Source: Pseudobdellovibrionaceae bacterium (GTDB lineage Bacteria; Bdellovibrionota; Bdellovibrionia; Bdellovibrionales; UBA1609). Taken from it: 64,000 nucleotides of DNA. Shown here in pieces: positions 1 to 64,000 of the stretch. The notes beneath the pieces are model-generated. The model did not search any database and had not been told where the DNA came from. It saw nothing but the letters and a program-made list of their open reading frames with translations. The stretch is taken from NCBI GenBank assembly GCA_947444305.1, contig CANEZP010000001.1, positions 206,151 to 270,150 of the forward strand, given 5' to 3'. The translations under genes and the position numbers were made by a program. How positions within the stretch are numbered: position 1 is the first letter of the stretch; every line of letters starts with the position of its first letter.

Positions 1-1916
1 CCTTTAACGAGTTTTAGATCGACCCGGGCCTCGGCGGTCAGCGTTTGCGAATGCGCGCTGAAATCGGCGGCGACAACTTCGCCCTTGATCAACTTCTGCG
101 TCCATTCGGCACGGCTGGTGCCCGCGGCGGCGAATAATTTGTCGGCAAGGGCTGGCGACAAACGAAGAACCGCGAGTCCCGCGTCGTCGTTGCGTCCTTC
201 GAAATTCAACTTCATCTCGGCGGCGGGGGCGGCCGAATCATCGACGAGGATCAAACCGCGCGCGCCGTTGAGGCGGGCGACCGTGGCTTTGTGTTGTAAG
301 CGCGAGTAGACATGCAGATGAAAACGTTTTTCGTTGCTGACGTTTTCGGGTAAGCCCGCGAAAGCCAAAACCCATTTGTCTTTTACGTCGAGCCCCGCGT
401 ACGAATTGTATTCGGCCTGGCCGTTCGCGGCCGGTGCGGTGATGCCGTATCCCGCAAATACCACCGGCGCGGATTCGAAGCTGCCATTCTTTGAATACGA
501 AAGTGGAATCCAATCTACGCCGACGGTCGCACCTATGGAAGTGGAGCCTAAACTTAATTTATTTTTATCACCGAGTTCGATGCCGGAGGTGAACTCGTAT
601 TTTTGGAAGTAGGAGCCGTCCGCGCCCGGCTTTAGGCCGAGGGCTTTAAAAGTCTCCGCGAGTTGTTTTGAATACTCGGGTTCGGTTGCACCGCCCGTGG
701 GCCTGCCGCCGAATTTATCGGACGCGAGATACTCGACCCATCTGCGGGCTTCAATGGTGGGCGTAGCGTCCGTCATTTTCGCCGGGCCGGCGGGCGACGG
801 GGCTAATTTTAGGTTCTGCCTTGCGAGTTCGTCATTCCAGTCGGCGCGGTAGAGTTGCGCCTCGCCCGCTTCGTTTGAGTGAGTCCAAATCAACCCTTTG
901 CCGTCGGGTGTGAAGACCGGCAGGCCGTCGAAATTCGGCAAGCTCGAAGCGCGAACGGCTTCGCCCGTTCCGTTGACGTCGACCATGAAGAGTTCAAAGT
1001 TAGCGTAGCCTTCTTTATTGGTGGCGAAGATTAAGTAGTCGCCGCTGGGATGATAGAACGGAGCCCACGACATCGCCTTCAAGCGCGTGATTTGCCGTTG
1101 ATCGCTGCCGTCGATGTTCATCGTGTACACTTCGGCCGAGTGGCCGTCTTCCGTGAAACGGCGGAACGTAAGGCGCTGACCATCGGGCGAAAAGAACGGA
1201 CCGCCGTCGTAACCTTTGACGTCGGTGAGTTGCTTCACGCCGCTACCGTCGGCGCGCATAATATAAATATCCATCATGTAGGCGGGGTCACGGTCGAATT
1301 TTTGTTGATCGTCGGCGCTAAGTTTCTGCTTGTAGGCCGCGCGGTTGGACGCGAACGCGATCCATTTTCCGTCCGGTGAATACGACCCTTCGGCGTCGTA
1401 ACCCTTGGTCTTGGTCAGATTTTTAAGATTCTTACCCCGTGCCGAGGCTTCGTAAATTTCGTACGCGTCGTCAAAGCTCCAGTTGTATTTCTTCTTGGGA
1501 GCTTTGCGTTCTTCCCATTCGGCGGCCGTTTTTTGTTTCAATTCGGCATCTTCGTGCGTGCTGGCGAATAACACCTTCTGGCCCGAGGGATGTATCCAAG
1601 CGCAAGTTGTTTTACCTTGGCCCGGTGACACGCGATGCGTTTTGCCGCTCGTTAAGTCCATTAGGTAGATTTGGTAGAAAGGGTTGTCGGCCTCGCGCTC
1701 ACTTTGGAAAATAAGTTGGCGGCCGTCTTTGCTGAGGTATCCTTCGCCCGCCCGGCGGCCTTCGAAGGTGAGCTGCCGCATATTGGTGATGTAAGGCAAT
1801 GCCGCCGAACTCGGCGTTGTGGCTTGATTCGTTGGGGCAGGCTTTTTGCCTCCCGAAGCGCAAGAAGCAAGCATAAGCGAAAGAACAAAAATAAAAACAC
1901 GCACCCGAACCCCCAT
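1..1916 (-). CDS. Secreted TolB-propeller / M28-type aminopeptidase, 3' end cut by window
   Basis: The reading frame enters from the window edge and starts at an ATG at 1914-1916, with TGAGG about ten bases upstream. The N-terminus is a lipoprotein signal (hydrophobic run, then LASC), so an envelope location is likely. Residues of about 45-420 contain repeated PD40/TolB-type blades (SPDGKWIAFASN, SPDGQRLTFRR, HPSGDYLIFATN), including an insertion rich in Lys and Glu. About residues 420-640 look like the start of an M28-type peptidase with a protease-associated insert (VEYLASDKFGGRPTGG, then a VVFAGYGI segment). The zinc-binding catalytic core would lie beyond base 1 and cannot be checked. Family known: propeller plus M28 peptidases digest peptides in the periplasm or outside the cell. 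The gene is divergent from the flavoenzyme gene at 1979. Confidence 0.8.
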   Translation of the reverse strand, partial: MGVRVRVFIFVLSLMLASCASGGKKPAPTNQATTPSSAALPYITNMRQLTFEGRRAGEGYLSKDGRQLIFQSEREADNPFYQIYLMDLTSGKTHRVSPGQGKTTCAWIHPSGQKVLFASTHEDAELKQKTAAEWEERKAPKKKYNWSFDDAYEIYEASARGKNLKNLTKTKGYDAEGSYSPDGKWIAFASNRAAYKQKLSADDQQKFDRDPAYMMDIYIMRADGSGVKQLTDVKGYDGGPFFSPDGQRLTFRRFTEDGHSAEVYTMNIDGSDQRQITRLKAMSWAPFYHPSGDYLIFATNKEGYANFELFMVDVNGTGEAVRASSLPNFDGLPVFTPDGKGLIWTHSNEAGEAQLYRADWNDELARQNLKLAPSPAGPAKMTDATPTIEARRWVEYLASDKFGGRPTGGATEPEYSKQLAETFKALGLKPGADGSYFQKYEFTSGIELGDKNKLSLGSTSIGATVGVDWIPLSYSKNGSFESAPVVFAGYGITAPAANGQAEYNSYAGLDVKDKWVLAFAGLPENVSNEKRFHLHVYSRLQHKATVARLNGARGLILVDDSAAPAAEMKLNFEGRNDDAGLAVLRLSPALADKLFAAAGTSRAEWTQKLIKGEVVAADFSAHSQTLTAEARVDLKLVK

Positions 1917-1978
1917 TGTAACTAACCTCAGTTTGTAGCTAGAATTGAACGGTCAGACAAGAGATGACTAGGAGAGTG

Positions 1979-2959
1979 ATGAAACCAATCCCAACCGCGT
2001 TTACCAAACTGATGAAGATCGACCTGCCGATCATTGCGGCGCCGATGTTTTTGGTGAGCAATGCCGACCTCGTCGTCGAAGCCTCGGAAGCGGGCGCGAT
2101 CGGAACTTTCCCCGCGCTTAATTACCGGCCCATCGAAAAATACCGTGAAGCGTTGACCGAAATGCGCCGCCGTACGAAGAAACCGATCGGCGTGAATATC
2201 ATCGTGAACAAAAGCAACACGCGCCAGCGTGAGGATGTGCGTTTAGCTTTAGAGGCCGGTGTCGAACTATTTATTACTTCGTTGGGCAACCCGAAAGACG
2301 TCATCGCGGAAGCGCACCGGCAAGGCGCCAAGGTGATTTGCGACGTGACCAATCTCGAGCACGGCCTGAAGTGCGAAGACCTCGGGGCCGACGGTGTCAT
2401 CGCCGTGGCGCAAGGGGCGGGCGGGCACGCGGGTCCTATTTCACCGCTGGTGTTGATTCCTTGGTTAAAGTCGCGACTGAAAATTCCGGTCATCGCCGCG
2501 GGCGGAATTGCTCACGGCTCGGGCCTCGCCGCGTGCTTGGCGCTCGGGGCGGACGCCGTTTCGATCGGTACGCGCTTCATCGCCAGCAAGGAAGCTTCGG
2601 TTGAACAATCGTATAAAGAAGCGATCGTACGCTCGAGTCCCGAAGATATCATTATGACTTCGCGTATCTCGGGCACGCCCGCCGCGGTCATCCGCACGAA
2701 GTATACCGATTCGATCAGCGGTGAATTGCCGTGGATTGTGAAACGTTTAAAAGAGAACAAGCATTCTAAAAAATATGTCGTGCCTTTGATTCACTATCTG
2801 GGTTCGAAAGCGCTCGAGCAAGCCGCGGTCACGCCGACCTGGAAACAGGTCTGGAGCGCCGGGCAATCCGTCGGTCTGGTGGACGAAATTCTCTCCGTAC
2901 GTGAGATCCTTGAAAAACTGATCGCCGAATACGAAACGGCGAAAAGCCGTTTAACCTAG
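1979..2959 (+). CDS. Nitronate monooxygenase-like FMN oxidoreductase
   Basis: TIM-barrel flavoenzyme of the 2-nitropropane dioxygenase / nitronate monooxygenase family, which oxidises alkyl nitronates using FMN; some relatives are enoyl-ACP reductases (FabK-like), so the substrate is open. Visible signatures are the N-terminal PIIAAPMFLVSN segment, the GAGGHAGP flavin/active-site segment with its histidine, and the phosphate-binding stretch PVIAAGGIAHG followed by GADAVSIGTRF. Length (326 aa) fits the family. I start at ATG 1979 because AGGAG lies four bases upstream; an in-frame ATG at 1964 is possible but has a weaker site. It is monocistronic: the next gene is convergent. Confidence 0.85.
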   Translation: MKPIPTAFTKLMKIDLPIIAAPMFLVSNADLVVEASEAGAIGTFPALNYRPIEKYREALTEMRRRTKKPIGVNIIVNKSNTRQREDVRLALEAGVELFITSLGNPKDVIAEAHRQGAKVICDVTNLEHGLKCEDLGADGVIAVAQGAGGHAGPISPLVLIPWLKSRLKIPVIAAGGIAHGSGLAACLALGADAVSIGTRFIASKEASVEQSYKEAIVRSSPEDIIMTSRISGTPAAVIRTKYTDSISGELPWIVKRLKENKHSKKYVVPLIHYLGSKALEQAAVTPTWKQVWSAGQSVGLVDEILSVREILEKLIAEYETAKSRLT

Positions 2960-3708
2960 CGTTCGACGAAGTGTACGGCGCGTGCGTGGAAGATTGCAGG
3001 CGCCGTGGGGCAGCGCCCTTCGGGCCAAATGGCTTCGGTGACTTCACCTAAACGCTTTTTGCCGGGCGTAGGCAAAGCTTCGAAAGCGAGCTGTTTGTCT
3101 ACGGCAGGGGCGACGGCCGGCGCTAGGGTTACGATCATAGGCTTATCGAGCGCTTGGACGCCCAGGCCCGGCGTTGTCGGCGGTCGCACGATCGGCAAGT
3201 CACAATTAAAAGTCGCGTTTACGAACTTAGGGCAAGCCGCCGCGTCTGGTTTAGTCGCGCCGGGAGCTAAACAAGAATTAGTGAGTGCCGAGCGCACGCG
3301 CTCAACCTCTTCGGCGCTAACCGCCTCGTCCAGCGCGAGCCTAAGCGCTAAACCTTCCTCGGTGACCACGTACAAAGTCTTTCGCGGAAATTTAGAGACG
3401 AATTCCATCGGTTTTTCCGGTGCGGAACTTCCGATCGCGACGTCAGCGCCGTTCGTGGATGCGGTCGGCTGCGCCCGCGGCGCCGCCGCGGCGGTGGCTA
3501 ACTTTGAGGGCGGGGGCGGGTTTTTCATGGAGTAGGCCCCACCGACGTACTTAAAGTTTTCGCGGCTACGCCTTTGGATTTCCTCAAGGCCCGCTTCGTT
3601 GATCGCCTGTTTCTTTTTGCGCGCGTTCATTTCACCTATGCCTAGAAAGATGATGACGATGATCAAGAAAACGCCCAGCATTCCACGAATAGAAAATAAT
3701 GTTTTCAT
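2956..3708 (-). CDS. Inner-membrane-anchored protein of unknown function
   Basis: I do not recognise this 250-aa protein. It has one N-terminal membrane segment (MLGVFLIIVIIFLGIG) followed by a basic stretch and a soluble, Ala/Pro-rich region likely in the periplasm. Four cysteines are visible in the C-terminal half. The start is ATG 3706-3708 with GAAGG six bases upstream; this ATG overlaps the TGA of the upstream gene (ATGA), so the two are translationally coupled and probably work together. Its 3' end overlaps the convergent flavoenzyme gene by four bases. Confidence 0.7.
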   Translation of the reverse strand: MKTLFSIRGMLGVFLIIVIIFLGIGEMNARKKKQAINEAGLEEIQRRSRENFKYVGGAYSMKNPPPPSKLATAAAAPRAQPTASTNGADVAIGSSAPEKPMEFVSKFPRKTLYVVTEEGLALRLALDEAVSAEEVERVRSALTNSCLAPGATKPDAAACPKFVNATFNCDLPIVRPPTTPGLGVQALDKPMIVTLAPAVAPAVDKQLAFEALPTPGKKRLGEVTEAIWPEGRCPTAPAIFHARAVHFVER

Positions 3709-4643
3709 TGCACCTTCGCGCATTCGATATTCTTAACGTTCAATTCCAGCTTTTTTACGTCGGCGCGGGAGTTTAACTTTGTTTTGAAAGCCGCAAGGTT
3801 CTTCCGGCAAGCGGGGTCTTTGGCCTCATCGGGTCTGAACCTTCTAAAGTCGGTGCCGCAGCGGTAACCCGTCTCCTTAAAGAATCGTTTACCGCTGCCG
3901 AGCGTGGCCATCGCCACGAAACCGTGCTCAAGCGCCATGTCGTTGAGCGCGGCGTAGGTTTGCTTTTGGCAATAGCAAGGTGCGAAGTACATATTCTCAC
4001 CGGGATCAAACGGGTTATCGCTGCAGTTTGGCGGCGGTACGAAGCCCATCGCGGCGAGCGCCTCCGCCTTTTGATCTTTGAAATAACATTGCGCAAATTT
4101 TCGTTCATCTTTCGGTTCACGCCCGATCATGAGCGAACATTGATCCGTACATTCCACTTTATCTACGAAGCGCCCGAGAGCGGTGGCTTTGAAGGTTATC
4201 GCCGGTTCCTCGGCGCTACCGAGTGCGTAAACTTCAAGGCGGCAATCGGCGGCATTCGGATCCGATTCGGCCCTGAGTTTCGCATGGAGCCGGCGGAGAT
4301 TTGCGCAAGTCTCGCCGGTGGCCGTGCAACCGGCAAGCGAGGCCGCGGCCAATTCTAGCGCTTTCTTTTTCGCTGCGGCATCGGCGGTCGCGGCTTCGAT
4401 CTCAAAAATCTGCAAGAGCCGTAAACAAGCGGCGTGAGTTTTCGCTTCGCAGCCCATCGACGCCAGGCTTTTCAGTGTCGTGGGTGTGTACTCATAGTTG
4501 AGCATTTTGGTACAGGCGTCGTTATTTTTTGAGACGAAGCAGTTGAGCTCTAACGTAACGAAATTTAAGTCTTCCCGGGACTGGCCCATGGCCGGATAAA
4601 CGTGGAAAAATGATGCGATTACGAGCAGAATATAAGTATGCAT
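3705..4643 (-). CDS. Secreted cysteine-rich protein of unknown function
   Basis: The 312-aa product begins with a signal peptide (LLVIASFFHVYPAMG, cleavage near AMGQ) and the mature part carries many cysteines, often spaced in a way that suggests disulfides in the periplasm (for example CTDQCS, CYCQKQ, CRKN). A helical, Ala/Lys-rich stretch lies at about residues 80-125. I know no matching family. It is the first gene of a coupled pair with the membrane-anchored protein downstream (ATGA overlap at 3705-3708) and is divergent from the pilin-like gene, sharing a short intergenic promoter region. Confidence 0.7.
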   Translation of the reverse strand: MHTYILLVIASFFHVYPAMGQSREDLNFVTLELNCFVSKNNDACTKMLNYEYTPTTLKSLASMGCEAKTHAACLRLLQIFEIEAATADAAAKKKALELAAASLAGCTATGETCANLRRLHAKLRAESDPNAADCRLEVYALGSAEEPAITFKATALGRFVDKVECTDQCSLMIGREPKDERKFAQCYFKDQKAEALAAMGFVPPPNCSDNPFDPGENMYFAPCYCQKQTYAALNDMALEHGFVAMATLGSGKRFFKETGYRCGTDFRRFRPDEAKDPACRKNLAAFKTKLNSRADVKKLELNVKNIECAKVQ

Positions 4644-4670
4644 AGCGGATTAAATTTAATCATCGGGGGT

Positions 4671-5264
4671 ATGCGTTTGCAATCATGGCGCAAGGGGAGT
4701 CCAGGATTTTCCTTAGTTGAATTGATGGTTGTCGTCGCTATTACGGGCGTGCTCGCGGCGGTGGCCGTTCCGAGTTATCAGCGGTTGGCGGCACGCGCCC
4801 GTCAAACCGAAGCGAAAACTTTGATCACCACAATCTACGGTGCCGAGAAAATGTTCTATTCCGAATGGAAAAACTATTTCGCCGACTGGCGCGATATCGG
4901 TTTTTGCCCGACCGGAGATCTGCGTTACATCGTTGGGTTCTCGCATGGCTTTGATCCGCTACCCGCCAACATCGGCTACAGCGGGCCGAGTTTTAATGGC
5001 CCGGGACAAAACCCGGTGATCGGCGCGATCGTGGCCAACAACAACAACGGTACGGTGTGTGGCGTGAATTGTCCTTGTCGTACGACGGATTTTGCCTACG
5101 CGGCGGCCCTAAGTCCCGTTTGGCCGGCGACGATAGTTAAAAATAGTATTCCAAAAGGTTTTACCGCGGGCGCGGCGGGCCAAATCGGTGGCGACACTTC
5201 GGTCCTCGATGGGTGGATCATCGATCATAATAAAAAAATGATAAATCTGGTAGACGGCACTTAG
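4671..5264 (+). CDS. Type IV pilin-like protein with prepilin peptidase site
   Basis: A class III signal is clear: basic leader ending SPG, then FSLVELMVVVAITGVLAAV, with Glu at +5 of the mature chain. Cleavage by a prepilin peptidase between Gly and Phe and N-methylation are expected from the family. The alpha1 helix runs on through SYQRLAARARQTEAKT. The C-terminal domain (about 150 aa) has cysteines in GFCPTG and VCGVNCPC that may form a disulfide loop. No pilus assembly gene is adjacent, so this may be a minor or orphan pilin. The start is uncertain: ATG 4671 gives a normal short leader; an ATG at 4638 would add 11 residues and overlap the divergent gene. Confidence 0.8.
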   Translation: MRLQSWRKGSPGFSLVELMVVVAITGVLAAVAVPSYQRLAARARQTEAKTLITTIYGAEKMFYSEWKNYFADWRDIGFCPTGDLRYIVGFSHGFDPLPANIGYSGPSFNGPGQNPVIGAIVANNNNGTVCGVNCPCRTTDFAYAAALSPVWPATIVKNSIPKGFTAGAAGQIGGDTSVLDGWIIDHNKKMINLVDGT

Positions 5265-5267
5265 CCC

Positions 5268-5762
5268 TTAACGCTGCTTAACCGAAAGCGTGAGTTTGTA
5301 CTTCATCACCGGTTCATCACCGACGGAAGGTACGAAGGCAAAACCCGCGAAGGTTTCGCTCAATCGGTCAGTCGTCGCGGCGGCACGGTTGACGAGATCT
5401 TGAATTAACGCGGCTTCGGCGCAAACAAAATTCACGTGACCGGCGGCACGCTTCAAAAACTGGGATTGAAAATCCTTAAAGATAAAATCAATTTTCTTGC
5501 CGCTGTGATGAATCGCGGTGAGTGCTTTTAGCGCAATCGAGAGCTCGGCACCCATCGCTAATGCGCCGAAGTACATTACGCCGAGGTGATTGCGTGATCT
5601 TCTATCTAAACGCAGGCGTACTTCGGCGTGGGTATCGGTCAGCGAAACAACCCGTGGCGTGACGAACGCGAGAAGCGGGATGTTGATCGCGCAGTAACCG
5701 TTAATCAGCGCGCTCATTTTTAGATTGTCGAGTTGTTCCGGCGTCGGCATGGTGAATTGCAT
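5268..5762 (-). CDS. Hotdog-fold (DUF4442-like) protein, possible thioesterase
   Basis: The protein of about 164 aa resembles DUF4442/YiiD-C hotdog proteins, many of which are related to acyl-CoA thioesterases. The pattern seen is an N-terminal helix-rich part, a strand run VVSLTDTHAEVRLRLDRRSRNHLGVMYFGALAMGAELS with the central hotdog helix, and a final strand pair. It is probably cytosolic and may act on acyl thioesters, but no catalytic residue can be assigned with confidence. I place the start at ATG 5762 because the longer frame begins with TTG at 5798; neither has a convincing ribosome site. It is convergent with the pilin-like gene (three bases apart) and divergent from the antiporter gene. 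Confidence 0.65.
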   Translation of the reverse strand: MQFTMPTPEQLDNLKMSALINGYCAINIPLLAFVTPRVVSLTDTHAEVRLRLDRRSRNHLGVMYFGALAMGAELSIALKALTAIHHSGKKIDFIFKDFQSQFLKRAAGHVNFVCAEAALIQDLVNRAAATTDRLSETFAGFAFVPSVGDEPVMKYKLTLSVKQR

Positions 5763-5823
5763 AAATAAATCATAAGGCCAGAAACGAATTCCTGCCAAGG
5801 ACGAATTCGTCTATAGTTCCCGG

Positions 5824-7083
5824 ATGAATCCGACGACGCTCGAATGGACAGGCACTCTTCTCTTCGCACTCGCGCTGGTGCACACTTTTTCGGTCAAAAT
5901 GTTTAGACAATTGGCCGCGCGTTACCCTGAGGGTTCCGTGCCCGAAAACGCGTTTCATCTGCTGGGTGAGATTGAGGTCGTCTTCGGCATCTGGGCGGCC
6001 GTTTACATCGCGATACGGGCGTTACTCACCGATTGGACGAACGCGGTAACTTACCTTGAATCCTTGAACTACACCGAGCCTTTGTTCGTGTTCGTCGTGC
6101 TGGCCTTGTGTAGCACCAAGCCTGTTTTGAATTTCGCCGAAGCCTTAATTACCAAAGTCAGCGGCCTCGTTCCGCTAAACCGGCCCACGGCATTTTACGC
6201 GACCGCGCTGATCCTAGGGCCGTTGCTCGGCAGTTTCATTACGGAACCCGCGGCCATGGCGGTGACCGCGATTATTCTCTTCAAGCGATTTTATTCGAAG
6301 AACATTCCTGCGAAGCTCATGTACGCGACGCTCGGTCTCCTCTTCGTGAATATCTCCATCGGCGGGACACTCACGCCCTACGCGGCGCCACCGATCCTCA
6401 TGGTCGCGCCGGGGTGGGGCTGGGACCTTAAGTTTATGATGTTGAACCTCGGTTGGCGGGGAGCGCTCGCGTGCGTGATCTCTACGCTGCTCACGGCGTT
6501 TCATTTTCGGCACGAGCTTTCGCGCGTCACCTGGGAGCGGGAACCGGCAACCGTGATGCCATGGTGGATGCCCGTATTGCACTTGCTCTTCTTGTGCGGC
6601 GTCGTGGTCAGCGCGCATCACTCGATCATGTTCATGGGAATTTTTCTATTCTTCCTGGGGTTTTATAAGATCACCGTTGAATACCAGGACCAACTGCAGC
6701 TCACCGAAGCGTTGCTCGTCGCCTTTTTTCTGGCGGGTTTGGTCGTACTCGGACCTGCGCAACGTTGGTGGCTTGAACCGCTGCTGACCCAAGCCGGCGG
6801 CAACACACTTTTCTGGGGCGCGACCGCGTTGACCGCGATCACGGACAACGCGGCTCTTACCTACCTGGGAGCACAAGTTCCGCAGCTCGCGGAATTATCT
6901 AAAATAGCGTTGGTCTCGGGCGCGGTCGTCGGCGGAGGTTTAACGGTCATCGCCAATGCACCGAACCCGGCCGGGTTCGGAATCTTAAATCCCGCTTTCA
7001 AAGATGGTATCAATCCGATCGGGCTTCTCGCGGGCGCGTTGCCGCCCACGTTGATCGCGGCCGTTTGCTTTTGGCTAATTTGA
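5824..7083 (+). CDS. Putative Na+/H+ antiporter (PF07399-type)
   Basis: A polytopic inner-membrane protein of 419 aa with about ten or eleven hydrophobic segments. It matches the putative Na+/H+ antiporter family once called DUF1504: recognisable stretches are NAFHLLGEIEVVFGIWA, LLGSFITEPAAMAVTA, GGTLTPYAAPP and, near the end, VVGGGLTVIANAPNPAG. The paired half-site motifs (LGSFITEP and LTVIANAPNP) suggest the inverted-repeat fold of ion transporters such as ArsB/NhaD. The ion is assumed from the family name and has not been shown here. The gene stands alone, facing a convergent peptidase-like gene ten bases after its stop. Confidence 0.75.
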   Translation: MNPTTLEWTGTLLFALALVHTFSVKMFRQLAARYPEGSVPENAFHLLGEIEVVFGIWAAVYIAIRALLTDWTNAVTYLESLNYTEPLFVFVVLALCSTKPVLNFAEALITKVSGLVPLNRPTAFYATALILGPLLGSFITEPAAMAVTAIILFKRFYSKNIPAKLMYATLGLLFVNISIGGTLTPYAAPPILMVAPGWGWDLKFMMLNLGWRGALACVISTLLTAFHFRHELSRVTWEREPATVMPWWMPVLHLLFLCGVVVSAHHSIMFMGIFLFFLGFYKITVEYQDQLQLTEALLVAFFLAGLVVLGPAQRWWLEPLLTQAGGNTLFWGATALTAITDNAALTYLGAQVPQLAELSKIALVSGAVVGGGLTVIANAPNPAGFGILNPAFKDGINPIGLLAGALPPTLIAAVCFWLI

Positions 7084-7093
7084 TCAGACCGGG

Positions 7094-8236
7094 CTAGCGG
7101 AGCACTCCGGCGCGGCGGAAGACGCGGGTTAAAAACTCACGCGACGTCGCTAGAATTTGACGTCGCCACTCAGGGTCCTTCGGAAAAAACTTTTCTAAGT
7201 AATCCGCCCGCACTTCATTGCCCAAATCAGGATTTGCGTAGCCGTAAAGCGAGCCCTGGTGTTCTCGCAACCATTGGTTCAAGCTTTCCAATTGATGATC
7301 GAGCGTGTGGCCGAGCGTGCCGAATTCCATCGTCATCGCGCAGATGCGTTGGCCGGCCGTAGCCAATTCAGGAAAGATGTTATTTGTCGCGCCGAGCGTT
7401 TGGTAAAAACCTTCGCTCTCGGCCGGGGTGAAGTCGTAAACGCTGCGGTCTTCCTCGGGTTTGAAGAGTTGCGCAAACAATTGCGGATCCACGCAGCCTT
7501 CGACGTCACCGGTAAGCAGATGCAAGCGCGCGCGCTCACCAAGGCCGGTGTGTAAATCAAAAAGAACAATGTCTTCGAAGCCGGGCAGTATATTTTTAAG
7601 CGCCTCGGTCATCTTTGCGATCTGGGGTTCGGGTTGGAAGCCGCCGAACTCAAGCCCTTCGCGCGAAGTGAACTGGCCCAATCCGGATCCCTTAATGAAT
7701 TCATCGAGCGATACGTCGTCGAAAAATATTTTTTCGCCTTCTTTACGCATTTGCCGCAACAGGAAGCAACGTTCGGAATCAACGGGCTCCTTCGGAATGA
7801 ACCGGTCGCTCAGCCGAATCGATTCTTCATTCTTCGTTCGGTACAAATCGGGAAAAGCCGAACAGTTGCGGTTTAGATTTACGCCCGCTTCGGTTCCGCG
7901 CGTGTGATTTTTGAAGCCGTATGGATTCAAGGAATGGATAAAGAAAAATCCGGCATCGGCGCGGTTTAACTTAGGCAAAAGTTCGCTCATGGCCATCGCT
8001 TGGATCGCGTGACCCGCGTAAGCCTCAAGGCCGTGCACGCCGGAGATAATCACGAACAAAGTTTTAGATTTATTGAGTGGCGGGAAGTAAACCGTGTCGA
8101 CGGTGAAATTGTCGCCGGTCGCCGAAGGCACGACCCACCGGTCGCTGACTTTCGGGCCTTCGGCCTGCGCGGCTAATTTTAAAAATCGTGCGCGCGCGTC
8201 TTCGTAATTTTTCGGGAAAAGATCAAGATCCGCCAT
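7094..8236 (-). CDS. DUF2817 family M14-like metallocarboxypeptidase
   Basis: Cytosolic protein of about 380 aa with the zinc-peptidase layout of the M14 clan: HxxE in SGVHGLEAYAG, the substrate-binding NxNR in GVNLNRN, a later zinc histidine in LFDLHTGLG and a catalytic Glu candidate in MTMEFGTLGH. DUF2817 proteins are poorly characterised; peptide or cell-wall fragment hydrolysis is a family-level guess. No signal peptide is seen. I start at ATG 8236, which gives MADLDLFPKNY; the frame stays open to a TTG at 8272 directly behind the stop of the upstream lipoprotein gene, so the two are probably cotranscribed. Confidence 0.75.
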   Translation of the reverse strand: MADLDLFPKNYEDARARFLKLAAQAEGPKVSDRWVVPSATGDNFTVDTVYFPPLNKSKTLFVIISGVHGLEAYAGHAIQAMAMSELLPKLNRADAGFFFIHSLNPYGFKNHTRGTEAGVNLNRNCSAFPDLYRTKNEESIRLSDRFIPKEPVDSERCFLLRQMRKEGEKIFFDDVSLDEFIKGSGLGQFTSREGLEFGGFQPEPQIAKMTEALKNILPGFEDIVLFDLHTGLGERARLHLLTGDVEGCVDPQLFAQLFKPEEDRSVYDFTPAESEGFYQTLGATNNIFPELATAGQRICAMTMEFGTLGHTLDHQLESLNQWLREHQGSLYGYANPDLGNEVRADYLEKFFPKDPEWRRQILATSREFLTRVFRRAGVLR

Positions 8237-8272
8237 GTCGTGCATAGAACAACATGGCGGGCGGTAGGTCAA

Positions 8273-8887
8273 TTAAGCGCTGAAAACGAGCTTGCGCTTA
8301 CGATCGTTCGACTGACGGCGAACGCGGAAAGCGATACCGGCCAAGCCGACGATTCCGGCCACGACGAAAGCGGCGAGCAACCAATTAGGTTGGGTCTCGC
8401 CGTTGTTCTCGAGTTCCATCCCGAACGGAACGGGCGGAGCCATCGGGTCCACCGCGATGGGTGCCGAAGCTAAATTTCCATCACCAATGACGGGGAGGGT
8501 TTCGGTATTTTGAACCTGACCAACGGCGGTCGTTGCGGGAGCGGAGATCGCGGCAACGGCGGCGGCTTTCTTTTTCTTCTTGTTGCGAGCGACGCGACCG
8601 GCTTTTTTCTTCGGCTTGAACGCGTTCTTTTTAGATTTTTTCGATTTCGTTTTAGTCACGGCGGGAGCCGCGGCGGGTTCGAACGATGAAGTTTCGTTGC
8701 CGGCTAAAACCGGTTCCGAATCGGGCGTCATATATGAAGACGATTCGTCGGCGGGAAGATCAACGGGCTCAATCATAGAAGCATTTTTGATCTCTTTGCT
8801 CGCGCACGCCGCGAAGAGGACAAGAGTCGGCACCATCAGGACAATCTTCGTCATCATTTTCGTCATTTTCTTTTCCATTTCGTTCAT
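8273..8887 (-). CDS. Lysine-rich lipoprotein with C-terminal membrane anchor
   Basis: This 204-aa protein has a lipoprotein signal (VPTLVLFAACAS), a very basic central stretch (about residues 85-115, dominated by Lys with SKKSKKNAFKPKKKAG) and a C-terminal membrane helix (LLAAFVVAGIVGLAGIAF) followed by basic residues. I do not recognise the family. A lipid anchor plus a transmembrane helix would tether both ends, and the Lys-rich middle could bind an anionic polymer; that is inference. The start ATG 8885-8887 has a perfect AGGAGG (8896-8901) eight bases upstream, suggesting strong translation. Confidence 0.7.
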   Translation of the reverse strand: MNEMEKKMTKMMTKIVLMVPTLVLFAACASKEIKNASMIEPVDLPADESSSYMTPDSEPVLAGNETSSFEPAAAPAVTKTKSKKSKKNAFKPKKKAGRVARNKKKKKAAAVAAISAPATTAVGQVQNTETLPVIGDGNLASAPIAVDPMAPPVPFGMELENNGETQPNWLLAAFVVAGIVGLAGIAFRVRRQSNDRKRKLVFSA

Positions 8888-8994
8888 ATTGCGGCCCTCC
8901 TTCATCCTTGGCCAGGTGCCTGAGATATGAGCAAGAGCGGGACCAGTGACTTAAGGCGCGACGGCGCGCCCGGGTTGAGTGGCGTATTCGGAAA

Positions 8995-9091
8995 AGGCGT
9001 CGAAATGAACAAATAAGGTTCGTCCGCGAATTTAAGCTATTTGAGGAGAAGCCTGTTTCTTGCCGGGCTTGATTTGTTCATTTCGACGCCT
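8995..9091. repeat. Perfect 20-bp inverted repeat with 57-bp spacer
   Basis: Bases 8995-9014 (containing GGCGTCGAAATGAACAAA) are exactly reverse-complementary to 9072-9091. The spacer has a smaller AAGCC/GGCTT pair. The whole could fold as a long hairpin in RNA or mark a small MITE-like insertion. I see no flanking target-site duplication and no T-run, so neither a terminator nor a transposon is proven. Confidence 0.85.
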
Positions 9092-9192
9092 CTGCGAGGT
9101 GCGGTCTCATGACCATCGTGTTCTCGACGAAGTCCGGCCGGATGCAGGCTTTTGAAGTTTAAACGCCGGCTCTCGCATGCGCTCGAGCTTTC

Positions 9193-9222
9193 AACGCGGC
9201 TCTTCTTTTCTGGAATTTAAAC
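9193..9222 (-). repeat. 30-bp dispersed repeat, copy 1
   Basis: On the minus strand this 30-bp segment (starting GTTTAAATTCCAG and ending GCCGCGTT) matches 39393-39422 on the plus strand with one mismatch (G for A at position 20). A weaker relative lies about 40 bases away near 9150-9170 (GGCGTTTAAACTTCAAAAG). Both main copies lie in long gene-free intervals. Confidence 0.8.
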
Positions 9223-9354
9223 GCCGCGCATTTCGCGGGTGAGTTCGAGATGCAAACGTACGCCGGAAGCTCGCCCAAATTTTACGATGCAGCCTTCTTC
9301 GGCGGCGATCTCGTGCGCGGCTCGGATTTTTGTGTTTTGCGCTGATCTTCGTGT

Positions 9355-9383
9355 TTGACTGGCGTTAGATTGGCCATTAAGAC
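9355..9383 (+). promoter_or_regulatory. Probable sigma-70-type promoter of tRNA-Gly
   Basis: TTGACT at 9355-9360 is followed 16-17 bases later by TTAAGAC (9377-9383), about 18 bases ahead of the tRNA. The position and spacing fit a housekeeping promoter. Confidence 0.55.
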
Positions 9384-9400
9384 TGTTACCTCATCGGTTT

Positions 9401-9476
9401 GCGGGAGTAGCTCAGTTGATAGAGCGTTGCCTTGCCAAGGCAAAGGTCGCGGGTTTGAATCCCGTCTCCCGCTCCA
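9401..9476 (+). tRNA. tRNA-Gly (GCC)
   Basis: The cloverleaf folds completely: acceptor stem GCGGGAG/CTCCCGC, D stem GCTC/GAGC, anticodon stem TTGCC/GGCAA with loop TTGCCAA (anticodon GCC), T stem GCGGG/CCCGT with loop TTTGAAT, discriminator T and an encoded CCA at 9474-9476. It therefore decodes GGC and GGU. Its 3' end is duplicated 200 bp downstream. Confidence 0.97.
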
Positions 9477-9818
9477 AACTTATGGCGCGAGCCTGTTCGG
9501 CTTGCTGCCTCACCAGTCATAAATTTGCTGTTTGTTTGTCCGCCCCCGGCGGACTGTTCGCGTGAACGCTCACTTGCGCCGTTGGCGCTTGGGCGGGCCG
9601 CCTTCGGCTTCGCTTGGTTCGCTTGGTTTCGCTCTTTGTTGGTTCGCTTCGCGAACTGGGGCGTTGCCCCGCTCCAAACTTATGGCGCGAGTCTGTTCGG
9701 CTTGCTGCCTCACCATTTATAAATTTGCTGTTTGTTTGTCCGCCCCCGGCGGACTGTTCGCGTGAACGCTCACTTGCGCCGTTGGCGCTGGGGCGCGGCC
9801 GTCTTCGGCTGCGCTTGG
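9468..9818. repeat. 200-bp tandem duplication including the tRNA-Gly 3' end
   Basis: Bases 9468-9617 recur at 9668-9818 with a period of exactly 200 until a one-base insertion near the end; only a few bases differ (for example at 9492/9692 and around 9524/9724). The copy begins with the last bases of the tRNA acceptor arm and CCA. The units contain GC-rich hairpins around TTCGGCTTGC and CGCCCCCGGCGG. No convincing gene is present between 9477 and 9851; small plus-strand frames here merely follow the duplication. Confidence 0.9.
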
Positions 9819-9851
9819 CGGGTGCTTCGCTGCGCGTGTGCCTGCGGCTTA

Positions 9852-12800
9852 TTATAGTAGGTCGTTGCAGGTTGGGGTTTTTAGGGTGCGGAGTTTGGTT
9901 GGGGTTAGGTTTTTGGTTTTCATTGTGGCTAGGAGTTCTTCGTTGATGTTGTAGATGGCGCGGGCTTCGATGAAGCGGTTGCGGCGGTCTTCGTTTGGGA
10001 TTCTTGATGGGTGGTTTATTCTTAAGGCCGCGTCGAGGAGATCGTTGGTGGCGGGTTGGAAACCGTCTTTGCGCCAGAGTTCTTTAGCGATATCGAGGAG
10101 ACGGTTTTTTGCGGTCGCCGGTGCGATGCCGAATTTTTTTAGGAAAAGAACATCGGCTTCGATTTCGGTGTTCCACGGAAACGACTTTACCGCGCCACGG
10201 GCTGCGTGCGGGCTTCTTTCCGGCACGGATGCTAAAGTTTTAAGGATGCGGGCTCGCCACTTAAGATCAGCATTAAGGGCCGCGGTGAGCGAAGGTTTAA
10301 GCGAGGCTTTGTACTTATCGTTCTCTTCCGCAGAATGGAAACTGCCCCAATAGTTTTCGGCGAGGAGGCCGATGGCGGCGAGTTCGCCGGCCTTGCCTTC
10401 ATCCTTCATCCAATCGAAAATGATCGCGCGCGATTTCTCGGAAGCAAGGCTGATCGCGATGGCTAATTGTTGTGAGAACCCGGTGTTCTCGGTGCCGGCA
10501 TGACGAATAAGATAACGAATCGCTTTTTGATCCGCGAGGCTGATTTTGTCGTTCGTGCGTAAACGCAGATAAATTTCGAGATAAAAGTTTGCGGCGAGAC
10601 TCGCGCGCTCAAGGGTGGGACGGTCGCCGTCCATCTTGACGCTGGGATGGCTCAAAGGTTGTTCAAGGACCGGCAGGTCGGCGAAATTTTCGACGAAGAA
10701 TTTAGTATGGTCTTTCGCGAATTCGCGCATGAGGCTTTGAATGCCCCAGTCACTTTTCACTTTGCGCGATAAGGTTAGATATTCTTCTTTCACTTTGCTT
10801 GCGTAGAGCGCGAGCCCCGGGTTGTCTTGATTGAACATCTGGCTACTGACCACAAAGTTCCAGTATCCGGGGGTCGAGAGAGTTCCCGGTTGAGCATCGT
10901 GGAGACGTTTAAAAAAGGCCTCTTTTTGGGCGTCTAAGTCTTGGACATAATATTTGCGAATGAGGGCGCGTAAGAAAGCCCGGTCTCTTTTCTCATCCCA
11001 GGGGAAGTCACTTAAAAAATAGAGGTCTCCCGAGGCCAGGATTTCCTGCTGTAAACGCGCGAGAATTCGCGGCTGGTTCCAAAGATCTTTTAGAGCCTCA
11101 TGGGTGTCCGGACGTATGAGTACGATCGGCTGGTCGCCGTCTTGTAAACGCGCGATGCGCTTCAAAGCGAGGTCGCGAAGCGGACCCGGCGTGCTCAACA
11201 GCGCGCGAAATCTTTCGGCGGTGGACCGGTCGATAGGTCCTTTAAGAAGATCACGCACCGACTTCGAATCTTCGGCGGAAATGGTGGTTAAGCCTTCGGC
11301 CGCCTGGTTCGCGATTTTCTCCGTTCGCCAACCACTTGGGTAATCTTTGGCGCGGGATTTGAGCCCGGCAATGCTCAAGGCCGAGTAAAATCGTTTGCGC
11401 AATAAGGGATCGGCAATCAATTCGGGGCTGCGCACGCTGCGCAGAGCTTGTTCCTCATCGGTGTAGTCCGGACGGAGGCCGTAGATTTTTCCGAGTTGTT
11501 CAATGACGAGAGGAATATCCTTCCGCACGGTCGCGATCATCCGGTTGAGGCGTTTGAGCGCAAGCTGATCTCTTTGTTCATCCCAAGGGAAGTTTTCGAA
11601 CGCCTGGGAAAAACTAATTCCTCCATGGTCCTCCGTGATGAGCGACTCCATGCGGGTAAAGAGATTTTGGCGCCAAAGAGGATCCGCGGCGATGGTCTGC
11701 CTTAATCCTTGGCGAAGGTCTTTGAGCGAAGCTTCGACCGTCGGGTCATTGTTTTTGTAGAACGCAGAAAGGGTCAAGAGACGACCGCTGTCGCCACCTG
11801 ACTTGAACGCCGTTAGGATTTCGCGACGTTCGGCGGCGTTAGATGCGGAGAAGTGACTCCCGAAAATGCGAATCGAGCGGAGCAGATTGTTGCCGGCGCT
11901 ATGGCGTACAAGGTAAGCGAGCGGTAGGCGTATGCGCTTCCGAAAGGCTTCGTCGCCGTTAAAGTATTCGCGGGCGGCGTGCGGTAGGGCCGGGAATCGG
12001 GCGGCGAATTTTTCCGGATCACGCTGCGCTAATTGGAAGAGCAGTGATTTTGTAATGCCGGTAGATCGCTCGAAGCGCCGTATCTCGGCCAAGCGCAGGG
12101 CCAACGCAGGATCACGAACCGTGGCTTCGTCAACGGTCGAAATATTGATGAGCCAAGACGCCTCAAGATAGCCGCGGCGTTGACCTTCGGTGAAGAAATT
12201 CGGCTGCGATTTATAGAGATCGCTTAGAAATTCAACTTTGCGGCCTTTAAAATCCGGCAAATAAAATTTGTTGATCAGCACTCCAAGAATCTCAAAGTCA
12301 CGGTCAATGCGCCAGTCGAGATCGTGGAAATCTCCGTACAAATGCGTCGTGGCCTTGAAGGCGGCGAGTAGCCGGGTTCGGAATTCCGGTTTGAGCAAAG
12401 ATTGATTGAACTGGATCGAGCCGCGCAGGCTATGGAGATTTGCGATCATCAGAAGGGCAATGGGATCGTCGCCGGCCTTCGGATTCGAAATCCTATTTAA
12501 AGTCAGTCGACGCATTTCTTCATTGCCGCCGAGCATCTCCCAAATGATCTTCCGGTTGCCGTCGGTGATCGGGGTCGAAAGAACCTGTCTCAAAAAAGCT
12601 AAGTCCGAACCGTCGAGATCCTTTAATTTTTTGTCTTTTGACTGGTGGGTGAGACGCCAGATCCGGTCGTCGAACTCTTGCTTCGGGGTTTCCTCCGGCT
12701 TTCTATCGTCCGGTGAGATACGATTGAGAATGGTTTCGAAGACGTCGGCGTATTCGTGAACGATGCGGGCGCGATTAAAGCGATCGCGCAACGCTTGGTC

Positions 12801-15632
12801 CCCGATCGCGAAGCTACTTACCGAACTCAACATGAAGTTATCCGTGAGGGAAAAGCCGGCCTGCCCAAAAACTTCGGCACGCATCGATTCAAAATCAGGC
12901 CCGGCTTTGGTCTCTGGAGTGTAGAATTCTTTGATAAACGCTAAATCGCCCGGGATGCGTTTCGTGAAGGGAAATCCGGCGATGGCGAAACGAGCCTCGT
13001 ACGAAAATGAACCAAAAAGATCGTCCCGCAAAGTTTTTAGTATCGTCGCCCGGTAGGTAAGATCCCTACCTAACAGGGCATTCATAAAATCGAAAGCCGG
13101 CTGGTAAATCGCCTTAAGATTCGCGCGTTCCATTCTATCGGTATTTACCCTACCGGCAAAAGCCACGAGCGAAAGCATCGCGTGATGATTTCCGCGCAGA
13201 AGTGTCGCGATCCAATCTCTCGAGGCCGGGTCGGCGTTATTAATTAGTGTCGCTAAGACCAGAGTGGGGCCGTTGATATCCCGTTCACTTTTTCTAAAGT
13301 GGCGTACCAAATACCGTATGGCCGCGCGCTCGTCTTCGTTTAAACTTTTTTTCGACTGTAAGTTTTGGGTGATTTGCCAAAATAACCGGCCCACCTCTGA
13401 GCGCGGCGGAGTTGAACCGTTAAAAGTTTTTTCGTCAAGGTTACGAAGACCCTTAAACGCCTGGGGCCAGTCGGGGTAGGTCTCGAGAAAAGCAAACGGA
13501 AAATGTTCGGCGATCTCTTCCGCCAAGTGTGCGGTCTTCAGACTTTTCAGGCGCCAATCTTTGACACGCGCGGCGAGCTTCCGGTCGATCAAGCTATCGG
13601 GAATAATCTTTGCGAGCACCTCTCTCGAAGTGTGTTGTAAGATCCATGGCTGGTCTTTGAGTAGCGCGGGTTGTTTTTCGTAGATGGCGCGGAGCAATTT
13701 CATTTCTTCTTCGCGTGCGTACGGGGCGGGCTTGTTCGCTTCCATCGCGTTTTTTAGCCGGGCGATGAAAACACCGATGGGTTCCGCTTCGGGAACGTTG
13801 GCCATGCCCAAGGCCTTCGCGTACGAGTAGACCATTTGGTATTCTTTGTAAGCGATGAACATCTCGCGTGGTTCAGTCTTATCTAGATTTGCGGTCAATC
13901 GAGATTTTAGTGCGGCGATCAAACTTCCCACGTCGTTCTTCATATCGAAGGCTTCGACGTTAAGAATAAGGACGACGCCGTTTGTGTTGAGCAGAAGATC
14001 AATCCCGTAGTGTCGGGCTAGGTATTGGTGAAAATCAATTTTAAGTTTTTTCGCCTCGGCGCGGACCTGGTCCATAAACGGGTGAGCCGTGTCGGCGCGT
14101 AGAATATTGATGCGGGCGTCGCGTTTTACTGCCAGTTGAAACACGAAGCCTTCGGAAGCCGCGTATGATCGTGCGACGTCTTCCGACGGTGAAGAATATC
14201 CCCCGGTGCCTTGGGCGTAACCGCCCTGAAGGTTGTGACCTCCGCTGACGATCAGGCCGCCCCTAAGAATGGACATCGCGTTCGTGAGCGTCCTGGTGCC
14301 ATGGTAGAGAAAGCCGTGAGCGGTATGTTCTTTGATAAATTGGTTTACCGGCACGAGTAGTTCTCGCGGGAAACCGTTAAGCTCGCTTTTTAGTCTGGCG
14401 CTGCGAATTTCGAGCAGTGAGGAATCAACGAACTCCGGAATAACCGTTTTCCTATATTTTGCGTAGATCAGATCGTTGAGCTGTAGAATCAAGCTTTCGA
14501 GGCTTTGCTTGCCGCCACGGTAAAGCCGGTTGTGCGCGCCCGAGAATCGCGCGTTGCGAACGATTTTGTTGAATTGATCGAGTGCTTTTTCGGAAACTTC
14601 GGAGCCGCCATTGACCTTCTCGATCAAAGCCAGCAGTTCTTGCTTAAATTGTTCGTCATCTAAAACGCTTAAGAAGGGGAGCTCCAGCAACGGACGAATG
14701 CCGCGCACCGTTTGTTTGTCGCTGTCTTTTTGTTTTTCCCCGCTCGCGGGCGCGACGTAGCGATACCAACCGCTCAGCATTTCTTGAACGATGTACGAGT
14801 GAGTTTGCGGCAAGCGAAAGCGTCCCGCTTCGACATCGAACGCGAGGAAATCGACGACCGACCCGCCCTGACGGGTGGCGAGCCCGATCTGCTCATCGTA
14901 AGGCTTCGTATCGCCGACGGTAAAAATGCTTCGTTTATGATCGCCTTTCATGGCGCGGGCGTCGTACTTCGTTTCCGCCGAATTCGTGATTTCGGTAATC
15001 TTGTTGATCGCTTCGCCGGTCAAATCCTCCGGCCCATCAACGAGAACATCAAAATCACTGCCGACGCCGCGAACGGTGAAGCCGAGCAGATCACCTTTTT
15101 CGTCCGCGATTTCTTTTAAGATTTGATTCGGGTCAAGATTCGGGTTCGCCTGCATGCGCCGGTAAAGAACCGCGTAGACGTAACTGACGACCGAACGGAC
15201 CACGCCCCCGCTGGGCATCACTTTAACTTTCGGATTCAAGTGACTTCGTAAATAATCAAAGTAACGAGCGTTCTGTAGCTCGCCGCCGGCGGTGACCACC
15301 GGTACGGTCAGACGGTTGAAGATCGAAGCTAAGGCCGCTTCTAAATTAAGTTGCGCTTCATTCAAGATATTCTGCGGGATTCCATCCGGGCGTTTGCCAC
15401 GCCATTGCCGCGCGAGAAAGTAGTTCGGGAACTCGGTCTGGACGTTAAAGACCGGGCCCTGCTGAACCGGTAGGAGCTCAGGTTGGCGCCCGGCTTGGGC
15501 GTGGACGGGCAAGGGCAGCGCCGTGGCGGCGGCCACTACGATACCGAGCCAAAATTGTCCTACGCGTGCCCATAACTTCGTCAGATCATGCTCCTCAAAT
15601 AGCGCTGGCACCGGCAGATTCCGCCGTTTCAC
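9852..15632 (-). CDS. Giant exported protein with nucleotidyltransferase-like and PARP-like domains plus long repeats
   Basis: The 1926-residue product has an export signal (FWLGIVVAAATALPLPVHAQA, cleavage near residue 47). Residues 140-270 resemble polymerase-beta-fold nucleotidyltransferases: GGVVR at 142-146, SDFDVLV at 192-198 and a third acidic site at D261 (VVDFLAFDV). Residues 440-562 resemble a PARP catalytic domain: FLYHGTR, then SILRGGLIV, then GTGGYSSPSEDVARSYA, giving the His and Tyr of the H-Y-E triad; the Glu position appears replaced in NTNGVVLIL. Residues of about 650-1926 form helical superrepeats of about 465 aa, with YLVRH-type motifs near 777, 1239 and 1707. The domain calls rest on motif comparison by eye. 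The start is GTG 15632 without a good ribosome site; a CTG start at residue 17 behind GAGGAG would give a more normal signal peptide. Neighbours are other exported proteins. Confidence 0.75.
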   Translation of the reverse strand: MKRRNLPVPALFEEHDLTKLWARVGQFWLGIVVAAATALPLPVHAQAGRQPELLPVQQGPVFNVQTEFPNYFLARQWRGKRPDGIPQNILNEAQLNLEAALASIFNRLTVPVVTAGGELQNARYFDYLRSHLNPKVKVMPSGGVVRSVVSYVYAVLYRRMQANPNLDPNQILKEIADEKGDLLGFTVRGVGSDFDVLVDGPEDLTGEAINKITEITNSAETKYDARAMKGDHKRSIFTVGDTKPYDEQIGLATRQGGSVVDFLAFDVEAGRFRLPQTHSYIVQEMLSGWYRYVAPASGEKQKDSDKQTVRGIRPLLELPFLSVLDDEQFKQELLALIEKVNGGSEVSEKALDQFNKIVRNARFSGAHNRLYRGGKQSLESLILQLNDLIYAKYRKTVIPEFVDSSLLEIRSARLKSELNGFPRELLVPVNQFIKEHTAHGFLYHGTRTLTNAMSILRGGLIVSGGHNLQGGYAQGTGGYSSPSEDVARSYAASEGFVFQLAVKRDARINILRADTAHPFMDQVRAEAKKLKIDFHQYLARHYGIDLLLNTNGVVLILNVEAFDMKNDVGSLIAALKSRLTANLDKTEPREMFIAYKEYQMVYSYAKALGMANVPEAEPIGVFIARLKNAMEANKPAPYAREEEMKLLRAIYEKQPALLKDQPWILQHTSREVLAKIIPDSLIDRKLAARVKDWRLKSLKTAHLAEEIAEHFPFAFLETYPDWPQAFKGLRNLDEKTFNGSTPPRSEVGRLFWQITQNLQSKKSLNEDERAAIRYLVRHFRKSERDINGPTLVLATLINNADPASRDWIATLLRGNHHAMLSLVAFAGRVNTDRMERANLKAIYQPAFDFMNALLGRDLTYRATILKTLRDDLFGSFSYEARFAIAGFPFTKRIPGDLAFIKEFYTPETKAGPDFESMRAEVFGQAGFSLTDNFMLSSVSSFAIGDQALRDRFNRARIVHEYADVFETILNRISPDDRKPEETPKQEFDDRIWRLTHQSKDKKLKDLDGSDLAFLRQVLSTPITDGNRKIIWEMLGGNEEMRRLTLNRISNPKAGDDPIALLMIANLHSLRGSIQFNQSLLKPEFRTRLLAAFKATTHLYGDFHDLDWRIDRDFEILGVLINKFYLPDFKGRKVEFLSDLYKSQPNFFTEGQRRGYLEASWLINISTVDEATVRDPALALRLAEIRRFERSTGITKSLLFQLAQRDPEKFAARFPALPHAAREYFNGDEAFRKRIRLPLAYLVRHSAGNNLLRSIRIFGSHFSASNAAERREILTAFKSGGDSGRLLTLSAFYKNNDPTVEASLKDLRQGLRQTIAADPLWRQNLFTRMESLITEDHGGISFSQAFENFPWDEQRDQLALKRLNRMIATVRKDIPLVIEQLGKIYGLRPDYTDEEQALRSVRSPELIADPLLRKRFYSALSIAGLKSRAKDYPSGWRTEKIANQAAEGLTTISAEDSKSVRDLLKGPIDRSTAERFRALLSTPGPLRDLALKRIARLQDGDQPIVLIRPDTHEALKDLWNQPRILARLQQEILASGDLYFLSDFPWDEKRDRAFLRALIRKYYVQDLDAQKEAFFKRLHDAQPGTLSTPGYWNFVVSSQMFNQDNPGLALYASKVKEEYLTLSRKVKSDWGIQSLMREFAKDHTKFFVENFADLPVLEQPLSHPSVKMDGDRPTLERASLAANFYLEIYLRLRTNDKISLADQKAIRYLIRHAGTENTGFSQQLAIAISLASEKSRAIIFDWMKDEGKAGELAAIGLLAENYWGSFHSAEENDKYKASLKPSLTAALNADLKWRARILKTLASVPERSPHAARGAVKSFPWNTEIEADVLFLKKFGIAPATAKNRLLDIAKELWRKDGFQPATNDLLDAALRINHPSRIPNEDRRNRFIEARAIYNINEELLATMKTKNLTPTKLRTLKTPTCNDLL

Positions 15633-15663
15633 CAGAGTCTTTTAAAGGAGCAAGCGTTGGACC

Positions 15664-15681
15664 AGGCGGGGCGTCCCGCCT
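15664..15681. other. GC-rich hairpin between exported-protein genes
   Basis: AGGCGGG, loop GCGT, CCCGCCT. It lies between the stop of the 188-aa gene and the start of the giant gene. It lacks a T-run on the minus strand, so it is more likely an mRNA processing or attenuation structure than a terminator. Confidence 0.5.
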
Positions 15682-15689
15682 CTTGGATT

Positions 15690-16256
15690 TTACGGTTGAG
15701 CGTAGAGCAGAATGGCGGTGAGACCTTCGACGCCGGCTTCGTAGTCGCCGTTGAAAGTCTTCGAACCTTGCGCATAGCCGAGTTTCATCCCGGGCTCGTT
15801 GCCCGTGCCCGTGAGCGATCGCTCAAGTGAATTCATCAGCCAATCCGAATTTTGCGCCAGATTATAGCCGTTGCCCGAACCCATGTAAGTTGTCTCGTTG
15901 AGCGTATCGAAATTTTCACCGCGAATTGAGCGCTTGATCGCTCTCACACCGTAAGCTCCGTCGGTCATAAGCTGGGTCACTCCGTGGCGGCCGCCGTTGT
16001 TCATAAGCGCAGTCACCGTTTGCGCCATGGTGAATGATCTGCCGCCGACGAAGGGCCGGCATTGTTGTAGATCGATTTGTTCTAATTCGCCCGCGCTCGA
16101 GCAACTGAAGAACGTAAATCTGGAGATTCCGTTCTCTTGGCGTTCGCTCTGAACGATTACCTTTTTTTCGGATCCGATGTCTTGCATAACGATCGCCCGG
16201 CCCGCGAAAGCAGATGAACTAAAAAAGCCTGCGAGAAGGAAAATGAATTTTTGCAC
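15690..16256 (-). CDS. Secreted protein of unknown function
   Basis: A 188-aa protein with a clean signal peptide (FIFLLAGFFSSSAFAG). The mature chain has few cysteines (CSSAGELEQIDLQQC) and a Gly/Asn-rich centre; I see no family. GTG 16254-16256 is preceded by AGGAG seven bases upstream, which fixes the start. It lies just upstream of the giant exported protein on the same strand, 57 bases apart, and may be cotranscribed with it. Confidence 0.7.
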   Translation of the reverse strand: MQKFIFLLAGFFSSSAFAGRAIVMQDIGSEKKVIVQSERQENGISRFTFFSCSSAGELEQIDLQQCRPFVGGRSFTMAQTVTALMNNGGRHGVTQLMTDGAYGVRAIKRSIRGENFDTLNETTYMGSGNGYNLAQNSDWLMNSLERSLTGTGNEPGMKLGYAQGSKTFNGDYEAGVEGLTAILLYAQP

Positions 16257-16411
16257 GTAACTACTCCTGATTTATGGTTTTTCGCGGCGCCAATTTGGAA
16301 CGTGATCCTGGCCGTTGAAGTAATTGTTTCAGCGGATCTCATTCGTGGGCGCGACGAAGATTCGGAGTTTGATCATCGCAAGTTCTATGCCCGAGATTTG
16401 TGCGCGAGGCC

Positions 16412-16939
16412 TCAAGCCGAACTTCGCGGCCCGAACTCCCGCACGATGATATCGGCGTAGTCACGATCATGGCCTTGTCCCTCGAGCTGATTGACGAGGA
16501 CGTAATCTCGCACGTTTAGAAACGCTTGGTACCCAATCACCACTCGCGTGAACGGGCGGTAATCCCAAAATCTTTTCTTGTTCTTCTTAAGCTTACTCGC
16601 CTTAGTAATGACCAACGCAATCGTTCCCGTAATGGCCCGGATGAATGGCCGGTAGGTGAACCTATTGGCGAGTTGAATATGCAGGTGGAGGTGATTTCCC
16701 ACGTTGGCGACCGAATGAATACGCACGCCGTTCTTTTTTGCGAAACGATCAATGATTCCCCGAACTGTTTTCCGGTGCTTCAGGAATGATTTTTCGCCTT
16801 TGGCTTGGGTCGAACGCAGCACGAGGTGGATTGATTTCTTTTCCGCGAGGGGTCGGTGCCCTTGCCGGCCTTTTCTTTTGTTACGGTAAAGGCCTCCGTA
16901 AAACTTTTTTTCTGGTTTGAGCAGGGGAATTTGCTTCAT
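16412..16939 (-). CDS. REP-associated tyrosine transposase (IS200-like, Y1 family)
   Basis: The 175-aa product has the HUH motif NHLHLHIQL and a downstream catalytic tyrosine candidate in NVRDYVLVNQLEGQ, the layout of Y1 single-strand transposases. The basic N-terminus and internal position without obvious IS ends match RAYT proteins, which are thought to act on REP-type hairpins. A hairpin suited to be such a target lies about 100 bases upstream (17040-17063). Start at ATG 16939; the frame stays open further upstream but without a better site. It seems intact (no frameshift). Confidence 0.8.
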   Translation of the reverse strand: MKQIPLLKPEKKFYGGLYRNKRKGRQGHRPLAEKKSIHLVLRSTQAKGEKSFLKHRKTVRGIIDRFAKKNGVRIHSVANVGNHLHLHIQLANRFTYRPFIRAITGTIALVITKASKLKKNKKRFWDYRPFTRVVIGYQAFLNVRDYVLVNQLEGQGHDRDYADIIVREFGPRSSA

Positions 16940-17039
16940 TGGTGACCGATGGTATTGCGGGTGGGGTCGGTTGTCAATTTGCGTCTTCGAGGAGGCTGTT
17001 TTTGTTTTGCGTTGATTCGTCCGTCCGTGCAAAGGCCTT

Positions 17040-17063
17040 CTTCACGCCGTCCGCGGCGTGAAG
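17040..17063. repeat. Perfect hairpin, possible REP-type target
   Basis: CTTCACGCCG, loop TCCG, CGGCGTGAAG: a 10-bp perfect stem just upstream of the RAYT gene. RAYT genes usually sit beside such palindromes. Only one copy was found here by eye, so the link is tentative. Confidence 0.55.
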
Positions 17064-17139
17064 ACTTTGATGTTGGGGAGGTTTTTTGTTTTGAAGGATA
17101 GGAGTGGTATGAGGAAGAGGAGGGAGATTGTTTGGAAAG

Positions 17140-17206
17140 AAAACTGTTTTGGTGCGTATTTGCTTCGAGGGTCCGCGCACCGTTATTTATTCACGAGAAC
17201 AGTTTT
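17140..17206. other. Nested inverted repeat at the end of the ATP-grasp gene
   Basis: AAAACTGTT (17140-17148) pairs with AACAGTTTT (17198-17206), and inside it GGTGCG (17151-17156) pairs with CGCACC (17176-17181). The outer arm overlaps the stop codon at 17206-17208. It could be a transcription end structure for the minus-strand gene or one end of a mobilised unit. Confidence 0.6.
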
Positions 17207-18696
17207 TAGAGTTTTGGGCCGGTTATTTTTGGGAGCATGAGTGAGCGTTCGCAGTGGCTTGGGGTGGTGACGATGAGCTCCATCGCGGATTGGCTGACGT
17301 TGTTGAGGACGCCCGGGATTTTCGGGCTGGCGCGGCCCCAGATGGCGGGTTTAAGAGGCTCGCCGGCAATGACGAAAGTATGGGGGCGGAAGTCGACGTT
17401 GAAATTGATCCAGGTTTTTGTGGCTTCGGCCGGCAGGTACGACACGTCGATTAGTTTTTGTTTTATGAAAACCGCTGGGGCGTGGTTGTTCTTAATAGTT
17501 TCAGAGATGGCCCAGTCATCGATGTGCCGGCGCAGATTATCGCGACCCTGCGAAGTCAGATCGTCGAGGATAAAGACTTGGTTTCCTTGATTCCCATCGG
17601 ACTTTTTTATGACCCAGCCTGAATTTAAATCTTTGAGGTCGGCGCTCGACAAAACCCATTCGCTGGTTTGAGTTTCCAGTAAAGGAGGTTGAACCAAATA
17701 AAGCTCCGTCAACTTATCCATGACGGGCAGAAGGCCTTTGTTGCCGAGGATGTCCATGCCGGGGCCGTTCATGAAATCAAGTTTGCGGGCCGTAAAAGCA
17801 TCCAAGACTTTTTGAATCGAAGTGAACGTGGGCAGATCGAAGACCGAAGCGATATTGATGACCTTCGTAAATTCACCCGCGATGAAACGCTTAAGCTGTT
17901 CACTTTCCGGTTGGAGTGAGCTTGGCGTGATAATTTCGATGCCTAATTTTTTGGCCAAGTCATCGAGGCGATTGTCCTCGTCGTCAACCGGTTTGACGCC
18001 TTCTAATTTTGTGCCGCCCCGGTAAAGGATAACCGCGCGCTTGGACCAATCATTCCTCGGAATATCTTTTAGAAAGACTTCGATGGCTTGGAGCAGGGGT
18101 GGATTCAATTCGCCCGCGGTTCCCTGAAGCGAGAAGAATGCATTGTGAGTCGCCGCAATGTCGCCGACCCCACCGATTTGGCCGACGTTGTCTTCGATCA
18201 CGCGGAAACGTCCCTCGGTATTGCGAACAATATCCGGGCCGTAGATCATGCTTAGATCTTTCTCGGAACGCCCGACCCAAACCTTACGCAAGAATTCAAT
18301 GTTGTACGACACACTTTCGTTTTGCGCGATCGCGTGAATTTGCGCATGGGTGAGTAGGCCCGAAGCGGTGACCTTTGCCGAGTTGTTGAAAATAACATCG
18401 GCGAAAAAGGCGAGAAGCGTGCGGGCGCGCAGTTGTGCACCTCGCTGGATCAAACCGTACTCATCCACGGAAAGGACGGATGGGATCGGTAGAATCTTGA
18501 TTGCGTCGCCCATCGGCATCCCCAGCAAGCGAGTGGCTTCGCGCGGGTCGACCGGGTAGGGTGGCCTTTGCGTCGACTTAGCGTACTCGACGAAGCTCGC
18601 GCGGAATTCGCCTTGGTCATCGATGGCCTCGTTAAACTGCGCGTGTGCGGGCGCGAAGTTAAACAATGCTAGCGCCAGGGCGATGAGGCATTTCAT
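17206..18696 (-). CDS. Exported circularly permuted ATP-grasp-like protein
   Basis: The 496-aa protein starts with a typical signal peptide (MKCLIALALALFNFAPAHAQ). The rest resembles circularly permuted ATP-grasp proteins (DUF404/DUF407 type): YGPDIVRNTEGRFRVIEDNV, a lysine-containing strand WVIKKSDGNQGNQVFIL, FIKQKLIDV, DFRPHTFVI and WGRASPKIPGVLNNVSQSA. Family relatives are presumed cytosolic peptide ligases, so export is odd, since ATP is scarce in the periplasm. The start is set by GGAG six bases before ATG 18696. No DUF403 or transglutaminase partner is next to it; upstream are two lipoprotein paralogues. Substrate is unknown. Confidence 0.7.
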   Translation of the reverse strand: MKCLIALALALFNFAPAHAQFNEAIDDQGEFRASFVEYAKSTQRPPYPVDPREATRLLGMPMGDAIKILPIPSVLSVDEYGLIQRGAQLRARTLLAFFADVIFNNSAKVTASGLLTHAQIHAIAQNESVSYNIEFLRKVWVGRSEKDLSMIYGPDIVRNTEGRFRVIEDNVGQIGGVGDIAATHNAFFSLQGTAGELNPPLLQAIEVFLKDIPRNDWSKRAVILYRGGTKLEGVKPVDDEDNRLDDLAKKLGIEIITPSSLQPESEQLKRFIAGEFTKVINIASVFDLPTFTSIQKVLDAFTARKLDFMNGPGMDILGNKGLLPVMDKLTELYLVQPPLLETQTSEWVLSSADLKDLNSGWVIKKSDGNQGNQVFILDDLTSQGRDNLRRHIDDWAISETIKNNHAPAVFIKQKLIDVSYLPAEATKTWINFNVDFRPHTFVIAGEPLKPAIWGRASPKIPGVLNNVSQSAMELIVTTPSHCERSLMLPKITGPKL

Positions 18697-18875
18697 CGGG
18701 TCTCCGGTTCTTAGAAGTCTTTGAAGGTGGTGCAAACGTTGAAAACCAGTTCCACGGCGGGCAAGCAAGGCGGAAGTGCGGATCGTGTAAAATTATTGTG
18801 GTCAAATGGGTCAGTGCGGCGTGCCAAGCGTTTGCTTTGAGAGAGCACTCGCGCGGAATGATTGAAGAGCGAAAA

Positions 18876-18900
18876 TGAAAAGGCCCGGAAATTCCGGGCC
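18876..18900 (-). terminator. Rho-independent terminator of the lipoprotein gene
   Basis: On the minus strand a perfect stem (GGCCCGGAA paired with TTCCGGGCC, 18882-18900) is followed by TTTTC. It lies 33 bases behind the stop of the gene ending at 18934. Confidence 0.8.
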
Positions 18901-18933
18901 CGCTGTCCAAATCAGTTTTTCAATTCACCGAGA

Positions 18934-19707
18934 TTATTGCGGGACGTAACCGAGAATCCCGCCGTCGGTCCAAGGTGCGGGGATCGAGGTCGCTTCGGCG
19001 TTAACTACGTAAATATTAATGCCACCCGAGATCGCGTTGCCGGAGATGCGGTTCATTTTTACGCGGTAAAGCGGAACGGTGCCGGGTTTTTGCGTGGTGT
19101 AGATGTGGCCTATGACGAAGGTGGTGTTCGCGCAATTGCCCGCCGTACCGTTAAAGATCTGCAGCACCGGGTAGTCTATGCTGCACAAGTAAAGCGGGAT
19201 CGACCCGGGTTCTGCGTTCGCGAGCATTTTATAGCGCGGAAGCGTATTAGGAATTGCGCCGAGCTGAGAAAAGTCGGTGGACATGACAGTTGCGGGAGCG
19301 ATCGGCGGCAAGGGTTCGACGACGACGACTCCGGGGCCGGCGGCCGGGGCCACCAATATATCAAGGGACTTCGTTAAACCGGCGGCGTCGGTCACCGTGA
19401 TTGTTACGTTTCCCGCGGCGGTTGCGGTAAAGACATTCACCGAAATGGTGCCCGCGCCGGCGCCCGACATCGAGTACGCGTAAGGCGGAGTTCCGCCGCT
19501 AGCGGATAAGCTCGCTTGGTTCCCCAACTGGAGATTGTAGGACGTTGCCATTAGATCTAATGGCAGCGCGGTGTTCGCGGGGCCCGCTTGTAAAACTTCG
19601 CTCTTGCTGGATTGGTCTAAATCATCGGGCAGGCTCTGCGCGCAGGCCATCAACGTTTGCGAGACGATTACGACAAGTAGCAGTCCAAAGCGATTTTTTA
19701 TATTCAC
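18934..19707 (-). CDS. Lipoprotein with Ig-like domain, paralogue A
   Basis: The 257-aa protein has a lipobox (SQTLMACAQ) and then a bacterial Ig/cadherin-like beta domain (LGNQASLSASGGTPPYAYS ... NVTITVTDAAGLTKSLDI). The C-terminal 100 residues contain a PLYLC...PLYRV...GILGYV pattern like the beta-trefoil-ish DUF5648 repeats. It is probably an outer-membrane lipoprotein with a surface or binding role. The GTG start at 19707 is chosen because GGAGG lies five bases upstream; the frame upstream is open by chance. It is closely similar to the next gene, with a shared leader. Confidence 0.75.
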   Translation of the reverse strand: MNIKNRFGLLLVVIVSQTLMACAQSLPDDLDQSSKSEVLQAGPANTALPLDLMATSYNLQLGNQASLSASGGTPPYAYSMSGAGAGTISVNVFTATAAGNVTITVTDAAGLTKSLDILVAPAAGPGVVVVEPLPPIAPATVMSTDFSQLGAIPNTLPRYKMLANAEPGSIPLYLCSIDYPVLQIFNGTAGNCANTTFVIGHIYTTQKPGTVPLYRVKMNRISGNAISGGINIYVVNAEATSIPAPWTDGGILGYVPQ

Positions 19708-19710
19708 TAA

Positions 19711-19829
19711 TCCTCCAGGATTTATAGAAACATGATTTTGCAAACGTTGCGCCGCATGGGCGCGAACGTCGTCGTGGTGGATGATGATATTTTCGACGCT
19801 GTCAGAAAGATGGCGATTTGCGTTTCACT
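19711..19829 (-). promoter_or_regulatory. Leader shared with the paralogous lipoprotein gene
   Basis: This stretch resembles 20666-20784 (upstream of the paralogue) in order and spacing: both contain TCCTCCAGGATT, CGCGAAC, GATGATGAT, TTCGACGCTGT and TTTGCGT. The duplication therefore included the 5' leader and probably the promoter. Confidence 0.6.
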
Positions 19830-19848
19830 ATGAGACACGTTTTTTAAT

Positions 19849-19869
19849 CGGCCGTCGTTAAGACGGCCG
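19849..19869. terminator. Hairpin behind lipoprotein paralogue B
   Basis: CGGCCGTC, loop GTTAA, GACGGCCG, just past the stop at 19877 of a minus-strand gene. The sequence following on the minus strand is ATTAAAAAACG rather than a T-run, so termination is only probable. Confidence 0.5.
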
Positions 19870-19876
19870 GTTTCAC

Positions 19877-20662
19877 TTACTGCGGGACGTAACCTAAGAT
19901 GCCGCCGTCGGTCCAGCCCGTGGGCACCGAAGTGGCTTCGGCGTTCATCGTGTAATACTGGAGGTTCGGCGAAATGCGTTGCATCCTCACGCGATGAAGC
20001 GCGACGGTGCCGGGCTTTTGCGTGGTGTAGATGTAGCCAAGGACGAGCGAGCCGTTCGGGCAGTTGCCGGCGGTTCCGTTGAAGATGTTAATGACGGACG
20101 ATTCGATCGTGCAAAGGTACAGCGTCGTCGTATCCGCTTCTTGATTGACCAAGTATTTGTAGCGGGGCAGCGGGTTCGAAACCGCGCCGAACGCGACGTA
20201 GTCGGTCGACATCGTGGTGAGGGGCGGGGTGACGGTGGTACCTGTCCCTGAGCCGGTCCCGGTTCCCGTGCCTGACCCGGTTCCCGTACCCGTGGTCACC
20301 ACGCTGATCAAGATATCGAGCGAATCGGTGACGCCCGCGGCATCGGTCACCGTGATTGTGACGTTGCCGGCCGTGGTGGCGGTAAACACATTCGCCGTGA
20401 TCGTGCCCGCGCCCGGGCCGGACATGGAGTAAGCGTACGGAGCGATTCCTCCGCTAGGGGCCAGCGAAGCTTGGTTGCCGACTTGGAGAACGTAAGACGT
20501 GGCGATAAAATCGAGAGGTGCGGCGGCGTTCAAAGGTTCCGTCTCAAGGGCCGAGCCGGTGCTGGATTGATCCAAATTATCGGGTAAGCCTTCCGCGCAA
20601 GCTATCAGCATTTGCGAAACGATCACGATCAAAGCCAAATTTAGATGGTTCTTTGTACTCAA
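19877..20662 (-). CDS. Lipoprotein with Ig-like domain and Gly-Thr linker, paralogue B
   Basis: The 261-aa protein is a tandem paralogue of the gene before it: same lipobox context (SQMLIACAE), same Ig-like core (LQVGNQASLAPSGG ... NVTITVTDAAGVTDSLDI) and same C-terminal pattern ending TDGGILGYVPQ. It differs by a low-complexity Gly/Thr/Ser linker at about residues 140-160, where the other copy has a Pro-rich linker. The start is TTG 20662 with GGAGG four bases upstream. The linker DNA is a short imperfect repeat that could vary in length by slippage. Confidence 0.75.
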   Translation of the reverse strand: MSTKNHLNLALIVIVSQMLIACAEGLPDNLDQSSTGSALETEPLNAAAPLDFIATSYVLQVGNQASLAPSGGIAPYAYSMSGPGAGTITANVFTATTAGNVTITVTDAAGVTDSLDILISVVTTGTGTGSGTGTGTGSGTGTTVTPPLTTMSTDYVAFGAVSNPLPRYKYLVNQEADTTTLYLCTIESSVINIFNGTAGNCPNGSLVLGYIYTTQKPGTVALHRVRMQRISPNLQYYTMNAEATSVPTGWTDGGILGYVPQ

Positions 20663-20810
20663 GCATCCTCCAGGATTAACTCTCTGAAATTGCAAGCGTG
20701 AAGCCGCATCAGCGCGAACATCGTGGCCCACGATGATGATTTTTTCGACGCTGTTAGAATTGTGGCGGTTTGCGTATCAAATTAAGACGGTGAAAACAGA
20801 CAACCGGAAC

Positions 20811-22256
20811 TCAGTTCGCGCGGGTAAATAGGATGGCGGCACCGTCACTGTAGATCGCGCGCCAGGCCGGGCCTTCGAGTTCTTTGATCCAGGCGGCGTG
20901 CCGGCTTTCCTCAAACGTTTGCCGGCGTAAGAAAAAATAGCGCACGTCATTCGCGAGCACGATATCGTTCCAGCCTTCACGGCTAACGGAGAATCGGTAG
21001 ATATAGTGCTCGACTAACTTAGGGTCAGACACAAAACCGTGAGCGGCGATTTTTTGCCGTCCGTCGAGTTCCCACGCCAGATAGCCGCCGAGCACCCACT
21101 CGTTAAAGACGTTTCCGGGCGGCAGCGTTTTCAGAAAGTTTACGGCTTCCGTGGGCACGGAATTATGGAGCGGGTTGCCCGCAAACAGGAATCGTAGGCC
21201 GCGCTCGCTCGTCGAGGAAAGGTAAACACAAGCCGCCACGATCAAGAGGCAGACCAGACTCGATTGCAGTTTAGATTCGCGCCTCAGCAATTCGAACCGT
21301 GAGCGCGCGAGCGAAGCCGCGATCACCAATGACATTCCGAATCCGGTCAGCGCGGCCATACGCGAGTACCTAAAACCGAGCCCGGCCAATGTCAGCGCAA
21401 CTAAAAATAAAAAAGGCCCTTCACGTTTGAGCGAAGATGCGGCGCTGAGCAAGCCGGCGGCAGTCAAAAGAATGAAAAAGATTTTGTAGGTGTCACTCAA
21501 GAAGTCGGCGGACATGGTCGGCGCGAACTCGGTAATTTGGCCGAGGATACCCCAATCGGAAGCGAAGATCGCGCGAACGGGCCAAAGCACGCCGTGCAAG
21601 AAAACCGGGTTGACGAGCGTGATCAGGACGCAGCCGCTGAAGATGATGGTCCACTCTAAGCGCTCCTTTTTATTCCAGCGCAACCAATTCGAGAGGTAAA
21701 ATAATCCGACGAAAAACCAGCCGATCAAATAACCGGAGTGAACTTGGATCCAGAGTAAAAACAAGCCCGGCAAAAACCACTTTCGCTGAGCTTGTTGGAG
21801 GCGGGAATCGCTCAGCGCAAAGAGTAAGCAAAGATTAAACAAGTCCGTGAATACCGAAGACCGATCACGGAAAAGCCTTGGTGACGCCACGAAGAGCGCG
21901 AGGCTTAACAACGCTAAAGTCGCCGCCGGGTTTAGCTTTGCCCTTGCGCAAGCCTTCCATACGATAAAGCTCGTTGCCGCGACGAGCGTCGCGCGCAAGA
22001 CGATAAGGCCCTCGTACCCGGCCAAAGAGTGGGTGCCGTAGTAGATGAGGTAGGCCAGCCATTCGTGCCAAAGTTCCCAGTGGTAATCTTTAATCGTAAA
22101 GATGAGCGTATCGATCGGACCGAAGCCCCCGTCGCCGATCAGTTTTCGCCCGAAGGTAAGGTATAAAAATAAGTCATCGAGGCGAATAGGACTTAAGCAC
22201 AACAAGAAGACGGCTATGGTAAAAAGCGCCGCCGGGACTTGACGTGAAAGTCTCAC
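20811..22256 (-). CDS. Polytopic inner-membrane protein, glycosyltransferase-C-like topology
   Basis: 481 aa with about ten hydrophobic segments in the first 370 residues and a soluble C-terminal domain (about 110 aa). The N-terminal layout (a helix, then DDLFLYLTFGRKLIGDG with acidic residues in the first outer loop, then HWELWHEWLAYLIYY) recalls GT-C/PMT-type lipid-linked sugar transferases, but I cannot assign a donor or acceptor. It is the last gene of a five-gene operon; its GTG start lies one base behind the stop of the oxidoreductase gene. It might instead be an unrelated integral membrane protein. Confidence 0.65.
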   Translation of the reverse strand: MRLSRQVPAALFTIAVFLLCLSPIRLDDLFLYLTFGRKLIGDGGFGPIDTLIFTIKDYHWELWHEWLAYLIYYGTHSLAGYEGLIVLRATLVAATSFIVWKACARAKLNPAATLALLSLALFVASPRLFRDRSSVFTDLFNLCLLFALSDSRLQQAQRKWFLPGLFLLWIQVHSGYLIGWFFVGLFYLSNWLRWNKKERLEWTIIFSGCVLITLVNPVFLHGVLWPVRAIFASDWGILGQITEFAPTMSADFLSDTYKIFFILLTAAGLLSAASSLKREGPFLFLVALTLAGLGFRYSRMAALTGFGMSLVIAASLARSRFELLRRESKLQSSLVCLLIVAACVYLSSTSERGLRFLFAGNPLHNSVPTEAVNFLKTLPPGNVFNEWVLGGYLAWELDGRQKIAAHGFVSDPKLVEHYIYRFSVSREGWNDIVLANDVRYFFLRRQTFEESRHAAWIKELEGPAWRAIYSDGAAILFTRAN

Positions 22257-22257
22257 C

Positions 22258-22986
22258 TCACAAACCCGCGTACCAGTCGTAACCGATCTCGGCCCAGTAA
22301 TCGGGCGGGCGGGTGTCCGAGAAAAAGATTTTTCCGATCTGCTTCAGGTTTTTGATGCCGTACTTATTCGGGATTACTAAACGTAAAGGTGCGCCGTTGC
22401 CGTGTTTCAGCGGTAAGCCGTTCATCTCGTAAGCCAAAAGCGTTTGGTCGTGTAGCATGCTCTCGATATCGATCGAGACGTAGTATTTTCCGTCGACGGT
22501 CGTGAGCCCGACGTACGCTTTGCCTTTCAGATTGTAGGCCTTCATAAAGTCCGAAAACTTAACGCCCGCGAAAGCCATGTCTTCACTCCAGCCTTCGATG
22601 CAGCGAAAGTTCAGCGCGGTGTCGGTGCGGGGCAATTTCATTATCTCTTTAAGCGTGACGAAAACGGGCCGTGCTTCGGGGTCGGCATCATCGGCGATGA
22701 CTTCCATTTTCCAAGTGGCGGGATCGACTTGCTTGGCTAAACCGACGTCACCGTTCACGCGCGGGATCTTACCCTTAGGCGGTGGTTCGGCGAAATTTTG
22801 GCGTGAAGCCTTCTCGAATTTCTTCCAGATCTTACCGTTGAGTTCCATTACCTCTCTAAACGGTTTGGGCGTACCCTGCACCAACGGCTGCGCGCGCAAA
22901 ATAAAAAAGCCGGCGACAAACGCGGCCATCCCGAGGCCGAAGACAAAAAAGCTGATCAGGCTACGGCGGCGGAGTGAATCAGTCAC
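22258..22986 (-). CDS. Molybdopterin-dependent oxidoreductase (sulfite oxidase / MsrP-like)
   Basis: About 242 aa. The oxidoreductase molybdopterin-binding fold is shown by TALNFRCIEGWSEDMAF, with the cysteine that ligates molybdenum, by AYVGLTTVDGKYYVSID and by the closing NGAPLRLVIPNKYGIKNLK. An N-terminal RRRSLISFF motif before a hydrophobic segment resembles a Tat signal or anchor, so the enzyme should face the periplasm. It likely takes electrons from, or gives them to, the adjacent cytochrome b, as in YedYZ-type pairs. GTG 22986 (with GAGG six bases upstream and overlapping the previous stop) is preferred to ATG 22998. The substrate is unknown. Confidence 0.8.
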   Translation of the reverse strand: MTDSLRRRSLISFFVFGLGMAAFVAGFFILRAQPLVQGTPKPFREVMELNGKIWKKFEKASRQNFAEPPPKGKIPRVNGDVGLAKQVDPATWKMEVIADDADPEARPVFVTLKEIMKLPRTDTALNFRCIEGWSEDMAFAGVKFSDFMKAYNLKGKAYVGLTTVDGKYYVSIDIESMLHDQTLLAYEMNGLPLKHGNGAPLRLVIPNKYGIKNLKQIGKIFFSDTRPPDYWAEIGYDWYAGL

Positions 22987-23611
22987 GCCCGGCCTCATCG
23001 ATTTCGAAACCGGCGACCATCGCGCGAAAGTTATTCCAGCCCGCGCGTACAACTTGCACGATGTGAACAATGATAAAAGCCGAGAGCAGAACCGTCATTA
23101 AGAAGTGAATAAAGCGCGCGCCCTCGTAACCACCGAAGACCGAGGTTAACCAGGCTAGCTGGACAGGTTTGTAAATCGCAAATCCGGAAAGCGTGACCAA
23201 CACGCCCATCGCGATCGCGCCGGTGTAAGCCAGCTTTTGAACCGCGTTGAACCTGGCTTGCGGCGGCGCCTTCTTCCTTAGACCAAGATCATGAAGTACG
23301 GTCGGGAGCGCGTATTTTAAATCTACGGGAGTCGGTAAGACTTCACGCCAGTGACCCGAGCAAAAAAACCAAACGAGGTAGATCAAACCGTTAATCACGA
23401 AACCCCAACCGACCAGGTAATGCAGAGCCATGCCCTCCGCCAAACGGTAGGGAATTTTAAAAGCATCGTAAAACCATTGCGGAAAGAAGCCGGGGTAAAT
23501 GTCGTTGGCCCAGTAAATTAAGATCCCGCTCCAGATCATAAGGCAAATGAGAGGAACGTTGATCCAATGCACGAGCCGTAGAGTCAACGCGTGCTTGTTC
23601 GATGCGCTCAC
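22979..23611 (-). CDS. Cytochrome b561-type membrane subunit
   Basis: 210 aa with four main hydrophobic segments and histidines placed for two b hemes: LRLVHWINVPL in helix 1, LHYLVGWGFV in helix 2, and ARFIHFLMTVLL plus FIIVHIVQVV in helix 4. This is the pattern of Ni/Fe-hydrogenase or thiosulfate-reductase cytochrome b subunits, which pass electrons between quinones and a periplasmic enzyme. The partner is most likely the molybdopterin enzyme encoded immediately downstream (overlap of a few bases). The start GTG overlaps the TGA of the PQQ-type gene. Confidence 0.85.
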   Translation of the reverse strand: MSASNKHALTLRLVHWINVPLICLMIWSGILIYWANDIYPGFFPQWFYDAFKIPYRLAEGMALHYLVGWGFVINGLIYLVWFFCSGHWREVLPTPVDLKYALPTVLHDLGLRKKAPPQARFNAVQKLAYTGAIAMGVLVTLSGFAIYKPVQLAWLTSVFGGYEGARFIHFLMTVLLSAFIIVHIVQVVRAGWNNFRAMVAGFEIDEAGRD

Positions 23612-25002
23612 CCGGCTTTGCCGTCGCCGTCGCCCGCGGCTTTACGAAGCGATTTGATCTCGGCTTCTTCAAGAACGTGCGAGATCGAAAATTTACCCGG
23701 CTTCACGCGGGTGATAAAAATCCAGCGCCGGCCGTGCGCGAGCGGCAGCGAAAGAGGTTCGCCGTTGAGTTGAATGCGCGCGATCATCTGGCCCTTGTTC
23801 GGCGCGAAGATACAAAAGCGTTTTTCGTTGCACGGCGCCCAGATTGTCCAACCTTTGTGGAGCCAATCCATCTTGAATTCTTCGATGTTGTTGCCTTTGA
23901 GTCGCGCCGACCATGTCTCGAGCAGATCGTTTTTGTTTTCGATGCCGAAGCGCCAAAGGACCTTACCGGTTTTTGCGTCGACCGCGTTAAGCGCACCGCT
24001 CGTATCGAGGAAAGCTAAACGGTTCATGATCGGCAAATACGAGGGCGCGGTCGCGGGCGGTTTCTCGAGCTCGGATTCCCACTCGAGCTTGCCCTTTTTA
24101 TTGCCGTCCAACTTCATGATCTTATTACCGAGCGTGGAAACGTAGATGTTGCCTTCGACGACGACGGCGGGCCCACGAACCGGCTCGGTCAGCGTTTGGG
24201 ACCAATCGATGGTCCATGTCTCGGTGTCGATCGCGATCACTTTGTTGTCCACCGTCGCGATGAGATCATTGAGCGTCGAGGCGCGCGCGAGCGTGAAGCC
24301 CGGTTTGATTTCTAAACGCGGATTTTTTTCTTCTTTAATGCCGTCGGCCCGGTTGATGACGATGAGTTGAATGCCCTTTTCGGCTTTGACGGGAATGATC
24401 AGCTTCGTTTGCCATAAGAAAGGCGCGGCGACGGCTTCGAAGTTCAGCGGCAAGAGCCAGCGGATCTCGCCGGTCACTTTGTCGAACGCCGCGACTTCAC
24501 CCTGCGGGTGGACGACGTACACGCTCGCTTCGTCGATCATGGGCGGGTAGAGGCCCTTTTCGCCGGCGGGCACGAGGAATTTGTATTTCCAGCGGGCTTT
24601 GCCGTCGAGGGAGAGCGCGACCACCCACTGTGATTTGCCGCTGGTGTAAAAGCCGAGATCGTCAAAAGCGATGTTTTGCGGCTCCCAATTTTCGAGACCG
24701 CTCTCGACCGGATGCGTTTCAAACTCTTCGTAATTTCTTGAGCGGGGTGATCCGAGCGGATCGATCGCCGTACGGTCAAAATTATAGCGCGAAAAATAAG
24801 TGATCGCGCCGGGCTTAGCCGCGGCCGGTACGGAGGGGATCGTTTGCAATTGCGCATCGGCGCCCGCGGTGAGCGCCGCGCGAAGTTCAAGATGCGAATA
24901 AAGATAAGGGTTGCCCTGAAAAAGAACGTAAACCGCCGCCGCCGAATAGATTACGAACAGCACGAGCAGGTACCATTTTACTTTCCTGGATTCGTATTCC
25001 AT
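23608..25002 (-). CDS. Membrane-anchored PQQ-type beta-propeller protein
   Basis: 464 aa: one N-terminal membrane helix (YLLVLFVIYSAAAVYVLF) followed by a propeller made of repeated blades (VVALSLDGKARWKYKF, VAAFDKVTGEIRWLLPL, VIAIDTETWTIDWSQTL, LNAVDAKTGKVLWRFGI), the PQQ_2/BamB-like signature. Such propellers either bind PQQ or act as scaffolds; catalytic quinoprotein residues are not evident, so a scaffold role in the periplasm is my preference. It overlaps the upstream HTTM-like gene by 25 bases and the cytochrome gene by four bases. Confidence 0.8.
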   Translation of the reverse strand: MEYESRKVKWYLLVLFVIYSAAAVYVLFQGNPYLYSHLELRAALTAGADAQLQTIPSVPAAAKPGAITYFSRYNFDRTAIDPLGSPRSRNYEEFETHPVESGLENWEPQNIAFDDLGFYTSGKSQWVVALSLDGKARWKYKFLVPAGEKGLYPPMIDEASVYVVHPQGEVAAFDKVTGEIRWLLPLNFEAVAAPFLWQTKLIIPVKAEKGIQLIVINRADGIKEEKNPRLEIKPGFTLARASTLNDLIATVDNKVIAIDTETWTIDWSQTLTEPVRGPAVVVEGNIYVSTLGNKIMKLDGNKKGKLEWESELEKPPATAPSYLPIMNRLAFLDTSGALNAVDAKTGKVLWRFGIENKNDLLETWSARLKGNNIEEFKMDWLHKGWTIWAPCNEKRFCIFAPNKGQMIARIQLNGEPLSLPLAHGRRWIFITRVKPGKFSISHVLEEAEIKSLRKAAGDGDGKAG

Positions 25003-26210
25003 CTCACCTCACCCAGTCGTTTAAATGTCAGCTCGGCCGAGCAGAAGTCTTTGATTTCGAACGCGCGGTAATTGGTCTTTTCGCGAAAGTTGCGCACTTG
25101 CAACACGCTGCTGATCGTAACGAAGTTGGGATCGGCCTCGGACATGACCTTGCACACACCTTTGAGATCCAAGAAACGTAGGTAGGTGTTGCACATCATG
25201 GCGGGCTGGCGGCTAATTTGCGGATCACTCGAGATCTCTTCAACCCGGTCTTTGAAAATCGCGAACGTTCGTTGATCGCACTCTTCGTGCGCGGCTTCGG
25301 GGTGCAGCGCCCAGATATCCAGGAACGCTTTGGTGCGCGAGTTGCGGTCGAGGCCCGCGAATGGTGTCAGTTGCGCCGCCCAGAAGAACGCGAGTAAGAT
25401 CCCGCCCCACAAAAACGACGGTTCGGGACGGATGAACGACTGGTAAACGTACTCACGCTCGGCCTTGCGTAATTCAATCTCGTCTAACGCGACGTAAAGC
25501 AGGGCGCCCATCGCGAGGGAGGCCGACATGAATTCGCCGGCGTAAAGATTGAAACATTCGAAAAGGAAAAGGGAAACCCAGCCGCTCCAGAAATAACGGC
25601 CATCACGCAAGAGGAGCGCCGCGCCGCCGATCATCTGTACAAGTACGCTGAGCGCCGCCAGCCATTCACCGAGTTTGATCGGCCAACCTTGATGCTCTAA
25701 ATACCAGGCGCCGCTCAGCCAGTCGGGCGAAGCTTGCGAAAGGCCGCGCGCCGCGAAGAACGAGACGACGAGCCAGCGCATCAGCCGGTGCTTGGAAGGC
25801 ACGAACAGAAACGCGAAAGACATGAACAGGATGAAGTAGCCTTCGTTCGAGCTGAGGCGCAGATCTTGAAAATATAAAATCATGCTGAGGCCCATGCCCA
25901 TCAGCAAAAGGTAAAAAGCCAAACCAACGAGTTCGCTCAACAGAAAGCAAAGTGCGGAAAGGGCGACCAACACCCCGTACGTATAAAAAAGGAAGCTGAG
26001 AAAGCCGAAAGGCAGCGCGCGCAACCAATCGCAATTTTCCATGAGCGACCAGCACATGGGCAGACCTTGCTGCACGTACTTCAACGGCAGATTGCCGCCG
26101 TCCCACCACATGTAAAACTGCAGTAGGTGAAACAACGCCAGTAAGCCGCCGAGTGTGCGCAGCGATCCCGACTTCTTAATTTCCCAAAGATTCGATTTGA
26201 TTATTTCCAT
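24978..26210 (-). CDS. Polytopic membrane protein, HTTM-like
   Basis: 410 aa with about eight hydrophobic segments in the first 290 residues and a soluble C-terminus of about 120 aa containing four cysteines (HEECDQ, MMCNTY, GVCKVM, DFCSAE). The topology and the segment LRTLGGLLALFHLLQFYMWW recall HTTM (gamma-carboxylase-like) membrane proteins, but no catalytic residue can be named. It is the first gene of the operon running down to 20811; all five genes overlap or abut, so they probably build one membrane redox assembly. Confidence 0.6.
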   Translation of the reverse strand: MEIIKSNLWEIKKSGSLRTLGGLLALFHLLQFYMWWDGGNLPLKYVQQGLPMCWSLMENCDWLRALPFGFLSFLFYTYGVLVALSALCFLLSELVGLAFYLLLMGMGLSMILYFQDLRLSSNEGYFILFMSFAFLFVPSKHRLMRWLVVSFFAARGLSQASPDWLSGAWYLEHQGWPIKLGEWLAALSVLVQMIGGAALLLRDGRYFWSGWVSLFLFECFNLYAGEFMSASLAMGALLYVALDEIELRKAEREYVYQSFIRPEPSFLWGGILLAFFWAAQLTPFAGLDRNSRTKAFLDIWALHPEAAHEECDQRTFAIFKDRVEEISSDPQISRQPAMMCNTYLRFLDLKGVCKVMSEADPNFVTISSVLQVRNFREKTNYRAFEIKDFCSAELTFKRLGEVRWNTNPGK

Positions 26211-26269
26211 GTTGCCCGGGGATCACTGTTTCAACATACGGGGGGTGTGTAAACCCTTGAAGCAATGTA

Positions 26270-26821
26270 TTATTTTGCCGTGCGGTAATAACCGATGGTG
26301 TATTCGGCGCCCGAGATCAAACTTAGTCCCACGCTGATCCACAAGCCGTAGTAGCCGATGTCGGCGATCGGAATGCCGAAGAACGGTTCGTAGATGAGTA
26401 AGCACGGGATCGCGATCATTTGAATCGCGGTTTTCCATTTGCCGAAGGGCTTGGCCGCGATGATCAAATTGTTCGCCGCCGCGACCGAGCGAATCCCGCC
26501 GATAAAAATATCTCGTGCGAGAAACAAAAAAACCATGATGGGATCGACGCGATTCATGGCGAGAAGCATGACGATCGCCCCTAGCACTAAAATCTTATCG
26601 GCGATGGGATCCATGAAGCGGCCCATGTTGCTTTCGACCCCGTAGCGGCGCGCGAGCATGCCGTCGAGCCAATCGGTGAGCGCCGCGAGAGCGAAAAGAA
26701 CTGCCGAAACCCAACCCGCAAATGACCAGCCCGACATCAATATGCCGAGGATCACCGGCGCGGCCACCGCGCGTGAGTAGGTAAGGGCCATCGGAAGATT
26801 TTTTTTCCACGGAGCGTGCAT
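26270..26821 (-). CDS. pgsA: CDP-diacylglycerol-glycerol-3-phosphate 3-phosphatidyltransferase
   Basis: 183 aa. It has the CDP-alcohol phosphotransferase signature: DG at the start, AR two residues on, then G and two spaced Asp (DGMLARRYG and GRFMDPIADK). This enzyme makes phosphatidylglycerophosphate, the precursor of phosphatidylglycerol and cardiolipin, in the inner membrane. Four or five membrane helices are visible. The start at 26821 gives MHAPWKKNLPMALTYSR, where NLP-ALT-SR aligns with the usual PgsA N-terminus. It is divergent from the START-like gene with only about 30 bases between starts and sits 59 bases upstream of the redox operon. Confidence 0.9.
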   Translation of the reverse strand: MHAPWKKNLPMALTYSRAVAAPVILGILMSGWSFAGWVSAVLFALAALTDWLDGMLARRYGVESNMGRFMDPIADKILVLGAIVMLLAMNRVDPIMVFLFLARDIFIGGIRSVAAANNLIIAAKPFGKWKTAIQMIAIPCLLIYEPFFGIPIADIGYYGLWISVGLSLISGAEYTIGYYRTAK

Positions 26822-26851
26822 TTGCAGTATCGTAACTTACAAAGTGAGGGA

Positions 26852-27496
26852 ATGTCGAGAATGTTGCCGGGATTACTCATGTTTCTTACAACCTTTCTGA
26901 TCGGTCCCGCTTTTGCCGACACCAAGGCCGAGCCCGCGCCCCCGTTTTGGAAAGCGAAAGAGAAAGTCTTCGCCCGCGTCGAAGCCGGCGAAGTCATCGT
27001 GGCGGTGAAGTCCGCCGAGGTGAAAGAACCCGGCAAGCCGAAGAACCGCATGACGGTCCAAGGCGGCGGTCACGTCGCCGCGCCCGCCGCTTTTGTTTTC
27101 AAGAAGGCCTTGGAGTTCGACCAACTCGGCAAAGTCAGCGGATATATTAAGTCGGCAAAATACGATGAGGCGACGAAGATGCTTGATCTTTCCGTCGGTG
27201 CGTTAGGATTCGACGGCAAAATGAAGTTGCACATGAATATTCGGGCCGAAGCGGTGCCCAAACAAATCGAATTCATGGTCGCGGGCGGCGCGATGCAAGG
27301 CCTTAGCGGTACGTTCACGTTCACCGATCTTGGGCCAAAAAAAAGCGAAGTGGGCATCGCTTGCGAGTTTAATTACGATCAATTCCCCGCGCCGAAAGTT
27401 TTCTTAGAATTTGGGTTAGAAGTGGTCTTTCAGCGCATGGCCGCGCGGCTTCGCGCCTACGTCGAGGAAGAGTTCAAGAAGGGAGGCCACAAGTGA
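26852..27496 (+). CDS. Secreted START/polyketide-cyclase-like protein
   Basis: 214 aa with a signal peptide (LLMFLTTFLIGPAFAD). The mature part has alternating strands and a long C-terminal helix (FQRMAARLRAYVEEEFKK), as in SRPBCC (START-like) proteins that bind hydrophobic ligands. The ligand is not predictable. I take ATG 26852 (GAGGG just upstream); the frame is open to a GTG at 26816 that would overlap the pgsA start. The gene begins a run of overlapping genes to 29779. Confidence 0.65.
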   Translation: MSRMLPGLLMFLTTFLIGPAFADTKAEPAPPFWKAKEKVFARVEAGEVIVAVKSAEVKEPGKPKNRMTVQGGGHVAAPAAFVFKKALEFDQLGKVSGYIKSAKYDEATKMLDLSVGALGFDGKMKLHMNIRAEAVPKQIEFMVAGGAMQGLSGTFTFTDLGPKKSEVGIACEFNYDQFPAPKVFLEFGLEVVFQRMAARLRAYVEEEFKKGGHK

Positions 27497-28110
27497 TGAA
27501 CAAACGCCGGTTTCCGCGCGCGCAGGTGTCGAAAACACTGGGTGGCGTATCGCCGGATCTTCACGCGCAGATCGCGTGGCCGAACCACGAGATTTCGGAA
27601 GTCGCCGACTTAAGTTACAAAGGCATGGCGGTGCGCCGGCCCGGGATGTTTCCCATCGGCGTGCAACAGCGGGCAGAGATTGAAATCAGTCTCGGCCGTC
27701 TGCCGCCGTTTCTAACGACGGCACGCATAGCCTGGTGCAACGCGGATTGGGTCGGTCTCGAGTTCTCCGCTCTTTCCGCAGACGGTCACGTTGCGATGGC
27801 GGAATACCTGGACGCGAAATTAGTGGGCACCGCTTTAAAACCGGTTGAGAGCGTGTTCGTGAATCCGCAAGAAGGCTTTCAGTTTTGGTTTCGGGGCCCG
27901 GGGCTCACCAATGTTTATATTTGGAAGTCGGAAATCGCCGTCGAGCGCGTGCGCGTCGATATGAACGGGCGCGTTTCCGATTTTGTGCGCGGGCAGCCGC
28001 GCTTAGAGCTTGGGCAGGATCAGCGCCGGGCCTTATTGGTGCTTTCGCAGATGGACAAAGAAGGTCTTCCTATGGAAGAATTCGTCCGCAGTTTACTTCT
28101 GGGAGCCTGA
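27496..28110 (+). CDS. PilZ-domain protein
   Basis: 204 aa. The N-terminal half matches a PilZ domain: RRFPRAQV (the RxxxR c-di-GMP binding motif, here KRRFPR), VADLSYKGMAVR (the D/NxSxxG motif) and a closing WVGLEFSAL. It should therefore bind cyclic di-GMP in the cytosol and respond to that messenger. The C-terminal half (about 95 aa) has no clear family. ATG 27496 overlaps the preceding TGA; GGAGG lies nine bases upstream. An in-frame GTG at 27493 is an alternative start. Confidence 0.8.
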   Translation: MNKRRFPRAQVSKTLGGVSPDLHAQIAWPNHEISEVADLSYKGMAVRRPGMFPIGVQQRAEIEISLGRLPPFLTTARIAWCNADWVGLEFSALSADGHVAMAEYLDAKLVGTALKPVESVFVNPQEGFQFWFRGPGLTNVYIWKSEIAVERVRVDMNGRVSDFVRGQPRLELGQDQRRALLVLSQMDKEGLPMEEFVRSLLLGA

Positions 28111-28519
28111 TGTCAGAACCAAAATTTTTATACCAGCGCCGCGCGGCGTTTTCCGACACGGACGCGATGGGCGTCGTGCATCACGCCAACTACTTGCGTT
28201 TCTGTGAAGAAGCCCGGGTGGCATGGATGCGCGAAGTTGGTTTGTCGAATACGCATTATCCCCACAGCGATAAAGTGTTGGCGGTGCTGCATTATCAAGT
28301 TTGGCATCTAAAGCCGTGCACCTTTGACGATTTGATCAAAATCTATTTGCAAGTGCACCGCATGGGTTTAAAAATCCACTTCCAATACGCGATCTTTAAG
28401 CAGGTTGGAAGCGACGAGGTCCGCATCGCCGAGGCCGAAACGTTACATATTCCGGTCGACAAAGATTTGAAACCCGCGCGTCCGTCGCAGCAACTTTTGA
28501 CTCACTTGGAGAAGGAAAC

Positions 28520-29482
<963 letters not shown>

Positions 29483-29779
29483 ATGACGGCCGTTTTTTGT
29501 TTCAAATGCGGAGAGAAGAACGAGTTTCCCGATCGCGTCCCGCTGCGCGCCGAATGTTCGAAATGCGGCGAGGATTTGCACGTTTGCAAATGCTGTCAGT
29601 TTTACGATCCCAAAGTGTATAACGAATGCCGCGAGCCGCAGGCCGAAGTGGTACACGACAAAGAACGCTCGAACCGCTGCGAATATTTCCAGCCCGCGGG
29701 ACCGGGTGGTAAAGTCAGCGGCAACAATAAAGATGCGTTACTCAGCGCGGCCGAAGCTCTCTTTAAAAAGAAAACATAA
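29483..29779 (+). CDS. Small zinc-ribbon protein
   Basis: 98 aa with at least eight cysteines arranged as FCFKCG, CSKCG, CKCC and later YNECRE and NRCEYF, which suggests one or two zinc sites. It starts directly at the base after the glpX stop and is likely cotranscribed with it. No DNA-binding or catalytic signature is evident. Confidence 0.75.
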   Translation: MTAVFCFKCGEKNEFPDRVPLRAECSKCGEDLHVCKCCQFYDPKVYNECREPQAEVVHDKERSNRCEYFQPAGPGGKVSGNNKDALLSAAEALFKKKT

Positions 29780-29843
29780 GTCTCAAACTTTCGACCGGTT
29801 TCGGTTGGACTGAACCGTTCACCGCCCAAGGTCTAGGTTCGCG

Positions 29844-29881
29844 TTTGGGACCGAAGGTGCGCGGTAACGCAGGCACCCAAA
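29844..29881 (+). ncRNA. Candidate structured RNA element with GNRA loop
   Basis: TTTGG (29844-29848) pairs with CCAAA (29877-29881); GTGC (29857-29860) pairs with GCAC (29873-29876); GCG-GTAA-CGC (29861-29870) closes with a GNRA-type loop. The left-side bulge GACCGAAG and right-side AG give a motif-like internal loop. It could be a riboswitch or small RNA part. I do not match it to a known class. Confidence 0.35.
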
Positions 29882-30073
29882 TCTGTTTAGAAGAAAATGA
29901 GCGATGACTCGAACGCAGCGTCGTCAGTCTTTCGTGGCGAAAAAGCACACTAAGCAATGTTCATGACAACTCGACGGCCGGTCGGTTTTTGAACACGCGG
30001 TCAGAAAAATTTCTTAACTTTGGCGCGAGTTCGCGATCAGATGTGGGCAGCGTAAAATATTGTAACGGCCTCG

Positions 30074-30090
30074 GGATCTAAATCAGATCC
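30074..30090 (+). promoter_or_regulatory. Leader hairpin before kinase ribosome site
   Basis: GGATCT, loop AAATC, AGATCC, followed by GTTTTGTT, 14 bases before the GGAGGG site of the HAMP-array kinase. It may influence translation or transcription of that gene. Confidence 0.4.
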
Positions 30091-30112
30091 GTTTTGTTCG
30101 CACGGAGGGTGC

Positions 30113-33100
30113 ATGGACCGTAATCTCATCGCCAAAAAAGGCGCCAAGAATAAATCTAAAGCCGCGCCCGCCAAGGCCGCGATGTCGAAGCAAAACGTCA
30201 TCAAAACGAAAGTGATGGGCGGGGCCGGCGTCACGAGTTCCCCCGAGACGCTCGCCACGCCGACGAAAGCCGCGATCGCTTACACCGAATATTCGACCTC
30301 CATTCCCGAGCAGCAGAGCCTGCGCGCGCAATTGCGCCAACTTTATCAAGTCGTCAAAGCCGTCCGCAACGGTGACTTCATGGTGCGCATGAAGCTTGAA
30401 GAAGAAGGTATCGTTTCCGAAATCGGCGAAGTGCTCAATGACATCATCGAGCAGAACGAAAACATGGCGAACGAATTCGTGCGCGTGCGTAACATCATCG
30501 GCCTCGAAGGGCGCATGACCGAGCGGGTGAACATGGGCTCGGTCAAGGGGTCGTGGGCGACTTCGGTCGACTCGGTCAACTTGATGATCACCGATCTCGT
30601 GCACCCGACGACGGAAGTCGCGCGGGTTATCACCTCGGTGGCCAAAGGCGATTTGTCGCAAAAAATGTATCTGGAAGTCGATGCCCGCCCGGTGAAGGGC
30701 GAATTTTTGCGCATCGGTACGACCGTCAACGCGATGGTGGATCAGCTTAATTCGTTCGCCTCCGAAGTGACACGGGTCGCGAAAGAGGTCGGTACCGAAG
30801 GGAAACTCGGCGGTCAGGCGAACGTAAAAGGTGTTTCCGGGGTTTGGAAAGATCTGACCGATAACGTGAACGTCCTTGCCGGTAACTTGACCGATCAGGT
30901 TCGTAACATCGGTAAGGTGACGACCGCGGTGGCGAAGGGCGATTTGTCGCAAAAGATTACGGTCGATGCCCGCGGTGAGATTTTGGAATTGAAGAACACG
31001 ATCAACACCATGGTGGATCAGCTCTCCTCTTTTGCCGCGGAGGTGACCCGGGTCGCGAAGGACGTCGGTACCGAAGGGAAGCTCGGCGGTCAGGCGAACG
31101 TAAAAGGTGTTTCCGGAGTTTGGAAAGATTTGACCGACAACGTGAACGGTCTTGCCGATAACTTGACCGCGCAGGTTCGTAACATCGCGAAGGTGACGAC
31201 CGCGGTCGCGAACGGCGATTTGTCGCAAAAAATTACGGTCGATGCGCGCGGTGAGATTCTAGAACTGAAGAACACGATCAACACGATGGTGGATCAGCTT
31301 CGTTCCTTCGCGGCCGAAGTTACGCGGGTTGCGAAAGAGGTCGGTACCGAAGGCCGTTTGGGTGGTCAGGCCGACGTCAAAGGCGTTACCGGAACTTGGA
31401 AAGATTTAACGGACAACGTGAACGGTCTCGCGAACAACTTGACCGCGCAGGTTCGTAACATCGCGAAGGTGACGACCGCGGTCGCGAACGGCGATTTGTC
31501 ACAAAAGATTACGGTCGATGCGAAGGGCGAGATCCTTGAGCTGAAAGACACCATCAACACGATGGTCGATACGCTACGTTCGTTCGCGGCGGAAGTTTCG
31601 CGGGTCGCGAAAGAAGTCGGTACCGAGGGCCGCCTCGGTGGTCAGGCCGATGTGAAAGGCGTTTCCGGAACTTGGAAAGATTTGACCGACAACGTGAACG
31701 CGATGGCCTCGAACTTGACGGTTCAATTGCGCGACGTTTCGAAGGTTTCTAGCGCCATCGCGAACGGCGATTTAACGCAAAAAATTACGGTCGACGTTAA
31801 GGGTGAAATTCTTCAGATCAAAGACGTCATCAATAAGATGGTCGATCAGCTCTCAAGCTTCGCGGCGGAAGTGACGCGGGTCGCGAAGGAGGTCGGTACC
31901 GAAGGCAAGCTGGGCGGGCAGGCCGACGTAAAAGGTGTTTCGGGCACTTGGAAAGATTTGACCGATAACGTGAACGTCCTCGCCGGTAATTTGACCGATC
32001 AAGTTCGTAACATCGCAAAAGTAACGACCGCCGTGGCGAAGGGCGATTTGTCGCAAAAAATCACGGTCGATGCCAAAGGCGAAATCTTCGAGCTAAAAAA
32101 TACCATCAACGTCATGGTGGATCAGCTCAACTCTTTCGCCTCCGAAGTTACGCGGGTCGCGAAGGAAGTCGGTACCGAGGGCAAGCTCGGCGGGCAGGCC
32201 GAAGTTCGCGGCGTCTCCGGAGTTTGGAAAGATCTTACGGATAACGTGAACCAACTTGCCGGAAACTTAACGTCGCAAGTTCGAAACATCGCGAAGGTGA
32301 CGACCGCGGTCGCGAACGGCGATTTGTCGCAAAAAATCACGGTCGATGCACGCGGTGAGATCTTCGAATTGAAGAACACGATCAACACGATGGTGGATCA
32401 GCTCAACTCCTTCGCCGCGGAAGTTACGCGAGTCGCGAAAGAGGTCGGTACCGAAGGCAAGCTCGGCGGGCAAGCCGACGTCAAAGGCGTCTCCGGAGTT
32501 TGGAAAGATTTGACCGACAACGTGAACCAACTCGCCGGCAACTTAACGTCACAGGTTCGTAACATCGCGAAAGTAACGACCGCGGTCGCGAAGGGCGATT
32601 TGTCTTCGAAGATTACGGTCGACGCGAAAGGTGAGATCCTCGAGCTAAAGAACACGATCAACACGATGGTGGATCAGCTCAATTCCTTTGCGGCGGAAGT
32701 TACGCGGGTCGCGAAGGAAGTCGGTACCGAAGGTAAACTCGGCGGTCAGGCCGAAGTTCAAGGCGTCAGCGGCACGTGGAAAGATTTGACCGACAACGTG
32801 AATCAACTCGCCGGCAACTTGACCTCTCAGGTGCGTAACATCGCGAAGGTCACCATCGCGGTAGCGAACGGCGATTTGTCGCAAAAAATTACGGTCGATG
32901 CGCGCGGCGAAATTCTAGAATTGAAGAACACGATCAACACGATGGTGGATCAACTCAACTCCTTCGCCGCGGAAGTCACGCGGGTCGCGAAAGAGGTCGG
33001 TACCGAAGGAAAGCTGGGCGGGCAGGCCGAAGTCCGCGGCGTTTCCGGCGTTTGGAAAGATCTGACCGACAACGTGAACTTCATGGCTTCTAATTTGACG

Positions 33101-35644
33101 AAGCAGGTTCGCGGGATCGTGAAGGTCGTGACCGCGGTCGCGAACGGCGACTTGTCACAGAAGTTCGTCATCGAAGCGAAGGGTGAAGTCGCGGCGCTCG
33201 CCGAAACGATCAACACCATGACCGACACGCTCAAGACTTTTGCCGATCAGGTGACTTCGGTCGCGCGCGAGGTGGGCATCGAAGGAAAGCTCGGCGGCCA
33301 AGCGAAAGTGCCGGGCGCGCTAGGAACTTGGAAAGATTTGACCGACAACGTGAATTTCATGGCTTCGAATTTAACGAAGCAGGTTCGCGGGATCGTCAAG
33401 GTCGTGACCGCGGTCGCGAACGGCGACTTGTCGCAAAAGTTCGTCATCGAAGCGAAGGGTGAAGTCGCGGCGCTCGCCGAGACCATCAATAGCATGACCG
33501 ACACGCTCCGCACGTTCGCCGATCAAGTGACTTCGGTTGCGCGCGAAGTGGGGATTGAAGGAAAACTCGGCGGCCAAGCGAAGGTACCCGGCGCCGCCGG
33601 TACGTGGAAAGATTTGACCGACAACGTTAACCAGCTCGCGGGCAACTTGACCAGTCAGGTTCGCGCGATCGCCGAAGTCTCGACCGCGGTGACGAAGGGT
33701 GATCTAACCCGCTCGATCACGGTCGAAGCGCAAGGCGAGGTCGCGGCGCTCTCGGAAAACATCAACCAGATGATTTCGAACTTAAAAGACACGACGTCGA
33801 AGAATACCGAGCAAGATTGGCTAAAAACTAACCTGGCGCGTTTTTCGGGAATGATGCAAGGGCAGCGATCGATTACCGCGGTCGCGCAACTGATCATGTC
33901 CGAGCTCACGCCGCTGGTCGACGCCCGGCACGGCGCCTTTTTCATGTCCGAAGGCGACGATCTCGAAAGCAGTTTGATGCTCATCGCTTCGTACGCTTTT
34001 ACCGAGCGCCGCGGGGTTTCGAACAAGTATAGATTGAAAGAGGGCCTCGTCGGCCAATGCGCGTTCGAGAAGAAGCGCATTTTGATCACGCAACCCGATG
34101 ACAGCTACGTGCGCATCACTTCGTCGTTGCTCGAGATCACTCCGCGTAACGTTATCGTTTTGCCCGTCATGTTCGAAGGTGAATTGAAAGCCGTCATCGA
34201 ACTCGCTTCGCTTAAACCGTTCACGCAGAACTACATCACGTTCTTGGATCAGCTGATGGATTCCGTCGGCGTTATTCTGAACATGATTTCGAGCTCGATG
34301 CGTACGGAAGAGCTGCTGCAAGAGCTCAAACGATCCAACGCCGAACTCGAAGCGCAGGCGACCGAACTCGAAGACAAAGCGAAGCTACTGGAAGTTAAAA
34401 ACAACGAAGTTGAGTTGGCCTCGCGAAGTCTCGAAGAAAAAGCCGAACAGCTTTCGCTGATCTCCAAATATAAGTCGGAATTTTTGGCGAATATGTCGCA
34501 CGAGTTGCGCACGCCGCTCAACAGCTTATTAATCTTGTCGAAAACGCTGGCCGACAACAAAGACCGCAACCTCAGCCAAGACCAAGTGAAGTACGCGCGT
34601 ACCGTGCACAGCGCGGGTAACGATTTGCTCGCGTTGATCAACGAAATCCTCGATCTCTCGAAGGTGGAAGCCGGCAAAATGCCCGTGAATCCGAAGGCGA
34701 TCGAAGTGACCGAGATCGTTTCGTATCTCGAGCAAACCTTCAAGCCGGTGGCCGAACACAAAGGGTTGGATTTCCAAGTTGAAGCCGATCGCAACGTTCC
34801 TCGGCATATGTTCACCGACGAAAGCCGCTTGCAACAGATTCTCAAAAACTTGCTCTCGAACGCGTTCAAGTTCACCGAGAAAGGCATCGTAAAGTTGCAG
34901 ATCTCGCGCGGCCAATCGATCACCGATCAGAACATGATCGTGTTCTCGGTCACCGACACGGGCATCGGTATTCCTTCGGATAAGCAAAAACTTATCTTTG
35001 AGGCTTTCCAGCAAGCCGACGGTACCACCAGCCGCAAATACGGCGGCACGGGCTTAGGACTTACGATCTCGCGCGAGATCGCGCGTTTGCTCGGCGGTAT
35101 TATCGACGTCGAATCCGAACCGGGGCGTGGCTCGGTGTTCAAGTTGCACTTGCCCGAAAAATACATGGGCCCCGACGTCACGGTCGTTAGGGATGAACGT
35201 GAGTTGTTGCCGCCACGACCGAAGCTACCGCCCGACGTGGATCTGCGAGGGCACAAGATCCTGGTCGTGGACGATGACGTCCGCAACATCTTTGCGTTGA
35301 ACAGCGTGCTGAAGGAAAAAGGCATGCACGTGCTTCACGCCGAAAACGGACGCCTCGCCCTCGAAACTTTGGAAAAGCACAGCGACATCGAGTTGATCTT
35401 GATGGACACGATGATGCCCGAGATGGACGGATTGGAAGCCACCCGCCGCATTCGCGAGAATCCCATCCACCATAGCATCCCGATCGTGTCGTTAACGGCG
35501 AAGGCGATGAAGGGCGACCGCGAGAAGTGTCTCGAGGCGGGCGCATCCGATTACATCACTAAACCCGTGGATGAAGATACGTTGCTCTCGGCGATTTACG
35601 AATGGCTAGTTATCCGTAAGAACGACGATGCTCACGCGAACTGA
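30113..35644 (+). CDS. Hybrid histidine kinase with a giant HAMP-domain array
   Basis: 1843 aa, no membrane segment, so a cytosolic sensor kinase. Residues of about 60-1220 are a HAMP array: eleven tandem 92-residue units, each with a canonical HAMP ([15 protein letters not shown]...) and a divergent one ([10 protein letters not shown]...WKDLTDNVN). Then come a GAF-like domain (about 1234-1390), a coiled coil, HisKA with the phosphoacceptor His in [12 protein letters not shown] (about 1463), HATPase ([13 protein letters not shown]) and a receiver domain with [13 protein letters not shown] (about 1764). The layout recalls fungal Nik1/group III kinases and some Myxococcota and Bdellovibrionota kinases. 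It overlaps the next kinase by 17 bases. Confidence 0.9.
30690..33650 (+). repeat. Tandem 276-nt coding repeats (HAMP pairs)
   Basis: The codons for WKDLTDNVN begin at 30845, 31121, 31397 and so on to 33605: eleven copies with no insertion or deletion between them (ten intervals of 276 bases). Neighbouring copies are highly alike at DNA level; the last two units differ more ([13 protein letters not shown]). Confidence 0.9.
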
Positions 35645-37664
35645 CGAAATCGCGGATATCCTCCTGGTCGACGACCGGGAGGACAATCTGATCGCGCTCG
35701 AGGCGCTACTTGGTTCCTTCAAAAATTATCGCCTGGTGAAAGCCATGTCGGGTCACGAAGCCATCGGCATGCTCGACGACTATGACTTTGCCGTGATTTT
35801 GCTCGACGTCCAAATGCCCGAGCTCGACGGTTTCGAGACGGCGGCGATCATCCGCCGGCGGCCGCGGCATCGTTCAATCCCGATCATATTCGTAACGGCC
35901 ATCAACAAAGAAGAGCGCTACCTCTACCGCGGTTACGAAGCGGGCGCGGTGGATTACATGTTTAAGCCGCTCGATCCGGTGATTTTGCAATCGAAGGTCG
36001 GCGTGTTTGCCGATCTGCATCTGAAGAACCGGCTTTTGCGCGAGCAAAGTAAACAGTTGAGCGACCGCGAACTTCTTAAGCAGCGGGCCGCCATGCAGAC
36101 CCGCGAACTCGAAGGTTTGCGCCGCTACCGCAATTTGGCCGAGAGCATGCCGCACATCGTGTTGCGGGCGACCCCCACGGGCGAACTTGAATATCACAAT
36201 GAGCTTTGGAGTACGTACACCGGCCTGACCATCGGCAACAGTGCCGGGCTCGGTTGGCAATCCGCTATTCTTTCGGCCGACTTACCGAAGGCGATGGCCG
36301 TATGGCAAGAAGCGATGGAGAAGGGCTGCCGTTACGAAACCGAGTGCCGCTTGCGACGTGCCGACGGCGCGTACCGCTGGCATTGGATCAAAGCCGACCC
36401 TGAGTTTGATACCGACGGCAACATCATCGCGTGGCTCGGCACCTGCACCGACATCGAAGACCGCAAATCTTTCGAGGCACAAATGCGCGATGCGAAGACC
36501 CAAGCGCAAGCCGCGAACGAAGCGAAAACCCACTTCCTCGCGAACATGAGCCACGAAATTCGCACGCCGCTGAACGCGATCATGGGTTTCACCGAATTGT
36601 TGATGGACCCGAAGATTTCGCCCGAAGAACAGTTGAAAGGCGTCTCGATCGTGCGCCGCAATTGCCACCAACTTATGAAGATCGTGGACGAGATTCTAGA
36701 CATCTCGAAGGTTGAAGCCGGCGAGTTAGTTACCGAAAGCATCGAGACCCCCGTCATCGATCTGTTGAACGAAGTGCGAATGCTATTGATGGTGCAAGCC
36801 CGGAAGAAGGGGATTGATCTCGTTCTTGAAACAATCTCAGCCGTGCCCGCCCGAGTGTTAACCGATTCAACCCGGTTGCGACAAATCATCCTGAACGTCG
36901 TGAGTAACGCGCTGAAATTTACTCAAGCAGGATCGATTCGGGTCGACACTCACGTAGAAACCGGGGCGGAGGCGCGCGCGATGCTCCACATCGCGGTCAC
37001 CGATACCGGCGTCGGCATCGACGAACGCCACGCCGACAAAATCTTTCAGGCTTTCTCGCAAGCCGATAGTTCGACCACCCGGATTTTCGGCGGCACGGGG
37101 CTTGGTCTGGCTTTGTCGCGGCGCTTAGCGCGGGCGATGGGCGGGGATTTATCTTTAACGAAAAGCGCGCCCGGCCAAGGCTCTACGTTTCTCATCACCG
37201 TTGATGTAGGCCTAGTCGCCGATTCGAAATTGATCGCGCCCGGCCGGGTTACGCCCGAAAATGAAATGTCCAAACCCTTCGATATGCCCGACGCCGCCTG
37301 CTTAGCGGGTAAACGAATACTATTGATTGAAGATGCCGAGGACAATCAGCTTCTCATTCAACAATACCTCAGCCGCACGGGCGCGGTGCTCGAATTCGCG
37401 GGCGACGGGGAAGAAGGCGTTCGCATGGCGCTCGCCAACGATTACGAAGTCGTGCTCATGGATATCCAGATGCCGCTCGTCGACGGCTACGAGGCAACGA
37501 CGCAGCTTCGGGCCGCCGGCTACAGCAAACCCATCATTGCTCTGACGGCGCACGCTTTAATCGAGGAACGGGACAAGTGTCTGCGCACCGGTTGCACGGG
37601 ACACCTGACCAAGCCGATCGACCGCAGGCAGTTGATCGAAAGTCTGATCGGTGCCGTTCCGTAG
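35628..37664 (+). CDS. Hybrid histidine kinase, REC-PAS-HisKA-HATPase-REC
   Basis: 678 aa, soluble. An N-terminal receiver domain (residues of about 10-125, phosphosite in [13 protein letters not shown], Lys in MFKPLD), a PAS domain (about 170-290, [19 protein letters not shown] at its end), HisKA ([12 protein letters not shown]), HATPase ([22 protein letters not shown]) and a C-terminal receiver ([13 protein letters not shown]). The start ATG lies within the end of the HAMP-array kinase gene, so the two are translationally coupled. The first REC may receive phosphate from the HAMP-array kinase, forming a relay; that is inference. Confidence 0.9.
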
Positions 37665-37721
37665 TTTACGCTTGACGTGATTGGCCGATGCTTCCATGCT
37701 TTTGTAATACAGGCGGAAGTC

Positions 37722-39098
37722 ATGAAGAAACAGCTCGTCGTCCTCGCACTTCTCGTGATCGCCACCACGCAAGCTCGCGCGAATGTGGTCGGCGCGGACA
37801 CCCAAAATTTCAATCCCACCAACGACGGTCTCGATTTCGTCACCGTCCACTCCAGTGAAACGCTCACGCCGGGATTGCTGAACTTCGGTTTGTTTTTTAA
37901 CTACGCGGTCAACAGTTTGCCTAATTATGAAGACACGACGACGCAAACGCGCACCAACTTTACCGATAGTTTGTTCTCCGCCGATTTTAACTTCGGGATC
38001 GGCTTGGCGAAGGATTGGGAAGCGGGCTTCAGCTTTCCGGTTCTGCTCTCGCAAAGCGTGACGAGCGACGCCACCGCTTACCGCGGTGAATTCGCCAACA
38101 CCGGCCTGACCGAAATTCGCGCGATGAGTAAGTACCGGCTGCTCGGAAATAATGAATCGGGCGTCGCCGCGATCGGTTCGGTCAACTTCAACCAAATTGA
38201 AGACAACGCGTTTCTCGGGCAGGGCGCCGGCCCCACGATCAATCTCGAACTCGCGGCCGACCGCACGTTCGGCCTTTTCGCCGTCGGGGTGAACGCGGGT
38301 TACCGCATACGCCAACCGGGTACGCAAATCCTCGGCGTGCCGATCGAGCCCATCGGCAATCAATTCATCGCCTCGGCCGCGGCAAGCTATCTCGTCACGA
38401 GCCTCGATACGAAGATCATCGCCGAAGTTTTCGGAAACATTCCCACGGAATCGGGCACGTACATTTCGGACCGTGACGCCAGCTCCGCCGAATTTTTGTT
38501 GGGCGCTAAACACGATCTTAACCGCAACATCGCCCTTCACGCCGGCGCGGGAACGGAAATCGTGCACGGCACTTCGAGTCCCGACTGGCGCGTGTACGGC
38601 GGATTAAACTGGGTCATCGGCCCGTTGTTCTCGAAACCGCGCGAAGTGATGGTGCGCGTGCATGACCAAGAAATACGATCGATGGAGGACATGGAGCCCG
38701 AAGATCCCTACGTCGGCACGCCGCAAGTTTCCGAAGCTTTTATCGCACGTGACGTTCTCTTCGATCACAACTCCGATCGCTTGCAGCCCGGCGCCCGCGC
38801 CGTCTTACAAAAGCTCGTCAATTACTTGCGCAAACCGCCCGGATTCGACACGGTTACCGTCGAAGGCCACACCGATTCGGTCGGCAGCGCACTCTACAAT
38901 TTAGACTTAAGCCAACGCCGCTCCGACACGGTTCGCACGGCCATGATCAGCATGGGCATCCCGGCCGTAAAAGTCCGCGCCGTCGGCTTCGGCGAAAGCC
39001 GCCCCATCGCCGACAACGGAAACTTCCAGGGCCGCGCGATCAACCGCCGGGTCGAATTCAAAGTCCGCCGTGCGCGGAGTACGGAAATCATTCGTTAA
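37722..39098 (+). CDS. OmpA-family outer-membrane protein
   Basis: 458 aa. Signal peptide (LVVLALLVIATTQARAN), then about 300 residues with alternating amphipathic strands (outer-membrane barrel), and a C-terminal OmpA domain: FDHNSDRLQPGAR, VEGHTDSVGS and LSQRRSDTVR, which bind peptidoglycan. ATG 37722 is preferred (GGAAG upstream); the frame is open back to 37677. It links the outer membrane to the wall. It is followed by a long structured gene-free interval. Confidence 0.88.
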   Translation: MKKQLVVLALLVIATTQARANVVGADTQNFNPTNDGLDFVTVHSSETLTPGLLNFGLFFNYAVNSLPNYEDTTTQTRTNFTDSLFSADFNFGIGLAKDWEAGFSFPVLLSQSVTSDATAYRGEFANTGLTEIRAMSKYRLLGNNESGVAAIGSVNFNQIEDNAFLGQGAGPTINLELAADRTFGLFAVGVNAGYRIRQPGTQILGVPIEPIGNQFIASAAASYLVTSLDTKIIAEVFGNIPTESGTYISDRDASSAEFLLGAKHDLNRNIALHAGAGTEIVHGTSSPDWRVYGGLNWVIGPLFSKPREVMVRVHDQEIRSMEDMEPEDPYVGTPQVSEAFIARDVLFDHNSDRLQPGARAVLQKLVNYLRKPPGFDTVTVEGHTDSVGSALYNLDLSQRRSDTVRTAMISMGIPAVKVRAVGFGESRPIADNGNFQGRAINRRVEFKVRRARSTEIIR

Positions 39099-39241
39099 GG
39101 TCGGCCTTCCGCGAACCTACGCGGAAATCTGTCCAAACAGAGTGGTCGAAATCGACCCTGTACAAAAGAACTCTGCACAAACAGAGTAAAACGCATTGCT
39201 TTCTCCCTCCTCTCTCAAATCAACCGCCCAAATATTCAAAT

Positions 39242-39264
39242 CTCGTCGCCCGGAAGGCGACGAG
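39242..39264. other. Strong 9-bp hairpin
   Basis: CTCGTCGCC, loop CGGAA, GGCGACGAG. No T-run follows, so it is not a classical terminator. It may be part of an unannotated RNA. Confidence 0.6.
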
Positions 39265-39392
39265 AAGCCACTCGCAAGGACGGAAGATCAAAGCACCGAA
39301 CAGATGAGGCCATCGGAGCATTTTTCTGCGCGCACAGAAAAGCCAATATGAAGGAGTTTTGGACGGAACCAAAACATCCGGACGAACGCACC

Positions 39393-39422
39393 GTTTAAAT
39401 TCCAGAAAAGAAAAGCCGCGTT
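39393..39422 (+). repeat. 30-bp dispersed repeat, copy 2
   Basis: Same 30-bp element as at 9193-9222 (opposite strand in the window), one mismatch. Flanking bases also show scattered similarity (a GAAGC and ATGAGCCG stretch just after), suggesting a slightly longer degenerate family. Confidence 0.8.
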
Positions 39423-39576
39423 ACGAAGCGAGATGAGCCGCAAGTCAGGCACTCTCGTTACTATGTCGGATTTTGGACATAGAACGCTGAGTACGTTTCG
39501 TAAGTGAGATTATTGTTAGTGCGCCTGCTACGTGTAGTATCAACGGCAAACATAAGAAGACGAATCGACAACCGGC

Positions 39577-39609
39577 AAAAAAAAGGGCCGCTAATCCTTA
39601 AGCAGCCCT
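39577..39609 (-). terminator. Rho-independent terminator of the vWA lipoprotein gene
   Basis: On the minus strand AGGGCTGC pairs with GCGGCCCT (one mismatch) and is followed by eight T (plus-strand A-run at 39577-39584). It lies about 40 bases behind the stop of the gene at 39650. Confidence 0.85.
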
Positions 39610-39649
39610 AAACAAAGACAAAATTTAAACCGCGGTGAGGCGGTGGAGA

Positions 39650-42058
39650 CTAACGGCGTTTACCGCGAACCGTTTTGGCCGACGAACGCGAGGTCGTGCC
39701 GACCGGCTTGCCGGTCTTAGGATCAACGGCTTCGCCGGTTTTTACGTCACGATCGGTACGGGTCATGTACGTGAACAGAACTTTAACCGTCGAAGCTTTG
39801 TGGGCGTTCAACAAGCCGTTCAGTACTTTCTGATCCAATGTCGCTTGCAAGTAGCCGGCGCTGCGGCTGTCTTTTTGCGTACGTAAGTTCATGCCGCCTT
39901 TACCCGCGCCGCATGATTTGCCGCTGCAGTCTTCGCTGAACACGCCGATGGTCTCACCTTTTTCGTTCAACACTTGCGCCTTGATGGTGCGAGTATCGAT
40001 CGACAGGATGTTCAAATCGGGTTGGCAACGGATCTTACCGCTCGATTGCAATTCAGACTTGGTCAACTCGGCAAAGTACTTCACTTCGGGACCGAACTTA
40101 TCGGGACCTTCTTGAACCGTATTGAGGTCCGCCAAGTTGTTACGTCCCGAAAGACCGACGAGTTCGATGATCCCGTGACCCATTTCGTTCTCGTCTTCGC
40201 GGCCCGGCTTGGGAGTCAGTTTCTCGTCGGTGTACACAACACCCATCAAGATGACTTTCTCTTTTTGCTTAAGCGATTCGAGTGCCGAGTAAACGACGCC
40301 GGGGGTAAGCAAAGTTTTGCCGGGGCCCGCGGTTTTACAAGTTCCGTTGAAGAAAGCTTCTTCGATCGGATCGATCTTCGAGATCACTTCGCCTTTTTTG
40401 TTCTTCACGACTTTACCGACGGGCTTGTAGTTACCCGAAGCGTAGTCGTAACAAACGTCTTGTTCATCCGTCATGAAGATCACGGCCAGGGCAGCGTCTT
40501 TGCGGTAGAAGTCTTGCGAAGCTTGGTTACGTAAGTTCGCTTTGTTGATCGACTGATAAAGGCTGTACATCAAGGCTTCACCTTGCGCGCCGCCGCTTTC
40601 GTTCGGAATGCTTTCCATCTTTTGCTTCAACAAGCGAACGAGACGGTTACGGTCACGACCGAAGTCGCTAACTTTAAGGACGGCGGGATCGCCTTTGCCC
40701 GAAGAGTACAGCGTTCCGACGTGACGGCCGGTTCCGTGACCGAGCATGACGGCGATGCGGATGTCGGTTTTATCCGGAAACGCATCTACGTATTTGCCGA
40801 TCTGTGCGGCGAGCTGAGCCAATTCGCCTTCTTTACCGCGAACAACACCACCGCGTAATGATGCGGAAGTATCGAGCATGAAAAGAACGTCGAGCTTAGC
40901 TTCGTCAATTTTCTCTTTCGCGTCCAAAGCCACGGGACCACATTGTCCGGCGACCGACTGAACGGGTTGACCCGGATCAACGGGCGCGGGCGGTTGATCG
41001 ATACCGGCCGGACGAGCGGGCGGCATCGGCGGATTGTTAATACGCGAACCACCATTACTTCCGGCAACCGGACCGGTCGTTTTTTGCGACGCGGGCAAGG
41101 GCAAGCCGCCCAAACCGGCCGGACGAGTCGGCGGTAGCGGGGATTGACCATTCGTAAACACGGTTCCGTTCGGAATGGGTCCGGCTACTTGAACGGGCGC
41201 GGCACCTAAGCCTGCGGGACGTACGGGCGGAGTCGGAACTTGGCCGTTCGGGAATACGGTTCCACCACCACGGGGAGGCACGCCACCACCGTGCTGTCCG
41301 GGAATCGGAAGCGGAGGCGACTGCGTGTTCACCACGGGCGTTTGCGGCTGCGTCGGAATCGGCGGCTGCTGGTTCGTCACGACGGGCGTTTGCGGAGTGA
41401 CGACCGGAGTTTGCGGCGTCACGACCGGCGTAACCGGAGTTCCCGGATTTACGGGGCCTTGCGGTTGAACGGGCGGCTGCACGGGCGTTTGTACGGGAAC
41501 GGGAATCGGTTGCGGAGGTTGTTCAAAAACCTGCGTGCCCGGTCCGGGATTCGGATTTGTCGGAGGCGGAACAACGACTTCCGGATCACGGATCGACGGC
41601 GGCGTGAAAACCGGCGTCACGGGAGTTTGCGTGATCGGCGGATTAACCGGAATATTGTCGTTCGTCGGATTGATCGGCGGAAAGTTCGGCGGATTCGTGT
41701 TGCGGCCGGGTTCGGTTTCCGGATAACGGACGGGCGGCTCAACGGCAATCGGAGCCGACGGACCCGGCGTGGGCGGAACGTAAACGATCGGCGGATTGGG
41801 ATTCACCGGCGGCGGCGGATAGCCCGGGCCAGGGCCCGGACCGGGGCCCGGACCAGGAGACGGCGGAATGTATCCGGGCGTATTCGGGTTCGGATAACCA
41901 CCGGGCGCAACGGGCACGTAAGCGCCGGGCATTCCCGGACCGGGTGCGGGCGCCGCTTGCGGCGCCGCAGCCTTTGGAGCTTTGCTGGAGATCTTCGTCT
42001 GCTGACACCCCGTCAGCAACACAGTCCCCATCACCAAACCAAATAATATTTGAACCAT
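39650..42058 (-). CDS. Lipoprotein with long proline-rich linker and vWA domain
   Basis: 802 aa. Signal with lipobox VLLTGCQQ. Residues of about 30-370 are a low-complexity Pro/Gly/Thr/Val linker with repeated modules (TPVVTPQ and PPxRPAGL/I at three sites). A von Willebrand A domain follows: MIDAS start DVLFMLDTSAS, later FMTDEQDVCYD. The remaining 150 residues are of unclear type. vWA domains bind proteins in a metal-dependent way; the linker could reach across the wall or outside the cell. ATG 42058 is chosen for GAGGGTAGGA just upstream and because the signal peptide starts there. Confidence 0.85.
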   Translation of the reverse strand: MVQILFGLVMGTVLLTGCQQTKISSKAPKAAAPQAAPAPGPGMPGAYVPVAPGGYPNPNTPGYIPPSPGPGPGPGPGPGYPPPPVNPNPPIVYVPPTPGPSAPIAVEPPVRYPETEPGRNTNPPNFPPINPTNDNIPVNPPITQTPVTPVFTPPSIRDPEVVVPPPTNPNPGPGTQVFEQPPQPIPVPVQTPVQPPVQPQGPVNPGTPVTPVVTPQTPVVTPQTPVVTNQQPPIPTQPQTPVVNTQSPPLPIPGQHGGGVPPRGGGTVFPNGQVPTPPVRPAGLGAAPVQVAGPIPNGTVFTNGQSPLPPTRPAGLGGLPLPASQKTTGPVAGSNGGSRINNPPMPPARPAGIDQPPAPVDPGQPVQSVAGQCGPVALDAKEKIDEAKLDVLFMLDTSASLRGGVVRGKEGELAQLAAQIGKYVDAFPDKTDIRIAVMLGHGTGRHVGTLYSSGKGDPAVLKVSDFGRDRNRLVRLLKQKMESIPNESGGAQGEALMYSLYQSINKANLRNQASQDFYRKDAALAVIFMTDEQDVCYDYASGNYKPVGKVVKNKKGEVISKIDPIEEAFFNGTCKTAGPGKTLLTPGVVYSALESLKQKEKVILMGVVYTDEKLTPKPGREDENEMGHGIIELVGLSGRNNLADLNTVQEGPDKFGPEVKYFAELTKSELQSSGKIRCQPDLNILSIDTRTIKAQVLNEKGETIGVFSEDCSGKSCGAGKGGMNLRTQKDSRSAGYLQATLDQKVLNGLLNAHKASTVKVLFTYMTRTDRDVKTGEAVDPKTGKPVGTTSRSSAKTVRGKRR

Positions 42059-42279
42059 AGTCCTACCCTCTGTCTGTTCGGCTTTCTCAGCCCTGGAGAT
42101 GGCAAATTGCAAACCGTTGACCGAAGCTCGGCCAGGCCCGCGAGCCCTTAAAATCGCGCGCGCCCTGAATGTTCGCCATGGTGGTGACGAATCACGGCTC
42201 CGCCCTGCCCAAAATCCGACGAATCTTGACTTCGCCCGCGGCCCCGCCCTACACAAGATTTTAACGAATGGGGGAGCCG

Positions 42280-42726
42280 GTGAAATTTCAGCTATCTATA
42301 TTGATGTGCCTATTGGTGTGTTCTTTTGCGGGAGCCACGCGCGCCGCCACGCTCGAGGAATTGGGCGATCCGCCGCAAACGCTTTTGCCCATCGACGTGA
42401 GCGCGCCGCAAATTCCGTGTGACGAAGTTCTCGATGCCTTGCTGAAGTACAAAGACATGAACCGCCAACACGAAGACAGCGTTTCAGGATTCTTGAGCCA
42501 AGCGGTCGATAAAATAAACGGTTGGTACGAGACCCTCCTGCCCTTCGAAAACGGCAAGAAGCCGGTGACCGCGGGAACTTTTGAGCCGGTTCGCTCAGGG
42601 GCCGAGAAGATGTCTTTGGTGGTCGATTACAGTTACGACAACAGCGCGTTGTTGGCTTCGGAGCTCGATCGTATTATCGTCTCGATGCGCGCGTGCCGGA
42701 CGAGTTCCGCCGCGCCGAAACAATAA
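42280..42726 (+). CDS. Small secreted protein of unknown function
   Basis: About 148 aa. With the GTG start at 42280 the N-terminus is a standard signal peptide (MKFQLSILMCLLVCSFAGATRAA); an ATG at 42268 adds four residues but has no ribosome site of its own, while GGGGAG sits just before the GTG. Mature chain contains two cysteines (IPCDEV, RACRTS). No family is recognised. The next gene follows 12 bases later on the same strand. Confidence 0.65.
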   Translation: MKFQLSILMCLLVCSFAGATRAATLEELGDPPQTLLPIDVSAPQIPCDEVLDALLKYKDMNRQHEDSVSGFLSQAVDKINGWYETLLPFENGKKPVTAGTFEPVRSGAEKMSLVVDYSYDNSALLASELDRIIVSMRACRTSSAAPKQ

Positions 42727-42738
42727 GAGGTAAACAGC

Positions 42739-43173
42739 ATGGCCGCCGCAACCACGACCGAAATCTTCCCCTGCACGCCGGATCAGCTCTTTTCGATACT
42801 TACCGACTACGAGAAGTACCCGGAGTTTCTCACCGAAGTGAAAGACGTCAAAATGCTTAAGACGGAAGGTGAGCGCAAGCTAGGTGAGTTCACCGTTTCG
42901 GTCATCAAGTCCTTTAGTTACCGGTTATGGATGAGCGAAGTTCCGGGCAAAAAAGTGTCCTGGGTGCTTGATTCCGGAGACATCTTTAAAACGTCGACCG
43001 GCTCGTGGGTGCTCGAAGATCTGGGCGGTAAAACGAAGGCCGTCTATTCGGTCGATGCGACTTTTAAAGTCTTTGTCCCCGGAATGGTGGCGAAGGCGCT
43101 CGTGAACGTGAATCTCCCCAACATGATGAAAGCTTACCAAGAGCGGGTAAGGAGCAAATATGGACAAAAATAA
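42739..43173 (+). CDS. Coenzyme Q-binding / RatA-like START domain protein
   Basis: 144 aa cytosolic SRPBCC fold protein. The sequence ATTTEIFPCTPDQLFSILTDYEKYPEFL matches the N-terminal part of COQ10/RatA-like polyketide cyclases, with the central strand run and a C-terminal helix (NLPNMMKAYQERVR). Relatives bind quinones or ribosomes; no evidence here decides which. GAGG lies eight bases upstream. It overlaps the next gene by 14 bases. Confidence 0.75.
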   Translation: MAAATTTEIFPCTPDQLFSILTDYEKYPEFLTEVKDVKMLKTEGERKLGEFTVSVIKSFSYRLWMSEVPGKKVSWVLDSGDIFKTSTGSWVLEDLGGKTKAVYSVDATFKVFVPGMVAKALVNVNLPNMMKAYQERVRSKYGQK

Positions 43174-43546
43174 AGAAAAAGAAGACGGAAATTCCGAAGA
43201 AGAATCACTGCCCAAGTGGGGCGAAGTCTTGAAGCGCGTGATGAGCGTGGGCCTCGGCGCCGCGTTCATGACGGAAGAGTCGGTGCGCTCGGCGCTCGGC
43301 GGTTTGAACGTACCGAAGGACGTGCTGACGTCCATCCTTCAGGGCGCTACGCGTTCGAAGGAAGAGATGTTGAACCGGGTTGGGAATGAAGTCGTAAAGC
43401 TCGTCTCGAAAATTGATTTTGTGAAAGAAGCTTCGCGCTTCGTCGAAGAGCACAAGTTCAAGATTAACGCCGAGATAGAAATCGTGCGTAAAGAAACGGG
43501 CGAGCCCGGCCTCGCGCTCAAAACAAACGTAAAAATCAAAGATTAA
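43160..43546 (+). CDS. Small charged protein of unknown function
   Basis: 128 aa, rich in Lys and Glu, without signal or membrane helix (one moderately hydrophobic stretch at VMSVGLGAAFM). The amphipathic helices recall phasin-like proteins, but this is not a family assignment. AAGGAG lies six bases upstream of the ATG, which is inside the end of the START gene, so the two are coupled. Its last four bases overlap the convergent gene. Confidence 0.6.
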   Translation: MDKNKEKEDGNSEEESLPKWGEVLKRVMSVGLGAAFMTEESVRSALGGLNVPKDVLTSILQGATRSKEEMLNRVGNEVVKLVSKIDFVKEASRFVEEHKFKINAEIEIVRKETGEPGLALKTNVKIKD

Positions 43547-44322
43547 TTGATCGCCGGTTCGGCAACGGATTCGTTTGCGCCGGCCGGGGTTTCTACCGCC
43601 GGGGCGACGGGCGTCATTGGTGCAACGGGCTCAAGCGTGGCCGGCGCCGGAGCTTTCGCGGGAATTTCTTCCCGCAAGCCGCGGATGCGTCCGTCGGCAA
43701 CGGCGCCGACTTCATCACGGCTGAGTTGTTTGCCGGATTCACTCTCGAGGCCGTTCGAATAATTGCGCGTGTTCAGGTAATCTTCGGGACGGATCGGATC
43801 GGCGACCGAGCGGTTCATGTAGCCTTCCAGAAAAATCAGAACGTTCTCGCGTTTTTCGGGCAAGCGGCGAACGGCATCGGCGGCGAATTTTAAAAACTTC
43901 CAAAGCCCGGCGTCGGGCGCAACTCTCGAGTCGTTCGAGGTGGCGTCGGTCTTGGCCATTTCCGTCAAAGCGCGCTCGAGAAACGGGCGGAGTTCCCCGC
44001 CGTTGAATTTGACATCGATCTGGAAAATCAGACGGTCGAGAAATTCCTGGCGCAGAATATGTTCGCGCTTGGCCAGCTTAAGACGGCTAACCTCAAATTC
44101 AACGACGCCGGGATTTGAGTCTTCGATACGTGAACGCAAAGCTTGATCGATATCCACCAAGCGCTTCACGTTTTGCGAACGTAAATCTTTAAGGTAGCCG
44201 AGCGCGTTTGCCTTCACGTCCGACGGGCGTGATTCCTTCGCCCAAAGCGACGGGCAAAATCCCACCGGCGCGAGGAGCGCTAGGGTGAAGATTAAGCTTA
44301 GGATTCGGCAAACGCGGTTCAT
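43543..44322 (-). CDS. Secreted helical protein with Pro/Ala tail
   Basis: 259 aa with a signal peptide (LSLIFTLALLAPVGFCPSLWAK). The central part is highly helical and charged (DIDQALRSRIEDSNPGVVEFE...), the final 50 residues are a Pro/Ala/Val-rich tail (APAPATLEPVAPMTPVAPAV). The family is not recognised; periplasmic coiled-coil roles are possible. ATG 44322 is supported by GAGGG upstream. It converges with the small charged gene. Confidence 0.65.
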   Translation of the reverse strand: MNRVCRILSLIFTLALLAPVGFCPSLWAKESRPSDVKANALGYLKDLRSQNVKRLVDIDQALRSRIEDSNPGVVEFEVSRLKLAKREHILRQEFLDRLIFQIDVKFNGGELRPFLERALTEMAKTDATSNDSRVAPDAGLWKFLKFAADAVRRLPEKRENVLIFLEGYMNRSVADPIRPEDYLNTRNYSNGLESESGKQLSRDEVGAVADGRIRGLREEIPAKAPAPATLEPVAPMTPVAPAVETPAGANESVAEPAIN

Positions 44323-44501
44323 AATTTCCCTCAGTACAATAAAGAGCAAGACCGAGGCCAAGGTCGAGGATATAATTGCTCAGGTATTTCAACCACTTAG
44401 CGGTATCGATCTTCGCGCCCCGAGCCGTGAATTGTCGTACTTCTAGACAGCGCACGCCGAGGTGCTGGACGAGCGCTCCAAAAAAGGCGATGAGATCAAC
44501 C

Positions 44502-45440
44502 ATGGCCAAACAGGATCTCGCCTTCGAACACAAAGTGATTCAGCCGCTCAAGGCGCACGCGGGCCAAATTTGGCTGCTGGCCGTCTCCGGCGGAGTGGAT
44601 TCCATGGTCTTGGCCGAGGTCATCTTTCGCTGGAGCCGGTTGCTCAAGGTGCGGTTGCACGTCGGTCACGTCCATCATGGTCGCAAAGCCCCGGCGCCGC
44701 AAAAACGCTTTCGTGATCACGCGCAGAAGACGGTCGCGGAGTGGTGCTCGGCACGTTCCGTTTCGTTCATGACGAATGAGCCCGAAGACGTGGAACTCAA
44801 GTCCGAGGCGGCTTTGCGGGAATACCGGCAAAAGCACTTGAAGGAGTTTGCGGCGCGCGCCGGCGCTCACTTCATCGTGTACGCGCACCACCTCGACGAC
44901 CTGCTCGAGACCCGGCTGTTGCGCTTGATCCGCGGCACGGGCCCGTTCGGTTTGCGGAGTATGCAGTTGGCGCATGCCGGAAAAATGCGCCCGTTGCTGG
45001 AATGTTCGCGCGCCGAGATCGAAAGCTACGCAGCGCTTCGCGCCGTTCCGTTCTGCGAAGATCCTTCGAACAAAGAGACGGGCGCGCTTCGCAACTGGTT
45101 GAGGCAAACTTGGCTACCGCTGCTCGAAGCGAAAAATCCGGGCGCGGGCCGGGCGATGGCCCGTTCGCTCGAACTGCTTTGCCGAGAAGAGAAAAACGCG
45201 GTGGTCGAGCCGCTCGCCAATGTCGGCCTGCGGCGCGAAGATATTATTTCTCTTCCGGCCGCGGCGGCCGAGAAAAAAGTGGCGGAATATTTAAGATCGC
45301 TAGGCCTGAAGAACTACGGTCGTGCCCACGTGCGCGAAATCCTTAAACGCATGGACAGCCCCCGAAAAAATCCCACATTTCGAATGCTAGGCGTTGTCTT
45401 TCAGGTCACACCAGACCTTTTCTGGGCGAGTCGAGTTTGA
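44502..45440 (+). CDS. tilS: tRNA(Ile)-lysidine synthase
   Basis: 312 aa. The PP-loop LAVSGGVDSMVL near the N-terminus, the HVHHGRK segment and the AHHLDDLLET motif identify the ATP-dependent enzyme that makes lysidine at position 34 of tRNA-Ile(CAU). It is shorter than the E. coli enzyme and the C-terminal substrate-recognition domain is reduced. ATG 44502 is favoured; ATG 44490 is an alternative. ftsH follows 59 bases later, the same order as in many bacteria. Confidence 0.9.
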   Translation: MAKQDLAFEHKVIQPLKAHAGQIWLLAVSGGVDSMVLAEVIFRWSRLLKVRLHVGHVHHGRKAPAPQKRFRDHAQKTVAEWCSARSVSFMTNEPEDVELKSEAALREYRQKHLKEFAARAGAHFIVYAHHLDDLLETRLLRLIRGTGPFGLRSMQLAHAGKMRPLLECSRAEIESYAALRAVPFCEDPSNKETGALRNWLRQTWLPLLEAKNPGAGRAMARSLELLCREEKNAVVEPLANVGLRREDIISLPAAAAEKKVAEYLRSLGLKNYGRAHVREILKRMDSPRKNPTFRMLGVVFQVTPDLFWASRV

Positions 45441-45499
45441 GTGCCAAAGCCTGGCGTGATATTCTTTTTTTCTAAATCCGCTTTCGGAAAGGACGCCCG

Positions 45500-47479
45500 A
45501 TGCGCTCTCCCTCAAAAACGATGACTCTCTGGGCACTGTTGATCGTGCTCGCCGTACTCTTTTTCCAGATGTACGAACGGCAAGCGAATCAAATGGTGCG
45601 CGATTTCAATTGGCCCAAATTTCTTCAGGCGGCGACCGACGGCCAAGTGGTTAAGGAATCGGTTAAAATCAATCAAAGCAACGCCGAATACGAAGGCCAG
45701 CTGAACGACGCCGGGCAAAAAGCTTTCGGCGGCAAACACTTTAAGTTTACCGGCTTCACCGACGAAGGTTCGCTGAAAAAACTCGACGAGCGTGGAATCG
45801 TGCCCTCGGCCGTAAGCTCCGACAACTCGTTCATGGCGGGGCTGTTGTTAAACTGGCTGCCGTTGATCATTATCGTCGGCATGTTCATGTTCTTCATGCG
45901 CCAGATCCAAGTCGGCGGTGGCAAAGCGATGCAGTTCGGTAAAAGCCGCGCGCGTCTTCTCACCGAAAACAAAAACAAAGTGACGTTCAAAGACGTCGCC
46001 GGCGTCGAAGAAGCCAAACAAGATCTGCGTGAGATCGTTGATTTCCTAAAAGATCCTAAAAAGTTCACGAAGCTCGGTGGCCGTATCCCGAAAGGCGTTT
46101 TGCTTGTCGGTCACCCCGGTACCGGTAAAACCTTGCTCGCCCGCGCAATTGCCGGCGAAGCCAACGTTCCGTTCTTCACGATCTCCGGCTCCGATTTCGT
46201 CGAAATGTTCGTGGGCGTGGGTGCTAGCCGGGTCCGCGATTTGTTCGAACAAGGTAAGAAAAGCGCGCCCTGTTTGATCTTCATCGATGAGATCGATGCG
46301 GTCGGACGTCATCGCGGCGCCGGTATGGGCGGCGGTCATGACGAGCGCGAACAAACGCTCAACCAATTGCTCGTTGAGATGGATGGATTCGAATCGAACG
46401 ACGGCGTTATCCTGATCGCCGCGACGAATCGTCCCGACGTTCTCGATCCCGCGTTGTTGCGCCCGGGCCGTTTCGATCGCCGCGTGGTGGTCAATAAGCC
46501 CGATCTCAAAGGCCGGGAAGAAATCTTGAAAGTTCACACCCGCAAAACGCCCTTGGCGACCGACGTCGATCTCGAAAAGATCGCGCGCGGCACGCCCGGT
46601 TTCTCGGGTGCCGATCTCGAGAACTTAGTTAACGAAGGTGCTTTGCAAGCGGCCCGCGACAATAAAGCGCGCCTCGAAATGGAAGATTTCGAAAAAGCGA
46701 AAGACAAAGTCATCATGGGTTCGGAACGTAAGAGCATGGTCATCAGCGAAAAAGACAAGCGCTTGACGGCATACCACGAGGCGGGTCACGCCATCGTCGG
46801 CCGCTCGCTCGCGGGTCTCGATCCGATCCATAAGGTCACGATTATCCCGCGCGGCATGGCGCTGGGTTTGACGCAAACCTTGCCCGAAGAAGACACGCTG
46901 AATCTGTCGAAGTCGAAAGCGACCAACATGATCGCCTTCTTGTTCGGCGGCCGCGCGGCGGAAGAAATCGTGTTCGAAGATTACACGACCGGCGCCGGTA
47001 ACGATATCGAGCGCGCGACCGATCTCGCACGCCGCATGGTTTGCGAGTGGGGGATGAGCGATAAGCTCGGGCCGTTGTCGTACCACAAGCACGAAGGTCC
47101 CGTGTTCTTGGGCATGAACCAAGCGCAACCGCGTGATTACTCTGATTCGAAAGCGCAAGAGATCGACAAAGAAGTTTTCGATCTCGTGCAAGGTGGCCAT
47201 GACAAAGCCGTCGAAATTTTGAAGGCCAACATGACGGCGCTTCATAATATGGCGGGCGCACTTCTCGAATACGAAACGATCGATTCGGACGAAGTGAACC
47301 TCATGGTTCAGGGCGGATCGCTTGAAGAAGTGAAGAAGCTTCACGACTCTAAGAAAGAGGCGATCGAGAGCAATCGCAAACAAGTTCGCGAAAGCTCCGA
47401 GCGTGCCGAGAAAGACGCGAAGGATCGTAAAAAAGCCGGCGGCGGCAACGATCCCGTAGGTCAACCCGCTCCGGCGTAG
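45500..47479 (+). CDS. ftsH: ATP-dependent zinc metalloprotease FtsH
   Basis: 659 aa. Two N-terminal membrane helices ([30 protein letters not shown]) flank a periplasmic part of about 90 aa; then AAA+ with Walker A GHPGTGKT (His where Pro is usual), Walker [33 protein letters not shown], and the zinc motif HEAGH. It degrades membrane and some soluble proteins in a hexamer. The acidic/basic C-terminal tail ends after [10 protein letters not shown]. It sits 33 bases before cdaA. Confidence 0.95.
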
Positions 47480-47512
47480 TACATTATTATTTTGGGAATT
47501 TAGGCGGTACGT

Positions 47513-48316
47513 ATGTTCAACACCCTGTGGGCGAATTGGAGTGGTCTATTTACGCAATTGCGCGTACATGACTTCGTCGATTTGTTTTTGGTGTGGTTGG
47601 TGGTGTACCGCATTCTGTTGCTCATTAAAAAATCCGGCGCGGTGCAGATTCTTTCCGGTCTCGGGATCCTCGCCATCGCGTACATGCTCTCGATTTTTTT
47701 CGAGCTGATTACGTTCAACTACATCTTAGAAAAATTCTTTTCGAACCTTTTCGTAATCGTCGTGATCTTGTTCCAGGGCGAGATCCGCCGCGCGCTCGCG
47801 CAAATCGGCAGCAATCCATTTTTATCCGGCGCTTCGCGCGTCGAAGAGACTCACATGATTGAGGAGTTGGCGAAGGGGCTGATCGCCTGCGCCCAGCGCG
47901 GGTACGGCGCGCTTATCGTTTTAGAACGCGAGATCTCCTTAGATTATTTTATCGAGGAAGGGCACGCGATTAACGCCGAGGTTTCCTCCGAGTTGATCGT
48001 AAGTATCTTCCACCCCTCGGCACCGCTGCACGACGGTGCGATGCTCGTTCGCAACGGCAAACTCGTTTCGGCCGGCTGTTTCTTGCCGCTTTCGAAGAAT
48101 TCTTCGCTCGATAAAAATTTAGGCACCCGCCACCGCGCGGCCATCGGTTTAACCGAAGAAACCGACGCGTACGTTTTCGTCGTCAGCGAAGAGAATCGCT
48201 TCGTGGGCATGGCCCACTCGGGCAAATTGCAAATGGACGTCGATCATCACTTTATTCGCCAAACGCTTTACGAACTCTACGGTCTATCCAAGAGTTTTGA
48301 GAGGGCGCACGCGTGA
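47513..48316 (+). CDS. cdaA: Membrane diadenylate cyclase
   Basis: 267 aa. Two or three N-terminal membrane helices (VWLVVYRILLLI, LGILAIAYMLSIFFELI, NLFVIVVILF) and a DAC/DisA_N domain with HDGAM and GTRHRAA, the residues that bind ATP and metal. It makes cyclic di-AMP from two ATP at the inner membrane. It overlaps cdaR by four bases and is in the same transcription unit as glmM, as in Firmicutes. Confidence 0.93.
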   Translation: MFNTLWANWSGLFTQLRVHDFVDLFLVWLVVYRILLLIKKSGAVQILSGLGILAIAYMLSIFFELITFNYILEKFFSNLFVIVVILFQGEIRRALAQIGSNPFLSGASRVEETHMIEELAKGLIACAQRGYGALIVLEREISLDYFIEEGHAINAEVSSELIVSIFHPSAPLHDGAMLVRNGKLVSAGCFLPLSKNSSLDKNLGTRHRAAIGLTEETDAYVFVVSEENRFVGMAHSGKLQMDVDHHFIRQTLYELYGLSKSFERAHA

Positions 48317-48705
48317 GCACCGGCAAATACACGGACAATCTCAGTTACAAATTCGTCGCCTTCGGCGTGGCGGTCATCCTGTGGATGTCGATGCTCGGCC
48401 GCAAAGATTCGACGTTGATGAAAGATTTCGAACTGCAGGTGATCATGTCGCCGAGCCTCGAATTAGAAACGCAGATTCCGCAACTCGTTCGCGTGGAAGT
48501 CGCGGGCCCCCGGGTTGCGCTTAAGAAGATCAATCAGATTAGTCCCGTGTTCACCGTCGATCTCGCCAACGCCCGCGCGGGCCGCCAGGTCATAAAACTC
48601 AGCCGGGAAGGCTTGAATCTTCCGATTGGCGCGCGCATATTAACCATCGACCCGAGTGAATTCACCGTGGTGCTCAGACACAACGGAGCGCAGGAGGCTA
48701 GATAA
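48313..48705 (+). CDS. cdaR: YbbR-domain regulator of diadenylate cyclase
   Basis: 130 aa. One N-terminal hydrophobic segment (FVAFGVAVILWMSML) anchors a short YbbR-like repeat region (LVRVEVAGPRVALKKI...FTVDL). Only one or two YbbR domains are present, shorter than the four-domain Firmicute CdaR. GTG 48313 overlaps the cdaA stop (GTGA). Regulation of CdaA is inferred from position and family. Confidence 0.75.
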   Translation: MSTGKYTDNLSYKFVAFGVAVILWMSMLGRKDSTLMKDFELQVIMSPSLELETQIPQLVRVEVAGPRVALKKINQISPVFTVDLANARAGRQVIKLSREGLNLPIGARILTIDPSEFTVVLRHNGAQEAR

Positions 48706-50069
48706 TGGCACGCCGACTTTTTGGTACCGACGGCATTCGCGGTACCGCCAACAAGTTCCCGATGACTCCCGAAATTGTGTTGAAGGTCGGCCAGGCGCTG
48801 GGTTTGATTTTGCGCAAGATCCCCCGTCGTTCAAATCACAAGCCGATGGTGTTGATCGGTAAAGACACGCGTCTATCGGGCTACATGGTTGAACAAGCTT
48901 TGGCTTCGGCGCTCAACTCGATGGGCGTCGGCGTTCAGCTGACGGGCCCGTTGCCCACGCCGGGCATCGGTTTTTTAGCGCGCAACATGCGCGTCGACGC
49001 GGGCGTGATCATCTCGGCTTCGCATAATCCTTACGACGACAACGGCATCAAAATCTTCGGCGCCGACGGCTTTAAAATTCCCGATTCGATGGAGCGTGAG
49101 ATCGAGCGCATCGTCGAGGAAGAAGATATCAATCAGCATTTGGCCAAAGGCGACGCCATCGGCCGCACGCGAAGGATCGACGACGCCGCCGGCCGCTACA
49201 TCGTTTACGCTAAAAATTCTTTTCCGCTGAACCTTTCGCTCGAAGGCATGCGCATCGTTTTGGATTGCGCGAACGGCGCGGCCTATAAAGTCGCGCCCGC
49301 CATCTTTTCGGAACTCGGCGCGGATTTGGTCGTCATCGGGGATGAACCGAACGGTTACAACGTGAACGACAAGTGCGGCGCCCTGCATCCCGAAAACTTG
49401 GCCGAGGCCGTCGTTCGCTACCGGGCCGACGTCGGGATCTCGCTCGACGGCGACGCCGACCGGGTCATCATGGCCGACGAACGCGGCTCGATCGTGAACG
49501 GTGACCACATCCTCGCCGTGTGCGCGATCCATCTTTCGAAAAAGAAAATGCTTAAGCAAAACACGATCGTCGCGACCCAAATGAGCAACGTCGGTCTAGA
49601 TCACGCGATGAAGAAGCACGGCATCTACGTCGTGCGCACCGACGTCGGCGATAAAAACGTCGTCGAAGCGATGCGCCTGCAAGGCTACACGCTCGGCGGT
49701 GAGCAAAGCGGCCACATCATTCACCTCGATCACTCAACGACCGGTGACGGCTGCGTTGCCGCGCTCAATGTTTTGGCGGTGATGCGTGATGAACAAAAGA
49801 AACTTTCGGAGTTGAAAAACACGATGGAAGACGTCCCGCAAGTTCTCATCAACACGCGGGTCGGGCAGCGCAAAGAACTTTCGACCATCACCGGTTACGA
49901 CAAACTTATCAAGGCCGCCGAAGGCAAGCTCAACGGCGAAGGCCGCTTATTCGTGCGTTTCTCCGGTACGGAACCCTTGATCCGCGTGTTAGTGGAAGGC
50001 CGCGATAAAGTTCAAATCGGGCAATTAGCCGAAGAAATTTCTAAATTCCTACAATCGGAATTGGCCTAA
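48705..50069 (+). CDS. glmM: Phosphoglucosamine mutase
   Basis: 454 aa. GTDGIRG near the start, phosphoserine site in SASHNPYDDNGIK, metal loop DGDADR and C-terminal FSGTEPLIRV mark the alpha-phosphohexomutase that makes glucosamine-1-phosphate for peptidoglycan and LPS. Strong GGAGG lies upstream of the start and the first base overlaps the cdaR stop. In Firmicutes GlmM can inhibit CdaA; the same gene order here suggests it as possible. Confidence 0.95.
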   Translation: MARRLFGTDGIRGTANKFPMTPEIVLKVGQALGLILRKIPRRSNHKPMVLIGKDTRLSGYMVEQALASALNSMGVGVQLTGPLPTPGIGFLARNMRVDAGVIISASHNPYDDNGIKIFGADGFKIPDSMEREIERIVEEEDINQHLAKGDAIGRTRRIDDAAGRYIVYAKNSFPLNLSLEGMRIVLDCANGAAYKVAPAIFSELGADLVVIGDEPNGYNVNDKCGALHPENLAEAVVRYRADVGISLDGDADRVIMADERGSIVNGDHILAVCAIHLSKKKMLKQNTIVATQMSNVGLDHAMKKHGIYVVRTDVGDKNVVEAMRLQGYTLGGEQSGHIIHLDHSTTGDGCVAALNVLAVMRDEQKKLSELKNTMEDVPQVLINTRVGQRKELSTITGYDKLIKAAEGKLNGEGRLFVRFSGTEPLIRVLVEGRDKVQIGQLAEEISKFLQSELA

Positions 50070-50072
50070 GCC

Positions 50073-51572
50073 GTGCGTCTCGCCACCGCGAAGCAAACCG
50101 CGCGGATCGATGAGTTGTGCCGGCAGGATTACGGACTAAGCGACGACCTCATGATGGAAGCCGCCGGCGTCTCGGCGGCCCGCGAAATCATGCAGACCTT
50201 CTTACCCGAACTTTCTAGGGGCGGCGTGGCCGTCGTCTGCGGTCCCGGGCACAACGGCGCTGATGGTTTGGTCGTGGCCCGCCATCTTCACTCGGCCGGT
50301 CACCGACGCTTGCGCGTTTTTATGGTCGCGCCCGGAGCCGCGAGGTCCGAGGCCTTTAGCACGCAGCTTGAACGCGTTGTTCGGCAAGGCATTCCGGTTA
50401 CCGATCTCATTACCGATCCTTCAGAACTCCCGAAAATAAAGGGAGCCGCGCTGATCGTCGACGCGATCTTCGGTGTGGGATTGAACCGCGAAGTGACGGC
50501 GCCCTTCGCCGCTATCATCGACGTAATGAACGAAGCGGTTGCGCCTAAACTAAGTTTAGATACTCCGTCTGGCCTAAATTGTGACACGGGAATGACGATG
50601 GGCCGCGCCGTGCGCGCCGGCATGACGCTCACTTTCAGCTTAGCCAAACCGGGCTTCTTCGTGAGCGAGGGGCCGGCGCACGTGGGCCGTTTAAGAACGT
50701 TAGCCATCGGGCAACCGCGGAAAGTGCTGCTCGAGGAGGCCCGCACGCATTATCTTTTCGGTGAGAAACTCGCGCGGCGCAATCTACTTCCGCGCGCGGA
50801 CCTTTCAAATAAGTCCGATCACGGGAAACTGCTCGTGCTCGCGGGCCGCGAAGGGTATTGGGGTGCCGGTCTCCTCGCGAGCGCGTCGGGATTTCGCGCC
50901 GGCGCAGGTTACGTTTACTGGGCCGGTTTCGAAGCGCCCTACGCCATGCTCAAAGAGCTGCCCGAAGTTCTCACCGGTAACATCGCCGATGAGAATCTTT
51001 GGCGTACATCATTTACCGCGGCGTGCGTGGGCCCGGGCTTGGGTGTCGGCGCCGCGACCGCGCAAGTCATCGAGAGGCTGCGTAGGATTAAAGATCTCCC
51101 GGTGGTCGTCGACGCCGACGCCATCACCGCGTGCGTTGAACACAAATTATTTCCGTTACCCGCGCATTGGATTCTCACGCCCCACGCGGGCGAACTGGCG
51201 CGGGTGCTTAAGATCAGCGCGGCGGAAATTGAGGGCGATCGTTTCCACGCCGCGAAGCTGGGCGCACGGATCGCCGGCTGCCACGTTTTGCTTAAAGGAT
51301 TTCGCAGCGTGCTCGCGTATAAAGATCGTTGCGTCGTTATTCACTCTGGCAATTCAGCCCTGGCTAAGGCCGGAACCGGCGATGTACTCACGGGGATAAT
51401 CGGTGGATTCCTTGCGCAAGGGCTTAAGCCATTGAAAGCCGCGGCGGCCGGGGCCTACCTGCACGGGCGAATGGCCGACGATTGGATTCGCGACGGAAAA
51501 GACAAAGCCGGGTTAACGGCTTCGGATCTCAAAGAGCTTTTGCCGCGAGCGCTCAAGCGCTTGCGTGATTAA
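50073..51572 (+). CDS. nnr: Bifunctional NAD(P)H-hydrate repair enzyme
   Basis: 499 aa fusion: the N-terminal YjeF_N epimerase (about 1-215, VVCGPGHNGADGLVVARHL) and the C-terminal ADP/ATP-dependent (S)-NAD(P)H-hydrate dehydratase (about 230-499, HAGELARVL and AKAGTGDVLTGIIGGFLAQG, a ribokinase-like ATP site). Together they repair damaged NAD(P)HX. The start is GTG 50073, three bases after glmM. Its end overlaps the convergent lipoprotein gene by four bases. Confidence 0.93.
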   Translation: MRLATAKQTARIDELCRQDYGLSDDLMMEAAGVSAAREIMQTFLPELSRGGVAVVCGPGHNGADGLVVARHLHSAGHRRLRVFMVAPGAARSEAFSTQLERVVRQGIPVTDLITDPSELPKIKGAALIVDAIFGVGLNREVTAPFAAIIDVMNEAVAPKLSLDTPSGLNCDTGMTMGRAVRAGMTLTFSLAKPGFFVSEGPAHVGRLRTLAIGQPRKVLLEEARTHYLFGEKLARRNLLPRADLSNKSDHGKLLVLAGREGYWGAGLLASASGFRAGAGYVYWAGFEAPYAMLKELPEVLTGNIADENLWRTSFTAACVGPGLGVGAATAQVIERLRRIKDLPVVVDADAITACVEHKLFPLPAHWILTPHAGELARVLKISAAEIEGDRFHAAKLGARIAGCHVLLKGFRSVLAYKDRCVVIHSGNSALAKAGTGDVLTGIIGGFLAQGLKPLKAAAAGAYLHGRMADDWIRDGKDKAGLTASDLKELLPRALKRLRD

Positions 51573-52291
51573 AAGGAAAACTGAATCGGCTGATTGACCG
51601 GCAAACCGCAGATGGTGCCGGCGGTAGTTGCGCTAACCACGCCCGTGGTTACGAAATTGGCCGTATTGAAAACGCCGTTGGCGGTCAAAGTGCTCGCGGT
51701 GGCGATCGCGCAGTTGACCGAATTGGTTCCGACCGCGACGGACAAGTTGCCTACGGTATTGCCCGCACCTTGCGTGGTGAACGAAACTTTTTGCAGAGCC
51801 AAATTGATGTTGGCGGCGCCCGTGCCGGTGACCGAAGCGAGCGAAACCGTTCCGTTTAATTTAATGGTCGTCCCCGCAACCGAGATTTCACAATTGGTCA
51901 GCGTGACCGAGCCTGAACCGGTTTGCAGGTTGGCGGTCGGCGCGCCGATCGTGCCGCCGATGCCTAAGTTTCCGGCGCCGCTTAAATTCGCCGTACCGCC
52001 GACGGGACAGTTCAACAAACTCGCCGATGATTGTTGGCCCGCGCTGAAGTCGCCGATGGGAAGTCCGCTCAAACTATTAAATAGATCCGATACGACCTGA
52101 CCTAAAAGATTCGCGATCGCGCCGGCCTGCGCGGCGCTTAGCTGCGGCAAAGCTCCGCCACCACCCGTACCGCCGCCCGTGGAAGCGGCGGATTGACTCG
52201 CGGCTGCCTTTGAAGAATTAGATGATTTGCCGCACGCGGTGATGGAAAGAGCGAGCGAGATCGAAAGAGCGGTGATCGTTAGTTTTTGCAA
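51569..52291 (-). CDS. Small-residue-rich lipoprotein of unknown function
   Basis: 240 aa. Signal with lipobox SITACGKSS; mature chain is low in charge and rich in Gly, Ser, Thr, Ala and Asn, with alternating strands typical of a secreted beta-rich surface protein. Two further cysteine pairs are seen (LLNCPV, LTNCEI, VNCAI, TICGL). TTG 52291 is the likely start, with GGAGG four bases upstream. The family is unknown. Confidence 0.7.
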   Translation of the reverse strand: MQKLTITALSISLALSITACGKSSNSSKAAASQSAASTGGGTGGGGALPQLSAAQAGAIANLLGQVVSDLFNSLSGLPIGDFSAGQQSSASLLNCPVGGTANLSGAGNLGIGGTIGAPTANLQTGSGSVTLTNCEISVAGTTIKLNGTVSLASVTGTGAANINLALQKVSFTTQGAGNTVGNLSVAVGTNSVNCAIATASTLTANGVFNTANFVTTGVVSATTAGTICGLPVNQPIQFSF

Positions 52292-52477
52292 AGTGCCTCC
52301 GTATACAAAGATGATTTTGCATACGGCATTCCAGCCGCGGGACACCGAGGCCCGCCCAAGCTATGCATTCTTTGAACAGCTGCGTATCAGAAAGGCTGTC
52401 TCGATTTGATACGGGTGTTCTTAACCTAGGCGGCGGGCCCTCATTTTAAGGCCGGTTGAGCGGGGCCGGAGGTTGCA

Positions 52478-53356
52478 ATGGTAGAGACCATGAGTTTTCC
52501 CCGGCTTCTCTATATATCATCGCTACTCTTGGGCCTCGCGGCTTCCCAGGTCTACGCGGCGCCCAGGTCCGAAATCGTGCAGGGCGGTGGCCCCTCGCCG
52601 GAGGCCACCATGGACTACACCCAATTGTTCAACGGGCCGATCCCGAAAATTTCGGACGGCGAAAAGATTTACGCCAACAAAGGCGGAACTAAGGCGTGTC
52701 GCAAAGTGTTCGGCGCACTTCGCCGGGCGACGGTCCAAAGACGGCCGGCGGCCTCGAGCGCGGTGATCGTCGCTAAAGCCTTACGCGCCGGTATCAAAGC
52801 CGAGCACATCAAGCGAACGCTCGCGACCTACCTGGCGAACCGGGACGCCATTCCGAACCAAAGGTTTATCTCCGTTATTGATTTCAATAAAGCTTCGAAA
52901 GAAAAGCGGCTCTACACTATTGATTTATCGGACGGTACGGTTCGCAAATTTCACGTTACCGGCGGCGCCGGTTCCGACCCGAACCGCGATGGCAAGATGA
53001 CCCACTTTTCAAATCGCGACAACACGCACGCTTCGTCGGTCGGCTGCGCGCTCGCGGCCGGGGAGTACTACGGCGGCAAACGCGGCACCCGAAAGTCTTT
53101 GATGCTGCATGGTTTTGAAAAGACGAACGACAACATGTGCAATCGCTCGGTCGTCGTTCACGGCGCCGATTACGCCGGGGGCACGCCCGGGGCCAGCTGG
53201 GGTTGCCCGGCCGTTAAACCCGAGGACTTAGGCGAGTTCATCGATAGCATCGGGGGCGGAGGTTTGATTTGCTCTTACAAAGACGGGGAGCTAAAAGAAG
53301 CCCCGGTAGTGAAGAAGAAACTTAAACGCAGGAGTAGCCGTGCACGCCGCCGTTAA
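52478..53356 (+). CDS. Secreted L,D-transpeptidase-like (YkuD-type) protein
   Basis: 292 aa. Signal peptide (LLYISSLLLGLAASQVYA) and, from about residue 125, a murein L,D-transpeptidase-type domain: FISVIDFNKASKEKRLYTID, LHGF, then VVHGADY and SWGCPAV with the catalytic Cys. It may crosslink or trim peptidoglycan, relevant to a bacterium that remodels prey walls, but this is inference. GGAGG lies five bases upstream. The basic tail overlaps the next gene's start. Confidence 0.8.
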   Translation: MVETMSFPRLLYISSLLLGLAASQVYAAPRSEIVQGGGPSPEATMDYTQLFNGPIPKISDGEKIYANKGGTKACRKVFGALRRATVQRRPAASSAVIVAKALRAGIKAEHIKRTLATYLANRDAIPNQRFISVIDFNKASKEKRLYTIDLSDGTVRKFHVTGGAGSDPNRDGKMTHFSNRDNTHASSVGCALAAGEYYGGKRGTRKSLMLHGFEKTNDNMCNRSVVVHGADYAGGTPGASWGCPAVKPEDLGEFIDSIGGGGLICSYKDGELKEAPVVKKKLKRRSSRARRR

Positions 53357-53798
53357 AAGTTTGTTTATGTTTAGCATGATCGCAATTGCTCTTGCGATCG
53401 CGCCGCTAACGGCGTCGGCCGGTACCTGTTACCGCACGAACGCCGGCGGCACCGCCGCGAATTTCGAGATCACCGTACTTTGGAGCGGCGTCGATGACGT
53501 CATGGACCAGATCGAAGTGTCGTCCTCAGGAGTCAAAGCGGTCTCGGATTTAAACTGCACGGTTAAGCCGCCTTACCGTTGCACGCTAAGCGACGACGGC
53601 GGGCAGGTCCGCGTTCTTTTCGATGGCGACCGGATGAAGGTCGTCGCCGGACCCTTCGACATTTCATCTAACGAAGACAAAAGCTTGCGGCTCTCGGTAG
53701 GGGGCCATTCATCGCGCGTCGTGCATGACTTGTCGCCCGTCGCGCCGGTAGAGTGTGAGAAAGCTTTCCCTGAGCGACAAGCGATAAAAATCTTCTAA
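53340..53798 (+). CDS. Small secreted protein of unknown function
   Basis: 152 aa with a signal peptide (FMFSMIAIALAIAPLTASAG). The mature chain has four cysteines (GTCYRT, LNCTV, YRCTL, VECEK) and alternating strands, suggesting a disulfide-bonded beta domain. The GTG start at 53340 has AGGAG six bases upstream and lies within the end of the transpeptidase gene, so the pair is coupled. Confidence 0.7.
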   Translation: MHAAVKSLFMFSMIAIALAIAPLTASAGTCYRTNAGGTAANFEITVLWSGVDDVMDQIEVSSSGVKAVSDLNCTVKPPYRCTLSDDGGQVRVLFDGDRMKVVAGPFDISSNEDKSLRLSVGGHSSRVVHDLSPVAPVECEKAFPERQAIKIF

Positions 53799-53825
53799 CG
53801 ACGATGAGTAACAAATGGATTTAAG

Positions 53826-54272
53826 ATGGACCTGACCTTCACGAGTCGCGCCGAGCTTGAAGCGTGGACTAAAGCGCGCGCCTCGGAGTTGCGCCGGCCC
53901 TGTCTGGTGTTGCTCGACGGAAATTTAGGCGCGGGCAAAACGCAAATGGTGCGCTGGTTCTGCGAAGAACTCGGCATTGAAGATGCGGCCTCGCCCACCT
54001 TTACGATTCATAATGAATACGCGACCGCGAACGGTCCCGTCGATCACGTCGATCTCTACCGCGTGAAGTCCGATGATGACTTAGAAGCGAGCGGTTTTTG
54101 GGATCTGCTTTCGAAGCCGCAGGCTCTATTGTTTGTCGAGTGGGCCGACCGGTTACCCGAGGATGTCTGGCCGGCGGAATGGACGCGCGTGCGTATCAGG
54201 CTTGAAAAAACCGGTACGGAAGAAGAGCGTAGTTTGTCCTGGAATTTATTGAAGGCCGTTACGAAGTCTTAG
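53826..54272 (+). CDS. tsaE: tRNA threonylcarbamoyladenosine ATPase TsaE
   Basis: 148 aa. P-loop GNLGAGKT, and HVDLYRV with LLFVEWADRL further on, the TsaE signature. It works with TsaB and TsaD in t6A37 synthesis. Neither partner is nearby. Its 3' end overlaps the convergent gene by 14 bases. Confidence 0.9.
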   Translation: MDLTFTSRAELEAWTKARASELRRPCLVLLDGNLGAGKTQMVRWFCEELGIEDAASPTFTIHNEYATANGPVDHVDLYRVKSDDDLEASGFWDLLSKPQALLFVEWADRLPEDVWPAEWTRVRIRLEKTGTEEERSLSWNLLKAVTKS

Positions 54273-55578
54273 ACCAGGCGGGGCCCATGGTATTCATGAG
54301 CCGCTCGGTCATTTCGAGCGCAAAGTTCAATGAGTCCATCTTCTGGTTTTCTTCGCTACCGAAGGCAACCACGATGCCCCACAAAAAATTGTCGAAGCGT
54401 ACGGGCACCGCGGTCACGCAGACCGGCAGATGCTCCAGGCCTAAATGCAAAAAGAATTCGTGGTGCGCGGGCGAGTCCACTAAATAACCGTGGTACGGCA
54501 AAGTCGTTTTGGCGACGATGCGCATGAACGTGGGGTACGAAAGGTTGACCGTCGTTTTTGAAGCGTCGGCGTTCGGGCTTAGATCGCTGTCCCATTGGAA
54601 GAGTTGCGCGTTCTGACCGTCGAATCTCATGATCAAAGAAGCCGAGTAGCGTGTTCGCAAACTGGTAAACAAGTTTTGTATTTCACGGGCTTCGTCGGGC
54701 TGGAGCGCTTCCGCCTTAGCCGGATTCGGATTTTTCTTGATGGCCAGCGGCTCGGGTCTCGGAAAAGACGACGGGGGCGGGGGCGTGTAAACGGGAACGG
54801 GTGCCGGCGCGGGAATCGGGCTTGCCACCGGCGCGGGCGCGACGGGGGCTTGGGCCACGACGGGCACGACCGGTACGACCGGCGTTTGGGCCCGGACGGG
54901 TGCGGCGACAACGGGCGGAACAATTTTAAGTTCCGGCTTCGGCGCGTTTTTTTGAACGGGCGCGGGCGCAGGCGTCGGGCTCGGCGCGGGCCGTGCGAAC
55001 GGGTCTTCCTCTTCCGCGGCGGCTCCGGCGGCAAAAGTTTTGACTACCGTTTCGGGGCCGATATTGAAGGTCAGATTATCTAAATCCAAAACGAAAGGTG
55101 CCGGTGAAACCGCGAAGCCGTTCGGCAGTTCACTCTCTACACCGGGGACCGGGGGTGGTCCGTCGTGTTGCTCCGACGAGCCTTCCGCACCAGGGCCGCT
55201 GAAGACTTCGCGCATCGCGCGGGGATCGGCGAGAACGTAGCGGACTTCGGGCGACTCGGGTTCTTGGGGTGGCTCAACGCACGCGATGTACGTGACGTTT
55301 TCCCAACGACCGACGGGGAAAAACCACGGTTGCCAATCACCGGTCAATTTATCTTGCTCGAGTTGCGCGGGATCAAAAGCACTTTGGAAGAAGTTAGCCT
55401 GGAGGATCGGTAGCTCGAATCGGCTTTGCGCAAAACGCATGTATTCGCCGTAGTCGACGAGGCCTCGCTCTAAGCAAAAAACCAAGATGGGCGTAAGCTC
55501 GGGGGCTTGCGAACTCCACTCGGAGAGCAAATCGGGATTAATATTAAGGGCTTCCACCCAGGTCTGCTGATCATCCAT
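54259..55578 (-). CDS. Cytosolic protein with Pro/Ala/Val linker and GAF-like C-terminus
   Basis: 439 aa, no signal peptide. Residues 1-110 form a compact charged domain, residues 170-290 a Pro/Ala/Val-rich linker (VPVVPVVAQAPVAPAPVA), and residues of about 295-435 look GAF-like (IMRFDGQNAQLFQW ... VTAVPVRFDNFLWGIVVAFG). The linker resembles those of signalling or motility scaffolds. I cannot name the family. It is divergent from the cysteine desulfurase gene. Confidence 0.6.
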   Translation of the reverse strand: MDDQQTWVEALNINPDLLSEWSSQAPELTPILVFCLERGLVDYGEYMRFAQSRFELPILQANFFQSAFDPAQLEQDKLTGDWQPWFFPVGRWENVTYIACVEPPQEPESPEVRYVLADPRAMREVFSGPGAEGSSEQHDGPPPVPGVESELPNGFAVSPAPFVLDLDNLTFNIGPETVVKTFAAGAAAEEEDPFARPAPSPTPAPAPVQKNAPKPELKIVPPVVAAPVRAQTPVVPVVPVVAQAPVAPAPVASPIPAPAPVPVYTPPPPSSFPRPEPLAIKKNPNPAKAEALQPDEAREIQNLFTSLRTRYSASLIMRFDGQNAQLFQWDSDLSPNADASKTTVNLSYPTFMRIVAKTTLPYHGYLVDSPAHHEFFLHLGLEHLPVCVTAVPVRFDNFLWGIVVAFGSEENQKMDSLNFALEMTERLMNTMGPAWSKTS

Positions 55579-55679
55579 TTGTGTCTCTACTTCTCGGTAT
55601 TTATCCCCGCTTGATTGAGCGGAGCGAGCTGAACCTGGACCTTAAGCCAGCGGCCAGGCGGGCATTGAGGCTGGGCGTC

Positions 55680-56852
55680 ATGTGTGTTATGACCCGGCCT
55701 ATGTCTAGCGCCGTCTACTTTGATCACAACGCCACCACACCGGTGCATCCCGAAATCCTAGCTAAGGTGCCGGAATGGCTTACGTCTTGGGGTAACCCGA
55801 GCTCCATCCACGCGTTCGGCCGCGGACCAAAGTCCGTATTGCGCGAGGCGCGGCAAAAAATCGCGGATCTCGCGGGCGTGCAGCCTCTCGAATTGATACT
55901 GACCGCCGGCGGCAGTGAGGCCAACAATCTTGCGTTCAAAGGTTTGACGACTAAACGGAAACACTTTGTCGTCTCGGCCGTCGAACATCCGAGCGTGATC
56001 AAAACGGCCCTGTGGTTGCGTGCGCAAGGTTGCCGCGTCGACTTCGTAAACGTTAACCGCGAAGGGCAGATCGATTTAGCGCAACTCGAAACGCTCATCA
56101 CCGAAGAAACAGCGCTGGTTTCCGTCATGCTCGCGAACAACGAAACGGGTCACATTTTTCCGATCAAAAAAATTGCGGAGCTGGCTCACGCGAAGGGCGC
56201 GCTCATGCATTGCGATGCCGTGCAGGCGGTCGGAAAAATAGAATTCAATTTACGCGAACTCGGCGTCGACCTCGCTTCGTTTTCGGGTCACAAATTTTAC
56301 GCGCTCAAGGGCTGCGGCGTTCTTTACGCACGTAAGGGCGTCACCGTAGATCCGCTGATCCACGGCGGCGCGCAGGAGCGGGGCCGTCGCGCCGGTACCG
56401 AGAATTTGCTCAGCGTCGCCTCGTTCGGTTACATGTGCGGCAAAAAATCGGAGATCCCTCAGCAAGCCGCACGCACGCGGGAGTTGCGCGATCACATGGA
56501 AAAGCGCATCCTCGCCGAGATTGCGGGCAGCGAAGTCACCGGTCCACGCAGCGAACGTTTACCGAATACGTCGTCCATGTGTTTGGCCGGCGTCGACGGC
56601 GAAACCCTGTTGATGAATTTGGACGTCGGCGGTTTCGGCGTCAGCACCGGCGCGGCTTGCAGCTCGGGTAATCCCGAACCCTCGCCCACGTTGTTGGCCA
56701 TGGGCCTTAGCCGCGAAGAAGCGCAATCTTCCCTGCGTTTAAGTTTAGGTTGGGAAAACACTAAAGAGGACGTCGATCGTTTCGTTGATGAGTTGATTAA
56801 GGTCGTCGCGCGTTTGAGAAGTTTTGAGCAGAAGGTTGGTTATGGAATATAA
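55680..56852 (+). CDS. Cysteine desulfurase (IscS/NifS family)
   Basis: About 390 aa. PLP lysine in SFSGHKFYALKG, active cysteine in STGAACSSG, and FDHNATTPVHPEI at the N-terminus identify a group I cysteine desulfurase that gives sulfur as a persulfide. It is next to mnmA, so it likely feeds tRNA 2-thiolation. The start is uncertain: ATG 55680 has GAGG nine bases upstream; ATG 55701 gives the usual MSSAVYFDHNATT N-terminus. It overlaps mnmA by 11 bases. Confidence 0.9.
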   Translation: MCVMTRPMSSAVYFDHNATTPVHPEILAKVPEWLTSWGNPSSIHAFGRGPKSVLREARQKIADLAGVQPLELILTAGGSEANNLAFKGLTTKRKHFVVSAVEHPSVIKTALWLRAQGCRVDFVNVNREGQIDLAQLETLITEETALVSVMLANNETGHIFPIKKIAELAHAKGALMHCDAVQAVGKIEFNLRELGVDLASFSGHKFYALKGCGVLYARKGVTVDPLIHGGAQERGRRAGTENLLSVASFGYMCGKKSEIPQQAARTRELRDHMEKRILAEIAGSEVTGPRSERLPNTSSMCLAGVDGETLLMNLDVGGFGVSTGAACSSGNPEPSPTLLAMGLSREEAQSSLRLSLGWENTKEDVDRFVDELIKVVARLRSFEQKVGYGI

Positions 56853-57942
56853 TTTTGGATCTAGTAAAAAAGGCCGCGTTCTCGTCGCGATGAGCGGCGG
56901 CGTTGATTCTTCCGTCGCGGCGGCTTTGCTGGTGGAACAAGGCTACGACGTCATCGGCGCGACGATGCAAGTCTGGGATTACTCGCAAGACGCCTGCGAT
57001 ATTCAGGAAGGCAACGGCACCTGCTGTTCATCGACCGACGTCGACGACGCGCGCGCCGTGGCGGACAAGCTCGGCATTCCCTTTTACGTCATCAATTGCG
57101 AAGCGAAGTTTCAGGCCTACGTCATCGACGATTTCGTCGGTTCATACCTCGAAGGCCGCACGCCCATCCCGTGCTCGAACTGCAACACGTACTTGAAGTT
57201 CGATCACTTAGTGCAAAAAATGAAAGAGCTGAATTGCGACTACATCGCGACGGGCCACTACGCCCGCATCGAACAATCGGGCGGCGAACCGCAGTTAATT
57301 TCTTCGACCGACGATTGGAAAGATCAAACTTATTTCCTGTTCACGTTGAACCGCGAAATCCTGAATCACATTCTGTTTCCCGTCGGGCACTTGAAAAAAC
57401 CCGAAGTTCGGCAAATCGCCGAATCGCGCGGCCTCGGCGTCGCGAAGAAAAAAGATTCGACCGGCATTTGCTTCATCGGCAAGGGCGGCTACTCGCAATT
57501 CATCGAGGACCGCGTCGCTAAAGATTTGCTCCGCCCCGGTGAATTGCGCATGTATCCGAACGGTGAGTCGCTGGGCCGCCACGAGGGCATCCATCACTTT
57601 ACTTACGGTCAACGTAAAGGTTTGGGCATCGCGACCGGCTCGCCGCTTTACGTGGTGAAGATCGACGCCGCCACCAATACCGTTTGGCTCGGCGACGAGC
57701 GGGCTTTGTATTCAAAAACTTTGACGCTCAAGCGTAGCAACTGGTTGTCGGACGTTAAAACGGGCGAGGAATACTCGGTCAAAATCCGCTTCCAACACAA
57801 AGGCGCCGCGGCCAAGGTCATGTCGCACGACGGGGACTCGGTCGAGCTTGAATTCACCGAACCGCAACGCGCGATCACGCCCGGGCAAGCCGCCGTTTTT
57901 TATCGCGAAAAACAGCTCGTCGGGGGCGGATGGATCGTTTAA
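56842..57942 (+). CDS. mnmA: tRNA-specific 2-thiouridylase
   Basis: 366 aa. PP-loop VAMSGGVDSS, catalytic Cys in PCSNCNTYLKFD and the second Cys in TGICFIGKGG. It thiolates U34 of tRNA-Lys, Glu and Gln using sulfur from a cysteine desulfurase, encoded just upstream. ATG 56842 has AAGG upstream. It overlaps mtaB by 13 bases. Confidence 0.95.
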   Translation: MEYNFGSSKKGRVLVAMSGGVDSSVAAALLVEQGYDVIGATMQVWDYSQDACDIQEGNGTCCSSTDVDDARAVADKLGIPFYVINCEAKFQAYVIDDFVGSYLEGRTPIPCSNCNTYLKFDHLVQKMKELNCDYIATGHYARIEQSGGEPQLISSTDDWKDQTYFLFTLNREILNHILFPVGHLKKPEVRQIAESRGLGVAKKKDSTGICFIGKGGYSQFIEDRVAKDLLRPGELRMYPNGESLGRHEGIHHFTYGQRKGLGIATGSPLYVVKIDAATNTVWLGDERALYSKTLTLKRSNWLSDVKTGEEYSVKIRFQHKGAAAKVMSHDGDSVELEFTEPQRAITPGQAAVFYREKQLVGGGWIV

Positions 57943-59222
57943 ATCCTCTGTCTTTTAAGATTCACACGTACGGTTGTAAGGTGAACACCTACGACTCGGG
58001 CCTGTTACAGCAACGGCTGACGGGGCAAGGCTTTAAACTTTCAAGCGATCCGCGCATTCATATTCTGAACACCTGCGCGGTGACCAAAGAGGCCACGCGC
58101 GAAGCCGTAAAGATGTCGCGCCGTTTGAAAACGAAAGACCCGCACGCGCTCGTGGTCGTTACGGGCTGCGCCGCCCAGGTCGACACCGAAGAATTCACGC
58201 ACGTGCCGGGCATCGATCTGGTCGTCGCGAATTCGCATAAAGGCCAGCTCGAGGAATTGATCCACAAATATTACCGCGGCGAACTTCGCGAACGTATCCA
58301 CAAGTCGAATATCTTTAAAAAAGAAGATCTCGAAGCGGGCGGCGGCGTCGAAGCGGGACACACGCGCTCGTTTTTAAAAATTCAAGACGGTTGCAATTCT
58401 TTTTGCACGTTTTGCGTGATCCCTTTCGCGCGCGGGAAATCGCGCAGTTTGCCCGTCGCGCAGATCGTCCGCCGGGTTCAGGAGCTCTCAAGTTCGGGGC
58501 ACAAAGAAGTCGTGCTCACGGGCGTGCACATCGCCGATTACCGCGATGGTCAATCGGTGCTCGAAGATTTGGTCGAAAGCATTCTTATTGAAACCGGTAT
58601 GGAGCGCATTCGGCTCTCAAGCTTAGAGCCCGGCGAAGTTTCCGAACGCTTACTCAAACTTTATGAAAACCCGCGCATGTGCCCGCATTTTCACATGAGC
58701 ATCCAGTCCGCGAATAGCAAGGTGCTCCTCGAAATGAAGCGGCAATACGACGCGGAAGCGGTCGAGCGTTCGTTGCACGAGATCGCGGCAAAGGTTCCCG
58801 GGAGTTTCGTGGGCATGGACGTCATCGCCGGCTTTCCCGGCGAGAGTGAAGATGAATTTCTCGATTCGCTTGAGCGCTTGAAGCGCACGCCGTGGACACG
58901 GCTACACGTCTTTCCCTACAGCCAACGGCCGGGCACTTTCGCGACCCGCCGCTCGGACCAAACGGACGCATTGTTGATTAAGAAACGCGCCCAGATGTTG
59001 CGCGAGCTTAGTGAACAGCGCTGGGCGGAGCAGGCGCGGGCGCAAATCGGAACGCTCAAGACGGGGCTTGCGCTGAACGACGGACGGCTTTTGACCCGCG
59101 ACTATTGGACGATCGCGCCGCTGGCTACGCCCGCGAAAGCAAATCAAGAGCACCAAATACGCATTGAAGGCGTTGAGGGCTCATTTCTTAAGGCCTTCGC
59201 CGTTGACGCATCGCCGCTTTAG
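57930..59222 (+). CDS. mtaB: tRNA t6A methylthiotransferase
   Basis: 430 aa. N-terminal UPF0004 domain with cluster cysteines (YGCKVN, LNTCAV, VTGCAA), radical-SAM motif CNSFCTFC and a C-terminal TRAM-like part. The KVNTYDS start and length fit MtaB, which adds a methylthio group to t6A37, rather than MiaB. Start ATG lies within the mnmA end. The next gene, rnc, starts about 50 bases later. Confidence 0.9.
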   Translation: MDRLNPLSFKIHTYGCKVNTYDSGLLQQRLTGQGFKLSSDPRIHILNTCAVTKEATREAVKMSRRLKTKDPHALVVVTGCAAQVDTEEFTHVPGIDLVVANSHKGQLEELIHKYYRGELRERIHKSNIFKKEDLEAGGGVEAGHTRSFLKIQDGCNSFCTFCVIPFARGKSRSLPVAQIVRRVQELSSSGHKEVVLTGVHIADYRDGQSVLEDLVESILIETGMERIRLSSLEPGEVSERLLKLYENPRMCPHFHMSIQSANSKVLLEMKRQYDAEAVERSLHEIAAKVPGSFVGMDVIAGFPGESEDEFLDSLERLKRTPWTRLHVFPYSQRPGTFATRRSDQTDALLIKKRAQMLRELSEQRWAEQARAQIGTLKTGLALNDGRLLTRDYWTIAPLATPAKANQEHQIRIEGVEGSFLKAFAVDASPL

Positions 59223-59272
59223 GGCTATAGCTTCGGCCTTGTTGGGCTTAGAAGCCCGGGATGACCTAATAA

Positions 59273-60052
59273 ATGTTTAAAGATCTTGAAGCCCAGCTTG
59301 GGCATCAATTCATTCAAACCGATCTCTTGCGTACGGCGCTGACCCATCGCAGTTATCACTTCGAAAACCGCACGAAAAGCGGCGGTCACTTCGAACGCCT
59401 GGAATTCTTAGGCGACGCCGTTCTCGATTTAGTTTTAAGTGAAGCTTTAATGAGCCGTTTCCCCGACGTCGACGAGGGCAGCTTGTCCAAATGGCGTGCG
59501 TCGTTGGTGAATGAATCTACGCTCGGCGAAATCGCGCGCGACATGAACCTCGGCAAATATCTGTACCTCGGTAAAAGCGAAGAGCTGGGTCGCGAAAACG
59601 CGCGCCCGCGTTTGCTCGCCAGCGCGCTCGAAGCTTTGCTCGCCGCGGTTTACCTCGACGGTGGGCTCGATCCCGCGCGCAGCATGATCGGGCGTTTGTT
59701 CGCCGGTCGCCTAAGCCAGCTCGACGGCACCAATCAGTACGCCACCGATTTTAAAACCCGCTTACAAGAGTGGTCACAAAAAAACCTGCACACCGTTCCG
59801 GAGTACCGTTTGCTTTCAAGCCAAGGTCCCGAACACGCTAAAATCTTTCGTTACGAAGTCCTATTGTCCGGTAAAAAAATGGGCTGCGGTGAAGGCAATT
59901 CCCGCAAAGCCGCCGAACAAGATGCCGCTCGCAGCGCCCTAGGCTCGATCGACAATCGCACCCTTGGCGCGATCGACAATAAGTCCGGCAGCAAAAAAAC
60001 ATCATACGCCCCGGGCACCACGCCCTCGGATAGATCAGGAGAATTGCAATGA
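59273..60052 (+). CDS. rnc: Ribonuclease III
   Basis: 259 aa. RNase III signature ERLEFLGDAVLDLVLSE with catalytic acidic residues, a second acidic motif ALEALLAAVYLDGG, and a dsRNA-binding domain (DFKTRLQEWSQK ... SRKAAEQDAAR). A C-terminal tail of about 35 residues has near-repeated GSIDNRTLGAIDNKSG and no known role. It processes rRNA and other double-stranded RNA. era starts at 60049, overlapping by four bases. Confidence 0.95.
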   Translation: MFKDLEAQLGHQFIQTDLLRTALTHRSYHFENRTKSGGHFERLEFLGDAVLDLVLSEALMSRFPDVDEGSLSKWRASLVNESTLGEIARDMNLGKYLYLGKSEELGRENARPRLLASALEALLAAVYLDGGLDPARSMIGRLFAGRLSQLDGTNQYATDFKTRLQEWSQKNLHTVPEYRLLSSQGPEHAKIFRYEVLLSGKKMGCGEGNSRKAAEQDAARSALGSIDNRTLGAIDNKSGSKKTSYAPGTTPSDRSGELQ

Positions 60053-60960
60053 CATCGGGATCCCCCAAAAATTACCGCGCCGGCTTCGTCGGCCTGATCG
60101 GGCTCCCGAATTCGGGTAAAAGCACGCTGATGAACTCGCTCGTCGGCGAAAAAGTTTCGATCGTCACCGCAAAACCGCAAACGACCCGGCGCCGCGTGCT
60201 CGGCCTCGTCAGCGGCGAAGATTTCCAAGTCGTGTTCGTTGACGCACCCGGGGTGGTGAACGCGAAGTCGGGTTTGAACATGTTCCTGGCCGAAGAAGCT
60301 CGCGACGTGATTTCCGAAAGCGACGTTTTGGTCGCGGTCTTAAACATCGACGAAAAATCGCCCGAACAACTCGAACAAATTCTGACCCTCGTCAAAGAGA
60401 GCGGCAAACCCTGGATCGGCTTGATCCACAAGGTAGATTTGCCCGAATTGCACCGCCCGCAAATCTTGCGCGATAAGCTCTCGCTGCTGAACGTGCCCGT
60501 GATCCAAGGCTCCGCGCTGACCGAGGCCGAAGGTTTAAAAGAAACTTTGCTCAAAACTCTAAAGCCGCTTTTGCCCGAGGCGAAGGGTCCGATGTACGAC
60601 GAAGAGTTGTACACGCTCAGCACCACGCGTGAACTCTGCGCGGAAATTATTCGCGAAAAATGCTTCGAGACTTTGCATCAAGAAGTTCCCTTCGGTTTGG
60701 CCGTAAAAATTTTGAAATTCGACGAAGAGTCCCCGGTAATCAAAATCCATTCCGAGATTTTAGTTTCCAAAGAAAATCATCGCCCGATCGTCATCGGGGC
60801 GGGGGGCGCGGCGATCAAAAAGATCGGCAGCGAAGCCCGCAAAGAAATTGAAAAGTTACTGGGCGAAAAAGTTTATTTGGATCTCCAGGTGCAGAGCAAA
60901 CTCGACTGGCAAAGAAATCGCGGCATCATGAAGGAGCTCGGGTATGTCCTCAAGAATTAA
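60049..60960 (+). CDS. era: GTPase Era
   Basis: 303 aa. G1 GLPNSGKST, G3 DAPGVV, and C-terminal KH domain around HRPIVIGAGGAAIKKIG. It binds 16S rRNA and helps 30S assembly. The G4 motif reads HKVD where NKxD is expected (codon CAC at about 60427), which could alter guanine specificity or be tolerated. AGGAG precedes the ATG. Confidence 0.95.
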   Translation: MTSGSPKNYRAGFVGLIGLPNSGKSTLMNSLVGEKVSIVTAKPQTTRRRVLGLVSGEDFQVVFVDAPGVVNAKSGLNMFLAEEARDVISESDVLVAVLNIDEKSPEQLEQILTLVKESGKPWIGLIHKVDLPELHRPQILRDKLSLLNVPVIQGSALTEAEGLKETLLKTLKPLLPEAKGPMYDEELYTLSTTRELCAEIIREKCFETLHQEVPFGLAVKILKFDEESPVIKIHSEILVSKENHRPIVIGAGGAAIKKIGSEARKEIEKLLGEKVYLDLQVQSKLDWQRNRGIMKELGYVLKN

Positions 60961-62257
60961 ACGGGTCGCGCTGGTCGGCCGCCCGAACGTCGGTAAATCG
61001 ACGCTTTTTAACCGCCTGACCCGCAGCCGCAAGGCTGTCGTCAAAGATGAACGGGGAGTCACGCGCGATATTCAAATGGAAACCACCGAGTGGTGGGGCA
61101 AGTCGTTTGAAGTCGTCGACACCGGGGGCCTAAGCGACGACAAAGAAGGTTTTACCCCGCTCATCCGTCAGCAAGTGGTCGACTTTTTAGGTTCAACCGA
61201 CATGGTGATCTTTATCGTCGATGGCCGTGACGGAATTTTACACGAAGACCGCGACGCTTTCCGCATCGTGAAGGCTTCGGGTAAACCGCATTTGCTTGTC
61301 GTTAATAAATGCGACCGCACGATCGAGGCGTCTAATTACCTTCCGGATTTTTACGAACTAGATGATTCACCCATGCCCGCCGCGTTCGAACAGGATTTCG
61401 GCATCGATACCTTAGTCGAATGGATCATCGCCAACATGGGCGACGAAGAAGTTACGCCACGCGAAGGTTTCCGTATTTGCGTCATCGGAAAACCCAACGC
61501 CGGTAAAAGCTCGATCATCAACCGTCTGCTCGGGCAAGACCGCATGCTCGTTTCGCCCACCGCGGGCACGACCGTCGATTCGATCGAAACGCCGTTCGAC
61601 CTAAACGGCCAGCAGTACATCTTGGTCGATACCGCCGGTTTGCGCCGTAAAGGTTTGCAAAAAGACGGGGTCGAGATTCTCTCGGGCTTCAAATCGCGCG
61701 ACGCAATTCACGAGGCCGACCTGGTTCTCCTCGTCATCGATTCCGAAGTGGGCCCGTCGAACCAAGATTCGCGACTCATCGAATTTTGCGTCGATCGTCA
61801 CAAAGCCATCATCTTGGTGGCGAACAAATCCGATCTAGCCAAGAAACAACACGAAGATTTCCGCGCCTGGTTTCGCGAGCGCGTCGCGTTCGAGTTCCAC
61901 TTTTTCGCCGATATCCCGACGGTCTTCACCAGCGCCAAGACCGGCGCGGGGCTCGACAGTTTGTTCAGCATGATCGAAGACGTGCGCGAAAAACTCGCGA
62001 TTCGCATCTCAACTTCAAAGCTCAACAAGTTCTTTACCGACGTCATCAAGATGGCGCCGGCCCCGGTTTACGGCGTGCACGACGTGAAGTTTTACTACCT
62101 CACGCAAACGCAGCAATCGCCGCCCAGCTTCATCGCGTTCGCCAATCACCCCGAAGGTGTGACGCCCGCGTACCGCCGGTTCCTAACGAAGAAGATCCAG
62201 GAAAACTGGAACCTCAAGGGGATCCCGTTAAGAATTTTCGTGATGGAGAAGCACTAA
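60944..62257 (+). CDS. der: GTPase Der (EngA)
   Basis: 437 aa with two G domains: G1 GRPNVGKST with NKCD, then GKPNAGKSS with NKSD, and a C-terminal KH-like domain. It acts in 50S subunit assembly. The start overlaps the era end by 17 bases, so rnc, era and der form one unit. Confidence 0.95.
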   Translation: MSSRIKRVALVGRPNVGKSTLFNRLTRSRKAVVKDERGVTRDIQMETTEWWGKSFEVVDTGGLSDDKEGFTPLIRQQVVDFLGSTDMVIFIVDGRDGILHEDRDAFRIVKASGKPHLLVVNKCDRTIEASNYLPDFYELDDSPMPAAFEQDFGIDTLVEWIIANMGDEEVTPREGFRICVIGKPNAGKSSIINRLLGQDRMLVSPTAGTTVDSIETPFDLNGQQYILVDTAGLRRKGLQKDGVEILSGFKSRDAIHEADLVLLVIDSEVGPSNQDSRLIEFCVDRHKAIILVANKSDLAKKQHEDFRAWFRERVAFEFHFFADIPTVFTSAKTGAGLDSLFSMIEDVREKLAIRISTSKLNKFFTDVIKMAPAPVYGVHDVKFYYLTQTQQSPPSFIAFANHPEGVTPAYRRFLTKKIQENWNLKGIPLRIFVMEKH

Positions 62258-62261
62258 GTCC

Positions 62262-63665
62262 ATGCCCCACCAGAAGGTCCCGGTCTTCGGCACGCGTTTA
62301 GGTTTTTATCTCGCGGCGATCGGCTCGGCCTTCGGACTCGGTAATCTTTGGCGCTTTCCCTACGTCGTGACCGACAACGGGGGCGGCGCGTTCGTTCTGC
62401 TTTATTTATTTTTCGTGTTCCTGCTCGGCATGCCGTTCCTTATCGCAGAGCTTACGCTCGGTAAAATCTCACGATCTTCTTTAAGTCCCGCGTTGGCCAA
62501 GCTCGCCGGCAATCGCTATCAAGTGCGCGAGATGCGAGAGGTCGCCGTCATTCCCGGTTGGGTCAGTTGGTGTTTGCGTCACTTGAGTTGGATGAGTCTC
62601 TTGATCACGGTCGTCGTGCTTGCGTACTACGCGGTGATCAGCGGCTGGGTGCTGCATTTTTTCATGCAGCTGTTGGTGGCGTTGGTCGACCCGGCGTCGT
62701 TCCAACCCGAGAACGCTTTGCGCGTGCTTTTAAAAAACGGTTGGCTGCAGGTGGCGTTGACCAGCGTTCACTTGCTGGTCGTGGCCGTGATCGTCGCTAA
62801 GGATCTTGAACTTGGTTTGGAAAAGTGGGTCGGCTACTGTATGCCGGCCTTCGTGCTTTTGTTGCTGGCGCTCGCCGTGCAAAGCGTGCAACTGCCGTCG
62901 AGCCCCGAGGCCTTACGCTTTTTATTTTACCCTGACTTTTCTAAGTTAACGTTAGCTTCGCCGGGTCAAGCGCTCGGGCATGTGTTCTTCACGCTCTCGG
63001 TCGGGTTCGGCAGCATGGTGACCTTCGGTTCGTACCTGCGCGAAAAAGCTTTTATCCCGATGGCGGGCTTCCGGGTTTGTACGCTCGATTCGATGATCTC
63101 GCTTTGGGCGGGTGTCATGATTTTCCCGCTCGTGATTTACGGTAGTGCGGGTTTTAACGGGCCGCAGTTGTTGTTCCAAACGGTTCCGCGCTTGGTGAAA
63201 GAGCTTCCGAACGGAAATTGGTTCGGCGTCGGCTTTTTTCTTTGTCTTTACCTGGCTTCGCTCGGCGCGAGCATCGGTTTATTCGAAACGGTCGTGGCTA
63301 ATATGCGCGAAGTGCGCCGGATCCCGCGGGCGCGCGGGGCCGCGCTGGCGGCCCTTCTTTGCTTCGTCATCGCGGTCGGCCCGGCGCTCTCGAGTAGCGT
63401 GCTCAGCGACGTGAAGATCGGCAAGCGCGGCCTGCTCGAATTTCTGGACGGCGCGCTCATCAATTGGTTTTTGCCGATCTCGGCCTTATTGATCACGCAG
63501 GTCGTCTGTTGGCTTTTGAAAAAAGATTTAGTCATGGCCGAATTCGTCGATCCGAATTCACCCGGCAGCGAAAAGATCTACCGGCATTGGCTTTTTATTT
63601 TGCGTTACCTCGCGGGCCCGATCGTCGCGATCGCGCTGCTGTTGCAATTCATCGCTTTATTTTAG
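62262..63665 (+). CDS. Sodium-dependent SNF family transporter
   Basis: 467 aa with about eleven membrane helices. LAAIGSAFGLGNLWRFPYV in the first helix is the SNF/LeuT signature; further helices include GVMIFPLVIYGSAGF. It imports an amino acid or related compound with Na+. The substrate is not deducible. It sits four bases after der. Confidence 0.85.
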   Translation: MPHQKVPVFGTRLGFYLAAIGSAFGLGNLWRFPYVVTDNGGGAFVLLYLFFVFLLGMPFLIAELTLGKISRSSLSPALAKLAGNRYQVREMREVAVIPGWVSWCLRHLSWMSLLITVVVLAYYAVISGWVLHFFMQLLVALVDPASFQPENALRVLLKNGWLQVALTSVHLLVVAVIVAKDLELGLEKWVGYCMPAFVLLLLALAVQSVQLPSSPEALRFLFYPDFSKLTLASPGQALGHVFFTLSVGFGSMVTFGSYLREKAFIPMAGFRVCTLDSMISLWAGVMIFPLVIYGSAGFNGPQLLFQTVPRLVKELPNGNWFGVGFFLCLYLASLGASIGLFETVVANMREVRRIPRARGAALAALLCFVIAVGPALSSSVLSDVKIGKRGLLEFLDGALINWFLPISALLITQVVCWLLKKDLVMAEFVDPNSPGSEKIYRHWLFILRYLAGPIVAIALLLQFIALF

Positions 63666-63677
63666 CTTCAGATTTTT

Positions 63678-64000
63678 TTAAGAAGTAGCGGGGATGCGGC
63701 TCGGGCGCTTCTGCTCGGCTTTTTTCGCCGCTTTGGCTTCGGCGTCGATCTCAGAATAAAATTCGACGTAGTACTTCATGACGTGGCTCGGGTAATCCTT
63801 CGGCCAAATCTTTTCCGCCAGCGCTTCGTTCACGTTGCGCGCGCCCATATTGTAGGCGGCGAGGTAAAGCTGCGCGTGCGAATCAAATTTGCCGCGCAAG
63901 TGGTGTAAGAACGCGGTTCCGATACGTACGTTTTGGACCGGATCGAGCAGCGATTTGTCGCCCTTATATTTCAAGCCGTACATCTTGGCGATCCATTCTC
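63678..64000 (-). CDS. Lytic transglycosylase (SLT family), 5' part beyond window
   Basis: The visible C-terminal part (about 107 aa; the frame continues past base 64000) has the goose-lysozyme-like SLT pattern: DPVQNVRIGTAFLHHLRGKF, then LAAYNMGARNV. The catalytic Glu lies upstream, outside the window. Such enzymes cleave peptidoglycan glycan strands. Confidence 0.8.
   Translation of the reverse strand, partial: EWIAKMYGLKYKGDKSLLDPVQNVRIGTAFLHHLRGKFDSHAQLYLAAYNMGARNVNEALAEKIWPKDYPSHVMKYYVEFYSEIDAEAKAAKKAEQKRPSRIPATS

What the first reader, a model, noticed from the sequence alone, without database searches (positions are those of the whole stretch)
9852..15632. Exported giant protein combining a nucleotidyltransferase-like and a PARP-like domain
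Seen: a signal peptide, then GGVVR (142-146) with SDFDVLV (192-198) as in polymerase-beta-fold nucleotidyltransferases, then residues 440-562 that read like a PARP catalytic core (YHGTR, SILRGGL, GTGGYSSPSEDVARSYA). Known: PARPs use a His-Tyr-Glu triad; here the Glu position appears to be lost, as in many mono-ADP-ribosyltransferases. Inference: a secreted or periplasmic modifying enzyme or toxin, possibly used against prey or other cells, with a repeat stalk of about 1250 residues. I know no described protein with this layout.
Basis: partly seen in the sequence, partly recalled or inferred. Interest (0 to 1): 0.85.

Follow-up and report, generated by a model that had tools for sequence, protein, structure and literature searches.

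The report
Exported NTase–ADP-ribosyltransferase fusion protein
A bacterium related to Bdellovibrio encodes a very large exported protein that joins an enzyme fold otherwise used to finish tRNA ends to an ADP-ribosyltransferase (PARP-like) fold, a combination found so far only in that phylum and probably used on the molecules of another cell.

Summary
ORF 9852-15632 (-) encodes 1926 aa, with every quoted motif at its stated residue. It belongs to a small exported family: a 42%-identical paralogue in the same genome and homologues in 8 more of 369 genomes of the phylum; none in plasmids, phages or viral contigs. Residues ~87-393 are a nucleotidyltransferase: Foldseek of the AlphaFold2 model puts class II CCA-/A-adding enzymes in all top 12 places, and G143, R146, D193, D195, D241, D261 are invariant in 8 homologues. 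Residues ~426-568 are an ADP-ribosyltransferase: His444 and Tyr479 are two of only three invariant positions in 10 homologues, and two homologues exceed Pfam's PARP cut-off. The third (Glu) position is variable, so the triad reads H-Y-x. The 1.36-kaa tail has degenerate long repeats and no detectable similarity between members, yet 7 of 10 members with a known end carry a cysteine in the last 13 residues; here it is the protein's only cysteine. Because NTP and NAD+ are largely confined to cytoplasm, an effector acting in another cell is the best guess. Substrate, secretion route and activity are untested.

The parts
9852..15632 (-). Gene of the exported NTase-ART protein, 1926 aa, GTG start
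15495..15632 (-). Signal-peptide-like N-terminus, residues 1-46 (cleavage suggested after ...PVHA)
   Evidence: sequence; export signals in homologues with complete starts
14454..15374 (-). Nucleotidyltransferase head + neck, residues about 87-393, class II CCA-/A-adding-like
   Evidence: AF2 pLDDT 84, pTM 0.85; Foldseek top 12 all CCA-/A-adding enzymes, prob up to 1.00
15195..15209 (-). GGVVR 142-146 (GGxxR motif)
   Evidence: G143 and R146 invariant in 8 homologues
15048..15056 (-). D193-x-D195, predicted metal-binding carboxylates
   Evidence: both invariant in 8 homologues; lost in L013 and one of them in L012
14910..14912 (-). D241, candidate third carboxylate in a predicted strand
   Evidence: invariant in 8 homologues; strand at model residues 193-198 = protein 239-244
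14850..14852 (-). D261 in QGGxxxDFLxFD, the place of class II motif C (RRDFTxNALxxD)
   Evidence: invariant; profile-profile alignment to the CCA family starts here
14694..14708 (-). VRGIR 309-313, the place of the class II motif D region (EDxxRxxRxxRF)
   Evidence: R310, R313 invariant; profile-profile alignment
13929..14357 (-). ADP-ribosyltransferase (PARP-like) domain, residues about 426-568
   Evidence: Pfam PARP matches in homologues down to E=7.8e-7; PARP folds in PDB and BFVD
14301..14303 (-). His444, predicted ART catalytic His
   Evidence: invariant in 10 of 10
14196..14198 (-). Tyr479, predicted ART catalytic Tyr
   Evidence: invariant in 10 of 10
9855..13928 (-). Tail 569-1926, degenerate long repeats, probably helical
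   Evidence: HEAT_2 in the tail of homologue L011
9867..9869 (-). Cys1922, the only cysteine of the protein, fifth residue from the end

Best explanation
An exported, two-enzyme effector. Shown: an export signal, a class II CCA-/A-adding-like nucleotidyltransferase head and neck with its GG/R and Asp residues kept, then an ADP-ribosyltransferase fold with catalytic His and Tyr kept, then a long variable repeat tail. Inferred: after export the protein reaches another cell (prey or competitor), where NTP and NAD+ are available; the NTase adds a nucleotide to, and the ART mono-ADP-ribosylates (H-Y-x type), RNA or protein of that cell, blocking an essential process such as translation; the tail holds the protein at the cell surface or recognises the target, possibly using its lone C-terminal cysteine.
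For: Export signals throughout the family. NTase: AF2 pLDDT 84, pTM 0.85; Foldseek top 12 all CCA-/A-adding enzymes, probability 0.63-1.00; invariant G/R/D/D/D/D; profile alignment to the CCA family scores above all of 200 column shuffles. ART: H and Y are two of three invariant positions; PARP matches above cut-off in L002 and L014; PARP folds in Foldseek. The genome has its own two PolyA_pol/CCA genes elsewhere, so this is not the housekeeping enzyme.
Against: No activity shown. Structural E-values are modest (NTase alone best 3.5e-3; whole core best 4.9e-4) and global TM-scores low (0.2-0.4). PF01743 does not match the protein. NTase carboxylates are lost in L013 and partly in L012, so the NTase is not needed in all members. 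The ART Glu is not conserved. No immunity gene or conserved neighbour was found and no secretion system was looked for beyond the neighbourhood. A predatory habit is inferred from relatives labelled Bdellovibrionaceae, not tested.
Confidence: 0.45

Rival explanations
1. ART effector with a dead or regulatory NTase: the ART is the working enzyme and the NTase domain only binds the target (for example a tRNA-like RNA) or a nucleotide.
For: ART His and Tyr invariant in 10 of 10, while NTase carboxylates are lost in L013 and partly in L012.
Against: G143, R146, D193, D195, D241 and D261 are invariant in 8 homologues at 20-43% identity, unlike a dead domain.
Confidence: 0.25
2. NTase effector with a non-catalytic ART: the ART-like domain binds NAD+/ADP-ribose or RNA but lacks transferase activity because the Glu position is not kept.
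For: The third position varies among members.
Against: His and Tyr would not be expected to be invariant; H-Y-x mono-ADP-ribosyltransferases of the PARP10/14/16 type are active (own knowledge).
Confidence: 0.12
3. Surface or periplasmic structural/adhesion protein in which both enzyme folds have been reused for binding.
For: Long repeat tail, variable among members; lone C-terminal cysteine; NTP and NAD+ are scarce outside the cytoplasm (own knowledge).
Against: Conservation concentrates on the catalytic residues of both folds.
Confidence: 0.13

Closest known systems
Class II CCA-/A-adding enzymes and bacterial poly(A) polymerase (PF01743 head; PDB 3wfq/3wfp, 7oqx, 6qy6, 3h3a)
   Same: Predicted fold of residues 87-393; order of motifs GGxxR, DxD, carboxylate, D-h-L-h-h-D, R-h-h-R
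   Different: The D of GGxVRD is missing; RRDFTxN is reduced to GGxxxDFL; about 35 extra residues between GG and DxD; exported; no PF01743 match; fused to an ART
PARP/ART superfamily (PF00644, DUF3990 PF13151, ART-PolyVal PF18760)
   Same: ART fold, catalytic His and Tyr 35 residues apart, GxYxS motif
   Different: Glu not conserved; small domain (about 143 aa); inside an exported NTase fusion
MenT nucleotidyltransferase toxins (PMC10435456, PMC11541572)
   Same: Nucleotidyltransferases that extend tRNA acceptor ends to block translation: a model for how the NTase could act
   Different: MenT belong to toxin-antitoxin systems and have no ART; no sequence link to them was tested here
Phage polyvalent proteins with ART domains (reviewed in PMC9503650)
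   Same: Large multidomain effectors carrying an ART that act in another cell; homologue L010 matches ART-PolyVal weakly along the domain (E=0.0041)
   Different: Virion proteins of phages; no similar protein found in the phage or viral collections

Membership tests
ADP-ribosyltransferase (ART) superfamily | Sequence-profile match | tested here: met
   PARP 7.8e-7 (L014) and 3.3e-6 (L002), both over the Pfam cut-off; the window domain itself E=0.0087, below the cut-off
ADP-ribosyltransferase (ART) superfamily | ART fold | tested here: met
   AF2 core model pLDDT 84; viral PARP domain prob 1.00, TMt 0.59 over 127 columns; PARP1/2 hits in the PDB with lower scores
ADP-ribosyltransferase (ART) superfamily | Catalytic His and Tyr | tested here: met
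   H444, Y479 invariant in 10 of 10
PARP (H-Y-E, poly-ADP-ribosylating) | Catalytic Glu on the last strand | tested here: not met
   Position variable; the window has NTNGVVLILN; exact register uncertain
Class II CCA-adding/poly(A) polymerase | Fold of head and neck | tested here: met
   Top 12 Foldseek hits, prob 0.63-1.00, rmsd about 6-13 A, TM up to 0.39
Class II CCA-adding/poly(A) polymerase | PF01743 profile match | tested here: not met
   No match; the own genome has two matches, both elsewhere
Class II CCA-adding/poly(A) polymerase | Motifs GGxVRD, DxD, RRDFTxN, EDxxR | tested here: inconclusive
   GGxxR and DxD kept; motifs C and D only partly
Secreted effector/toxin | Export signal | tested here: met
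   N-terminal signals across the family, by sequence inspection only
Secreted effector/toxin | Toxicity or target modification | not testable with these tools
   Needs bench work

The most novel reading that the evidence does not exclude
A dual RNA-end-modifying effector: an exported CCA-adding-like enzyme and an ADP-ribosyltransferase in one chain that together modify the RNA (for example tRNA acceptor ends) of another bacterium during predation or competition, held by a lone C-terminal cysteine on an exchangeable repeat tail.
Probability: 0.15. Interest if true: 0.88.

Novelty: new variant of a known kind. Interest (0 to 1): 0.62.

Why it matters
CCA-adding-type nucleotidyltransferases are known as cytoplasmic housekeeping enzymes (own knowledge). 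An exported one fused to an ADP-ribosyltransferase suggests a new class of effector in the phylum of predatory bacteria, where I found no ART effector described in the open papers searched. It gives two active sites in one protein that point mutations can test.

Tried and rejected
PF01743 membership: no match. Homologues in plasmids, phages, viral contigs: none. A single-sequence pattern scan of 84,980 species genomes found nothing; the alignment-guided scan found only three phylum members, though such pattern scans miss divergent relatives. Operon partner: the upstream 188-aa exported protein has no homologue in 119 genomes of the order, and neighbours differ between members. C-terminal cysteine as a general export tag in this genome: 15/90 exported versus 15/172 other proteins, p=0.07, not supported. 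Papers on NTase-ART fusions or Bdellovibrio ARTs: nothing matching. D261 as the third carboxylate: the CCA alignment places it in motif C, so D241 is preferred.

Full report
Observation. The ORF 9852..15632 on the minus strand encodes 1926 residues; all quoted motifs are at the stated positions. There is no tandem-repeat DNA in it and no Pfam or NCBIfam match for the whole protein.

Family. The same genome holds a second, 854-aa copy, 42% identical over residues 96-566. Of 98 other relatives, two genomes match; with a profile of four members, 9 of 369 genomes of the phylum match, the window's own included. The genome scan names three records: two are Bdellovibrionaceae bacteria (ARS45 and UBA1609) and one an unnamed bacterium. 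No match was found in viral contigs, plasmids or phages. The distribution is patchy: three other members of the same genus lack it. Nothing outside the phylum was found, but outside it only short peptide patterns were scanned.

Nucleotidyltransferase. AlphaFold2 with ten homologues gives a core model of pLDDT 84 and pTM 0.87; the NTase part alone gives 84 and 0.85. Foldseek of the core against the PDB puts the tRNA-processing (A-adding/CCA-type, own knowledge) chains 3wfq and 3wfr first (probability 0.99-1.00, best E 4.9e-4), followed by PARP catalytic domains. Foldseek of the NTase part alone lists CCA-/A-adding enzymes in all first twelve places, then FAM46C, another nucleotidyltransferase. 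E-values there are 3.5e-3 to 5e-2 and TM-scores reach 0.39, so the match is distant but consistent. Across eight homologues the invariant residues include G143, R146, D193, D195, D241, G256, G257, D261, R310, R313 and E317 (protein numbers are alignment numbers plus 46). A profile-profile comparison with CCA-adding/poly(A) polymerase homologues from the same order aligned residues 259-320 (VVDFLAFD...VRGIRPLLELPF) with the motif C-to-D region (score 26.6; 200 column shuffles reach at most 25.3; reversed control 22.6). This is supportive, not conclusive. The genome carries two ordinary PF01743 genes elsewhere, so the window protein is not the housekeeping enzyme.

ADP-ribosyltransferase. The ART domains of the paralogue L002 and of L014 exceed Pfam's cut-off for PARP; L012 matches PARP and DUF3990, L010 matches ART-PolyVal weakly along most of the domain, and the window's own domain gives PARP E=0.0087. 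Profile search of the PDB lists mainly PARPs and other ARTs among its weak hits. Of 144 positions only three are invariant in ten homologues: His444, a Gly, and Tyr479. Their spacing (35) and the second Tyr 11 residues further on are those of PARPs (own knowledge of PARP1). The third residue is not kept: the last strand reads NGVVLILN here, NEHVLIQN in the paralogue, DNEILVKN in L011. H-Y-x ARTs are known as mono-ADP-ribosyltransferases (own knowledge), so this does not imply inactivity.

Export and tail. Homologues with complete starts have an N-terminal export signal. Tails range from 140 to 1359 residues and show no similarity to one another by BLASTP, while the core is conserved. In the window protein, residues 685-927 resemble about 1620-1858 (z=16), 991-1144 resemble 1433-1582 (z=9) and 1261-1463 resemble 1727-1926 (z=7). 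One homologue's tail matches HEAT repeats, so a helical solenoid is likely. Seven of ten members with a known C-terminus carry a cysteine in the last 13 residues; in the window protein and L018 it is the only cysteine.

Mechanism. Shown: folds and conservation of two active sites, and export signals. Inferred from established biology: NTPs and NAD+ are largely confined to cytoplasm, so an exported enzyme pair that needs them most likely works in another cell. In this phylum the obvious other cell is prey, but this host's lifestyle was not tested. The MenT toxins (PMC10435456, PMC11541572) show that a nucleotidyltransferase can block translation by extending tRNA ends, which is a plausible model. 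I put the domain identities at about 0.9 and the effector mechanism at about 0.45.

Novelty. Literature searches for NTase-ART fusions and for ARTs in Bdellovibrio returned nothing that describes this layout; the library holds open-access papers only. Both folds are known; their exported fusion with a variable tail appears undescribed.

Noticed in passing
window 9867-9869; L017, L018, L019, L020, L021, L026 C-termini: A cysteine within the last 13 residues in 7 of 10 family members with known C-terminus, although the tails are not detectably similar; the only cysteine in the 1926-aa window protein and in the 1104-aa L018 protein. Unexplained; might be a handle for a disulfide or other covalent attachment.
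   Followed up: partly
L048:9779-13747 (-) (same genome, contig C1): Unrelated 1322-aa exported beta-propeller-like repeat protein whose only mature cysteine is also in its last residues (...GIMSCPAP).
   Followed up: partly
L026:3152-4846 (-) (genome G275): A 564-aa homologue that keeps only the end of the ART domain plus a tail; looks like a truncated or decayed copy in a genome that also has a full-length member.
   Followed up: no
window 30113-35644 (+): 1843-aa ORF with about ten 276-bp tandem repeats (80% identical).
   Followed up: no
window 16412-17032 (-): IS200/REP-associated tyrosine transposase-like gene close upstream of the NTase-ART gene.
   Followed up: no
window 15690-16256 (-): 188-aa exported protein just upstream, without homologues in 119 genomes of the order and without a Pfam match.
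   Followed up: yes

What the first reader, a model, noticed from the sequence alone, without database searches (positions are those of the whole stretch)
17206..18696. ATP-grasp-like enzyme with a signal peptide
Signal peptide and circularly permuted ATP-grasp motifs are both clear. ATP-grasp ligases need ATP, which is rare in the periplasm. Either it acts in the extracellular or prey environment (where ATP would be available), or it has lost catalysis and serves as a binder.
Basis: partly seen in the sequence, partly recalled or inferred. Interest (0 to 1): 0.65.

Follow-up and report, generated by a model that had tools for sequence, protein, structure and literature searches.

The report
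Exported ATP-grasp ligase of predatory bacteria
This gene makes an enzyme of a kind that normally works inside the cell using ATP, yet it carries an export signal and an intact ATP site, and many relatives across the predatory phylum Bdellovibrionota are built the same way, so these bacteria appear to run ATP-driven chemistry outside their own cytoplasm, perhaps inside their prey.

Summary
Observation confirmed. The 496-aa ORF (minus strand, ATG 18696, TAA 17206-17208) has a Sec-type signal peptide ending AHA|QF and a circularly permuted ATP-grasp domain over its Pfam cut-offs. The start is not misplaced: the conserved domain begins two residues after the predicted cleavage site, and 33 of 38 family members carry an export signal (30 by a simple score), four of them lipoprotein-type. 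Cysteine content supports export independently: 0.18 per 100 aa in signal-bearing members, 0.75 in unsignalled members, 0.86 in canonical cytosolic enzymes. The ATP/Mg residues are intact in the window protein and nearly invariant in the family. A model of a long-type relative matches 3N6X (Z 36), glutathione synthetases and secreted nematode glutathione-synthetase-like effectors (Z 22). The genome's only other such protein also carries a signal, between two signal-bearing AAA+/M41 proteins with intact Walker A motifs. I read it as an exported, probably active amide ligase, likeliest to use prey-derived ATP; substrate and site of action are inferred. The 'dead binder' alternative is disfavoured. 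New variant of a known kind.

The parts
17206..18696 (-). CDS of the exported circularly permuted ATP-grasp protein, 496 aa
   Evidence: ORF and translation; Pfam CP_ATPgrasp_2 and CP_ATPgrasp_1 over cut-off
18702..18705 (-). Ribosome-binding-like GGAG, 5 bases before the ATG
   Evidence: sequence
18640..18696 (-). Signal peptide, residues 1-19, predicted cleavage AHA|QF
   Evidence: sequence; signal score 4.34 against a threshold of 2.8, though the top-scoring variant used an upstream TTG and cut two residues earlier
18625..18636 (-). FNEA, residues 21-24: the [YF][DN]E motif that opens the domain in canonical cytosolic enzymes too
   Evidence: alignments
18160..18243 (-). YGPDIVRNTEGRFRVIEDNVGQIGGVGD, residues 152-179, with predicted metal ligands D155, E168, N170
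   Evidence: D 33/33, E 32/33, N 32/33; same D...E-x-N spacing in E. coli Gss
17575..17613 (-). VIKKSDGNQGNQV, residues 362-374: ATP-binding Lys K364 and Gly-rich loop
   Evidence: K 33/33, G368 33/33, G371 33/33
17440..17460 (-). QKLIDVS, residues 413-419 (Q413, S419)
   Evidence: Q 33/33, S 32/33
17386..17394 (-). DFR, residues 435-437
17299..17340 (-). WGR...N, residues 453-466 (W453, R455, N466)
   Evidence: each 32/33, one gap
17251..17253 (-). C482, the only Cys of the mature protein; conserved in 29 of 33 signal-bearing members and aligned in none of the 5 unsignalled ones
18881..18901 (-). Terminator-like hairpin between the upstream gene and this one
   Evidence: consensus match only

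Best explanation
The gene encodes a catalytically competent circularly permuted ATP-grasp ligase (glutathione / glutathionylspermidine synthetase fold) that is sent out of the cytoplasm by a cleaved signal peptide. Shown here by computation: the signal, the fold class, retention of the ATP/Mg residues, conservation of the signal-bearing form across the phylum, and Cys depletion of signal-bearing members. Inferred: it binds ATP-Mg, phosphorylates a carboxylate and joins it to an amine (standard ATP-grasp chemistry), and it does so where ATP is present outside the cell, most likely inside invaded or lysing prey, whose inner membrane leaks small molecules. The substrate is unknown; a peptide or a peptide-polyamine conjugate would fit the superfamily.
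For: Pfam membership; signals in 33 of 38 family members including lipoprotein types; Cys depletion; ATP/Mg residues kept; Gss-like D...E-x-N pattern; fold match of a relative's model to 3N6X, glutathione synthetases, Gss and secreted Globodera effectors; second CP-ATP-grasp of the genome and two AAA+/M41 proteins also signal-bearing; prey inner membrane becomes leaky (PMC4876506); precedent of nematode glutathione synthetase copies that gained a signal and are delivered into host cells with the ATP pocket kept (PMC5919673).
Against: No ATP source outside the cell was shown; predation by this organism is inferred from its relatives. The window protein sits on a long branch, and its own model is weak (pLDDT 55). 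No conserved operon partner names the substrate. The three congeners lack it, so it is not essential to the lineage. Five family members lack the signal.
Confidence: 0.5

Rival explanations
1. The protein is exported but stays in the bacterium's own periplasm or on its surface, where a little ATP (released by the cell or by lysed neighbours) or another phosphoryl donor lets it modify the cell's own envelope or small molecules there.
For: Four relatives are lipoprotein-type and would be membrane-anchored; the signal itself says nothing about crossing the outer membrane.
Against: No known ATP pool in the periplasm (general knowledge); no second secretion signal was looked for, so this rival is not excluded.
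Confidence: 0.22
2. It has lost catalysis and serves as an exported binder of a nucleotide, peptide or other ligand.
For: One relative, L006, has lost the E-D-N motif, so decay occurs; the window protein is on a long branch.
Against: All predicted ATP/Mg residues are kept in the window protein and in 32-33 of 33 signal-bearing members, which a plain binder would not need.
Confidence: 0.13
3. The signal peptide is not used, or the start is misplaced, and the working protein is cytosolic.
For: Family members without a signal exist: L008, L064, L066, L067, L068.
Against: The next in-frame starts (TTG at residue 11 inside the signal, then TTG at 57 and ATG at 60 and 62) would break the signal or delete the conserved FNE motif; signals of several types recur across the clade; Cys depletion tracks the signal.
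Confidence: 0.07

Closest known systems
Canonical circularly permuted type 2 ATP-grasp proteins (PF14403/PF04174) encoded with alpha-E and transglutaminase genes; solved structure 3N6X
   Same: Domain, motifs and order of motifs; family profile matches 3N6X at E 1e-47, model Z 36; all keep D155, R158, Q413, R437 and R455
   Different: No signal peptide; encoded beside alpha-E and transglutaminase genes, which are not beside the window gene, and the genome has no alpha-E; more Cys; separate clade at 100/100; the IGGxGD motif is PSGxxY-like in them
Glutathione synthetase-like effectors of Globodera pallida (GSS22, GSS30)
   Same: Circularly permuted ATP-grasp fold (Z about 22), signal peptide gained on a housekeeping enzyme fold, ATP pocket kept (PMC5919673)
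   Different: Eukaryotic glutathione synthetase family, no detectable sequence relation; delivered into plant cells. An analogy of use, not membership
E. coli glutathionylspermidine synthetase/amidase Gss, YgiC and YjfC
   Same: Fold (Z about 19-21) and the D...E-x-N metal-ligand pattern
   Different: No signal peptide; Gss has an extra amidase domain; no PF03738 match in the window protein; sequence profile alignment not significant
Fungal ligase Cp1B (E-64 biosynthesis, 9CJN)
   Same: Fold (Z 19); ATP-dependent amide formation between a dicarboxylic acid and an amino acid is shown for Cp1B (PMC12568646)
   Different: Fungal biosynthetic enzyme; remote in sequence (13% identity)

Membership tests
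Circularly permuted ATP-grasp superfamily (CP_ATPgrasp_1/2) | Sequence match over the curated cut-off | tested here: met
   64.7 bits against 32 and 37.6 against 23.1
Circularly permuted ATP-grasp superfamily (CP_ATPgrasp_1/2) | Circularly permuted ATP-grasp fold | tested here: met
   Model of a long-type relative, 3N6X Z 36, rmsd 3.2 over 432 residues; window's own weak model finds 3N6X at 2e-15
Circularly permuted ATP-grasp superfamily (CP_ATPgrasp_1/2) | ATP/Mg-binding residues in place | tested here: met
   Residue table
Circularly permuted ATP-grasp superfamily (CP_ATPgrasp_1/2) | ATP-dependent ligase activity | not testable with these tools
   Needs purified protein
Canonical CP-ATP-grasp / alpha-E / transglutaminase system | Encoded with alpha-E and transglutaminase partners | tested here: not met
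   No alpha-E in the genome; neighbours are other genes
Canonical CP-ATP-grasp / alpha-E / transglutaminase system | No export signal (cytosolic) | tested here: not met
   Signal peptide here; none in canonical proteins by reading, one false score from an internal TTG
Glutathionylspermidine synthetase/amidase (Gss) | PF03738 synthetase domain and amidase domain | tested here: not met
   Only PF14403 and PF04174 match
Globodera glutathione-synthetase-like effectors | Descent from eukaryotic glutathione synthetase | tested here: not met
   Pfam and PDB sequence searches give CP_ATPgrasp and 3N6X, no glutathione synthetase
Globodera glutathione-synthetase-like effectors | Delivered into a host cell | not testable with these tools
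   Needs localisation during predation

The most novel reading that the evidence does not exclude
Bdellovibrionota carry a set of exported ATP-consuming proteins (two families of ATP-grasp proteins and multi-AAA+/M41 unfoldase-proteases) that work in an ATP-containing compartment outside their own cytoplasm, the invaded prey, on prey ATP.
Probability: 0.38. Interest if true: 0.88.

Novelty: new variant of a known kind. Interest (0 to 1): 0.67.

Why it matters
ATP-dependent ligases are as a rule cytosolic. A clade of exported ones with intact ATP sites, spread over a phylum known for predators of bacteria, would mean that ATP chemistry is run outside the cell, and makes it testable whether predators spend prey ATP with secreted enzymes of their own. 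The library searched holds no paper with the words secreted, periplasmic or extracellular ATP-grasp, and only two papers that mention both Bdellovibrio and ATP-grasp, neither about this; that library is open-access only.

Tried and rejected
Genome-contig scan with the window protein alone found no relative, and alignment A2 was too diverged for the pattern scan; A3 of closer long-type rows gave nine named loci. Phages: no match; plasmids: one weak match, in Shinella, at a place that a canonical protein also hits. Conserved neighbourhood: none beyond a few close loci. The nearest relative (L069/L079) has an overlapping downstream gene for a signal-bearing papain-like peptidase, but such genes are in 54 of 140 genomes of the order, so it is not taken as a partner. 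The ATP-grasp family does not co-occur with the exported AAA+/M41 family (2 shared genomes, p = 1); the longer ATP-grasp paralogue does (5 of 8, p = 0.003), but the two lists come from different genome samples, so this is rough. Profile alignment to Gss/YgiC was not significant. Searching another phylum through a plasmid locus was not possible, so whether exported forms occur outside Bdellovibrionota is open.

Full report
The observation. The ORF 17206-18696 on the minus strand encodes 496 aa. Its start ATG is preceded by GGAG, and its first 19 residues form a classical signal peptide ending AHA|QF. Pfam places the rest in the circularly permuted ATP-grasp families, over both cut-offs. NCBIfam has no model that matches it; the nearest solved sequence is 3N6X, a putative glutathionylspermidine synthase, at E 0.04 for the single sequence and 1e-47 for the family profile.

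Is the signal real? In canonical cytosolic homologues the domain opens with a [YF][DN]E motif close to the start (3N6X begins the same way). In the window protein the same motif (FNE) begins two residues after the predicted cleavage site, so the signal stands in front of an otherwise complete protein, and later in-frame starts would break the signal or delete the motif. I collected homologues from the order and the phylum and scored their N-termini with a simple rule (hydrophobic core plus a cleavage site). Of 38 family members on the tree, 30 reach the threshold and three more are signals by eye (L013, L031 and, less clearly, L003), against about 25% of background ORFs. Four have a lipoprotein-type signal (L031, L036, L037, L038). 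The canonical proteins fetched for comparison have none by reading; one scored falsely from an internal TTG.

A second, independent test of location is cysteine content. Signal-bearing members have 0.97 Cys per domain (0.18 per 100 aa); most have exactly one, a C-terminal Cys (C482 here) kept in 29 of 33. Unsignalled members have 0.75 and canonical proteins 0.86 per 100 aa (p about 0.001 for each contrast; related sequences are not independent, so p is only a guide). In background soluble ORFs of the same loci the signal-like ones are also poorer in Cys (median 0.48 against 0.91). Of two genomes that carry both a signal-bearing and an unsignalled member, one shows the contrast (1 against 4 Cys) and one does not (2 against 1).

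Is the active site intact? In the window protein D155, E168, N170, K364, Q413, D435, R437, W453, R455 and N466 are present, and each is kept in 32 or 33 of 33 signal-bearing homologues; L006 has lost E168 and N170. E. coli Gss shows the same arrangement at D318, E330 and N332; that these bind Mg is from my own knowledge of the Gss structures. The window protein's own AlphaFold model is weak (pLDDT 55), yet Foldseek finds 3N6X first at 2e-15. The model of a long-type relative, L071, is good (pLDDT 85) and matches 3N6X at Z 36, glutathione synthetases at Z about 22, the secreted Globodera glutathione-synthetase-like effectors at Z about 22, and Gss at Z about 19.

Family and distribution. The family forms one clade apart from the canonical enzymes (100/100), and the signal needs three changes on the tree; long branches make the finer order unsure. 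The window falls in a fast subclade with L069, L007 and L003 (100/97). Named relatives are Bdellovibrio sp., Bdellovibrionaceae, Bdellovibrionales and Oligoflexia metagenome-assembled genomes. In 291 genomes of the phylum PF14403 rings below 1e-10 in 34; among those I read, only G214 has the canonical cytosolic operon with alpha-E and transglutaminase. The three congeners lack the window type.

Context in the genome. The gene appears to stand alone: a terminator-like hairpin lies upstream. The genome has one other CP-ATP-grasp, a 1,065-aa protein with its own signal-like N-terminus (G000:C4), and no alpha-E gene. That second gene sits between two signal-bearing AAA+/M41 proteins with Walker A and HExGH motifs and very few cysteines, 1 and 3 in about 1,250 residues. 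Relatives of one of them are in 22 of 140 genomes of the order, most with a signal-like N-terminus where it could be read and 1-3 Cys. So a signal on an ATP-dependent protein is not a single oddity here.

How it most likely works. The fold and residues predict standard ATP-grasp chemistry: a carboxylate is phosphorylated by ATP-Mg and attacked by an amine or other acceptor. The difficulty is ATP. [quoted passage not shown] A published precedent for the logic is the potato cyst nematode, where glutathione synthetase copies gained a signal peptide and are delivered into the plant cell with the ATP pocket kept (PMC5919673). I put the prey-ATP reading at about one half, own-envelope action at about a fifth, loss of catalysis at about one eighth and a cytosolic protein at under a tenth. 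What is joined to what is unknown.

Limits. No experiment, no SignalP, no test of predation in this organism, no search for exported forms outside Bdellovibrionota, and an open-access literature only.

Noticed in passing
G000:C4, L092:1520-5347:+ and L092:8689-12663:+; relatives L152-L164: Two proteins with AAA+ modules and an M41 (FtsH-like) peptidase domain, each with a signal-like N-terminus and only 1 and 3 Cys in about 1,250 residues; relatives in 22 of 140 genomes of the order keep Walker A motifs and mostly HExGH. Exported ATP-dependent unfoldase-proteases would be remarkable in their own right.
   Followed up: partly
G000:C4, L092:5398-8595:-: Second CP-ATP-grasp protein of the genome, 1,065 aa, signal-bearing, with a C-terminal part holding HEMEH and HELNH; relatives of 800-1,280 aa in 55 of 291 genomes of the phylum, some with and some without a signal.
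   Followed up: partly
window 9852-15632, minus strand: 1,926-aa protein with a signal-like N-terminus and a single Cys after it; a stretch LYHGT...GGYSS recalls ADP-ribosyltransferases, but the PARP match is only E 0.05, below cut-off.
   Followed up: partly
L092:12653-13867:+ and L092:13877-14992:+: Two tandem related signal-bearing proteins of about 400 and 370 aa with no Pfam or NCBIfam match, next to the exported AAA+/M41 gene; an amidoligase-like fold was only guessed at by eye.
   Followed up: no
L079:8299-9240:+, next to the closest relative of the window protein: Signal-bearing papain-like cysteine peptidase whose start overlaps the end of the ATP-grasp gene; similar genes are common in the order.
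   Followed up: partly
window 18934-19743 and 19877-20731, minus strand: Two neighbouring, mutually similar proteins with lipobox-like N-termini (MACA, IACA), just upstream of the ATP-grasp gene; no clear Pfam family.
   Followed up: no
window 17251-17253 (C482): A single conserved C-terminal Cys in 29 of 33 signal-bearing members and aligned in none of the unsignalled ones; a lone free thiol in an exported protein is unexplained (intermolecular disulfide?).
   Followed up: no
window 16412-17032, minus strand, and hairpin 17039-17064: A 206-aa ORF that by eye resembles REP-associated tyrosine transposases, beside an 11-pair hairpin, just downstream of the ATP-grasp gene.
   Followed up: no
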